Below are positions 1 through 64,000 of a stretch of DNA of 64,000 bases, one piece after another. The stretch comes from Apostichopus japonicus (Eukaryota > Echinodermata > Holothuroidea > Aspidochirotida > Stichopodidae). Both the position numbers and the translations under genes were made by a program. The notes beneath the pieces are model-generated. The model did no database searches. It had not been told where the DNA came from and saw nothing but the letters and a program-made list of their open reading frames with translations. The stretch lies in assembly GCF_037975245.1 (NCBI RefSeq), contig NC_092582.1, forward strand, positions 3,287,001 through 3,351,000. Reading direction: 5' to 3'. Each line of letters opens with the position of its first letter. Position 1 is the stretch's first letter.

Positions 1-688
1 CCGCAACAGATGAAAGGAACTTGACTGCTGAATGACATTTGGAGGTCACTCCGTCTTTTTACAAAGTTCTACAGATTTGCATATTTATAGACAGGAGTCT
101 GAATAGACATTGTCATCCATCTAGAAAGCTTAATCCTCCTTCCATTCATTGACTGACAGGTAGAGTAAACAGAATTGGTTGAAATGATAGCAGATATATT
201 CAAGCCAAAACAAGCAGTACAGGCTTGAAAGAGGAGGGAGGGCCAGCTAGGGTTGGAAGGATGATTAAATATTTTTGTCTTCATTCACTACACCCGAAAT
301 TTAGGTTAGAATGTCATGACTTAGTGGAGATAAGTAGGTTTCATGCTGTGACCCTCACACTAAAGACCTCTATAAACGCAGGTCGTAAAGTAAACACAAC
401 TACGTTAATAGAGAAGGCATTTATAAGAGCCATTTATCCCCAGTCAGGTAGTCCCTCTGAAGGAAAGTCAAATGGATTTAACGATGTAATAACCTCAGCT
501 AACTCTGAAGACCTGTAGGGTTGAAGTCAAAATCCTTCCGGTTTGTGCGAGAGACAGAATTTGAAGCACATTTAAAGTTGTGTTTGCTTATAAAATGTTA
601 TTAAATAAGTTACCTTGAGTACTTATTTCAATAAAATGATGCATTTACAACAAAATGATAGAATCAAAACCTAGTTAAGATGTTGCAT

Positions 689-702
689 GTTGCTATGGCA
701 AC
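689..702. promoter_or_regulatory. Palindromic X-box (RFX site)
   Basis: GTTGCTATGGCAAC matches the palindromic X-box and is its own near-perfect reverse complement. It lies in CATSPERB intronic or downstream sequence, so a regulatory role is only suggested. Confidence 0.45.
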
Positions 703-1723
703 GAAAACTCATTGGTGGGAGGGACGGAATGCAAATAAGGCAGTTTACATGCACGTGATACATTTGTCATATTTTTTCAAAAGTTGATGGGAGTTTCATG
801 CCATATCCAATATTTATTACAAGTTCAATCCCCCTTCTCAAATTGATTCAATGGTGTTTAAACATTCTCACTGATAACTTGAGATATTATGCACCTTTGC
901 AAAAGAAAGAAATGCGAGGGACGGAAGGTTTTTTCCACGTTATTAGAGATGAGATAAAAGCCACTAAAAATCTTTGATCTTGGCATTTCAACTACAAAAA
1001 GAAACCACACAACCATTTGAGGTGTGGAGCAGAGGGGGAAGGGGGGGGGTAGTAGAAGCTGTCAACATTTTGAGTAACCCTCAATCTTATCTCTAAAAAT
1101 TCCTACCTGACCTATGAGAATTTCAAACAAGCTACAGCCCATTTAACATTGAAATTGCTTAAAATAGTTCAAATGACAAAACAAAGCACATCAACTAGTA
1201 CCTGTACATACCATATTTGGGAAAATTAGGACACAGCTTAACGAAAGTTATCTACAGCAATGAGAGTGGCTACCTAGTATAAGTAGGCTGTACCAAAATT
1301 GATTATTATACTTTGAAAAAGAGAAAAATCCTGTTGACAAAACAAGAAAGGTACAGTACAGTATAAGGATCATATAATATGTTGCATTTCAGGCTACTTA
1401 TAGCTAAGTACTATTAACATGAAATTCAATAACCTCGAAACTTTGGAAAAACACTAATCTGGAGTAAAAAAGTTGATATTTGGTGGAAAACTATAATATC
1501 ACACATATTGAAACTTCAAAACAACTGCATGGCCACATGGTTACCTATTGACAGGAGAAATAAGAAATGTGACATTTGACATTTGGTATATATACAGACC
1601 TACATTGATAATTTGATATTAGACTACATTACTTGTGTAATTAAAGTTTCAGCATGTTTGCGGTGGTCACCTGGGAATCCCTTGCTGAAATAACACATGA
1701 CACTGTTGTTTGACATTCCATCC

Positions 1724-1820
1724 CTCCCACCTAAATTCCATGCCTCCCACCTAAATTCCATGCCTCCCACCTAAATTCCATGCCTCCCACCTAAATTCCA
1801 TGCCTCACACTGAAATTCCG
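1724..1820. repeat. 20-bp minisatellite, about five copies
   Basis: The unit CCTCCCACCTAAATTCCATG is repeated with few changes and ends in a divergent copy (CCTCACACTGAAATTCCGTC). It is followed after a short gap by a C14 run. Confidence 0.9.
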
Positions 1821-3895
1821 TCCCTTCAAAACTATCTCAAAGCTGCCCCCCCCCCCCCATTGTTTCATTTACTTTAATGTAAGTTGTAGGTGTTAAGGAT
1901 ATAATTTGATGATACTTTGGAGAGTTTCACATATATCACAGCAATTTTACCATCTGAAACTAAACTTTTGTGTATCAGAATGCAAGGGAAGGGGTACAGG
2001 TTTTGACCTAATATTTTTATTTTTGTTTTGTTTTTTGTTTTTATTTTTAGAAAACATTTTTTGAACTTTTATTTCATTTCTAATTTGTGCCTTAAAGAAT
2101 GAACATGAAAGAACTTGATCAACTCTAGTTAAGTCTTTGTAATCTAATTCTGTCCTAGCTCATACACAAACATTGTTATTTCTGACTTAAATCACCATTT
2201 TGTCTACGAAAACACAAGTGACGGTGCTACATGTTAACACTGACTTTATTGCAGTACAGTGCAGTAGAGTACAGTACAGTAAACAGAGCTCAGTGCATGT
2301 TATCATCATAATGACGTCACAGGTTGATGTGAATCACATGATCATCATAATGCTCTTCAACAAAATGCTTAACTCTTACCCCTATTACCCTCCCCTAGTA
2401 AAGGCCTCTTTAGGAACCTACTTATTCTTAGGTCACCATGAAATGAAATGTGATGACAAATGTTCATGTTATCACCATGGGTACTGTAGAGGAAGCACTT
2501 AATTAAAATCTTCCATTTTATATAGAAGGACAACTTAGACACAATTTTAGTCTTCATATGTCATATGCCAACAAAAGGAGACAAATTTGAGTGCTACTTA
2601 AATGTCTCTATAGCTATTCTGATTTTCAAGATGTATGTTACCCTTTAAAATATGTTGTATGGAATACTCCTTTAAGGCTTAACTGATAACAATGTCTGTT
2701 CCTCAGTACAGGTCCTTACTGACAATGTGTTAATCCCCTGTTGTAAAAATAACTCAACCCCAAAAAATGTTATTTTTAAACTTCATTTAATCAACAAGCT
2801 TGTATTATGTATGTACATACCATTGAAAACCATTTGGCCTTATGAAAGTTTCAATGCAATTTAAACATGTGAAACTGAGTTCATGAAAGTTTAACCTGTA
2901 CTGACCACACATGGTCTGTGTGTTAGACTAAGTCATTCAGCCACTCCCTTCAAAACAAATCTATTGTGGTATCAAAATTAATACAACCTGGAATGATAGC
3001 AGTTATTTATCACAGACGACAACAAAACAAAATTAAATTTATGCCTACAGTCATTCCTTTTAATCTTGTCAGAATAACCAACTTTGCTGTTCAGATGATC
3101 GAAAAACAAGAAATTCCAGGTTTGTGAGATTGCCACTGGGCAAACTGCACGGTACGTGCAGCAGCTGTCTCTGGCAGACAAAAATAATTGGTCTGAAATG
3201 TTAATAGGTACAAACATCGTCTTTCGGGTGCAAGGAAAGAAGACCTATTGGGCCTACTGCTCAGTTAACATGTTAACAATTTCCTTTAAATCCCACAGAC
3301 ACCAGCTATAGTGGCACTTTTAGAAGCTCTTTAGAAACCATGAAATGTCAAACCATCAAAAACAGAGTCAACCTTCACAGACGAACAATAAACAAATAAA
3401 AGCTGAAATTTGTAAAGATTACATTCATTCCAACAACCCATCAAAATATTCTTTGGATTGTAGTGTTGAGGTTTCATACTTAAAATCTTTTGGGCTCAAT
3501 TAGATTATTTTCATCACGTTTCTGATTGACACACCAAACAAACAAACTTTTGAACTTTTATGCTGAACTTACCCTGCAGGCACCTAAATACTCTTAATGT
3601 TTCTCTTTTTCAAATTCTGTAGATAGACTGGATGTCCCAACGGTAACTTCTTTTGCAAAAAGTCCCCCAAAGTGTTTTTTTTTTTCATTTTGATTTGGGT
3701 TAAAAGCCTTTGAAGATAAACATTGACAATCTCTCATACTTCAATAAGAATGTCAGTTAAACATCGTCGGAAACGTTCATGGATGTGGGAATTCGAGTCA
3801 ATAATGTGCATGTCATGTCCTGACAGGCCAACATTAATGAAACTTGCAATGCACATCATCGTTGTGCATTATGCTTGGATGCCCATTTATAACAT

Positions 3896-4103
3896 CTCGA
3901 TATTGGATTGCTGTTACCAAATATTGCAAGTTTTATCAAACCTACCATATACCTGAAATAAGATTACACTTTATCAAAACAGAATATCGTTCTGGGCTCT
4001 CGATATTGGTATGCTGTTACCAAATATTGCAAGTTTTATCAAACCTACTTTATATCTGAGATAAGATTACACTTTATCGAAACAGAACATCGTTCTGGGC
4101 TCT
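3896..4103. repeat. 103-bp tandem duplication
   Basis: Two copies starting CTCGATATTGG at 3896 and 3999, about 90 percent alike by eye, end just before the T/G-rich stretch at 4104. It lies about 100 bp from the CATSPERB exon at 4203. Confidence 0.85.
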
Positions 4104-4202
4104 CTTCTTTTTCTTTGGGGGAGGGTTACCCGAGAACATTACATAACTAATAATTAATAAATTATAAACATTTTAATTCTTACTACCCTAGCTGGTACTC
4201 AC

Positions 4203-7200
4203 CTGATTCCCATACAAATAGAAATAGTTGGTGATTGGATGAAAGCAGATCCCAGAAGGCTGGAATTTTAATGGAAGGGAAACTGGGGGCACCTTGGTTT
4301 TGACATCGCCGCTGGACGTCAGCACAGATAGCTCGTGAATTTGTACCGTTAATTTCTGAAATTTAAAAATGATCCTTTCATAAAATGATTCATCATATTT
4401 ATAGACGTACGACCTGACAACCATTAAATTAAGCTGCACCTTCTTTCACAGAGCATCGGCTGCTACATGTGAACATTACCAAAACGTATGTATAGATCAG
4501 TACCTGCCTACTGGTTTTGTTCCACTACTTTTTCCTTCGTTTTTTTACATCAGGCATTCCAAACAGGTTCAAAGTTGCATTTTTGCATTAGAGTTTGACC
4601 AAAACTTGTCATTTGTACCATACTCCTCATCAAAAAGGTATCTGCAAACATAATCCTTAATGTTTCTACAGCAAATTAACACCAACAAGAATGAAGCAAG
4701 ATTAATTTCAAAAGGTCATAAATGAAAAACCAAAATGTTAAATTAAATCCTAGTGATAAAGAATTTCCTGTACTGGATTAACCCAGTCCAAATACTGCTA
4801 AAATGTCAGTTCATGTCAGTGGTTGTGTGCAAATAAAATACTTCAGTTTAGAATGAGGGTTTTTCCAATTGTGTGGGGAAAACATACATTTCTTGTTTAG
4901 ATTGACTAAACTTAATATCACCAAATGCAAAAGGCAACACATCAGGGTAACATAAAAATCTGAGAGAATGATGACGGATAGAAGGTGGGGAGGAGGGCCG
5001 GGGGAAGAGGGGAGGGAAGAAAAAATGAAACTTTTACTGACAGCAAAGTTAAACCAGTATCAGGTGTAAGTAAAATATTTCTGTTTGATTCCTAGTTTCT
5101 TTTATTCCTTGGTTTCCTTTCTCTTTCCTACTTTGTGAAGCGCTTTGAAACACTGTAGTAAGCGCTATATAAATGTAATTTATTATTATTAAGTAATATA
5201 TACAATTCTTACCTCCACTTGCACGACATTTACCAACATGTTTGTCTGCAAATCATATCCACTTAATATCCACGATGATGGAGTGACTGTCATATCATGG
5301 AAAGTTGTCCAATCTTTGTACGGAGGCACAGACCAGAAACCTGCCACCTGTAAGAAGAAAAGTTTTATCATGAATGGAAATTTGAAAGGTTGTTTTGGAA
5401 AGACCCAAGACACATACCCCAAGGACAGTCTCTACCCATTGTCAGGACTTACAAGAGCCAGGTAAGGCACCAATGACAATTATGGCATGCCGGCACCCAT
5501 CTAAAAATATCAAAATGATGATGAATTTTCTTTTATCACATATTTCTCAGTGTCCCTTATTGACCCAGTTGTAGTCTCCTGATACCCCTATGCACTCCCT
5601 TTCATCTGGACTACTTACCAACATCCAATTCCCTGGCTATACCTGGATCCTCAGCAATCACCTTGCATTATTCAACAAACTAACAACTTCTGAAGACTAA
5701 GTCACCGTGTCATAAAGGAAAGCTGCAGCAGCTGCACAATCCTGCTCAGCTAGGATGAATCAATACATGCCAAACAATAGGGATTATCTCCACAGACCAG
5801 CAGTGCCTATTGTGTGAAAACTGCACAGCACAAAAGATTATGTCCAGCTATGCAGCAGCTGCACAATCCTGCTCAGCTAGGATGAATCAATACATGCCAA
5901 ACAATAGGGATTATCTCCACAGACCAGCAGTGCCTATTGTGTGAAAACTGCACAGCATAAAAGATTATGTCCAGCTATGCAGCAGCTGCACAATCCTGCT
6001 CAGCTAGGATGAATCAATACATGCCAAACAATAGGGATTATCTCCACAGACCAGCAGTGCCTATTGTGTGAAAACTGCACAGCATAAAAGATTATGTCCA
6101 GCTATGCAGCAGCTGCACAATCCTGCTCAGCTAGGATGAATCAATACATGCCAAACAATAGGGATTATCTCCACAGACCAGCAGTGCCTATTGTGTGAAA
6201 ACTGCACAGCATAAAAGATTATGTCCAGCTATGCAGCAGCTGCACAATCCTGCTCAGCTAGGATGAATACATGCCAAACAATAGGGATTATCTCCACAGA
6301 CCAGCAGTGCCTATTGTGTGAAAACTGCACAGCATAAAAGATTATGTCCAGCTATGCAGCAGCTGCACAATCCTGCTCAGCTAGGATGAATCAATACATG
6401 CCAAACAATAGGGATTATCTCCACAGACCAGCAGTGCCTATTGTGTGAAACTACACAGCACAAAAGATTATGTCCAGCTACGCAGCCTGGCTGCAGGATG
6501 CTGCAGGCTCCCTCAACATCCTACTGTTGACAACTAGTACCTAACCACTTAACTTTCATCCACAAAATGTTCCTTTCATTCTGCAGTTTTCAGGGTTACA
6601 TCATTTATGTTAGAGACGTGTGGGACGTAATATCATGATCCAGTGACAGAGGTCCCAACAAAACAGGACAATATATGGTGACACCACCTAACGGAATGAC
6701 ACAGTCGTTTCTTAATCACCTCCATATTGTCCTTCTTTTCCTGCCACTGAAACCAACTTTTCCTTGTTCTTTCCTTTTTCAACTCAAAAACTAAAGCCTT
6801 CGCAACAATTAGTACAAATAAATTTGCAGGGAATACATACTTTTGTCATCTCAATGTTTGAAAATCAAAATTAGAAAATAGACTGTTAATTATGACCTTA
6901 AATATAAGCATTTAAAATTGATAACTAATAGGATAGGAAAAGTTAGAATTATTATATGAAAGTTTTCAAGCAGTAGTCAGCTTGGTTTTTACGAAAGATT
7001 ATTTTCCCCTTAAAAACTGGAAGCAGCTCCCACATATCATAACACAAAGAAGATGTATAAAGTGACTGGGTGTGAATTTCCCAAGTAACCAGAAAGGGTA
7101 GCATGATAAGAACAAGGAAGAAGAAAGAAACATGAAATTTTGGTTTTACGCGTCTTCGATAAATTTCATCAAAATTTTTCTTTTTTTCTGATGAAAGAAA

Positions 7201-10200
7201 ATATATCCTGCCAGGCTTGTAAGTAGTAATCATTACAGCAACCTATCAGGTATCAATAACTTAATAATTTATAGAAAACATTACAATTGGTCACGTTTAC
7301 AGTATTTTGTACCAAAACATAAGGTTAACTCTGAAATTCATATAATCACATTTCCTCTTTGGATTTAGATTTCGTGAAAATTCCTTCACATCCATCACCT
7401 CCTTCTCATTAAAGCAGTCTGTATATTAAACTGAGCAAAATTTGGTAGTTTAAGCCAAAATATTCATACGAGGCCCTCAGTCCCAACTAAAAACCATATT
7501 TTATGAGTTAAAACTGTTTAATCCAGATCCTTAAGCATCTTTATTTCATTTCATTTCATTTCATTTATTTGTTTCTTCACAATTTAAATACAGAGAAGTT
7601 AAATCAGTGGCAAAGTTTAATGCAATATTTATTTATTATATCTATTGCTTTTGACAAAAATTATTAGAAAGAATATTAGACGTGCAATCTGTCTCTTAAA
7701 TCGTTTGCCTGGTCCTTAACTTGTTCAAGGAGTGACGTATTGCTCAAGCTCACAAGGGTTATATTCTTTTTCTTCCATTAAACTTTGATGTTTCAAAGTA
7801 ACAAATAAACTGAACTGTGGCAAACCACATAGAAAGTTGAAATATATAACCATTTGATAGACCATGTACACATTTAATGAACTCCATTGCATGGTGAGCT
7901 ATCATGGACAAGATACAGGCATTAAATATTCTTAAAGGCATTGAAGACTCGCCCCAAACCGTGTGCCGCCCTCTGAAAAAAGTTAACTTTCCGTTGCTTG
8001 CAAGTGAAGTTTTCTTCTTGTCGCTACAAAATGCAGACAATGAAACGTGATACCTTGTTTTCTTTTATCTGGACCTAATATCAGGGCATTCCATAACAAC
8101 TACCTGCTGGGATGTCCATCGCTGCTATGTACACTGTGTTGTGGGTATTGACCGTAGCTGCATGTATTGACTGTACACTAGTGTCTAATTACCGACGGTA
8201 GCAAGCTGTGTGTGTATTTTCTGCTGGGATCGATGGTGGTGTGTAACACTTCTGTTACACCTCATTCGAAACTAGGTCAGATTACCGGCATTAAACGTTT
8301 CTTTGTGCGCGAGTCTTTCACTCCCATTAAGTGACACTGTTTTTTCCCCGACTTTTATGAAAATAATTGCAGTAATAAGAAGACTGAAATCCTTTTGTTG
8401 TTGTTGTTGTTTGTTTGTTTTCTAAAATTTTGGATGGTTGTTTAAAGAATCTTTTTAATTTTCTACTAAGTTTTACAAGAAATTCTATAATATTTTGTTG
8501 TATGTCCAGCATTGATCAGTCTTCTGATCATCTTATTCATCTGACAGGTCAAAGTTCACACTAAAGGTATCTATCGTCTCTCCCAACGATCCATCATCGA
8601 AAAAGAAAAAAAAAGGGGGGGGGGGGAAAAATCATTCCTTCAATTTGCTGACCAGTTCTAACAGACTTTATCGACAAGTTTTTCTTGAACAAATGTTCTA
8701 CAAGACCAGATGATTGGGTGGGGGTAGGGAAGGTTGGGATCTGATCTGGATTTGGTACCACAAAGAACCAAAAACCTATTCCTATTATGAGACCACTGAA
8801 AATGTCAATATTTAAACTTTTTGCCTTTCACTCTATTTTCATATGAATCTTTTTTTCATCACCTACACCTATAGTTATCAAAACAAAAGTCTACACAGTG
8901 CTATCACCTTCGAGTAAGTCTCCTTTTAACAAAATAAATGAGAATTTTATTACTTCTATCCCCCCCCCCCCCCCCCCATATTCATTCCATAGAGTTGAAA
9001 CCCTAGGTTAGACAAAACAAGGATGAAATCTTCAAGATAAACTACTTTGACAACAAACAGATGAATTGGTTCCTTCATTTCCTCTTACAAAATGATCCTT
9101 TAATAGGAAGTAATCCCATCCAAATTGAGGAGGAATATTCTCTGTTTTAAAAAGAAAATTGTTTTGTATTAAACAATTCACTCACATTTCTGATAGAATA
9201 GGAAGCAGGTGTGAAATACCACCTATGAAGCAAGGAACCGCAAAAAGATAGAACAGAGATACAGATTTCTGGGATTGATTACCATTCATAAAAAATCAAA
9301 TTACTGAAAGCTATCTATAGAAAATTATTTCTCTTTCCAGACAGTCACAGTAGGCATGTACTAACGCTGCTGTTACAATCATTTCAGAAAATGTTCAGTT
9401 TTATTAACATGAATAATGAAACAGTGGATGGGCAAAAACAAAAAAAAACAAAAAATCACGCCCACATTAATCTTCAGTGAGCCCCATAGCTAGACTTCCT
9501 TTACCATGCAGTTTTGGTGGGCTCAATACTTTTTTAAAGGGGACGCAATGCTTTTTAGGGTGGCTAAATGCTCTTCTAGGGGGAACTCAATGCATTTTTA
9601 AATGGGTCTCAGTACTTTTTTTGGAGGGGTATCAATGCTGCTTGGTGGGCTCAATGCTTATGTAATAATGGCTCAATGCTTTTTATGAGGCTAAATGCCT
9701 TCTAGGGGGTATCAATGCTTTTTGAAGGGGTCTCAATGATTTAATAGGGGCTCACTGAGCTCAGCACTTTTTTAGTGGGCCTCAGTACTATTTTTAGAGG
9801 GGTCTCAATGCTTTTTAGGAACTCAATGCTTTTAGGGAGCCTAAATGTTTTCTTATGGGGCATCAATACTTTTTTTAAGGGGCTCAATGCTTTCATAGTG
9901 GCTCAATGTCCTTCAAGGGAGCAGAACCTATTTTCTACTAAAGTCCTTTTGGATGCATTCTCTGTGAGTCTTTGTGGAGGGGTCTCAATGCTTTTTAGGG
10001 GGCTCAATGCTTTTGTAAGAGGGGCTCAATGCTTTTAAGGGATGCTAAATATTTTCTTATTGGGTCTCAATACTCTTTGAGGGGGATCAATACTGTTATA
10101 GTAGCTTGCCCACCCTCCTCCCTTCCCCTTTTTTTCAAACTTTTCTTCAGAAAATAAGTTCTACCTGCCTCCCTCTCCCCTCCTGGAAAAATTCCAGATT

Positions 10201-13200
10201 TTTGTTTGTAGAATGTATAGCAATTTCTGTTAAGAAGTGTCACCAAGAAAAAATCATTCTAATGATTTCTGAAAGTTCTTTATAGACTAGTTTCCAAAGG
10301 ATACCACTAAGACCAAATCATGTTTTAATGAAAAATCTGCTTTAAGTTGTACTATTTCAAGAAACTATGCCAATGGTCAATTTGGAAGATTCTATTTATG
10401 TTTATATTTATGGTCTATGTCAATTACTACCCATTAAAACGTTTACAACCTGTTCAAATGGTTTAAAAATATGGGTTGCTAAAGATAAAATATAGACAGC
10501 TGGTTTCTTCTTTGGTAGAGAGACAGTAAGATTACAACGATTATGTGTTTATATGTGTTATATGTGTTTCTATTGACCTAGTTTCATGTAAACACTTGCT
10601 GGTAATGGGCACTGACAATAAAATCAAACTTTCTTAGACATTTCTGAATAAGAAAGCCTCAACTTTAACTGAAGTTTGCCTAATTAAACTGCATTTACCT
10701 GCACAGTTAAATGTGATTGGATTTGAATCTCTCCATATGCAAACCACATGATTAAACAGAATGTCAATATGAATAGTTAAAGGTTATGTTGTATTGGCCC
10801 CAAATATGCTAGATATTCAAATATGGTCACCTTTGGTCAAAATTCTTAGATTGTTTTTTTATTACAACCTTCGAGGAAATTGTCCTCACTGGGACATTCA
10901 GTTATCTTTTGTGTTCCTTAAAAATGTCTGAGAAACAATTTGGAGAGTAAAGACCCCCAGGAAAGTACTATTTGAAAACTTCTAGCAATTATACCATGCC
11001 ATAATTCAAGGCCTATACTGACTACATTTAAGTAAAACCCTATAGCAACACACAAAACCATCAATTCCCCCCACTTTATAGAGGTCATTTACACTTTTGT
11101 ACATGCAAAAACCTTTCTAAAGTGTCTTTGCTGGAGGTTCATGACCATCCAAAATAATCCCTGAGATTGATAATCATGGATTAAATTAGGCAATTAAATG
11201 TCTCAATAAAGGAAACATCTACCCGGGTGATAGCAAAACAGTTTTAAAGCAGTTTGTTGGTTGGTCATCCCATTTTTTCAGAGAGAGTAGACTTTCACGT
11301 CTGAATTTTTTACGACAAATAATTTGATCAACACGTGAGATAGATGTTCACAGAATGGTATGTTTGCTACCACTGATAATGACACTGATGAGAGGAGATA
11401 ATACTCCTCTCAGACCAACATTAAAATAAACCAGTACTGGTAAAATGATATGCTGTTCTCAAATACATACGGAATGAGTGCTGTGTTAATAACTCGCCTA
11501 TATATGCTACGTTTATGACCACCGCCCCCGCCCCCGCCCCCCCCCCCCGGCATTGTTCCATAGATATTGGGATTGTGAGAACAGAGACAGGGGTCTTATT
11601 TATTACAGTAGGTTAGATTAATACAGTCCAACATCACATTAGCAGGGTCATCACAGAAAGTTGCGATGCACGAGAGAGATATGGATTGAAGAGTCACAGC
11701 TTATATCACAAATATATGACCACACTAGCTTCTATTCCTCTGCAAGCGTGTCAAAAGGTACTAACAAAGTCAGTTTAATATACCATAGTATGGCAGATGT
11801 GAATGTGCAATTAAAGCCAGGTTATTTTCTATCACAATAGTTTATGATCAAGAAACTCCTTTTCCTTATCCATTTTGTAAAGAATGAGCATACGAAAGGG
11901 TTTCTATGCCAACGAAATATGATATCATCTAGAGAACTATATATTAATCTTGGAGTGACTCAAACCGTCATTGGGGAGACGCCAGTTTTAACACCTCTTA
12001 AACTGTAGCGACACAATAACAAAGCTACATCTTGAAAATATTTTAAATTTCACAAGTTAGCATGAGCGCAATTCAAAACTGTAATATGAGTGCAATTCTT
12101 AAAACTTTTTGCAATATAATGTCCTTTCTACTGTTGCTACCATGACTGGGCCATCAGAGACGCCAGTTTTAACACCTCTTAAACCCTAGCGACACAATAA
12201 CAAAGCTACGTCTGGATAATATTTTAAATTTCACCTTAGCAACCAGTCTCAATTTATACCATCCACAACAACGTTTTCTTTTTTTTCCCACACTACAATT
12301 TTTACCATCAAATGGAGAGCTTAAACTAAGCTCTAAGTTTAATAAATGTGCTATACTTTGCCCTTTTCATTAGTTCATTGGTTTTAAAATAACATTAACC
12401 TAGAAGTGACTGTATCAACTTTTAAACCTCCCTGTTTTTGCTTCAATTGTCTCAATAATAGATAGATAAAGAACAACAGTGGTTAATCACGAAACTTTCC
12501 TGGAAGTTGAAGACTAAAGAATCATTCATGATCTCCCCATAATCCTTCTCACTAACTGCATTTTAAAATAGGTCAATTCATCATAAGTGACCAAATGATT
12601 GCTGTTTAGCCTGTGGGAAATCAGTAATGCTGACCTTAAAGAGGCAGCATTGTCTATTAAATATTCAACTAGTATGCAACTAGTCCACGGAGGAACAGAT
12701 CACATCCCAAAATTTGAGTAAAACAGTCACTTCATGAATCACTCTGGAGTTATATCAAACGTCATTCATGCAGCGCTACATTTGAAGCTGCACAAGTTTG
12801 AAGTCATGCAACCCACTTTGTTTAGTAACTGTATGGAGGCCTTCACACACTTTCTTGTGCACCCACTCACACTTACATTTTGAATGGATTTGCAAATTAG
12901 TACCATTTCTCTAACAATCATGGACTAAAATACATCTTTGATCATTATTATTTTTAATGCATAATTCAGAATCTGCTTAACAATATTTAATTTTTTTTAT
13001 TTTGTGACTATAACAGTAAAAAAAATTGTGACTGTCAAAGTCTTCCACAGGGTTTGGAAGCTGTGTTGGCAGGACTTCATCGATTCTAAGAAAATTACTT
13101 GAAAAGAGATCTTAAGTCAGTGTGTGAGGTGATTGGCATACTATTCTGTGAATGTGGTATTTACAAAGGTGACGAACTCTGGTTATCTTACAGTAATTTT

Positions 13201-16200
13201 GTGTTCATGTTAAAGAAGAGACATATAGCTAATCATCATCTCCATCTTATGTTATACAGTTGCTTATAATGAACAGAAAGTTGGGAGAAATTCATTCTGT
13301 TTCAGAGATACGTAGTTTAACAGTCGTACAAGGGGCTGGGCTATCATTTAGTTCAAAGCAGTATTTGGTGATGTTGAAAACTTCATGGCATTAGCAACAA
13401 TATTCCCAGATATATCCCTCAAAGAATATAGAGTAATGGATAAAGATTAAAAAAAATTATAAAACAGAAACTCTCCTAGCTCTTATGCCCTCCCCCTGTC
13501 TCCCCCTCCCATCTCTTCCTCCCGGAGTGTACTTTCCATAATAAAGATAAATATAATAAAGAAAAATAACAAAACCGGTTATTATTCAAAATCTCAGTGT
13601 GTATGCAGAGTGTGTGGAGCCTAATGAGATTCAGTTACCTGACATTAGTGAGCAGTGGTGAGTCTCTGTACTTCCTTCACCTGAAATAATCTTGCAAAAT
13701 GAAAGAATGAAGCTTACCAATGAGCTATTATTCTTGGTTGGTTGAGGCAAAAGAAACACAAGATCTATCAAAGGGTGAGAGAAAAATTTTTAACTCAAGT
13801 TATCATAAAAATAACAATAATAATAATTATAATAATAGCAAGAATAAATATAAGACTAAGAATAATAATCAGGCAGTTATTTTTACGACGCTTAAGTGGC
13901 CGCAAATGTGGGAGAGGCCTGCAAGGGCTTATGGATTACAACTTACACATCGGGATGGCTTGCAACATTTCGAATCAAATTTGGAATCTTTTCAATCTAC
14001 AAAGTCATTTCAGATGGGAAGACCGTAGATTGCTCTTGGATGAAAAACACACCTTACTATGACCCGGGCCAGGGATTGATCCCGTAATTGCTAAGCCTCA
14101 TTGCTTCAAATGCCACTGCCTTTATCCACTTGGCCACAGCACTGGTACCCTTGTTGTTATATACATTTATACTACAATGGCTTTTCTGTCATTCTTAAGT
14201 TTGTTTTTTCTGTGGTAAAGGTGAGAGGAATGGATTTCATCACTAACATTTTTATTTACATGAACTGTCAAATTTCTCCAACAGCTACTTTCTCATCCTC
14301 TACCGATTCAAACTTTACAAGGAAGTTGAAAACTGTCATTCACTGCAGCTATTGATTCGTTCTAAACAAAGCAATAAAACATTTGCACATGACAGGATAG
14401 TAACCTGGATATACATCACTCATCATTCTAACCAGAAACTGCATCGGTAAATAAACACAAAGGAGCCTTGTCTTGATCTCCAGGAACATAATTACCTGAT
14501 GGCTGGGGTAACAATGAATGAGAGTTTGGTGACCAGCGAATATATAACTACAATGTCAATGCTATCAAACACTGTCAGAGTCAGTCACAAACTTTGAACT
14601 ATGCTGTCGTCAATGTCACATCCTTGGGCTAGTTCTCTATCCAAGCGGGACAACTTTAAGACATGTTTTTTTTTTTTTAACCCTCCAACAATTGGTCAAC
14701 AAGTAACGCTGTATCGGTACCCCACCTTATCAGACTGGCTTATTTTGCACTAAAAATAGTTGGCACTTTTGATTTTTTTATCTCAATTTCTACTCCTAAT
14801 GGCTTTCTTTCTTGTCTGGTCTTAATGTCCCTTAGATTCAAACAAGTACAAGAATGATGTTGAAAGCTAGACTGAAAGCAGATGTGGGGGGGGGGGGGGG
14901 AGGGAATTACAAAAGCAGATTAAATGCAATGTGTGTGGGGGTTATGCTAGACAGATTTAGGAACAAAATTAGACTATTATCCTAAAATGATTGGAATTAT
15001 CCATTGTCTATAATTAAATAGGAGATCATGTTGTTTCAACGTGGTCTTTATTAATATTCATATTTATATATACATATATTTACATATGTATATTTGTATT
15101 CCTACTTCTTAAAGGTCGCTAGGTCAAAACATTCTTTGTCTTTCTAGTGTCCTTCAGAAATAGTATTCTATGTTCATCCCGTTTAATTTTTTACATTTTT
15201 ACATTTTTTTGCCAAATGTTATGGAATTTTTTATTCATTTGCAAAACTTTAGAAGTGTAATGCCTAATATCCTTATTCCTAATGTAACATATAATATTTT
15301 CAGGTATTATATTTCTTTCCTTTCATCAACAGTCACCAATGATGTGACAAATTCAATGCATGGTTCAGGGTTAAAAGAATCATCATTGCTCCAATTGGAT
15401 AATATACAATATACCTGACTTCTTGTTGCAAACAAACATTTAAGTACATAAATTACACACATGCTGGACTTCACCAAATAGAGGGAGACATTTACCTAAC
15501 ACAGAGAGTATCTTCAAACATTGAGAAGGTGAATACAACAAATGTTTGACTATGGAATTATAACAAATTTACCGACTTGGTCAATCTTTCTTCTCCTCGA
15601 AATAATCTTATTGGAGGAGGGAGGGGAGGGAGGGGAAGGGGAGAGGTGGTTTAAACTTACAGATGCCTTTGATCAAAGGAAATGAATATATTAGCAGTGG
15701 AGTCTACTTCATTGGCCCAATACAGTTCACTTCCTGCATAAACTGTTTTATGCAGAGTAACGTAACTTATTGTTTGCAGATTAAAGTGATGAACATCGCA
15801 GATAAAGAACTATGACAATGGTAAGACATGGTTTGAATTAGGTTACTTCCTACCTTCAAATTCACTAGCATCCCTTCCAGCAGAACACACTGGGTTATAA
15901 TGAAATGTCCACTGTGACCAAGGCAGCAACTCGGGTAGGTCTACACGTGTAAAAGCAACCTAATGATGAATAGAGAGAAAAGAAAAATAAATACTAGTTT
16001 TCAAAATTACTAAGCTACACTAAAAATCATCCAAATTTTAATTAATGTAAAAACAATGTAAAACAATCGTTAGAACAGAAACATTCATTGGGGTACAGGA
16101 AGTATGACATTTTACAAGGCTGATGTACTTAACATTTGTTCCACGGTTGCCTTTGCCAACAATTCTTGCTTTCAGTGATAATACTGGTAAGAATAATAAC

Positions 16201-19200
16201 GAACCAAAACCCACCTCAAGTACCATCTTATTACCAATATCTGATATATCTGAGATCTTTAAATTAAGCAAAATTCAGGGTTTTGCTTCTCATTTTATTT
16301 CCAAAAGTCATGGTGATTGAAGCATTGATTCGATTGACAATTTATGAAAATAATCAGCGACAATGAATCAATCCATCAATTTATCAAGCAATGGACTAGA
16401 GAACATGCCCATAACGTATTATGTTTGACACATTTGTGATGCCTGGTCTTGTCGATTAGAAAAAAAGTTTGTCCAGTATAATTCAAAAAGGTTGTACATA
16501 TAATCAATAATAAAATATAATATAACTAATATAATAATAAAAGGGGCCCAGGGAAATGTTTTTCTTTAATGTCCAGGGGCCCCTACATCACTGGGCCCAG
16601 GGCTTTGCCCCCTCTCAGCCCCCTGGAGTTATGGACTCCATATTAATGTAATGGAATGATGATTATGCCATACTATTGTCAACTGCCGGTAGTATACTGA
16701 TCTTTAAAAGGTTAGTTTGTTGAGATTATATGATTTTGTCTACCTGTGATACATACTCCTTCATGCTGCTGCTTACAATGATGCCTTCATCGGTCAACAT
16801 CAAGATATGACTGTCAGAGAGGACTACACTCAAAACCTGGAGACTTTCACAAGCTAACAACATAATAAAAACACACAAGAAAGGAGGGGAAAATATTAAT
16901 GCATTAAAAAGTTATACCAAAGTCTAAAAGCTTAAAAATACTATAACAGGACATGGAAATACAAAAGGCATCATATCAATATTGAGGCGAGTTCATTAAT
17001 ATTGGCCTCATATATGCCAGAAAGTCAAAATAATGGTCACTGAGACTCATATCTTTAAGCATGGATTTTATTGCCATGCACCCCCTCATTTGCATATTGC
17101 CCCACTGAGACATTTTGAATGTCTCATTGAACCCTCCTTTATGTCTGGAAATATTATGTAGGACCACAAGCCTCTGAGAAAATAACTTTGAAAACTTCTA
17201 GTAAGTATTAACATGGTTAAATTTGGGGGTAATACTGAATTCGTTTAGCTGGATTAGTTGCAAGCCAATATAATTACAGACAATGTATGACATGAACTTC
17301 ACATATCATATCACACTGCAATGTTCTAAATAAAATAATTTATGAATAGATTTCAATATTTATGCAAGCTAAAAAAGTGGTAGTTGAAACCTCTGTGCTT
17401 TCTTTAATAACTTGCTTTGTATGTTTTTTTTTTCTTTTTTGGGGGGACGGGGTGACAAGTTTTTTTTTGGGGGGGGGGGATTTGAAATTCCTTGTGTATC
17501 TTTAACTTCTGCTTTTTTATGAGTTTTTTGCAAGTTACATGTTAAGAGATAATTTGTGACAGAGGGATGCACTAAAATGTTTGAGTTTGATCCCCAAAAA
17601 AAATCAAAGCACAATATGATCATTAAATTTTTTACAAAGAGTAAATGACTTCCTACAAAATAATGATGGATTATTTTACAAAATTAGTCAGTGACCCTTT
17701 TTGCAAAACTGGTATACATTTCAAAACTTGTACTTATATCACAAAATCATGTATGTAACAGAAGTAGTTATTCACGTTTCTAGTATCAACAACTTCTAAT
17801 TCATAAAGTTCACTTTCTCCAGGTCATCATATATTTGGAAACGATTCATTAACTTCATTGTTTACAGCTCCAGGTATCTAGGTTTCTATGCCAACAAGTT
17901 AAGTCTAATGTACTTAGTTTAACATTTATGCCAGGAGGGCCTTCTACACAGGCAGGTATCTAGGTTTCTATGCCAGCAAGTTAAGTCTAATGTACTTAGT
18001 TTAACATTTATGCCAGGAGGGCCTTCTAGACAAGCAGGTATCTAGGTTTCTATGCCAGCAAGTCTATATAAAACTAGTGTGCGTGATGTAACAGTGGTAG
18101 GTGGGAGGTGGGGGGGAGGGGAGGGTGTAAGGGGTGTTGACTGGAAGGTGCTAAAAGTTCAGTGAGTGGTTAGGACGCACCATGAATGTGACGTAGCAAA
18201 TTCCAAATTCCAATTCCCTAGATACCTGCAACTCAATCTGAGTAATGTCGTCCTCTTCATTTCCGAAAGGAAACATGGAAGAAACGAAGGCTGTTATTGG
18301 CATACTAAAATCTCAGAGGGGAAAATTAGGGGATATTCTGTAACAGGTGATCTGAAGAAAAGATACAGCAATACCTTTTCCTGGAAACATGGAAGCCATT
18401 TAATTAATATAATTGTCAAATAGCTGGGACGATGCCTTTCACATGATTTTATCCAGGAAGCATAAATATGATGACAAGGGCTTTTAACTGGTTTAAGCCA
18501 TTTGTTCACCGGCCCTCCTAAAACACTGAGCGGCAATCTGATCGAGGCGCTATCTTTCACAGCTGATGTGTACTTGGCCAAGCAGACAAGTTTGTGATTG
18601 GTGGGACCGTCATGATGATGTATGTAATGGGGTCGAGTCTCTGCCGAATCCCGAGCCTTCACAAAGGCAGCAAGTTTTGTAGCTTTGCCTGTAAAACTTT
18701 AAAGCCACTCGAAGAGGAAAAGCTCAGCCAGGAGATTTAAAGTCACTGGTATTAATTCACATGTAATGCATGTGTTATACAGGTATATACAGTCACAAAG
18801 TAAGAAAAACATGAAATGCCTTAAAAGATAAAAACCAGTGTTTCAAAAGAACTCTCTCTATCACCCCTTGTAAATACTTCAGTTTTTATATCTTTGTAAA
18901 ACTACTCCTTTTAAGTGAACATGTCTGATCTTCTCTGTACTTCTGCAAAGTGAAAAACATTGGAGATTTTTTGGGCAAAACTTAAGCCCTTTAATGATAT
19001 ACAGCAACGATAATTCAAGTTAATTTTTTTTTTTTTTTAGCTGGGTTGGAATGTTCCACAAATCTGTTTAATACAAGTACACTATTAGACTTACTAGTAG
19101 TAAAATTAAACAACTGTTATAATGAATAAACTCACCTTGGACTACACTGCATAAGTTCAAACTTGACCAAGTAGTGCTACCATAGTCAAACGCTCCATGC

Positions 19201-22200
19201 GTCACACCCAAGAATAACTCTAATAATAGAAAAGGAACACACTAGGGGTATAAAAGGTTCATTTCAGCTAAAAATACCATAATCTTCACAATATTTTAAT
19301 TTAACAAAAATGGGGCATTCTTAGTATCACTTGCATTTCCAGAACAGTGTGTGATAATAAGTAACTTCAATATTAATAACTAGAAGCAGCTTGCGAAAAA
19401 AATCTGACGGGAATATTTACACCACAATTTTAATGTTGCAAAGAAATTATTTCGCTAGAAGAGAGTATAAACCTAAGAGCTTAAGCAATAGTGTCCATCC
19501 AGCTTGATATGTATGGTACTAATCTCTATAACTCATTTCTTTGCTGTGGTGCCACAGTCAGAAGCCACAGTAACAAGTCAACACTTTAAATAATGCTTAT
19601 TCATCCGGGCCACTAACGTTCCAACTTGTTGCATCACCAGACCTAATGTACTCTTCAGTTCTCATGCCTTTTCGACAGGAACTACATGATTAACACTGCT
19701 GTCCATGTGTACTATTTGCCAGCAGATATAAAAATTGTCATGCCCTACCAATAATTTACTAAACTACCACAATCCTGAATGTAACATTGCCACCAACTTG
19801 GCAGCACATGAAACAAGAAACAGCTTTTTCAGTACATCTTCAGCGTAATGATTGAGCATATAGAGCAGAACAGTATCTAATGTATGTATGTGTGTATGTA
19901 TGTGTGTATGTATGGTTGTATGTATTTTAGATCCTCCTGCAAGCAGGAACTCGCGAAGAAGCCTTCATTGGCTTATCAAAGCCGCAAGGTGACCAAAGTC
20001 AGTCTCTTAGATTCATATTTAACGTCCATGATTATGAATTGTCAATTGTCAACAACTCTGTAACTGGACGACATACATTAATCTTGGAGTGACTCGAACT
20101 CGGGACCTTTTGATTGAAAGGCACCAGCTTTAACCACTGAGCTAACACTCCACTGAAATATGTAAGTAATATGTAATGAAATATGTATAAAAAGATATTC
20201 CAGTATATATCAAGGTATGTGGGGCAGATTAAAGGTGGTCTTGCAAAAAGCTTTTCAAGCATTCGTTGATCTCAATTATTACATACAGTTTAATAAAAAA
20301 TATTGCACCATATATATATATAAACAAAATCCATGACTAGCGTAGCCAGCTATGCGATGTTATAAAAGCATTAAATTTTCCAAATTTTACCATCGTCTTC
20401 GGTCTCACAAACTGCAACGGCTACATCCGGGGAGCAAGCACTCTGCCCAAACCTGCAAGACTTGAACTTGCCATCATCTGCTGCATTGACAGAACTTTGG
20501 ATGGGTATACCAAACTCCTTTAGTAGTACCGGTACTGTTTGTAACAATTGAATACAAAGAACTATGAAAATACACAAGTTTTCAGTCAACATTCCAAAAC
20601 TACAACTTCTATAATAATAATAATAATAATAAAAATAATTGAGTAAAAGATAATTACTATGGAAAAAAAAAATGATGTAATTTTAGACTTTTCCAAATCC
20701 TCAGGCTTAGCTTACATATCAGGCACCAGTGACAAAGTGATATCTCTAAATGGGAGGATGGGTTTAATTTGAAGTAGTTGTACCTTATTTATAATATCAT
20801 CTCTAGATCTCATTAATTCATATTGAAAATTGCATCGAAACTTCTTAATCTAAAAAAATAAAACAATAACGAAAACACAAAAGAAACCAAATTAGTGAAA
20901 TGTCTTTTAGTGCTGATTTTTAACTTCACCACCATGAGATATTTTCTGCACATGGGTTTTGAGTTACAAGGATTTCATTTGCAAAGCTCAGTGCACATTG
21001 ATGGTTCCAGGTGTTTCATTTTTATAGTTTGGTCATTTTGTTTTTTCTTTCAAGAACCATTATGTGGTAAAAGAGGTGCGATATAGTGATAGAATGATTC
21101 AGCTCTATACATCTGTAACAAAGGAGATGATTTTAACCCAAACAATGTTACTCAGCTTCTATCTTTATATTAAAACAGATAATTACTTACGGGGGTGGGT
21201 GCATGCAAGATCAACTTTGTTACTTCCTTGTGGGAACCAAGTTAAATAGATAGATCTATCTTGATTTCTTCTTATCCTCTGTGCACTATCTCCTTATTTT
21301 CTGCAATGACATTCACCAAATATAGGGGGGGGGGGAGGGGGACATGAGAGGTGGGGGACACATGCCCCCAATATTTGTTGTGTCCCCTACCCCTAAATGA
21401 AATTCCAAGAAATGTAGGTTGACTTCTACAACTTATGTATTCCTTCAAATTCTGCTGATTTGAGGCTAACACACGTTCTGCAACAGTGCATGTGCAAGCT
21501 TGTAATATCCTCATTCTTTGTACCCCATATGTTGCTCTCATTTGCTGTGTACCCCCCCCCCCTTCCCCACTCCCAAATGTCTGTCAGCATCACTGATTTT
21601 CTGCGGACAATCAAATGCATGTTTTTGTAAAAGTAATATAAACCGAAATAATAGCTAAAAGAGGCATTCCATTATTCATTTACTATAAACTTGGGTTAAA
21701 GTAAAAAATAAATTAAAAATCAAACTTCAAGACAGTTAACTGGAGGTTGCATGGATCACCTCTGTGAAAATCCAGCAGGGTAGACCTTTGTTGTAACAGG
21801 TTGGTGTCAACATCCAGTTGGACAGAGACCATCCATTCTTCACAAATATCTGTGACAAAATGGAATTATTTTGGAGCAGGAGTGAGGGTAGGTCATTTAA
21901 AGAAATTATATGATATAATATTTTCTAGAATGCAGAAATTTATAAAACTGGTCACTGCTTCAAGAAAAATAAATGACAGGCCCTGCGAGAACTTGAATGT
22001 GTTCTATTCAACAGAAATCAAAATGTTGATAAATCTCAAAACACCCTTCAAAACAGTTGATAAATATGCTTCCTACAAAGTAAGAAAATATTCTTAAATA
22101 ACTAGATTTTATGGTAAAGGTAAATGAAACCTGTACCTCTGAGACAACATATACCAATTTTGCAGAATATAATTTAGTGTTCAAATTTTCTGCAGCAGTT

Positions 22201-25200
22201 TTGAAGATTCTGAACTCTCATCTACAATTTTATTGATCCCTGTGCACAATAGCTGTTATAAATTTGTGCACTTGTTTAGCAATTCACCCATTTTACATAA
22301 CATTTTGTGTTGCGATACCGAATAAAGTTTTCTGTTATGTTCCAGCAGGTATGTATGTACGTATGTACTGTAAAATTCAATTTTCTGCCGACAGCTTTCA
22401 TAATGCAGATTGAGTAGACAGTGTTAGTGAATGGTTGCTGATGGATTAAGTACCCTTTCATATGACAAGCCCTTGGAATCCCCTTTAATCTACATTAATA
22501 ACCAAATGACACTTACACCACAATGACAAGTTTCTTGTACAAAAACTTGTACAAATTTTAATCTGTCAATTGCAATATTCGTTTCTTTATGTGGGATAAC
22601 CTTCAACTGCCTGCTTCACAGACAATTCAAGAGAAAAGCCTTCTTGTGATATGCCTTAAGGACTGTTTCAAATAATACAGCCATCAACCACCACTTAATA
22701 AAATTTCATAACATGATGATGAATGTGACACCTAATTACAATTACAATGTTTTGCAATATTGGAAGAATATGATATTTGGAAACAATACCATCAGAGAAG
22801 GAGAACGAACTTCTTGGGAGAACTAGTTGCCATTCGCCTGCATCAAGATTCTGTGAATGTTATGAGAAAGGGTCAACTTTCAGTAACATATCACATGCTG
22901 GGACACTTAAGTATGATAAAAACATGTAACATTATACCTCATCAGAACAAAGAAATGGTGCCTGTGAAAGTTCACTGCCATATGGTTATAGTTTGTCACA
23001 AGCATAGTGTCACTGACTCCATTTTCCTCACAACATTGATAATTTAAAGGGATTTTCCAGTGGTAGGCAATGTTAAAACGTATCTTAAAAGAAGAGAAAA
23101 TAACTCACACTGTCAGTTGAGAAGGCCATCATGTACCTAACTCAGGGTAGGTTGATAAAATGTTAACTATTTGGAATGGCTAAGCAATCCTACTTTGGTT
23201 TGTTAGCAATAATGTAACAAAAGGATTTTGTAAAATGTATTTACCAGAAAATTTATCTTCAAGTGTCACTGACATTTCCAAACTTTTTTTTTTCGCAATC
23301 TCTTATCCCTACAATCTCCTCTGTTTGTTCAAAATCAAAGTTACCTCCACTGAATGAATAATAATCATAATAATAAATGAGACTTATATAGCGCCAAATC
23401 AGTGAACAAAAGTCACTGCTCAAGGCGCTTTACAAAGAAAGTAAATTAATTTACAAAAGAACGATTGAAAAAATGGGTCTTAAGTAGACTTTTGAAAGTA
23501 GAAAGTTTATAGCATGTTCGAATGTGATCTGATAACTTGTTCCAGAGATAAGACCCAGAGTATTCGAGCTTCTGTAACCATAGGTCTTCAAGCGTGGAAT
23601 AAAGGACTTATCAGTAATAAATTGGATGGAAATGAGTGCAACCAAGAAAGATTATCAAAATATTTCCCAAGCATACTTACCCAAGTGTTGTTATTAAATA
23701 TGAATGTCTGGGTCCATGTTGAGTTGTAGATTGTTATGCTAGGGGTAAGTCCCAGGGACACAAATGTGTATCCAAACGCAGTCCTTTCCTCTTTACTGTA
23801 AGAGTGAACTCCGGGTAGCACTTCACAACGAAATGTCTGAAAAAATATAAATCAAGAGTATGTAAATTTCCAACTTAAAACTGGAAAGGCAAGTTAGCAA
23901 AGTTGCTTTTATAAGCCATAAGTATTTCTTCTTTTTTTCTTACATAATAATCATAATAATAAAAATAATAACAATAAATACTTATACAACGCTTTGCATC
24001 TCAAGGCACTTTACATGGATGATGGCTCATGAGCTAAATCTTGAAAACTACAAAGATAAGATAAGAGTAAGCAAAATAATTAAAAACTAGTCAAAGCAAC
24101 ATCAGAAAATGTAAATAAATAAATGAATGAAACTCATATAAACAAGGATAAAACAAACATGAACAAGATCAGTCATTAAATTACATAATGAAAAGTACAT
24201 TGCCAAAACTTATGAAAATTGTTTTTCTTAGATGTTCTGACCTTTCCAATAATTTTCAGAATTGAAAAGGATTAAACTTGGATTATAATATGTCTCGGTG
24301 AAAAAATTCTTTTGAGAGTGGAAGTAAATGTTTAAGCATGAACTAGCATTGTTCAAGATTCTATTTGAGGTATTGAGGGCAACACAAATAATCTTTTTAA
24401 TAATCTTTTTCTAGAAAAAGATGACATATTTTATTTGAATATATATATCTGAAAATTACTCAGCATGTACCTGACCGAGATCAAGCTATTGAAATCCATT
24501 AACCCTAGTCCCTATGTTCATCTTTCTTTCTTCACTGTGAATTCAAGCTAAACCTTGCATTATACCATTATTTCAATACAAAATAGCCTAGAATTCTACC
24601 TCCTGAAAAAAGCAACAAGAATTGGTAAAAATTGCTTTCTCAAACGAAAGGAGTAAGGCTGCATGATGACTAAAACAACATTTAAGATGAACAGCATAAT
24701 AATATTAACCATCCAAACAACTGTCCCATTAAATTTTACCAAATATTTTCCAGTTACAAAAAGCCGTCCGTTTAAGTGTCCACTCTGAAGTCTTCTGACA
24801 CCTACATTTAGTTCAGCTCCTGAAAAATAGTAACCAAGCATATGCATCAGTAACAATAACACTTTGACACTTGGGCCCTGGCTTAATGTAAGACTGAGTT
24901 TAGGCCTAACTGAGGCCCCTATTAGTTATTAATATGACAATATTATCATCAGCTCAATTGGGTACGTAGCTAGGTTAGACCTGGGCCAACAGCTCTGGTT
25001 ATCCTCAACAAAGTAACCCTGGTGTAACGTTACTCATTACGTAACTTTTTAGTTCTAACATTGTTTGCGTAGGCCTAGGGGCCAACCACATTAACAATAA
25101 CAGTATGGTTACTGGGGCCGTTGGTTTAGGCTAGACTACTGTAGCCTAATCAGTGAGCGTAGGCTAGGTTTTGCCCTAGTATAGCCAAGCTTTAAAAGTT

Positions 25201-25382
25201 TAAGTTAGGCCAAGTTCTCGCAGTCGATTTAGACTAGTCGAAAGTTATGTCTGAAACAATAACTCAAAACACTAGGCTATTGTTGTATTTTTACCTTTAC
25301 ATGATGATATTAAAAGTATACTAAACCAAAATGAAACAACGATTCTTTCAGTATCAAAAACGGAACAAATGTTTAGTTGCAT
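4203..25382 (-). CDS. CATSPERB: CatSper channel auxiliary subunit beta, N-terminal half (continues off left edge)
   Basis: Single-pass accessory subunit of the sperm flagellar Ca2+ channel CatSper, with a large extracellular region. Coding exons in transcript order: 25382-25295, 24819-24740, 23836-23681, 21849-21760, 20534-20391, 19219-19136, 16853-16744, 15959-15854, 5347-5213, 4355-4203. Each has AG/GT borders. Phases agree except across two gaps (23681 to 21849 and 15854 to 5347), where short exons were not found. The start exon encodes a hydrophobic leader (VVSFWFSILLISSCKG), as expected for a secreted N-terminus. Family-like segments recalled from the vertebrate protein are LGLTPSITIYNST, VVLSDSHILMLTDEGIIVSS, GVTHGAFDYGSTTW, FHYNPVCSAGRD and FQPSGICFHPITNYFYLYGNQ. 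The C-terminal half and membrane segment lie beyond position 1 or were not found in 1-4200. Beta is favoured over gamma, delta or epsilon because the order of several motifs matches. This rests on memory, not on a search. Confidence 0.85.
5131..5190 (+). mobile_element. LINE/SINE 3' tail with GCGCTATATAAAT and (ATT)n
   Basis: AAGCGCTTTG, a short spacer and AAGCGCTATATAAATG are followed by a TTATTATT tail. The same 3' end terminates the LINE fragment at 37.7 kb. The tail ends about 25 bp from the donor of the CATSPERB exon at 5213. Confidence 0.65.
5725..6485. repeat. 127-bp satellite array, six copies
   Basis: Units start with GCAGCAGCTGCAC at 5725, 5852, 5979, 6106, 6233 and 6356. The period is 127 bp, except for one unit that lost 4 bp. 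Copies are almost identical, implying recent amplification or homogenisation. The array lies in a CATSPERB intron. A diverged single copy of the same unit lies in an EFR3 intron (53510-53605). Confidence 0.95.
9500..10110. repeat. Degenerate minisatellite, CTCAATGCTTTTTAGGGG core
   Basis: About 25 imperfect copies of a 20-40 bp unit with core CTCAATGCTTTTTAGGGG. Length and sequence drift are marked, as in an old array. The 62- and 87-residue plus-strand frames are by-products. Confidence 0.85.
11943..12235 (-). mobile_element. Decayed tRNA-type SINE head and an 80-bp direct repeat
   Basis: The stretch TTAATCTTGGAGTGACTC shares its sequence with the SINE at 20.1 kb. Next to it GACGCCAGTTTTAACACCTC and about 60 more bases occur at 11975 and again at 12158. 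This looks like a SINE remnant caught in a local duplication. Confidence 0.45.
13805..14155 (-). mobile_element. tRNA-derived SINE with (ATT)n tail
   Basis: On the minus strand the 5' end reads GTGGCCAAGTGGATAAAGGC (A-box like), then GGGATCAATCCC (B-box like). A unique body follows, ending in AAGCGTCGTAAAAATAAC and a run of ATT/ATA triplets. Structure and tail are typical of a tRNA-derived SINE. Overlapping plus-strand frames of 60-106 residues are artefacts. Confidence 0.75.
16540..16640. repeat. GGGGCCC-rich stretch, probable repeat fragment
   Basis: An abrupt GC-rich island with several GGGCCCAGG motifs inside very AT-rich intron. The composition break suggests a transposon fragment, but no terminal repeats or target duplication were found. 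Confidence 0.35.
17871..18070. repeat. 82-bp tandem repeat, about 2.4 copies
   Basis: CAGGTATCTAGGTTTCTATG begins copies at 17871, 17953 and 18035; the last is cut short. Copies are nearly identical. It lies in a CATSPERB intron. Confidence 0.9.
19870..20155 (-). mobile_element. tRNA-derived SINE with (CATA)n tail
   Basis: On the minus strand it begins GGAGTGTTAGCTCAGTGGTT (tRNA-like 5' end with A box), then GAGTTCGAGTCACTCC (B box). A body of about 200 bp follows and ends in a CATACATACA microsatellite. The T-arm does not pair as in a working tRNA, so this is a SINE and not a tRNA gene. It lies in a CATSPERB intron, same strand. Confidence 0.75.
23355..23600 (-). mobile_element. Interspersed repeat with AAAGCGCC...TATA tail
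   Basis: Read on the minus strand, this dispersed sequence ends in GCGCTATATAAGTC and ATT-type triplets, like the 37.7-kb LINE end. It reaches within about 80 bp of the CATSPERB exon at 23681. Confidence 0.55.
23945..24030 (-). mobile_element. Truncated LINE/SINE 3' end
   Basis: On the minus strand: GTAAAGTGCCTTGAGATGC, then AGCGTTGTATAAGTA and a long ATT/ATG triplet tail. The layout matches the other GCGCTATATAAAT ends in this window. Confidence 0.5.
25295..25382 (-). CDS. CATSPERB: CATSPERB first coding exon with signal peptide
   Basis: The ATG is the complement of 25380-25382. The frame stays open for 29 codons and one base to a GTAAAA donor just below 25295. A polar stretch of about 13 residues is followed by a hydrophobic run, VVSFWFSILLISS, then Cys-Lys-Gly, which looks like a signal peptide and cleavage region. 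The single leftover base joins the two leading bases of the 24819-24740 exon to give Gly-Ala-Glu-Leu, so the phase is right. Other in-frame ATGs further upstream were not examined. Confidence 0.75.
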
Positions 25383-26554
25383 TATGCCTGTCACTGTGTC
25401 AGTCTAGTTGTCGATTGTCCTAGCGGTCGCGGTCACCGGTCGTCTTCGCGTCGGGTGCAATGTCACGTGGCACGGCTATGTATGATAAAACATTCCCGGC
25501 TTTAGAAACTTTGGTAAGGCTCATTCCGTATACTAGCACCAGTCATGGCAAATTCCCCAAATACGTTGTTCCAATGATGGGTACGAACCTTAGAAATTCA
25601 ATTTCTATGGTACGAACTCATCTTTACTTTGATTTAGTAACACACGTCAAAGAAAAAAAGATGTGGATGAGACCTACCTTTCTATCTTTACTCGGCCTTT
25701 CAATATACTCTTCTTCTTCAAAATACTATAGTAGCATGCATGGGTTACAATCATCATGATACACATAATACATTGAAAAGGGAAAACATTCATTGTGAGA
25801 AATCGCTTTTTTTCTAATCTTTAGAAACCTAGCCTTTCAATGTTTTGAGATGAAGATATACTGACATTATATTGGTGTATTTTCTGAAAATTGCTTTGCT
25901 AATAGTGGCTAATATAGGATATATGAGGATGGGAAAGGAGACACTGGTAGATCCCTAGAAAGTTGTAATAATTATAATGGGAATTGAAGTTAAACTTTGC
26001 GATGATGGGCGCGATTCAAAGTTTATATATGCACTATAGAAGTGTCGACAGGTAAAGTGTTTAAAGTTAATAACGTTCCGGAACTGAGAGGTAAAGATAT
26101 AATCGTGGAACGTCCGTATATACTAAGTCACATATTGAACGATATGTATCCAGAAGAGAACCAGCTTCTGGCTACAACAGAACACATGGGCCTTCCTTAA
26201 TTAAACTGCTGCAAATTCAATACCATGTAACAACAGGTAGCATAGTGTGGAACAATGATAAACGCATTTGCATAGGAATTCCATTAAAATTCCTGAGATG
26301 ATACTGAAGATTATCTGCAAACATTTTGATTCACTGCCAATTCCGCGGATATTCAGTTGAAGACTGGGCATATGCTTAAAATGGTATTCAAAAATTTAAA
26401 GAGGTAAAGACATATATGACCCGCAATATTTTAGTACGGGAACACTTTTTAAGGATTTCAATGAAATACATGTTGAACTTTGATTATGAGTCATCAGATA
26501 TTTAACTTTCCAGCTTATTTGGAGACAAGTTTAGTAACCGTCTTTGTAATAATA

Positions 26555-26700
26555 ATAATGATAATGATGATTATTAATGATAATGATAATAATGATAATA
26601 ATAATAATAATATTATTAATATTATTATTATTATTATCATTTACTCTAACATAGCGCAGAATCCAACAAAAGTTGCTCAATGCGCTTTACAGATGCTGGC
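26555..26700 (-). mobile_element. Truncated LINE/SINE 3' end with triplet microsatellite
   Basis: An (ATT/ATG)n microsatellite at 26555-26640 is followed by CATAGCGCAGAATCC and AATGCGCTTTACAG. Read on the minus strand this is a GTAAAGCGC...GCGCTATG end with its triplet tail. Confidence 0.5.
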
Positions 26701-26994
26701 AAACAGAAATAAATAAAAGGAAAACATCTATATATTACCTAAGTCTAGCAGAGTATTTTTTGAAAACGTTCAAAGCTAGGGCAAATAGTACACTTAAAGC
26801 TAGTATTTATTTGTCGAATATATTTTATTCTGCGATTTGAGTTTTTATATATACTGAGATTATTGTTCATATACGACTGTTTATTTGCTATGCTAGTCCT
26901 GTTGACTCTCCTATTCGGCGACGTGAATTATTGCCACTTTGGCGCTCGTTATGTTTGCCGCTGTAACCGTATCTGTGAATCAGCTGGGACCTTT

Positions 26995-27009
26995 GTATCC
27001 CATAGCAAC
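26995..27009 (+). promoter_or_regulatory. RFX X-box-like site upstream of CFAP77
   Basis: GTATCCCATAGCAAC fits the RFX-factor X-box (GTNRCC, 1-3 nt spacer, RGYAAC) with one mismatch in the left half-site and a perfect right half-site. It lies about 240 bp upstream of a strong candidate donor (TTCTTG|GTAAGTATT at 27251). That donor could end a non-coding first exon of CFAP77. RFX factors are known activators of ciliary genes. The role here is inferred. Confidence 0.4.
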
Positions 27010-27129
27010 ACGTTACTACAGTACGTTACCACAGCAAACAATGACCTCTTGGAAGCGCTAAGATGTTTGTAAACGCCATTTACTAGGCGACGTATATAGC
27101 GTTAGTTGATATTAGTTAGTACAGTCACA

Positions 27130-27250
27130 TGTAATTGTTTGTAGGCTATAAGTACCATATGCTCATTGAACAGAGGGGGACACCACGTTCGGTACTACTA
27201 ACATAACAGTGGAATACATTTGTAAAAATTGGGAAGCTTTCGAATTCTTG
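27130..27250 (+). other. CFAP77: Candidate non-coding first exon of CFAP77
   Basis: A consensus donor (G|GTAAGTATT) occurs at 27250/27251. A plausible acceptor (TTTCTCAATGCAG) ends at 28450, 44 bases before the CFAP77 start codon. Together they suggest a 5' UTR intron of about 1.2 kb. The 5' limit is arbitrary because no transcription start is visible. Confidence 0.3.
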
Positions 27251-28494
27251 GTAAGTATTGTCGTTTTTAACAGTACTTTTGGTGCCCCATGCTACTAAGT
27301 TTTAGAGGAAGCAAATTAACCCTACAGTTATGAGCTATGTTGTTATGTCTCCAATGAACGATGGCAGTAACTTGATCCTTACTTAAGTTAGGCCTGGTCA
27401 CGGTAGAACTTCCTAGGCGACGCCTAAAATTGTAATAATAATATAAGCTTTATGAAAGTTATACAGAGAGACACCACTATATGTATCTTGAAAATGAATT
27501 TCTGTAAAAAAAAAACTAAATAAGTGACACCGAAATATATATTGGGAAAAGGCAGGGACATTGAGGCCAAAGTAGGCCCTATGTTTAATTGAAAACAGTC
27601 CATATACGTGTTTTTCGTCAATGGCCTAATAGTTTTCAAACCATTGGCGAAGTTGGTGTTTAAGTCATGCAAAATGGGCTTGTTTCTTCCTTCATTGGAG
27701 GGGGAGGTGGGGAGTTATGTATTTGAACAATACAATGTTTTTCCACAACTTTTGTTTGTGATGTAAATAATCACTTTTCCATTAGCTTTTTTGTATTTGG
27801 CTTAACAATTAGACTCTGATCAAGCCTTGCGGTTAGTGGATTGACACTTGTGGTGCAGTTGTTTGTGGATTTAACTTTACTAGGTTTTAGCCTTTTAGGA
27901 CACCTAGCTGACCCTAGCAACACAAAATATATCAATAGTGCCAACTGACAACAACTGGTACTTAATCCATCCAAGTGCATGCTTGTTATCAGTTTTATAT
28001 ATGTGACAAGCATGTCAGAAATTAGCTTGAGAAAAAAATTATTTCTGCAGTTTCAGCAGTTGCCTTCATAAACTGTTGCACACTGTAGGACACATTGACT
28101 GCCAGTTGGGAAAATACAATATACTGAGACAACCAGACTGAACTCAATGCAGCTTAAAACTGGCTAAATCTTGATCAGTCCAAGTGGTCACACGGACGTG
28201 TTTAACAATCAAGTTGATTGGGGTCCCATGCAGTTGTGTACTGTGGCCTGCTATAAGTCCATTATCCATTAATGTGAAGCTGTTTACATATATCCTAGAT
28301 TTATGTCTTAAATTTTTAAAAAAATGCAATTTTTTAAAGGTTAACTTTATTGTTGTTGTTGTGGTTTGTGTTATGTTTTCAGAATTTTTCTGGGAGAACT
28401 TTGTGCTCTATAATATTTTCAACTTTTTTTGTTGTCATTTCTCAATGCAGGAAATAGTTTATACCATTACATCGTCTACACACCACAATTAGCC

Positions 28495-31400
28495 ATGACA
28501 TCTTCCTCGCTTGCAGCAAGATATGAAAACACATATGATAATCCTTTGCTCTTTAAGGTGAGTTTATCCTTTGTAGTTTGCTTTTAGCAATAGAACCAGA
28601 ACTGGCAGGATGATTATAATTTGCCTACCATACTACTTCTCTCATTTACTACATCTCTTAAGTGATTTTAATGAAATTCTGTTCATGTGAAAATCACAAA
28701 AGTTTGTAGCTTTCATGTCAAAAATTGATATTATTTTACCTTGTCAAATTTTAATAAATAGGCAGTGCATTAATCCGTCTCACTTTTATGGCTTACATTC
28801 ATTTTGGATGATAAATTAAAATATTAGTGATACAGTATGTATTCAACATACTCCTCCATTGTACAACAATTGTTTTTTTTTTTTGATCCGACAATTTTTT
28901 ATTCTTCTATTCATTCTTTCATGGCATCAGTCTCCTTTCCATCTTGCCATTGTTTGTTCTGTCAAATGTATTCATTGTTCAATCAACCAGCTTAGTCTCT
29001 TTTACTTGTGTCTTGTATCATCAGTCTGTTTTTCATTTTAGTTAGCCTGTGAAGAAGACCCTGCTAAGATTCTCTTAATTTTCCTTACCCACACAGGCAT
29101 TTTGAAGTACTTCAATAAGCTGTTTGTTCGTTTTTCATTTTAGTTAGGCGGTAAAAAAAAACCTGCTAGGATTCTGTTTCTTTTCCTTACCCACACAGGC
29201 ATTTTGAAGTACTAAGATAAGCAGTTTGTAAAGATTTTCTTATTCTGTATGATTACTTCTAAACCTTTATACTTTGAACAGTCAGAATTGGGGAGACCAT
29301 TTCAGAGAGGGTTTACCCTGCCATCTCCAGACTTCACATACGGCAGACCGAATGTAGCCAAGGACGGAGGAGCTGCAGATGCAGTTGCAGGGTGGGTACC
29401 CACGGCTGTCCAGACCATACCAAGAAAGGAGAAACGACCGGATAGAGACTTTATTGCTTTAAATAAGGCCTGTGTTGGTGCAGGGCTTGTATCAGCCCAA
29501 GAACAGTTTGAATACAGAGCTACACACGATGTCAGGAGAAGAGTAACAGATGAAGAGAATAATAAAACTAAACTCAAGCGTATTCCTGCCTCTATGACAT
29601 TTGGTGTATCAACCAGGTAACTTTTATTCTTTGAAGACAATCTCTATTTTGTTTTAAAAAATTTTTTTTCCCTCTCTATTCCATTTTTGGGGAGGGGGGG
29701 GATTATCGATTTGATCATCTATGTGTTTCATTAGCCTTTCTTTATTTTCTACGGTGGTAAAAGAGATTTTATAGGGCTCTACTTTTCAATATTGTGATGA
29801 CAAGAATACTACATATGCTGAGATGTCAAACAGAATTTCAAACTCTGCTCATCCAAATTTAAAGTACTTCTTGGATAATATCAAAATATCTATTTGGATA
29901 GGGTTGGTTTTTTCTTTTTTATGGTAATCTTTGGTGTTCTTAGTGTGAAATAATGACTTTAACTGAGAAAAGCAGTCTCAAGAAATGGACTTTGAACTTT
30001 AATGACCTAGTTTTCGATAGTCATCAATCATAAATCAAGAAACATCTTAGTGATTCCTCTTTTCATGTTGTTTTCTTTCTGCTCCAGGCCGTCCACGCCA
30101 GTATTTGATCTTTTGGAACACAAGTATCAAGATCGTTGGCTTCAAGAAAGAAGAAAATCCGAAATGACAAAACGGGAGAAAATTCAACAAAAGGTGAAGA
30201 TTTAACCGATTTTCCGTATTGATTGAATGTCTGCTTTGAAAGATATATGAGATGCTTTTGTAGTCTGTCAATACAATATTTCTGTGATAAGCCTATTGTT
30301 ATTGTGTTACAATGATTTGAAAGAGATGATAGTGAATGCTCCAGTGTTGTGCTTTTTGATCGAATGATCTAGGCCGTGTAAGAAAGGAAATTTTAAACAA
30401 TAATTGCTGTAATTTGCTTTTTTTACAGGCCATCTGGGATTTTTTGTTTTAATATACATCATAGAAGCTGAGTGACTATTTTGCTATATGGGCAATGGCA
30501 TTTAGAATGTACATTGTCAAGTTTTTTCTCTTTTAATTAGGTGTATGGGAATAAGGTGTATGGGAATAAGGTGTTATGGGAATACGGTGTTATGGGAATA
30601 AGGTATGGAAATAAGGTGTATGGGAAGTAAGGTGTTATGGGAATAAGGTGTTATGGGGAAAAGGTGTGTGGTAATGAGGTGTATGGGAATCAGGTATATG
30701 GGAATAAGGTGTTATGGGAATAAGGTGTATGGGAATAAGGTGTATGGGAACAAGGTATGGAAATAAGGTGTATGGGAATAAGGTGTATGGGAATAAGGTA
30801 TATGGGAATAAGGTATATGGGAATAAGGTGTTATGGGAATAAGGTGTTATGGGAATAAGGTATGGAAATCAGGTGTATGGGAATAAGGTGTATGGGAATA
30901 AGGTATGGAAATAAGGTGTATGGGAATAAGGTGTATGGGAATAAGGTATATGGGAATAAGGTATATGGGAATAAGGTGTATGGGAATAAGGTGTTATGGG
31001 AATAAGGTGTTATGGGAATAAGGTGTGTGGTAATCAGGTGTATGGGAATCAGGTGTATGGGAATAAGGTGTATGGGAATAAGGTGTATGGGAATATGTTG
31101 AAGCACAAGCTCCAAAAAATACTTCTGAAAGCTTTTAGCAAAAATTTTGGTTGATAGATTTTAGCAATTTTTAAGCATGCTAAATTGGCAACTATGCTGA
31201 TGACCCTTAACTAACCATCAAGCCTGGACTTTTCAGTCACATTTATACTGCTTTTCAATACAGGAAGTAAATAATGATTTTTTTTGTTCTCTCTTCCAGC
31301 AAAATCTTAACAAAGGCATTTATGAGACCAGAGCATCTTTGCTTCGTAAACACTGCCCTCCCGTAGACCAACCGCCTCTGTGGCAGATGCCAAAATTCCA

Positions 31401-31533
31401 AAAACAGGGACCACATCTTGAAACCTTCAGATCTATAGACGCCAGGAAGGCTGCCTTCAAGCATCATGCCTCAGACTGCACAGCACGCACTGGTGTATTC
31501 GGTCATGGCACTTACGAAAGTGCAAAGAACTAA
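28495..31533 (+). CDS. CFAP77: Cilia- and flagella-associated protein 77, complete
   Basis: Axonemal protein of motile cilia and sperm flagella; the family is found as a doublet-microtubule-associated protein. Coding exons: 28495-28557, 29282-29616, 30088-30193, 31300-31533, all with GT-AG borders and matching phases, giving 245 residues. The start is the only ATG that fits the donor, and the protein opens MTSSSLAARYENTYDNPLLF. Family landmarks are ELGRPFQRGFTLPSPDFTYG, the DGG turn, ALNKACVGAGLVSAQEQFEY, MTFGVSTRPSTPVFDLLEHK, and the C-terminal block LWQMPKFQKQGPHLETF. The length is slightly below the vertebrate proteins as I recall them, mainly from a shorter N-terminus. The last intron carries a minisatellite. 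A polyadenylation signal lies at 31832. The gene is divergent from CATSPERB, another flagellar gene, and convergent with EFR3. Confidence 0.93.
29025..29230. repeat. Tandem duplication of about 105 bp in CFAP77 intron 1
   Basis: TTTTTCATTTTAGTTAG begins near 29028 and again near 29132. Both copies run to CACACAGGCATTTTGAAGTA. The right-hand copy ends about 55 bp before the exon 2 acceptor. Confidence 0.85.
30541..31095. repeat. 15-17 bp minisatellite in the last CFAP77 intron
   Basis: About 35 copies of GGTGTATGGGAATAA with variants GGTGTTATGGGAATAA and GGTATATGGGAATAA. It ends about 200 bp before the final exon. The minus-strand 94-residue frame (IPIHLIPIHL repeats) is a by-product. Confidence 0.97.
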
Positions 31534-34500
31534 AGCCAGTGACATTTAAGCAGACTACAAAGGGGAAAATATTGGTGCTTTATTGGATTGCATAGTTTGA
31601 GAATGACACTGCAAGAACAGAGAATGGATTTGTTGAGATTAATGTAGAAAATACCTGACAGTTGATATACTCTACAGAAGACAGGACAGACAACAAGATT
31701 AATTTCGCTCTCACCTTGCAACAAACAAATAGTTTTTATTTCTATGCAACAATTAAATCATCAAATATCAAGAGATATTTTTAAAAATTTGTACATGACT
31801 TTGCTGTAGATAAATTAATAAATATGAAACCAATAAAATATTTCACAGCCTTCTTTCATCCTTTTCTTTGTAGTGTTGTTGTAATATGATGAATGTATTA
31901 TTAAACAGATCACAACAGACTGGAGGTAACAGGAACCAAAAAATCAATACGCTTACTGATTCTTTGCCACATTTTACATGAGAACATTTACTGACAAACA
32001 TGCGCACAAGATTTTCAAATTTTATCCACTGTCGACTTCAAGTTTTACTTGGATCTTTACAATGTTCCCATTAGCTTTGAACTCCACAAAGATAAGGAAT
32101 CTTTAATTTCTCTTTCTGAGAACTTCAGTCATTTGATATACTTTAAAACTGAATGTCTTCCAAATGAGATGACCATTAAACTCAAATGTTTCACTAATGG
32201 TATGCAACAGTTGCCTCGATAGATGTAAAAAAATACAAAGTTTTTGAAACATAATGATGCCAGTTGAAATATTTGAAACAATACATCCACCTTTAAATTG
32301 ACCGCATAAATTAAGTGTTTTTAACACTGGTTCTTTCCATGAGACAATGCCATCACTTCCCTCTCTCCTCCTCCCCCCCCCCCACCCCCTCCCCCAGTTC
32401 CCTAATTGCAGTCTCTCCCACCCACCCCAAAAATACAGTCCTGATTTAGTCCAATATCAAAATAAATAATTGTTTGTTCCTTGCTTTCAAGTGCTAACTA
32501 GCTTTAAGCTTAATCTGAATATTATTGCTTTTGGTTCTCCAGCTTTTTCACCATATTTCTTATTCTTAGAACTTTGTCAATTGAAAAGACATTGATTTTG
32601 AAAATCCAATTAATATACACAATATGATATTGTACAACACTATTGCTCATTAAAATAATATTCCACTCTTTAAAAAATTATTTAATATTTTTTTTGTTAA
32701 CCTAACAGGAAGAAACAAATTTTGTTTGATTCCACATTAATGTGAAGAGTTAAATTATGATAAAACATATGAAGTGAATTCCACTGACCTCTTACAAAAC
32801 AAAATACACTTAAAATAGCTACATATACATATATAAAGATAGTAAAGACATAATAGAGATAATTAGTTGCAATATCCATCTCTTTGTTTTCACAAAAATG
32901 AGCAATATATAAATGACGACATTTCAAAAGATACTGATCAAAATTATGTTGTAATGTTATTTATGAAAAGGTGCTTGAGTCTTTGGTCGATAAATTGGTC
33001 ACTAATATTTAAAATGGTTATGTCATCACTTTTGAGTCAAAGCACTGGAATAAGGACAGAGATATGCAAGTGAACTAGGCAGCCTACGTGGTAGTATTAC
33101 AGAGCAGAATGGTCTGAGATAACCAAATTGTTGTTTGCACAACCAAACTTAGTTTGCAGCTCATCAGGCAAATGACTAGTGTTCACATCAAATTTAGATT
33201 TGCTTGTGTAACTAAATACCACCAAGTAGGTAAAACCATAAATTGATATCGCCCTCCATAACTTTGGAGATACTCAAAATAAAACAAAAATAGTGATAGG
33301 CCTTATGATCCACCCAAACGAGAGTTTTACTGGCCCAAAGCTGGTGCTCTATTCATCCAGCCTTCACATCTCTCCTATAAAGTACATATTGGTCATTCTG
33401 GTTTATTTTGCCTCACTTTTTGGGACAACTAATTTGCTGTCTGGAAAACCAAAATGTAAGACCTGGTTATCCCAGGAATCAACCAGAAAACATTCTTAGA
33501 AATTTGCCTTTTATTAGATCTATTGTATTCTAACAAAATGCTTAAAGCTTCTTCTGTAATCATTCACCATTTATTAAATAAGGCATTATTCTTGTAAGTA
33601 ATGATTTTATTTATTAATATTTTGAAGTTTACGTATTTTGAAAATGTAACTCAGTATGAAATTGTAGATAAGTTTTTTTCTTTGCTTCAAATTGCTGAAA
33701 TAGTAGCATAGGATTTTTAACCTATGCCATCAACCCAATAAATAATTTGAGATAAGCACCCTCTAGTCGACTTCAAAGGTAAAACTATACATCCATTGTC
33801 GGACCTACACAAATCTAGTTTCAATTCAGTAGGCATTTTAAGCCTATATACCCCAAATTTTTTACGTATAGAATAATTTGACAATGTTACACACATGTAC
33901 CATGTACTTTAATTTCGCATAGCTAAAACAGTGAGCCAAATCTTGGCACTCTGTTGACACTGAAACGTAACATCAACAATGTCGATGGGGCCACGATCAC
34001 AAGTGCAGGTACTATTCAAAACATATTATTAGTGTCCCCGACTACCTGCGAAACTTTTCATTCGATGTGGACTATTTCGACAGATTACTCTCCACATTGA
34101 AGTGGATTTTTTTTTGTCAAACTGTAATCTTTGATTCTGTTCAAAGCAACACTCAAAATGCATTCCCATTCTTTGAATTATTCTGCATTAACAAGAGAGT
34201 CATCATGAACCAAAACATGTAACACACTGGCAGTTCGTTTCAAATTCCCAGATTGTCTGGGGATTTAACCGCATCTCCACCATGTCATTCCCTTCTGTCG
34301 TAAAAGTAAGCTATATTTCATGCGCGGAAATCTTTTGATGTTTTTATTTCCCAAACAGTATCGACTGATCCAAACAAGCTGCAGTTTGGTCATGAAATGA
34401 TGTGAAATGTGTTTTTTTTCCCTTTCGCAGAGCCCTAAAGTAATATGGACCCAATTATTTTTTAACAATGTTTTCACAGCTTGTTTGTAATGAACTTGGT

Positions 34501-34811
34501 CAAAATACTATTTTATTCCAACGATAACATGATTTTATCATCCTTGGCATCATGTGAATTTGAAAATTCATGTTTGTGTATGAGTGTTACTTGTGGAACA
34601 CCCACTCGAGGGGAGACTACGTACTAATGAACAAGTGTACATTCCTTGGTGTGTTGTGAAAAGACATTTCCAGACAACCTGCTATTAAAGTTGACACAAA
34701 TGATTTTTGCTCCAGCAGTTAGTCAAAAAAGTAAAAAATGGACTAAAATTTAAGAAGAACCTGTATCAGAGAGGGCTCGGACTATCAAAATTTTTTAAAA
34801 ATTGGGTCATT
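31534..34811. other. Convergent 3' region of CFAP77 and EFR3
   Basis: No additional gene recognised. It contains the CFAP77 3' UTR (to about 31860) and presumably the EFR3 3' UTR on the other strand. AATAAA-type signals on the minus strand occur near 33600, but the true EFR3 end cannot be chosen. A C-rich patch lies at 32365-32395. Short frames on both strands look fortuitous. Confidence 0.55.
31832..31837 (+). terminator. CFAP77 polyadenylation signal
   Basis: A canonical AATAAA lies about 300 bases after the CFAP77 stop codon, followed by a T-rich stretch. It is the most likely 3' end signal of that transcript, although other A-rich variants lie just upstream. Confidence 0.55.
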
Positions 34812-34923
34812 TCAATAGACAGTTAGTTCTGGAAATTTCATTTCGTAAGTCGGCACCGACTTAAATTGGAATGGCGACGATGGGTCTGGTCGCAGTGGAC
34901 TTCCAGCTGGTGAGACGGGACTC
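34812..34923 (-). CDS. EFR3: EFR3 terminal coding exon
   Basis: After the acceptor (ATTTTCAG just above 34923) the frame fixed by the previous exon reads RSPVSPAGSPLRPD and ends VPTYEMKFPELTVY at a TGA (complement of 34812-34814). A competing frame that starts at the same acceptor stops earlier, at 34861. It is rejected because only the first frame keeps phase and gives the conserved EFR3 tail. Confidence 0.93.
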
Positions 34924-37900
34924 CTGAAAATAGTAAAACAACAGACTTAAACTCGATTTCTGTAAACTTATATCACTATTACATACAACAACAAAAAAAG
35001 CCCCAAAACAAACTACATTTTTTTCATTTCTTTGAATATATGAATGATGCATGCATACAAAAACATCTGGACGTTGAGATACTTTTTGAATCAGACAGGA
35101 TCATTAACTGCTGCTAAACAGACATTTCATTTGCTGAAAATATCTAGAAGGGCATCTCAGTTTCAGACATTTATTTTAATCTGCTTTTTAATCATAACTC
35201 AGTGCAAGTGTTTAATCCATATTTTGCACTAGTATTCCATAATAAAATATCATAACAATACATTTAGTTAGCGAGACTGGTCCTATCAGAAACTGACATG
35301 TTTCCTATGTTTCTATGAGGTAAATGTTTATAACATGTACAAATGGTATTGTATTGTCATGTGATTTATTGTATTGGATACTGCACATTGTATTGTGATT
35401 TATTGTATTGTAGTGTGTACTGTACTGACCTGTCCATTGCATTACATTGTTTTGTTTCACTGTACTATATTTCAATGTATTGTTTTGTATTGTATTGCAC
35501 TGTGCTCTATTGCAGTACACGGTACTGCATTGTGCTGCATTATGTTATATTGTATTGCACTGTATTATATTTTAATGTATTAATTTGTATTGTACTACAC
35601 TGTGCTGTATTGCAGTACAAAGTATGCATTGTGCTGCATTATGTTACATTGCATTACATTGTATTGCTCTGTATTATATTTTAATGTACTGTTTTGTATT
35701 GCACTGTGCTGTATTGCAGTACAATATATTGATCTGTATTATATTTTAATGTACTGTTTTGTATTGCACTGTGCTGTATTGCAGTACATTATACTGCATT
35801 GTGCTGCATTATGTTACATTTTAATGCATTGTTTTGCACTGTATTATATTTTAATGTAATGTTTTGTATTGCACTGTGCTGTATTGCATTGTGATGCAAT
35901 ATGTTGTATGGTATTACATTGTATTACATTGTATTGCATTGTATTGCACTGTGTTATATTTTAATGTATTGTTTTTTATTGCACTGTGCTGTTTTGTAGT
36001 ACGTTGTACTGCATCGTGCTGCAATATGTTATATGGTATTACATTGTATTGAACTGTATTTATATTCTAGTGTATTGCCTTGTGTTATATAGTATTGTGC
36101 TGTATTCTACAGCATGAAATTGTGCTGCATTGTGTTATATTGTATTATACTATAATGTATCCTATCATCCTTACCTGACAACAGAATCCAAAATAGACTG
36201 CATGGTTTGGTGGAATTTCTTATTCTACAAATAAAGAACAAGGAAAGGAAACATTTAATTAATTTAAGAACTTGAAAGGACCATCATATTGCAAAGAGTT
36301 CTGCTCAATTAGACCAGATTGTCACTGTCAAGACAGTAATAGTGGATTGGGGAAAAGGGGATGAAACCCATTTTTCTTTTTCCAATAGCCATTATTAGTT
36401 CCCATCATAAGCAGAAGGGAGAACAAGTCTCTATAAAGAGCTCAAGGAAAATAAGAAGATTTACACAGAACCTCACTTTCATCTTTTGTAAAGCTTAAAA
36501 AAGCATTCTGAACACTTTGACAATTTCAACAGCAGAACCAACTTGAAAAACAAAATCATTTCATTCATTCAGCACTTAATGAGACGAGAGGTTCTTGTAA
36601 CCCAGGGGTGGGCAACCTTTTTGAATGAATGGGCCAGATATAAGGAGTGAAAAATTGACTGGGCCGCACCTAACCAACGACCAGCTGTTGATTTCAAACC
36701 TTTGATTCCGAGGACTTTCAAGCAATTGCTGTGTGTACTTAATCTGTATTCACAAAAACATATTGTCAATACAGTACAGTTGATCATTAATGGGGATAAT
36801 AGGCCTACCTGACAGCATCATTAGTGCCGATAAATTCTAAGCAGCTAGCTCGTTTTTTGTGATGATGTAAAATAGATTTATTTTTTAAAGTTTTCTTGAG
36901 ACATCTCACAGGCCGCAAAAAAATCCCCACGCGGGATTGTTAATTCTGCATGTGGCCCGCGGGCCGTAGGTTGCCCACCCCTGTTGTAACCACATAATCT
37001 ACTAATAACTTGCTGTAATTGGAGAACAATGACCTCTATTGTGCCTACCCAGAGAAGCTGAAGAAGAAAAACACAAAATTACGAAACCGAAATTGCACAC
37101 TACTGTTTATTCTCATTAATTCATTTGTACTTACTCTTAGATCAGCTTCTGTTGCTAACTGCTCCAGGGTTGACGTCTGGAATTTCTCTCTTATTCTCTG
37201 TTTCTTCATCCTATCTTCATCTGCTGAAGACATGTTACGTCCGTCTATCACCGTGATGGACTGAGCGTTTTTGAACGAAGAAAACGTGATCTCCTCGGTT
37301 GGAACTTTCTGCTCGATAGAAAAGAAAAGCATAAAAGTTGACGAGAATCCATACAATGTCAAACCTTCCAACTGACAGAAGAATTTTTTCTCTTCTGTAT
37401 GGTGATAGGGCCTTTCAATATTTGTGCACCATGCATTTGGAATGCCCTGCCACCCCGGCACTTCGTCTTTTACCCACCTTGGATTGTTTCAAGTCCCAAC
37501 TTAAAACTCATCATTTTTATAACATTCTTTAATCACTGATCTTTATTTGTCTTAAACTTGTTTATTTTATTGATTGATTGATTTGATTTTCTGACTTTAC
37601 TTTGGCTACTTTATAACCTTTCATCTTGTATATTACATTTTTACTTCTTAAGATTTTACAATAGTCCATGTTAAGTGCTTTGGATATTATTTTATGTAAA
37701 GCGCTATATAAATACATATATTATCATCATTATTATTATTCTCTTCTGTATGAGAAAATGTCAATTCAACCAAATCACTACGGTTAAAGAATGGCAAAAA
37801 TACAGATACAATATTTCATAGGTTTGTAACCAAAGCACAAATTTCTGTCAAACCATAAGCTGTTTAATTTATTTATCTAAGGACACAAACCCAATGCATA

Positions 37901-40900
37901 TATATCACATTTGAATATAACTTATTTGCATATAACACAATCGCATATAACATTTTGAGTATGTATGCTAAACTAATGGAGTGGATTTGTTTTGCAGTGT
38001 TCCATTTTTTTGGTATATAGCTTTGTAAACAATTTCATATGCTCAATGTTGTGACTTTTATTACTTCTCATAGTTTCATATAAAATAAGTCAGATTTAGC
38101 TACCTTCATACAGACAAATTTCCAGACACACCTTCAAATTTCACTTTGTAAGTTAGAATGTGTACTTCGAATAATGAAAAAAGCTTTATTAAAAATTTAA
38201 TCAAAGACATTTAACTGACATAACCCAGAGATGGGTGGTGGTGGAGTTGGGGTTAAGGTGGGGTTGGATTGGGGGGGGATTATTCTTACCCTTTGTGACA
38301 ATGGAGATGGATTTGTAGATTCCACTTCGATGTGTACCGATCCTATGTCTGCCTTATTACCAGGTCTCTCTTGAACTAAACAATATAAAAAAGAATGAAA
38401 AATTCTCATTTTATGTTTAAATGAATCACAAATTTTCAAAATACCTCTCTCTTTTAAAATCTCTCTTTTGATCTTGAATAAAAGGTAGGTTCTCACATAC
38501 CAAACTTAAATAGTACACAGGACAAAGACCGAGAAAAACCCACCTAAAATGGAATTCTTAAAATTGCCCAAAACTTGTCAATATAAGTCTAATAAATGAT
38601 ACATCTATAATCTCTACATCTACCATATCAAATACAGCTATACATCAAATATCAAATTATCAAATATATCTAATATCAAATACATCTATAATATCAAATA
38701 CAGCTATACATCAAATTATCAAATACATCAAATACATTTAATACATCAACATCAAATATCAAATTATCAAATACATGAAATACATTTAATACATCTAATA
38801 CATCGAATATCAAATACATCTATACATCTAAATACACCTAATACATCAAATACATCAAATATCAAATACATCTATACATCTCTAATATCAAGTAGATGTG
38901 AGTGCAATTAATTTAGGATGATCACATGTTTGTGATCAACAAATGACTGTTAATCATTCAATCATAGTTTAAGGGGTTTATAAAGGAACTTACACAAATA
39001 GAATGAAAAAATGGATGAACAAACAAGCCATCTGATGTTTACACTGACTTAAATACAGAACACACCTAGACCCCCCCACAAAAGAAGATTCTTGTTCAAT
39101 TCAGTGAGGATTTCACAGTAAATTATCCAATAACTTCTCTCTTTTTTTGCTTGTTACATATACTAAATATATCATATACCCATAAATTAATAATAAATCT
39201 TGATCTGACTTGAACCTTATGTCAATTCATGTTTAGAAGTCACCTCAAACTGCTGTTTTATAACAAAAGGCCAGAGTCTTGCTGAAGCGATTACTTTATT
39301 GTAAGAGTGAGTAAAGTCAGACTTTATCACCTCTCTCACTTCCCTCTACAATGGAGGGGGAGGGGAAGGGAACCATGAGTGACGGGTTTGTTAATGTGCA
39401 TGAAACACAAAACTTAGACAGTAACCCCCTCCCCCCCCCTCCTCCCAGCAACATCTGAATGTTCATCTCTTGAAATTCATCAGCCTGTCTTCCGATGTCT
39501 TGTTCCAGAAGATTTCAAAAATCCCAAAAATGATTTACAACATGGAGGTCACTATTTCTCTACAGTTAGATCAAGCACATTTACTTGCTTTGTATTTCGC
39601 TCACTGTCTTCTATTTGAGCATTTGCCAAAATATTAACGGGATGACTAAGACAACATGATTAACAATAGGCCCTACGTTCCATCAGTGTGCTTCAGTTTG
39701 TAGTCAAAACCACATATGTCAGCTGTTAATTAATTACAATCATTAATTAGTTAAGCATTCCTTGAAGGAGGAAAGTATTCTGAAGGGCTCACCATTCAAC
39801 TCTTGCCGGAATGGTGTAAGAAGCCTGGATACATCATGGCCGCTGTTGCTAAGGGCTTCGCAGAGTACGTCCTTCTGGAAAAGCAGTTCCTTGGGTATTT
39901 TGTCTGGTAAAGAATGCCTTCAAAGGGGGGGAGGGGGGGGGGGATGAGGTTTGTTACAAGAATTAAAAGATGAACGTAAGGAAAGATATCATATACACTA
40001 CCAAGACAATTGAGTGACCACACCAGACAAACACATTTGCATATGAGTTAAAATAACATTTTGTACTTGACGACAGGGCAGTGATAATTCCCTAAAATGC
40101 TTTTTTGTAAACGGTTACCAGAGAGTACCTTTGTTTAAAGGCACATGTAAAACATTTAAGGTGATATCTCTCAGGTCATACCAGATATTAAGGTCTAACA
40201 AATACCATGTCCATACAAAACTGACAACTTCAATACAATTATTAGCTCTATAATTGTAATTAAAGTGAAATAGATTCACATATTTGGCATTTATGTCATA
40301 TTTGAAAATTTGAAATAGGTCTTTTGAAGATTTTTAAGACCTTGAAGCTAGACAATTGGTGAAAACTTACTTATGAAAAAATTAAGGTATTAAAGATCTG
40401 CTTTGTTGGCTTCAATTATAGCACGCTATGGCTAGGAAAGTTTTATGATTACATAATTGACCTGCCACGGTAGTAAATCCACCTCAGGCTCTAAGATTAG
40501 CCTGCATAGCTTCTTAACACCATAAGGATCTTTGTGTAAACACTGTGTGGAAAAATGTTCATGTCTACAGTGTAGTTAATCATACAGCGTTCACACAAAC
40601 ACCCTCATACAAGAAAAAATATGTGGCAGGCGTTGCAGACTAATTGGTAAAAAGAGGACATTTTATGACCAAGGCAGGTCGATTACGTAATCTCAAGATA
40701 CTTTTCCATGATAGCATGCTATATTTGGGGTCTATACAGCAGACCTTTACGGTAATTACAGAAATTAATTAAAAAGTTCTTCATTTTGGGAATGATCATG
40801 CCGTAAGCATGACAACAAGACTCTACAGAGAAAACCAAGGAAGAATTATTGTCAGTTTGAAACAAAGCAACAGTGATCACTGCCTCTGAAATAGATCTTA

Positions 40901-43900
40901 AAACATATTTGGTTATTGAATTACGGCAGTGCTAGATTTAATGAGAACGTAGACATTGCCTGTCAGTACTGAAAGAGATCATCTAAATTAATCAGATCAG
41001 AATGATCTAGCACAGATAAGGTCTAAATTAGCTACTGTAAGGCTTCCTAGATCCTTGGGTCTCTAAACTAAACTTAACTAGTTATAATGGAATAGATTTA
41101 CATGCATGATTCCAGGTGGAAGGAATCTTGCATAATGTGTCTTAATATTTTCATGATTTTTACCTGCTAGAGTTACCACTATCTACATTGATAGGTGGAA
41201 GCAACTGTGGATATGAGTCTTGTCTGGCTTCTATAACCTAATATTTTTTCATAGGAAAAAGAGAAAAGGAAAAAGAGAAGGGTAAAACCAGCTTTTTGCA
41301 ATTAAATGTTCCTTAACATACAAACAGTACATTTTACAAGTAGTCTGTTACTTTTCAGAACATGTAAAACTGATTTGGAAATAATAAACAATTTGAAAAG
41401 GGTACAGGAAGTTTGGATAGAATGGATAGACTCAAACCAATGACCTGAGGACTAGCTCAACCACCTGAGCTATCCAGCCCTTTGTTGGTGGTAATACCAG
41501 TACAGTTCTTTCTCTACAGTGTGTGCAAGTCAGAAATCACTGCTCTTTGCATACAGAGTAACCAAGTATCCTACTCCATCATAATTTAATCAATCGCCCA
41601 AAAAGCAGCAGGAATGGTTTCTAGAGAAATTCAGCTTTTTATTTATTTATGGAAGTATGTGCTCGTCTCAAAAAAAAATTCTGAGCGATCAACCACAATG
41701 AGACATCCTCATTACTTCCAATACCGAACTAATGAACGAGACATGAAAAGAATGAAATTTCATTTTCAACATTTCGGCGCTCAGACACTTTGCATAGATG
41801 TACTAATCACATTCCAAAAGCCAATTGGAAAAAAAAATTCCAAAATTTTTCAACAAATTTTTTGGGCATTCTTTTGTCAACAAATCTCTGTAGATAACAT
41901 TCCAAATTCCAAACGAGTGTAAAAGTTTGGGTGTGTAAAGTCAGACAGTGAAACTTGAGGAGTAAACCATCATAGGGGGAAGAGACACTTACCGATGATA
42001 TGTGCTGGCACAAGGCTGGTTCTGAAGTCAGCTGTCCAAGCAGATTCAAGTACCTGGCCACCATTGCATGGATAGCACAACGATGATTAGTAGCAATATT
42101 ATGTTCAGAACCGAAAGCATACTCCTGTAGTACAGAATATAATGCAATTAAGAACACAGATCTGTAGAGTACTTACATATTTCTTTTTTTTACTTATCTA
42201 TGGCTTAGAATGAAACATTCATTGTTTTTGAAATATTTTCTTAGGATATAAAGTGGAAGATTTTATAGTTAGCTACAGGCAGTGAATAAAACATAAGGAA
42301 GACACCAAGAATGCAATACTTTTCACTTCATGAAGTATATATCAACAAAGCCCAAATTGGAAAGTGACACATTTGTGGCTCACACAATGCACCCTGTCCC
42401 ACTCTACAGAATCCCCCAACCCTTGGTGACATACCCCTCCCACTCCCCCTGCACACAAACTCCCAGACAATAGAGAAGGGTTAATTCCCATGTAGTTTGT
42501 TATGTGAAAAACATGAAGCAAGAAACCGGTGGACTAAAATCTGGTGACAATTGTCACATGGATGACAGTTGGTCCCTTTTTGTACCTCTTGCATTAAGCC
42601 CTTTCTGTACCCCTTACTTGACTATGTCAATTCTGCAACAATAAGTCTAAATGATGGATTGAAGGAATATATTATTACTAATAAAGAGCAAAACATAAAA
42701 TACGTAGAGGGAACTAACCTGATAGGCCAACGATAACTTAAACAGATCCACCAGCATGTCTTCTGAGCCAAGCTCAACACTCAACAGTCCCAGGGTGGTA
42801 AACAGACCGATGTAATTATTCTTACCATTACCGGGACACTGAATGCTCTTATAAAGGTGCCATATTAAGTCCTGACCACTCTGGATTATCATAGAGAAAG
42901 AGAAAATGAGAGTACAAAATGAGCAAAGATACTATTAAGAATTTACAGAGGATTGGTGAGCTTGGAATAGAAAAGAATATACCGTGCGGAAGCTGTGAAA
43001 ATTGTAGAAGAAGTAATCCATAGCAGAAATTTGTAAAATAGTTGCCCATTGTGACATTTACTTATAATACTAACAAAGAAGGTGAATTATGGATGATTAT
43101 TAAATAAGACAGATTGTTATATGCATCATTACTGGTTGAACCACTATTTACTGTTTCTCATAATTTCCCATCAAAATGCTATATGCAACAATGAATTTGT
43201 AGCGACAATCAGACAGGTTTTATGACACATTGGTTATAAAAACGGTCAAGATTCACGCTTCAGACAATAAATAGTAATGATTATGACCTAGACACTACTA
43301 GGAATCGAAACCATGGTCTTTCTGATGGATTTTGCTCATTGCATATTCATGACTAATGAACATATATTTTAATACATTAAATATTCATATCTATTGAATA
43401 TTTATTAAATTACTGAACTGCACACACAATTATCCATGCCTTCGCTCAAATGAAATGTTCTTGTTTGTGAAGGGACGTGGGTTATTTTGTTCATGCTTCA
43501 AACAGTTAATATTTCTGAGTTATATTTTCTGATAGATTTTGCTCATTGCATATTCATGCCTAATGAACATTTATTTATACATTAGATATTCGTATCTAAT
43601 GAATATTTATTTAACTATTGAACTCACACCCAATTATCCATACCTTGGCTCAAATGAAATGTTCTTGTTTGTGAAGGGAAGTGGGTTGTTTTGTTCATGG
43701 AAATGCACTTTCTATCAGATCATACTCTTCAATTTACGACTAACTGGGGACAACATTGTAAACAGTAGATTACAGTCAACTTTGAAAATAGTCTTTACCA
43801 CTAAATAACTTTCAACACGGTGTGTCTATCTGTCAGCTGTGTTTGGGAGATACATACTATCAATCAAGAACAAACATCATATCATAAACTAATAAAATGA

Positions 43901-46900
43901 TAATGTCAGCAACTAATGAATAAACATTACCCTGCTCATGAATGATATGTCCTCTCTGGATGGTTTTTCTACTTTTAGGTTTAGCTCTGATATATCTCAT
44001 ATATATATATAATGTCAGCAACTAATGAATAAACATTACCCTCCTCATGAATGATATGTCCTCTCTGGATGGTTTTTCTACTTTCAGGTTTAGCTCTGAT
44101 ATATCTCGTGGAATGTTTCTGTTGCAACTAAATTTCTCTGTGTTGTCGTGCCTGTCCATCAACGTGTGTAGGATTTCTTGGGCTATCAACCTGACCCCTA
44201 TAAAACAAGCAGGGTTAAAGTAAACAAACAAGCAAACATCTAATTAAATAAATACGTTATTATTGACTACTGATTAATTTTAACAGAAAAATTGTGTTTA
44301 GGATTTCTGAATTATCAATAAGATCCTTATTAAGGGTTGGGTGAAAAATTATACGATAAAATTATAATTCATAATTCATTCTAAGTAGAGATTGTATAGC
44401 ATTTAGCATATTCAGAATTCAAAACTTGAAAAATTGTTAAGCTGAATTGTGAATATTTACATCGTGATTATTAAAATTCTCCCTCTACTATCGAATGACA
44501 ATTAGAGTACTTGATTCTAATATCTCATCCACTATTCTAAATATTGGGATATATAACTTAAAAGGAGGGGATATCCAGGAAGAATACAAAGAAAAATACA
44601 CATTCCGAAAATTTCAGTGGAAAAACATTCTACTTTATGTTGCAAAAATAGGTAGAAATCATTACAATTGGCTAGGAGTGATTTACGAAAAAGTATATTT
44701 TAAAAAATGTGTCTTCAACTTAACAATGCTAACATAATATTAAACAAAAATATTTTTATACTAATTTAAGCATTTCAAGAACTACTAGAACTGGTCTTAC
44801 CTGGATCATCCACGATAGATACACTTAGTAACGGTTGAAGGAAAGATGCTGGAAATGTGGTAACCATGGAAACTGTGTGGTACTTCTTACCAACCTAGGA
44901 ATTCAAAATTGAAAGTATTGGTATCATATTTGAAAAAAATTTCTGAAAACGAAAAAACAATTTTCACAGGAATTAAAAAGAAAATAGCGAGAGAACAAAT
45001 TTAAGTTTGATAGTTTAACAGAGCATTACAAGTAAATATTTATCCCAACAAGTTGCATTTGAATAGTTTCCTGTTTTTTTTTCTCCAAATAACAGCCTTC
45101 AAACAAAATATTAGTCTGATGTGTGAAAAAGTCAAACTTACCTCCAGTAAACTCTTAAGGAGCATGTTCAACAATAGAACACCTCCTTCCCTAGAAAAAA
45201 ATCAAATAAATTAACAAATTAAAAAAAATATTTACAAATAAAATTAAAATAAAAGAGAAAGGTAAAATTGCCTTTGCTGAGAGAACAAATGTGTTTTTTA
45301 TAAAGGTCAAAAGTAATGATCATTTACTTAGACTTTGTTTTTATCTATTTTTATCCTACAACAATTTCACCAAGGATTGTGCTTAGATTCGGTCAGAATG
45401 AGATAACTTCGGGCATGGTATATTTTGCTCTATAATTCTGGTTAAATAAAGGGTGAAAAATAATTAAAGAAAGAGCCTCAGAATTTAGAACTGATGTTTC
45501 CTTCTTTCACTGGTTAAGTATTACTGTAACTGTTTTGTTTTTTGGAGCTGTACGGATTAAACGCGTGTTCGAAAGGAGTGTTAGAATATGACTTTTGCAC
45601 ACAGCAGCTACAGTGTCTACCAGTTGCAGCTATACATGAATAACACAGTTATGCAAACTTATCGTACACCGCCATAAGTTGTGTTAAATTTGCTATGACC
45701 TGGTGATTACCAACTCAACTGTTCAACGTTAAACATAACTTGTTAATTTAATCTTCACTTCTTACTTTAATCTTCCACAATTGCAACAGTAATATAAAAT
45801 AATGTCAGAAACTTCAGAGCTTTCCAAAATGAAACATAAAACATTATCATACATTTTTGGGACACACAAACCTCTGCACTGGACTCATCAATTTATAACA
45901 CATAGATCTCTTAGACTGATGGGGCTATTCAATAATGTATGAATAATTAAGTTACCTAGTCAGAATGACAACATGAAAAAAAAATAAAACAAGTTAGATA
46001 CTCACTCTCCAGAAGATGGCATTGCGGAGTTTATAGAGTTTGGCAGTGGAACTTTACCCATGATGAACATCATAATCTCAATCTTCTGATAATCTGGTAA
46101 AATGCTAGCAAATGCCCCTGAGAAGAAAAATAAATTAAAAATTGTAATCGACTTGAATTGTAGTAACCTGAACAAAAAAATCCATTGATTTTAGTTTTCT
46201 GTAACAATTCAAAAGTCCTTGAAATAATCTGAAATCTTTTGAAAGATGACAGCATAAACATCATTTGGATGTTGCTGTTTAAATCTTGGAGACTAAAAAA
46301 AAGAAAACAGAATGCTTATTTAGTACTGAAACAATGTGTGTAGTGTTCAATCCTGCTACACCCCTGCATAGTTTCTGCAAGTAATCGGTGATATGTGAAG
46401 TTTCAAATATATTTCGCATAAAATGGAAAATACAATCAGAAACTAGAAAGAACCATAGAACTATTGACGTTTCAGTAAAAAAAATAATACATATGCACAC
46501 AAAAAAATGAATGAGAAACATGAAAAGATTTGTAGCAAAGATACCAACTAAAAAGATAAACAAAAAATACAAACATTACAGATACAATTTACTAAACAAC
46601 TGAAAGATACTTACCCATGGTATCAATTATGGCTTCCTCAAATTCTATTTCTCCCTTTTCGTTATAATTCTTTGCCATTTTGGACTGGCCAGTAGACACC
46701 TTGCCACCAGCATGTCTCAGCTGTACCGATGTTCGGAGGTGTCTCAAGAGACTGTTGAAGATTTCGAGGACAGAGGAACCTGTTTGAGACAATAGAAAGT
46801 CAGATTAATACGGATAACAATAGATCTATTGTAGTTTGGTAGTTATAACATTAGTCATGGCTCAGAAGCATTAACATGATAACATTCATATCTTTAAACT

Positions 46901-49900
46901 GGAACAAAAATGTCATTTTGTCTTGTAGTAAACTATCAATAGAAAATGCTTTCAGGTTTTCTCTGTCGAAAACCAAATTCTACAGTGAAGTCCAGAATTA
47001 TTACGATTCAAAGCTAGAATGTGAAAATTGACATGTCTGAATCCTGATCTGCTTCATTCCACAAAGAGAATTCTCCTGACTAGATAAAGTTGAGTAAATT
47101 ACGGTTGACTCTTGCCACAGGGGGTCATAACTAACTTATGATAGTAAAGTTGTCTATCAGCTATGTACGAAAACAAGAAACAAACATCATCTTGTTATTT
47201 ATTATTTAGAAGTTTAAACACTTTATATGAGAAGCAAGTATAACAACCTAGTCCTAAAACACTTTGATTAGCAAATGTAATAAGAAGAGTTGTAAACAGT
47301 CACTCAATTTTAAGGCTTGAGTTGGGTCACATGCCATTAGTGTTCGTTAGTCCAGTCGTGTCTTTCACTAGAGTCACTCTACTATCTCTGTAGAGGAACA
47401 CCCAACAGACCCCACTTGAGCCATCTTCATCACAATTCACATTTTGAATTTTAGTGACTCCAGTCATGATTCCTCACGACATTGCTAAATTTCTGGTTGG
47501 AAGTTCTTATTTTTGACATAGAGAAAAATATGCCATTAGTAGCTCATTATATTTCACATGACATGTGGGGGGGGGAGGGGGGAGAGTAGGCCAGTAGGGT
47601 TGAACCACCTGGGGCCCATAACCTGTGCATTACATATAGAATACTAGACAGCTTCCATGCTCACCTACTGCTCCATCTACTGCTATTGCTACTGTGTTGG
47701 GGGGAGGGTGGGCCGGTAGGGTTGGACCACCTAGGGCAAATAACCTGTGCATTACACATAGGATACTAGATGGCTTCCATGCTCACCTACTGCTCCATCT
47801 GCTGCTATTGCTACTGTGTTGGGGGGGGGGGGAGAGTGGGTCGGTAGGGTTGGACCACCAAGGGTCCATAACCTGTGCATTACATATAGAATACTTGATG
47901 GCTTCCATGCTCACCTACTGCTCCATCTGCTGCTATTGCTACTGTGTTGGGGGGGGGGGGGGAGAGTGGGTCGGTAGGGTTGGACCACCAACGGTCCATA
48001 ACCTGTGCATTACATATATATACTATAATACTAGATGGCTTCCATGCTCACCTACTGCTCCATCTGCTGCTATTGCTACTGTGTTGGGGGGGGGGGGAGA
48101 GTGGGCTGGTAGGGTTGGACCACCTAGGGTTCATAACCTGTGCATTACATATAGAATACTAGATGGCTTCCATGCTCACCTACTGCTCCATCTGCTGCTA
48201 TTGCTACTGTGTTGAGGGGGGGGGGGGGGAGTGGGCTGGTAGGGTTGCACCACCAATGGTCCACAACCTGTGCATTATATATAGAATACTAGATGGTCAC
48301 ATGCTCACCTACTGCTCCATCTGCTGCTATTGCTACTGTATTGGGGGGGGGGGGGAGAGTGGGCCGGTAGGGTTGGACCACCTAGGGTCCATAACCTGTG
48401 CATTACATATAGAATACTAGATGGCTTCCATGCTCACCTACTGCTCCATATGCTGCTATTGCTACTGTGTTGGGGGGGGGGAGTGGGCTGGTAGGGTTGG
48501 ACCACCAAGGGTCCATAACCTGTGCATTACATATAGAATACTAGATGGCCTCCATGCTCACCTACTGCTCCATCTGCTGCTATTGCTACTGTTTCCTTTA
48601 AGATTTGAACAATGCTCTGTTTGATGTCCGTCGTATGTTCGTTTCCTTCGTCAAGGTGGAGTAACAGGAAGTGAGGAACCACGTACAGATACTGGGACTG
48701 TTAAACGAGAGTTAAAAACAAATATGGAACGATCATATCTGTGATTCATTCAGGAGTAGATCTGAAGTATATAAAATTTGCATTAGGTTTATTTAGAAGT
48801 AATAGGTATCCCCCTATCCTGCATAATTATAATAAAGAACCAATCATAAGCATGGTAATATCAAAGAATTTATTTTTGCAGTGGTACTGTTGCAGGAGCG
48901 CTGTACCAAAACGGCAACAAGTGTTTTGATTGCAGTTATGGAAGCAAATGATACTGTACATTGAGCTGAGGTAATTCTATTGGCATCTTTAACTTCAGCA
49001 CCGTAAGTGAGAATTTTAATGAAAATAAGTTTGGTTCCGAGAACTTGTATTTAAAATTGTTCACTTTTCTGTGCAGAGGCAAAGTTTTTGTATTTTTAAA
49101 AGTTTCATAGTTATCTCCCAAAGCCTGAGCTATTTCTATAATTAGTCAAGATAAAGTAAGGAAAAAATAATTGTAGGGTCAAGGAAAATTAGAAATTAAA
49201 ATAATTAAAATCTTTAAATTTTGTATGCTGAATTAAATATTTTGTGGTGTATATATTTAGGTGTACAGAAGAGTATTTGTTTGTCTTTATTCATATGTAT
49301 GACTTGATTTTTGACTTCACTATTTTGTTCTTTATTAATCTTATTTTACATCTCTCTTCTAACTTTATCACCTGTTATCTCCTCATGATGCTATCATAAA
49401 TATAGCATCTCAGAATGAATAATTCTTCTGTATCATGCTGTAGTTTCATAACTACAATGTACAAATATTTTTAGTTGCATCTGGCAAACAAGAGTGGCAC
49501 CGATTAAAATTCTAACACAATTCAATATAATTCAGTCGACTCGAGGCCATCAACATATTGAGCAGCGAAACAATCATTTCATAAAGAGATTCCCTTATGA
49601 CTATTCATCAAAACAAAACAAAACGTTAATTTTTACCTGCATGGAGTACATGACAACTTTAAAGACTTTGACAGCAAAGTCATTCGGTACCCAAAGGGTA
49701 TGCAGATCAAGATGCCTATGAAAAGAAGACAAAAAGAGATCGTAATTTTATTTCGTTCGAAACAGCATGAAAGATACAAAATAGTTCCAGCCGAGGAATT
49801 GATTTATAACGGCAAGTAGGATTTCACTATCAAATTTGCATTCTGTCACATCAGATTGTGTCTTATGCCCCGAATGAAGAGTGCATAATATTTCTCATCA

Positions 49901-52900
49901 ATCGAGAGCAATCTCAGTCTGTGACAAAATTAACAACTTTGACGCATGCAAAAGTAAGCCGTGGCAATTGTGATCGGCTATGAAACCATTGTACGTCTAC
50001 TCTAAGAACAAATTGCTTTCATTAAAAACTTTGAAAAGTGCTTATAATTTTTTTTTTTTAAACTCAAATGGAATTTGAACATGTAACCTAAGGATTACAA
50101 AAGGATTGATTTAAATGTGACAGTAAGTATCCCTGAGGTAAGTACTCATCTCGTTTGACATTTTTTGACTGAAGCCGTTACCTTGGTAACATAGCCAGCA
50201 CCTTTAAACCCAGATTACGCAGCATTCCGTGAAGCAGAATCACAATATTAACCCTGTGGTGTTTGTGTAAGCTGCACAACTGTGCATAGAGCTTAGCATG
50301 GTAGGCTGCTGTTTGAGGTATACTATCCACACACATATATATAAGTGGGAGCTACAGGACCGCACATAGACCTTAATAGTATGGCATGGTTTTGTCTGTG
50401 GTCTACATTATGCACACATAACAAGTGTTTAATAGCTGAATCTTACCAGTACATGATTTCTCATGATAAAACTAAAGCTAAAAATTGTCAGAACTGTTTT
50501 ACTTTAGGAAGAGGAACGTACTTTAGAACAGGTTTTAGTACAGCATGGATGTTGTTATAGGCCGCGCATCCCATAAGATTTCTAAGGCAGGTCTCAGCCA
50601 GGACCTCGGGCCTTTCGTCAGCTTGGTCATGCTGAGGGGAATCTCGGCTGAGTAAAGAGGAGAATCAAGATATCATTATGATAGTAATCAAAAGTCAATT
50701 TTAAGAAATTAATCAAAATATACAATTGCCATCTATCCTCGGCAAAATTTGGAAAATATACTGTTATTTTCATTATGACATATTCGTTTTTTTCTTTGAC
50801 ACAAGGCTTTAAATATCACTCTATGAAACCATATTATCAGTAAACATCTTCAGGTAAGCAAGCTATGGATTCAATTTCTTTTGACACAAGGCTTTAAATA
50901 TCAGTCTATCAAACCATGTTATCAGTAAAACATCTCTCAGGTTCCCAAGCTTTGATTTTGCTGATACTCCAACAGCTTAATGAAAGCCACATGCTAACTT
51001 GTCATCAGTAACCATAGTAACCAAAGTAGCGTACATAATTCAAAGGTACTGTACCCTTATAACTGAATTGTTGAAAATAGTGTTTCCAAGATTCACAGGA
51101 AGTAAACAAAGAATGGGATGCAAAGACTTACTTTTCAAAATATTCTTGCATATTGAAAAGAAATGATGGAATAATCTTGTCCATGTTTTGTTTCTCCCAG
51201 ATGTTATACTGAAGGTCATCACTGACCGTCTTCTTGACGATTCCGCGCAGACCTTTCAGTCCGGCCACTCGGATCCTGCGGATAATGTAACAGTTTGGTG
51301 TTATTGTGAGACAGTTACGTTATGTAATAGCATGCCACCAGCCTGCTGGCACAATTTCCCAGTGCTAATACCACTCTATACTGTCCTCTCATATCATGCT
51401 TCAAAGCACTCCTAATGACAGTATGAACAGTTCCTACTCTTTATTTGATTCTTATGCTAATACCAATCTATACTGTCCCCTCATGTGCATCCTATGTTGT
51501 ATCTCTCATAATGCATACATATGAACATACGGACATACGATGTCTGTTGCACTGATGGCACAACAGATGTTTGACACCGAAAGAAAGGTCTGCTACTCAT
51601 TAGATGAAATAAGAATAATGCCAAACTCATAAAGAGGATGGAGCTGGGTAAGGCCTAACTTAATTTAAAATGAATTTGTAGGCTTATTACCAGACGGTGA
51701 CATTCAATTGGGATGAGAAGGGAATATTGTATAGAATGTAAATTGGACAATAGTTTCATTTACATCAGTGAAAACCATGGTAAGTCTGGTGGTCTAAAGT
51801 ACACTAGGCCTTTATAAGATTAGTAACAACATGTTTGAAACTTGTTAAGGATTCTCCTTGCTTTGAATCTCCTGACATTTTACCATTTTACCTCTCACTA
51901 GAAAAACAATTTTCTGTCTGTTCATATCATGTAAAGAGAGCTCCCACCCACCTTCCTCCCCCCCCCCAATCCAACTCCCCCACCCGCATTCTGAAGGAGC
52001 CTTTCACAAACACTGTAGATACACAGGCATAAAGTACATCAATTACTGCATATCACACAGTACAGAGTGTATAATAACAGTTATCAATATAAATGAAAGA
52101 AATTGAATGAAAGACAGTAAACAAAAGCAAAGGTTATAAAGAAATGTTAATACGTAAAGAGAAACACATACGATAGATGAAAAAAAGACTAAGTTATAAG
52201 AAGAAAGAAAAAGTTAAGTTTATAAGGAGAAAAAGCTTAAGATATAAGAAACAGTTGTGATGCAAAAAACCAGTAATATAGTCAGGGGGTAGGATGCTTC
52301 CAAAAAGTGGGGGGCATAACATCAGAGGGGGCACTTTCTCATTCCACAACCACCACTCGTTATGCTATAAACCGCTACACACCGGCCATATCACTTAAGT
52401 ATATATGATGTGTTAGTATGCTATCAATACTATTATGGTGCACGTGAATATTTAAAAATAAACTATTAAATTTAACAAAGGCTTAAGATATCCAAAAGAC
52501 AGTTCTTCTTCTAAGTGGCACATTTTATTTGCCAGTAAGGCACATTTGCTATTTTGGAAAAAAGTGGGGGGCACGTGCCCCCAGTGCCCCCCTGATTCCT
52601 ACCCCCTTGAATATAGTTAACACGTGAGAAGAAAGAATACCAGTTATGAACACAATTGTGAGGTGTTATAAAGTGAAGATATTTCACTCCAGGATAATTT
52701 AAAGATAGACATGATTGCTCGTACTTTTTCTTGGTATCCGGATGGTCGTCATCACTGTAACACATTGCACTAAACTGAGAGATAAGAAAGTCATAATTCC
52801 TATCATAGGATGGTGCGTCTTCCTCGATGTTGGCGAACTTCACAAACTGTCGAGGGGGGCAAAAAAAAGGTAAAAATTAATATTAAATAATAAGCTCAGT

Positions 52901-55900
52901 TCTTTCTGCAAAGAAAGAGTGCACATGTAAGCCAGATTTTTCATGAAAAGCTTTGCTGACATATCTTTTAAGGTTGGTCAAACCAGCAATGCTGGTTGTC
53001 CAAAAAGACAAAATTGTACACTAGAACGCTAAGACTGAACGCCTTTATTGTCAATAAAAAAAACGAAGGAAGATAAAAAATAAAGTAAAATAGATTTTTA
53101 TTGATAACAACAAGGATAGCTTTGGTTGTCGATCAAGAATGAATTCATCACAAACCAGTGATCAACCCTTAGAAAAATGACTCATGGTAGATTTGGAAAA
53201 CAATACATTGTGTCCTGAATTAAAGAATGCATGATAAAAGTGAGTAATAGAGAGAGAACTGATTGCAATTTACAAAATCAATCTCTTCTGTTCCTTTATT
53301 TTCCTTTTATGTTTTTTTTTTGGCTAATATTTTAGATATATTAAGTCTTCCTGACAAATGATCAAAGCTACTCTTCTTTGGAGTATTCCATATCTGTTAT
53401 AATTAGAATTTGTACCAAGCTAACTACATGTCACTTGTGATGCATTTCTTAATACTAACTGTCAAAAAAACAAGCTACAGAACAACAGCTGTAATAGGCT
53501 AATAAAGATAGAGAGATTATTTCCACAGATTGGCAGGGCCTACCCTGTAAAAGTTTAAGGTACACAAATATTATGTCCAACACAGCTTATCTGCAGCAAT
53601 GCTGGAACCCTTGTAAACATCTGACTGTTTGACACAATGCCTACATCAATCTGGCATATTTAAAAAAAATTAAAATTAAAAAAATATTTTAAAATATATT
53701 TTAAAAATAATAACATATAAATAAAAATAAATAACAACACAAATATGCTGCTGTACTGGGATTCCACAATACCGCATTCATTCGCATGTTAAAGTGATAC
53801 CCTGCCTGCCATTTACAAATTAGTAGAAGTAGGTGGAACCAAAAAGAAATGTATCCTTTACATATGCAATGCTTTCAATGCTTTCAGAGGCATCAAGTTA
53901 ATGCACAGTTTTACATCTCATACAACCGACCAAAAATCTAAAACGAGTATGGAAAAAGTCGCCCACGAAATCTTCCGTGGTTCTTACCGAGTTTGTCGCC
54001 AGGAGTTGATACTCTGGGTTGTTCCCCTCTAGAAGTTTATCGATCATAGATAACAGACTCTTGACAAATAAATTCAGACCCTGAGAGTGACATGCCAGAA
54101 GCAGCTCATCTACAGCCATCATGGATATCTTCACATAACTGTCAGAGAAAAAAGAAGAAAAGATTAAAAGCCAAAAATAGTGTCATGCTTTTATCACTTC
54201 TTACTGTCCCTGAATAACATTACTTGCTTGGGGAGGGGAGGGGAGGAGAGGGCGGGGGATGTATTGTTATCAGTCCACAATAATGTCATCAAAGGCTTGG
54301 GCTTAGCATGTCCATAGAACTTATGTCTTATAGCAACCCCTGGCATGTTCATCAAATTGCTCGGGTAAAAGCATTTTTACCATAAACTTGTAAGAGAATC
54401 CCCGGGAATAATTCATTGCTCAAATATTGTATAGCACTTTAAATTAAAGGGCTCTGACCATTACCTTACGAAATACTACGTACGGTACTTGTGAACATCA
54501 AATGTTATACATCTTTGCACTTGATAAATTATTCCCTGGATTTCAAGAGAAATAAGATTTGGTAGTTTTGTTATAGCACATGAGACCCGCTTCTCATTAG
54601 TGCAACTAAGGCATTGGTCCTTATTGTGGTGGCGCATTGGCCAATCCAGCCCGCAATAACAGTCGAGTCACAATCTTTCACTCAACAGGTATGCAGACCA
54701 TTAACCCATTAGGTTGGAGCAGACAACAGGCCTACCCTGCTATATTGTTAACTCAAGGATAGGCTGTTTCACACAATACTTACTATACAAACAATGTGGT
54801 ATAAACCACATTTACTAGTATATGGCCAACTATTTTCATTGTATTTATAAGAAATTAGAACCACTCAGCAAGTCTCATTACCCAAGCACTGTAGTACATG
54901 CTGTGGTAAACAACACTTTGAAAACTGATTCCAACCCTTAAATGGAACAGTCTCTACATGACCTGTACATATATATACAATCCAAATGATTGAAGAGTTG
55001 TTCTCACTTTGTCTGTTGTCTGTAGATATCCCGGTTGAGACGTTGAGCCAGGTACTTGCCGATCCTGTTGAGCTTTTCATTGTGGGAGACCGCATAGTAT
55101 GTGAGCTTCTCCATGTTGCTTCGGGACAAGCCATCCTGTCAGGAAAATTGTATTCAGGAGGAAAGCTTGAAGTAAAGAACTAGACATAAAACTGATCGAT
55201 CAAACTATCTGGCATTAAATGCATTAAAAGTATTAAAGTATAAAACATATGTCCAGAACCAGCTTTGCAATGAGTTGTTATATGTTCATTGTAATGAGAA
55301 TAGTTCACACATTCTCTCTTAAACCCCCCCCCCCCACCCCTCTAGTCTTCTCCACCCCACCCATTTCTTAATCCATTCTAATGCAATCCATTTGATACTG
55401 GAACAGACTGTAGTGTAGATTAGTGGTCTGTCATGACATTATAAAGCTCACTACCTTCAGAAAGCAAGGTACTACCAAAAAGTTTTGAATTTTGTGAATT
55501 GGTGTAAATACATATACAGCATATAAGATCAGCATGCATTTAGTAAAGAAATATTTACACAATTTACTGTGACTCACAACGTACAGTGCACATACTGTGC
55601 AAGTTGAGGTATTCTAAGTTAATCTATGAATGTTTAGTTTACATAGCCAGTTACTATATATAAGGTACTGTAGCTAACACGAATTATTCCTGGGAAAAAC
55701 CATATTCCAGACACTAGTCATCAAATGGTTTTCCTGAAGCATACTCTATGATTAATACGGTCTTGCGATCATAAATTACCATCTCATCTGTTTAATACTC
55801 TAATTTATATTATTAGATTATTGATGTCCAAAAGGTAGATTAAATTGAGTCATCCAATTGTGTTCCACAATATCTAAAGCCTTGTTCACATTTGAGAATG

Positions 55901-57384
55901 CAAGGATCATAAGGAGCATCCTGTTTTTTCCCCAGAGAGGTTATAAAGCTGAACCTAGGAGCGTTCACATCTGAGAACGCAAGGTGGATCAACGGTAAAA
56001 CTGAGAACATTATGCAATTATGAAAAGGTCAAATTGATTGTTTTACAATTCACTGTGAGGGCTTTATTCTGTCTGTTTGTATATTACTTCTGTGCCAGTT
56101 TACACAAAAGTGATGAGGTCAGGTTATCTGGAGATCTTGGATCCCTTGATCCCCGAGCATCAAATTTACTGTACTGATTGTTCTTGAACCCTGAGCATCC
56201 CACACTACTATCTTGATTGTTCTTGATCCCTGAGCGTCCCACACTACCACCTTGATCGTTCAAGAGGGGTCAGATCTCCCTTGCGTTCTCACAATGTGAA
56301 CAAGGATTGACAAATGCATTAATTAACAATTATCAAAATATCTACAGTACTTGCAGTTTCAGGTAGAGCTCACATGTGCAAATAAGATTCCACAAGATAT
56401 TAGCACATGGGTGAAAGATGCTATATGTATGTATTATGTGTGAAACAAAAAAAGATATAGATCTGCAAAGTAACCATCTCAAAGTAACAAAGACTACACT
56501 ACAGTACAGTAAACAGTACTGTAGTGTAGTCAAGTGTACAGTATGTTACAGTACTGTACAGTTCAGTACTATACTGTACAGTACTGTTAAGTATAGTACA
56601 GTACTGTACAGTACAGTACTGCACTGCACTGTACAGTACGGTACAGTGCTGTACAGTGCAGTACTGTACTGTGAACTACACTGTTAACCTACTTGAAATC
56701 AATGACGAGAGGCGGTATGAAATCAGTCATCAACGCAGTTGTAAAATATGACAGCAAACTGTCAGTGGGTTTTTTTTTTTATTCTTCCCAGAAATTTATA
56801 AGAATAATTTGAAAATGATGAAAGAATGATAAATAACTAACAACCAATAATGCACATATATTAATACCATAAGAGCAGACATGTTGATCACAACATTTTT
56901 CTTCTTTTTCTTTATTGCAAGATGCAATCGCTCAATCCATCCAGTCAGTGACAAGTTAACGATTCGCTACGTGCTTGTACATCTTAAAATGGTGCAAGCA
57001 AGCAACACAGATTTACAACAACAACAAGAAATGGAAGAAAATCACACATCTCTCATCCTGTAACATGCACAAAGCATTACAAAAGATATCTGTAGATAGT
57101 AAAACAGATCTATATTACAAATCAGGAAGTCTGAACTTTAGATTAGCAACATACCACATCAAACCCTATACTTGAAAGACTACAAATAGTGCAAATATGC
57201 AACTTGAATACGATACCTTATGCATTCTCTCACATAACTTTTGCAGAAAAATGAACTACAAAAAAGAAAAAGAACATAAAAAAGTCTTAAAAGATTTTGA
57301 AACTCACGTCGGTATTAGCTGGATAGATGTTGTCCACCAGTCTTTTGTACCTGGGCTTGAATCTGGACAAGCAGTTACAGCAGC
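34812..57384 (-). CDS. EFR3: EFR3 homolog (PI4KIII alpha plasma-membrane anchor), nearly complete
   Basis: EFR3 is a palmitoylated armadillo/HEAT-like rod that brings the PI4KA-TTC7-FAM126 complex to the plasma membrane for PI4P synthesis. Coding exons in order: 57384-57308, 55135-55008, 54138-53988, 52846-52725, 51275-51132, 50647-50522, 49715-49637, 48697-48562, 46779-46615, 46117-46006, 45190-45142, 44894-44801, 44197-44040, 42880-42719, 42124-41993, 41237-41164, 39917-39793, 38375-38290, 37308-37135, 36224-36175, 34923-34812. All 20 internal junctions keep phase. The 2456 nt give about 818 residues, the length of vertebrate EFR3A/B. Landmarks are CCNCLSRFKPRYKRLVDNIY (Cys cluster for palmitoylation), MEKLTYYAVS, FVKFANIEEDAPSY, MDKIIPSFLFNMQ, IEIMMFIMGKVP, HTLMDRHDN, and a C-terminus ending VPTYEMKFPELTVY. 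Only the tiny first coding exon (start codon plus a few residues) is unplaced. Intergenic and intronic repeats are listed separately. A and B paralogs cannot be told apart, so the symbol is generic. Confidence 0.95.
35343..36160. repeat. Degenerate TGTATTG-based array in EFR3 intron
   Basis: Over 800 bp of imperfect 5-bp steps (TATTG, TGTAT, CACTG) with a higher-order unit of about 90-100 bp that includes TTGCACTGTGCTGTATTGCA. Several long plus-strand frames (VLYCIVLHY-type) are by-products. The array ends about 15 bp from the EFR3 exon at 36175. Confidence 0.92.
36603..36983. mobile_element. hAT-type MITE with perfect 8-bp target duplication
   Basis: 381-bp element with terminal inverted repeats CAGGGGTGGGCAACC and GGTTGCCCACCCCTG. 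It is flanked on both sides by TTGTAACC (36595-36602 and 36984-36991). TIR start CAGGG, 8-bp duplication and lack of coding capacity identify a non-autonomous hAT element. It lies in an EFR3 intron. The 72-residue minus-strand frame is part of it. Confidence 0.93.
37380..37745 (+). mobile_element. 5'-truncated, frameshifted LINE 3' end
   Basis: Reading plus strand, one frame gives CAPCIWNALPP and another continues LDCFKSQLKTHHF. Together they are the well-known C-terminal tail of non-LTR reverse transcriptases (APxxWNxLP...FKxxLKTHLF), split by a frameshift. A 3' UTR of about 200 bp follows, ending GTAAAGCGCTATATAAATAC and an (ATT/ATC)n tail. It sits within an EFR3 intron, beside exon 37308-37135. 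The clade (CR1, L2 or similar) cannot be fixed. Confidence 0.8.
38620..38890. repeat. ATCAAATACATCTA-type tandem array
   Basis: Irregular repeats of ATCAAATACAT, ATCAAATTATCAAATACAT and similar fill about 270 bp of an EFR3 intron. Confidence 0.85.
41420..41490 (-). mobile_element. tRNA-like SINE head or tRNA pseudogene
   Basis: Minus strand GGGCTGGATAGCTCAGGTGG (A-box like) followed about 35 nt later by GGTTTGAGTCTATCC (B-box like). The acceptor arms do not pair properly, so it is a tRNA-derived remnant and not a functional tRNA. It lies in an EFR3 intron. Confidence 0.5.
43323..43701. repeat. Direct duplication of about 170 bp, 208 bp apart
   Basis: GATTTTGCTCATTGCATATT begins both copies (about 43328 and 43536). 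Both run to GTGGGTT.TTTTGTTCATG. Copies are diverged by about 12 percent by eye. It lies in an EFR3 intron. Confidence 0.85.
43902..44108 (-). repeat. Partial tandem duplication of EFR3 exon 44197-44040 with its donor
   Basis: A 109-bp unit (43902-44010) repeats at 44011 to about 44107. The right-hand copy is the true exon end (EDISFMRR and the GTAATG donor). The left-hand copy has nearly the same exon part, with Arg to Ser at the second-last codon, the same donor and the same intron start, and is bounded by a TA dinucleotide run. The obvious AGs before the copy lead straight into a stop in the needed phase, so it is unlikely to be spliced in. Confidence 0.9.
47560..48600 (-). repeat. Minisatellite built from an EFR3 exon end, splice donor and intron start
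   Basis: Eight tandem units, seven extra plus the true exon end, with spacings of 122, 128, 137, 128, 129, 129 and 124 bp. The 27-nt exon-like cores are at 47665-47691, 47787-47813, 47915-47941, 48052-48078, 48180-48206, 48309-48335 and 48438-48464; the true copy ends at 48562. On the transcribed strand each unit reads poly-C, AACACAG (AATACAG once), a 27-nt core, then GTGAGCATG, a short conserved intron stretch, and poly-C again. Poly-C length differs between units. All cores are free of stops in the EFR3 phase. The long plus-strand frames here are shadows of the repeat. Confidence 0.93.
48562..48697 (-). CDS. EFR3: EFR3 exon whose 3' end seeded the neighbouring minisatellite
   Basis: This 136-nt exon starts in phase 0 and reads SQYLYVVPHFLLLHLDEGNE, ending in ETVAIAADGAV plus one base at donor GTGAGC. 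It corresponds to the family segment that runs into the VLEIFNSLLRHL block of the next exon. The last 31 nt (from ACAG) together with the donor and about 90 nt of intron are repeated seven times downstream in the transcript (47.6-48.55 kb). No acceptor is needed at the ACAG in the true exon, where it is simply coding. Confidence 0.92.
50177..50190. promoter_or_regulatory. Perfect X-box palindrome in EFR3 intron
   Basis: GTTACCTTGGTAAC matches GTNRCC-(2 nt)-RGYAAC on both half-sites. Function unknown; it is intronic. Confidence 0.35.
50796..50960. repeat. Tandem duplication of about 83 bp
   Basis: GACACAAGGCTTTAAATATC occurs at about 50799 and again at about 50882. Each is followed by the same stretch to CAGTAAA.CATCTTCAGGT. 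It lies in an EFR3 intron. Confidence 0.8.
51008..51021. promoter_or_regulatory. X-box-like site in EFR3 intron
   Basis: GTAACCATAGTAAC matches both half-sites of the X-box consensus with a 2-nt spacer. It lies about 110 bp from EFR3 exon 51275-51132. Confidence 0.3.
52283..52609. mobile_element. hAT-like MITE with perfect 8-bp target duplication
   Basis: 327-bp element with termini CAGGGGGTAGGA and TCCTACCCCCTTG. It is flanked by AATATAGT at 52275-52282 and 52610-52617. Sub-terminal AAAAAGTGGGGGGCA occurs near both ends in the same orientation. No transposase is encoded. It lies in the EFR3 intron next to exon 52846-52725. Confidence 0.88.
53510..53605. repeat. Diverged solo copy of the 127-bp satellite unit
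   Basis: GATTAT.TCCACAGA, GCAG.GCCTA, then ATTATGTCCA occur in the same order and spacing as in the 5.7-6.5 kb satellite. By eye identity is roughly 70 percent. It suggests the satellite derives from an interspersed element. Confidence 0.6.
54228..54262. other. G-quadruplex-capable G-rich tract
   Basis: Plus strand GGGGAGGGGAGGGGAGGAG followed by GGGCGGGGG gives at least four G3+ runs with short loops. It lies in an EFR3 intron. Similar tracts occur at 4985-5020 and 15612-15650. Confidence 0.55.
55880..56305. mobile_element. 426-bp inverted-repeat (MITE-like) element
   Basis: The left end CCTTGTTCACATTTGAGAAT and the reverse complement of the right end CCTTGTTCACATTGTGAGAA agree over about 27 bp. 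The inside contains two or three copies of a unit of about 50 bp beginning TTCTTGA.CCCTGAGC. No clear target duplication was found. It lies in the first large EFR3 intron. Confidence 0.7.
56500..56690. repeat. ACAGT/ACTGT pentamer array, self-complementary
   Basis: About 190 bp of alternating GTACAGT and ACTGTAC pentamers. Because ACAGT and ACTGT are reverse complements, the stretch can fold on itself in many registers. It lies in an EFR3 intron. A shorter relative is at 2255-2285. Confidence 0.88.
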
Positions 57385-59780
57385 CTGCATAAACATAATT
57401 CATCATGCTGATCACAACTGAATGACAGTCAAACAGGGGTGAAATTAGCAAAGCAGAAGGAAGCCAAGCGGTTTTTTCGTTTTTTGTTTTGGTTTCATTT
57501 GGTTTTTTGGTCAACATAGTTAGATAGAATATGGCAAAGCAAGAGGTAAAGTGTTATAAAAATTAATAAACATATAATGTCATAGAGGTGTATGAAATAA
57601 AAATTGAGCAGGAGACACAAATAAAGAGATGAAAAATAAGGGGGTGGTGGGGAAGAAGAAAAGAAAAAAAAATTGCAATTTTCAAACTTTTTTTAGTTAT
57701 TAAAAAAATATAAGGATAAAAAAAATGAAAACTAAACGAAATGTTTCAATTACTCAAATGCTAACGGAAACGTAACTTTAGCTTACAGGAGTATTTTAAG
57801 GAGAATAGGGAAACGGGGGGAAATGACAGCTACTATCTTCAGCAATACTTAAACTGTATTTTGTAAACACTTGACATGCGTCTAGACTAACCATTTATCA
57901 AAGTACAAACAGCACTGAATGACTGAAATTTATGTTACTATTACACTATCACACATTCGTAGTTAGAGCATTGCCAAAAATTAACCAAAGCACAACACAG
58001 CTTGATTGTGTGTAATGTCAACTATTGTCGAGGTCTCTTTACGAATGGAATAATATTGATCTCTGTAAGCCTATTCTATTTTGATAACGAGGCGGGGACG
58101 GGTGGTAATGTCTACAAGGTTTCAATAGCTTTTAGTGTACAGATGCTTCAGTACAGAATAGTTACTTTTAATGCTATAGTCAAAGCCCAAATGATTTCTT
58201 TATACGAACAAGCCTGTAATACACTATCCTTCTTACATTGCATAGTCGAAGGACTTATTATCGGTCGGTATCTATTAACACACACTTCTGAAATTTTCAT
58301 GATTTTACCATAGCAGTGGAACTCAAACTTGAAGTGTGATAGCTTGTCTTGCATTGTGTGTTTTTCACAAATATGAAGTCAAATGATGATGTGAATTTAC
58401 GCAGCTTAGAATATGCCCAAACTATTACTATCCAGTAACATATATTTCATGTAAGCTTTCTCATATTAGCTCACTTGTTAACTAATTTTGCTCAATGGAT
58501 AAAATGAACTTTAAAATAATGTCAATTTTACTTGTTTGACCTCCCATTTGTAGAGGCAGCTTGAACCTAGACTAAGCTTTGATTGTTTACAACTCTGCTA
58601 CAAACGTAAATTTCATTAAAGGAATAACTTTATATAGCCTATCTTGTTGCACTTTGTGATGAACATTAAGGCTTCCAGTTATCTTCAAGGGTTTAGCGTT
58701 GGATGCAAAACTTAGACAAAATGCTTGTTTCTAGATTCGGTGGTCTAACCTTGGTCACTTGGAACAAAGGACCAAAAAAACACTGCGAGACTCTCAAAAA
58801 GTCTTCCTTTACAAAGTACAGTGCATGTACTAACCCTCCACATTGAAAGCATGTCAGTAGATTTCCAGAAATAATATGATCACCGTTGCTGACTTGGTGT
58901 TGCATAAATTATAAGTTTGGAACTTTCTTTTCCTATTCTAAACTAGCCAATGCACATTAGGCATTTGCCCTGAAAGAGCATCTGGGCTATCATCACCTTT
59001 GATGTGTACCTAGGCCTATGTCAACTCTACAAAATTGATAGCAGACAATGAACTCACTGTTGTGACAAACATGAATATTGTCTTGACATACGTAGGTCTA
59101 GCAAGTAGCATAGTAGTAACATTACTAATAGTACTACGCACTGTGTGATACATGTACAGTAAACACAGTACTCAGTCGCCTAAGTCCTCTGCGTATATTG
59201 AATACGTGAAATTACCGTATACTACCATAGCCAACTTGAGTAATTGGCTGAAAATATGAGATCGACAATATTCACTTTTCCATAAATAATAAAACCTTAT
59301 TTATAAGTTTACCAGGCATTCTCAGCAACTACAATCCACTTGGATTGTAACACAGGTTGGTAGCAATTATTCCAACCAATTCCTCGTCTCTATCCTAAAG
59401 TCACTGTTGACAGTCAGTTGTTTTGGTAGCAATTGCACGACACACAAATTGTGGGCAGAAATAGAGGGGGCTATGAGAAAATTTATATGGAAAGTTAGAT
59501 TTGATGTCGAAGGTCACTACGCTGCTTTAAATGGCAGGCGGACGTGGCAGCATGCTAACTAATCAGCATAGACATTTTAACGTAGGCTGATTATCCTAAC
59601 ATTATCAAAACCAAGTACACATCGGTTAGATGGTCAGTCGTCGCCCAGATTTCTAGGGAAGTGAACCCACACCAACTCACCTACTAAAGGTCTATTTTTC
59701 GTAGGAAGGGGGAGTTAATATCGTCAGGAAAGTCTGAGCTCGAGGGGAAAGCTCTGGTAGTATTTATAAAAAAATTAAAC
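57385..59780. other. EFR3 5' intron and shared EFR3/SURF4 upstream region
   Basis: The first large recognised EFR3 exon needs an upstream exon ending with one extra base. A phase-compatible candidate is the complement of 59216-59228 (ATG, three codons, one base, GTAATT donor), giving MVVYG before CCNC. It has no independent support. A strong minus-strand donor (AGTAG|GTGAGTTG, exon side at 59681) within 100 bp of the SURF4 start could end a non-coding EFR3 first exon. No other gene was recognised here. Confidence 0.4.
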
Positions 59781-63305
<3,525 letters not shown>

Positions 63306-63941
63306 GGAACGATAGGGGTTACGATCTTCCAAAGAATGAACCTATTTACTTGTTTGTTTATGTCTAATATTGTTGAAAGTTATTGAACTGTTTAGAAGGT
63401 ATTAAGGAGATAAAAAAAATGGCCAGTGAAAGTCCCAAGTGTACGGACTTAATTGGTTGATAGAGAATAGAGGGCTTCCTGCTCAGGATATTTTTGGCAT
63501 ATGAGGTATAAATCCCACGAAGTTGATGATTTGAATGGGTTGAAAACATTTGATCAACTGCTGTAAATATAATGCACTGATACTGATGAGTTTGGATAGG
63601 AATAGAAGAATTTGTAATCAAAAGTTTCTGAATGTGGAGTAAATTAGTCTCGGGTTAAATTTCCTCTCAAGTGAGGAGGAAGATTTTGGGCAATTTAACA
63701 AGAGTTGATCTCATTGTCCTTCTTGAAATAAGTACCTGTTGTACTGATATTGAATGTTTACATTAGATCTCTTTGTACCTTCATCTCTCCTAAATGATCG
63801 GAGACAGATTCAAAGGAAGCTAAGCTAAAACCTTGTTGATCAACATTTTGCTAAACAGGCCTGAAGATGGGAAGGTCATAATTCCATTGCCATTGAACTT
63901 CATGATATGGATTGCCTGTTCATTAATGACCCACCTCTTTA

Positions 63942-63947
63942 AATAAA
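63942..63947 (+). terminator. SURF4 polyadenylation signal candidate
   Basis: The AATAAA at 63942 lies about 640 bases after the SURF4 stop. The stretch 63306-63941 has no other convincing gene and is most simply the SURF4 3' UTR. Confidence 0.5.
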
Positions 63948-64000
63948 GGAAAAATGGGGACTTGTTTGAGGTTATATTTACTCGATTTAAAACTTCATCT

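Follow-up and report, generated by a model that had tools for sequence, protein, structure and literature searches.

Does a minisatellite that starts inside a coding exon provide its host gene with a series of alternative microexons, or is it a by-product of duplication that splicing normally passes over? The question is raised by the EFR3 locus of the sea cucumber Apostichopus japonicus, where the end of one exon recurs as a tandem array in the following intron. We analysed this array in a 64,000-nucleotide window of contig NC_092582.1 (positions 3,287,001 to 3,351,000; coordinates below are those of the window unless another source is named).

A human EFR3A sequence used as the query for spliced alignment placed 21 introns of a minus-strand gene across 57.3–34.9 kb; two of these (39563–38820 and 38792–37312) are doubtful and were left out of all intron counts used here (61, 114 and 153). 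The joined exons identify the gene as EFR3, the name given to it in an earlier note made from the letters alone: both Pfam profiles of the family score above their cut-offs (EFR3_ARM, PF21052, E = 6.5e-40, 135.9 bits, cut-off 27.6; EFR3, PF21072, E = 1.8e-8, 34.1 bits, cut-off 27), and yeast Efr3 (4n5a) is the sole solved chain matching at E ≤ 1. The host exon (48562..48697, minus strand), located by spliced alignment and supported by what the joined exons match in Pfam and the PDB, ends in GAAACAGTAGCAATAGCAGCAGATGGAGCAGTAG followed by GTGAGC. The alignment recovered the host junction expected by the earlier note, from 48562 to 46779 in phase 1, which leads into the next exon (46615..46779, minus strand; GSSVLEIF...), whose acceptor AG ends at 46780. 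Another EFR3 intron, at 39918–41163, has a nearly all-C real acceptor by spliced alignment (CCCCCCCCCCCTCCCCCCCTTTGAAG). SURF4 lies upstream of EFR3 and divergent from it, on the plus strand at 59792–63305, and alignment with a human SURF4 placed four introns in it.

The last 31 nt of the host exon (48592–48562, minus strand), with the true donor GTGAGC at 48561, constitute unit 0 of a tandem array of eight units spaced 122–137 bp apart (47564..48592, minus strand), found by sequence inspection and called by TRF at 47571–48592 (period 128, 8.0 copies, 89% matches). The exon end, its GTGAGC donor and adjoining intron are thus repeated seven more times, as had been claimed. Each unit comprises ACAG, 27 nt, GTGAGC and 91–106 nt of intron (donor included), so the duplicated segment crosses the exon–intron boundary, and the intron part terminates in, or just past, a C tract. 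Its head-to-tail units of tens to hundreds of base pairs make the array a minisatellite, and such a repeat lies far outside what chance would give. Exon sequence ahead of unit 0 reads GGAAACAGTAG; behind the C tract, the joints between units read AACACAGTAG in six of seven cases and AATACAGTAG in the seventh, and the intron past the last unit continues as C9-ACATGTC. A 152-base unit query against the accessible stretches of the genome matched eight places among the matches listed, all of them inside the array, which argues that the array arose in place and, among those matches, eliminates a transposon or dispersed satellite as its source.

Each of the seven extra copies (all on the minus strand) delimits a candidate microexon between an AG and a donor. 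Candidate 1 (48438..48464; AG ending at 48465, donor at 48437) would encode VAIAAYGAV. Candidates 2 (48309..48335; 48336, 48308), 3 (48180..48206; 48207, 48179), 4 (48052..48078; 48079, 48051), 5 (47915..47941; 47942, 47914) and 6 (47787..47813; 47814, 47786) would encode VAIAADGAV, and candidate 7 (47665..47691; 47692, 47664) would encode VAIAVDGAV. These translations (five, one and one of the seven) are those read earlier, and they reflect two substitutions in total among the extra 27-mers. The anatomy described as AG–27 nt–GTGAGC in the host phase is present in 7/7 units, each candidate being no longer than 27 nt, a multiple of three and free of stops in the host frame. The C runs ahead of copies 1–7 measure 10, 13, 14, 12, 14, 12 and 6 nt; a long poly-C tract, said to precede every copy, was therefore found before six of them (10–14 nt), with unit 7 having only 6 C. 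All eight AGs of the 31-nt exon piece share one codon position, the same as at the host donor, indicating that the seven in-frame copies descend from one duplication and are not seven independent coincidences. Phase and open frame are accordingly inherited from the duplicated exon end, and since just 1 of the 81 possible single changes in the 27-mer creates a stop, the open frames of the copies say little.

Splice-site strength was scored with matrices trained on 153 introns from eight genes of the A. japonicus genome (EFR3 19, CLTC 25, EEF2 13, SURF4 4, PRPF8 39, VCP 14, XPO1 21 and POLR2A 18), the matrices containing neither a branch-point nor an exon-length term. The seven copy acceptors score 6.5–7.0 bits and rank at the 19–29th percentile of the 153 real acceptors: 6.5 bits and 19th percentile for candidates 1 and 3, 6.7 bits for candidates 4 and 6 (21st) and 5 (22nd), and 7.0 bits and 29th percentile for candidates 2 and 7. 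The seven extra donors equal the real donor across the nine scored bases; that of candidate 1 scores 8.9 bits, at the 52nd percentile. Both kinds of site thus fall within the functional range of the genome, and the weak acceptors that the earlier note had named as one possible refutation of its proposal were not seen. By contrast with the copies, and as the note had stated, the true exon has no acceptor at its internal ACAG (−5.1 bits, 1st percentile). Training on 114 introns put the unit acceptors at the 18–28th percentile and the donor at the 52nd, and training on 61 introns put them at the 10–25th and 31st, the host donor, which does not differ from the unit donors, being inside the 114- and 153-intron sets and excluded from the 61-intron set. 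When C is scored as T, the copy acceptors fall at the 45–58th percentile of 114.

Of the 1308 AGs at the locus, 4–7% match the units in acceptor score, and under the 61-intron matrix four other AGs in the same intron outscore every unit, while the host acceptor of the next exon reaches 11.7 bits versus 5.0–6.1 for the units. Across 116 kb of intron, 61 AG–GT pairs lying 3–200 nt apart attain the quality of the units. The EFR3 array accounts for 13, seven of which are symmetric and open, and the other six, which span from one unit to the next, are all closed by stops. One clathrin (CLTC) array accounts for a further 31, including seven that are symmetric and open, each of 6 nt. Among the 17 pairs outside these two arrays none is symmetric and open, and on that comparison, seven here against 0/17 elsewhere outside the CLTC array, the EFR3 units are unusually exon-like. 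Spacing points the other way. The would-be introns between copies measure 95–110 nt, as against 164 nt for the shortest of the 153 introns in the eight genes, so in this sample the candidates are not separated from one another by introns of a length that the genome uses; the gap from the last unit to the next EFR3 exon is long.

Variation between copies was counted as the minimum number of changes per column, with gap columns and the C tract excluded. The AG, 27-mer and GTGAGC together carry 2 changes in 37 columns, compared with 26 in the 73 columns of the remainder of the unit (binomial p=0.0012). The difference is also seen for the 27-mer alone against the remainder (p=0.009), with either CpG columns (p=0.003) or the host unit (p=0.0016) removed, in Fisher tests on variable columns (p=0.0016; 27-mer, p=0.018) and in a linear 40-column window test (p=0.008); the coldest third of the circular unit, sought post hoc, gave only p=0.037. 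Eight non-EFR3 arrays served as controls, three of them with too few units, one with a single variable column and one, in VCP, with a self-overlapping unit set; five showed no signal of uneven variation (p = 0.19, 0.86, 1.0, 0.54 and 0.44), at low power and with the VCP units overlapping. Both changes in the exon part are nonsynonymous, and there are none at ~8 synonymous sites. Because synonymous sites are equally quiet, the low variation of the exon part does not amount to the signature of a coding sequence; it accords better with constraint acting on the entire splice unit, or with mutation being uneven, than with selection for the peptide. Conservation between copies is nonetheless a real if small point in favour of their use.

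To see how often exon edges are copied into introns, we compared 16-mers from the edge of the neighbouring exon with the intron, allowing up to 2 mismatches, in all 153 introns. Copies were found in six introns, or in seven once a CLTC 61-bp array is added, whose 12 units share only 8 exon nt and which was detected via TRF. Two of the six are in EFR3: the seven copies described above, and a single copy of another exon end at 43900–44107 (109 bp × 1.9), in which exon end, donor and some intron are duplicated and no AG in the copy reaches the 10th percentile. PRPF8 likewise contributes two. Its intron index 9 (L013:6506–7111) holds a 122-bp × 5 array with four extra copies of the acceptor together with 33 nt from the start of the following exon; the copied acceptors score 11.3 bits each, on par with the real one, and no donor in the copies is at or above the 10th percentile, showing that such decoys persist without making exons. 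In the other PRPF8 intron an exon end is copied once, with the donor of the copy damaged. The remaining matches are a CLTC acceptor with exon start, copied twice, and a POLR2A exon end with its donor, also copied twice, within a 173-bp × 2.5 array (intron index 2, L019:1826–2266) that contains no acceptor–donor pair at the 10th percentile. Among the six introns, checked pair by pair, the EFR3 array alone has a symmetric open exon within its units.

The CLTC 61-bp array (intron index 13, L007:9352–10000 and into L008) starts at a clathrin exon end. Its 11 intronic units consist of a C-rich tract, CAG (8/11) or CAT (3/11), AAACAG and GTTAGA, with donors merely 56–61 nt apart. The AG that touches the GT ranks at the 3rd–37th percentile, the one lying six bases before it at the 12th–29th and the donor at the 59th, and the units are possible candidates for zero-length or 6-nt exons. 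Placement of arrays showed no bias toward exon edges: of 25 TRF arrays with a period of at least 30 in 143 kb, 6 cross an edge versus 7.8 expected at random (7/26 if a 52-bp EFR3 array, dropped because it overlaps an unreliable exon, is included). The three longest C/G runs (14, 7 and 6) are all in exon-edge arrays, and run length differs between the 6 edge arrays and the 19 others (p=0.006, post hoc).

These observations qualify the central claim of the earlier note, that the minisatellite is also a microexon array. The copies are formally complete microexons with in-range splice sites, and to that extent the claim stands; it is weakened by gaps of 95–110 nt that fall short of the shortest known intron in the sample (164 nt), by phase and frame that are inherited, by edge arrays that occur generally and at a random rate, and by the four AGs that outscore the units.

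The anatomy suggests how such an array could be built. A tandem duplication would have started inside the EFR3 exon end and finished behind a C-rich tract of the intron; joining of its ends near a shared ACA would have brought the C tract up against the ACAG inside the exon. This single event would have created the acceptor, the C tract of the intron serving as pyrimidine tract ahead of an AG that the exon already had, and later unit-by-unit copying would have produced eight units. We infer that splicing ordinarily takes the original exon donor directly to the exon that follows, mostly skipping the seven copies. Inclusion of a copy at low level, adding nine residues each time, would be plausible but incidental, since the acceptor of every copy looks usable and its donor is median and in frame. 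On the sequence evidence we thus think it probable that the array is a blindly formed bystander minisatellite, normally skipped, with candidate low-level microexon inclusion. In support of this reading, capture of exon edges is common, occurring in PRPF8, clathrin and POLR2A as well, and explains the anatomy without function; would-be introns below the minimum of the genome sample and a host acceptor stronger than those of the units also count for it. Counting against it are the quiet AG, 27-mer and donor (p=0.0012), a result not expected of a pure bystander, and the standing of the units as outliers in exon-likeness.

Those same two observations speak for a working cassette, in which any subset of the copies would be spliced at a substantial level as alternative microexons, EFR3 would grow in nine-residue steps and allele length might shift the repertoire. 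Such a cassette could draw on acceptors and a donor that rank, among 153 real sites of each kind, at the 19–29th and the 52nd percentile, on seven symmetric open AG–GT pairs, on a quiet splice unit even without the host copy (p=0.0016), and on the occurrence of runs of at least six C within the last 30 nt of 3/114 real acceptors, two of them in EFR3. We nevertheless judge it unlikely and favour the bystander minisatellite, for the gaps between copies are shorter than any sampled intron, the two exon changes are nonsynonymous with none at ~8 synonymous sites, so that coding-type constraint is not seen, and exon-edge arrays are common in the genome. A wider version seems less likely still: that sea cucumber introns harbour a class of exon-edge minisatellites of which a subset with sense-strand C tracts would form ladders of splice pairs (seven AG–27–GT units in EFR3, eleven AG–0/6–GT units in clathrin heavy chain), used by splicing either as repeated microexons or as recursive sites of zero length, with proteins changing in nine-residue length steps through splicing and allele length.

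The array might instead affect the output of EFR3 and not its sequence, if seven decoy donor and acceptor sites slowed or diverted splicing of the intron and partial inclusion or intron retention lowered the mRNA. Identity of the seven extra donors to the real one over nine scored bases is consistent with this, as is the closure by stops of all six unit-to-unit pairs among the 13, but comparable decoys sit in PRPF8, CLTC and POLR2A, which are genes that need high output, and we hold the effect to be improbable. Least credible of all is the proposal that mutation or conversion is uneven along the unit and that this, not use, keeps the exon part low in variation. It would account for synonymous and amino-acid sites being equally quiet, and for the post hoc coldest-third test reaching only p=0.037; against it, the signal remains without CpG columns (p=0.003) and in the linear 40-column window test (p=0.008), and the five other arrays showed no such heterogeneity (at low power, with overlapping VCP units).

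Several known systems resemble the EFR3 array in part. The likeness to recursive splice sites, or zero-length exons, is that of the CLTC array, where in 11 intronic units a pyrimidine tract and AG are followed at once by GT; the EFR3 units differ in having 27 nt between AG and GT and in beginning with TAG, and a donor is therefore not rebuilt at the junction. The nearest published case that we found is an intron gain in potato through tandem duplication across an exon boundary (PMC4974935). In potato the duplicated segment spans an exon–intron boundary and inherits its splice signals from the parent, as in EFR3; there, one duplication gave a new intron that was detected in the gene, whereas the EFR3 copies form an eight-fold, wholly intronic array of candidate exons. 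Schistosome micro-exon genes (PMC10526429) share with the EFR3 units their very short exons (3–81 bp, separated by introns). In them a secreted-protein gene is built mostly of different short exons with long introns, unlike EFR3, where near-identical copies of an exon end lie 95–110 nt apart inside a single intron of a gene for a conserved intracellular scaffold. VNTRs of the PER3 type are likewise tandem units at a gene whose number can change, but the 54-bp PER3 repeat lies inside an exon, while the EFR3 unit combines acceptor, exon piece, donor and intron (PMC10632439). Among the matches listed, the titles and abstract openings of papers dealing with microexons, minisatellites, splice-site duplication, intron gain or recursive splicing described no microexon array built from a minisatellite of an exon end, and neither did those of papers dealing with EFR3.

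The locus is of interest as a case in which a single tandem duplication can convert the end of an exon, in one step, into multiple complete candidate exons. Should the copies be spliced, the protein lengths open to an EFR3 allele would depend on its number of repeats; if they are not, EFR3 together with PRPF8, clathrin and POLR2A would be a natural experiment in how the spliceosome disregards duplicate sites that are nearly identical. Such repeats also call for caution in annotation. Spliced aligners create false junctions between repeated sequences, the problem addressed by EASTR, and the PER3 repeat is among those that mislead them (PMC10632439); false junctions are possible at arrays of this kind, and short reads would mis-map at that of EFR3, where one starting within the 27-mer is compatible with all eight donors, save at the differences in units 1 and 7.

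Some further features were recorded. A Pfam CTD1 match (E = 0.0024, below its cut-off) and PCNA matches (E = 2e-5 summed over three repeats, with E-values of 43 on their own) were judged spurious. Translated with code 5, the mitochondrial COX1 has K (AAA) at positions where N is expected and M (ATA) where I is expected, a pattern that points to an echinoderm. Pieces of COX1 occur in a non-mitochondrial contig (C29:14745–31219), the full gene being on C35, and are possibly a nuclear or duplicated mitochondrial insert. Elsewhere in the window, a 15-bp × 37 array with strong GC skew occupies 30535–31095, and a long tract of GTATT-like simple repeat extends over 35346–36106.
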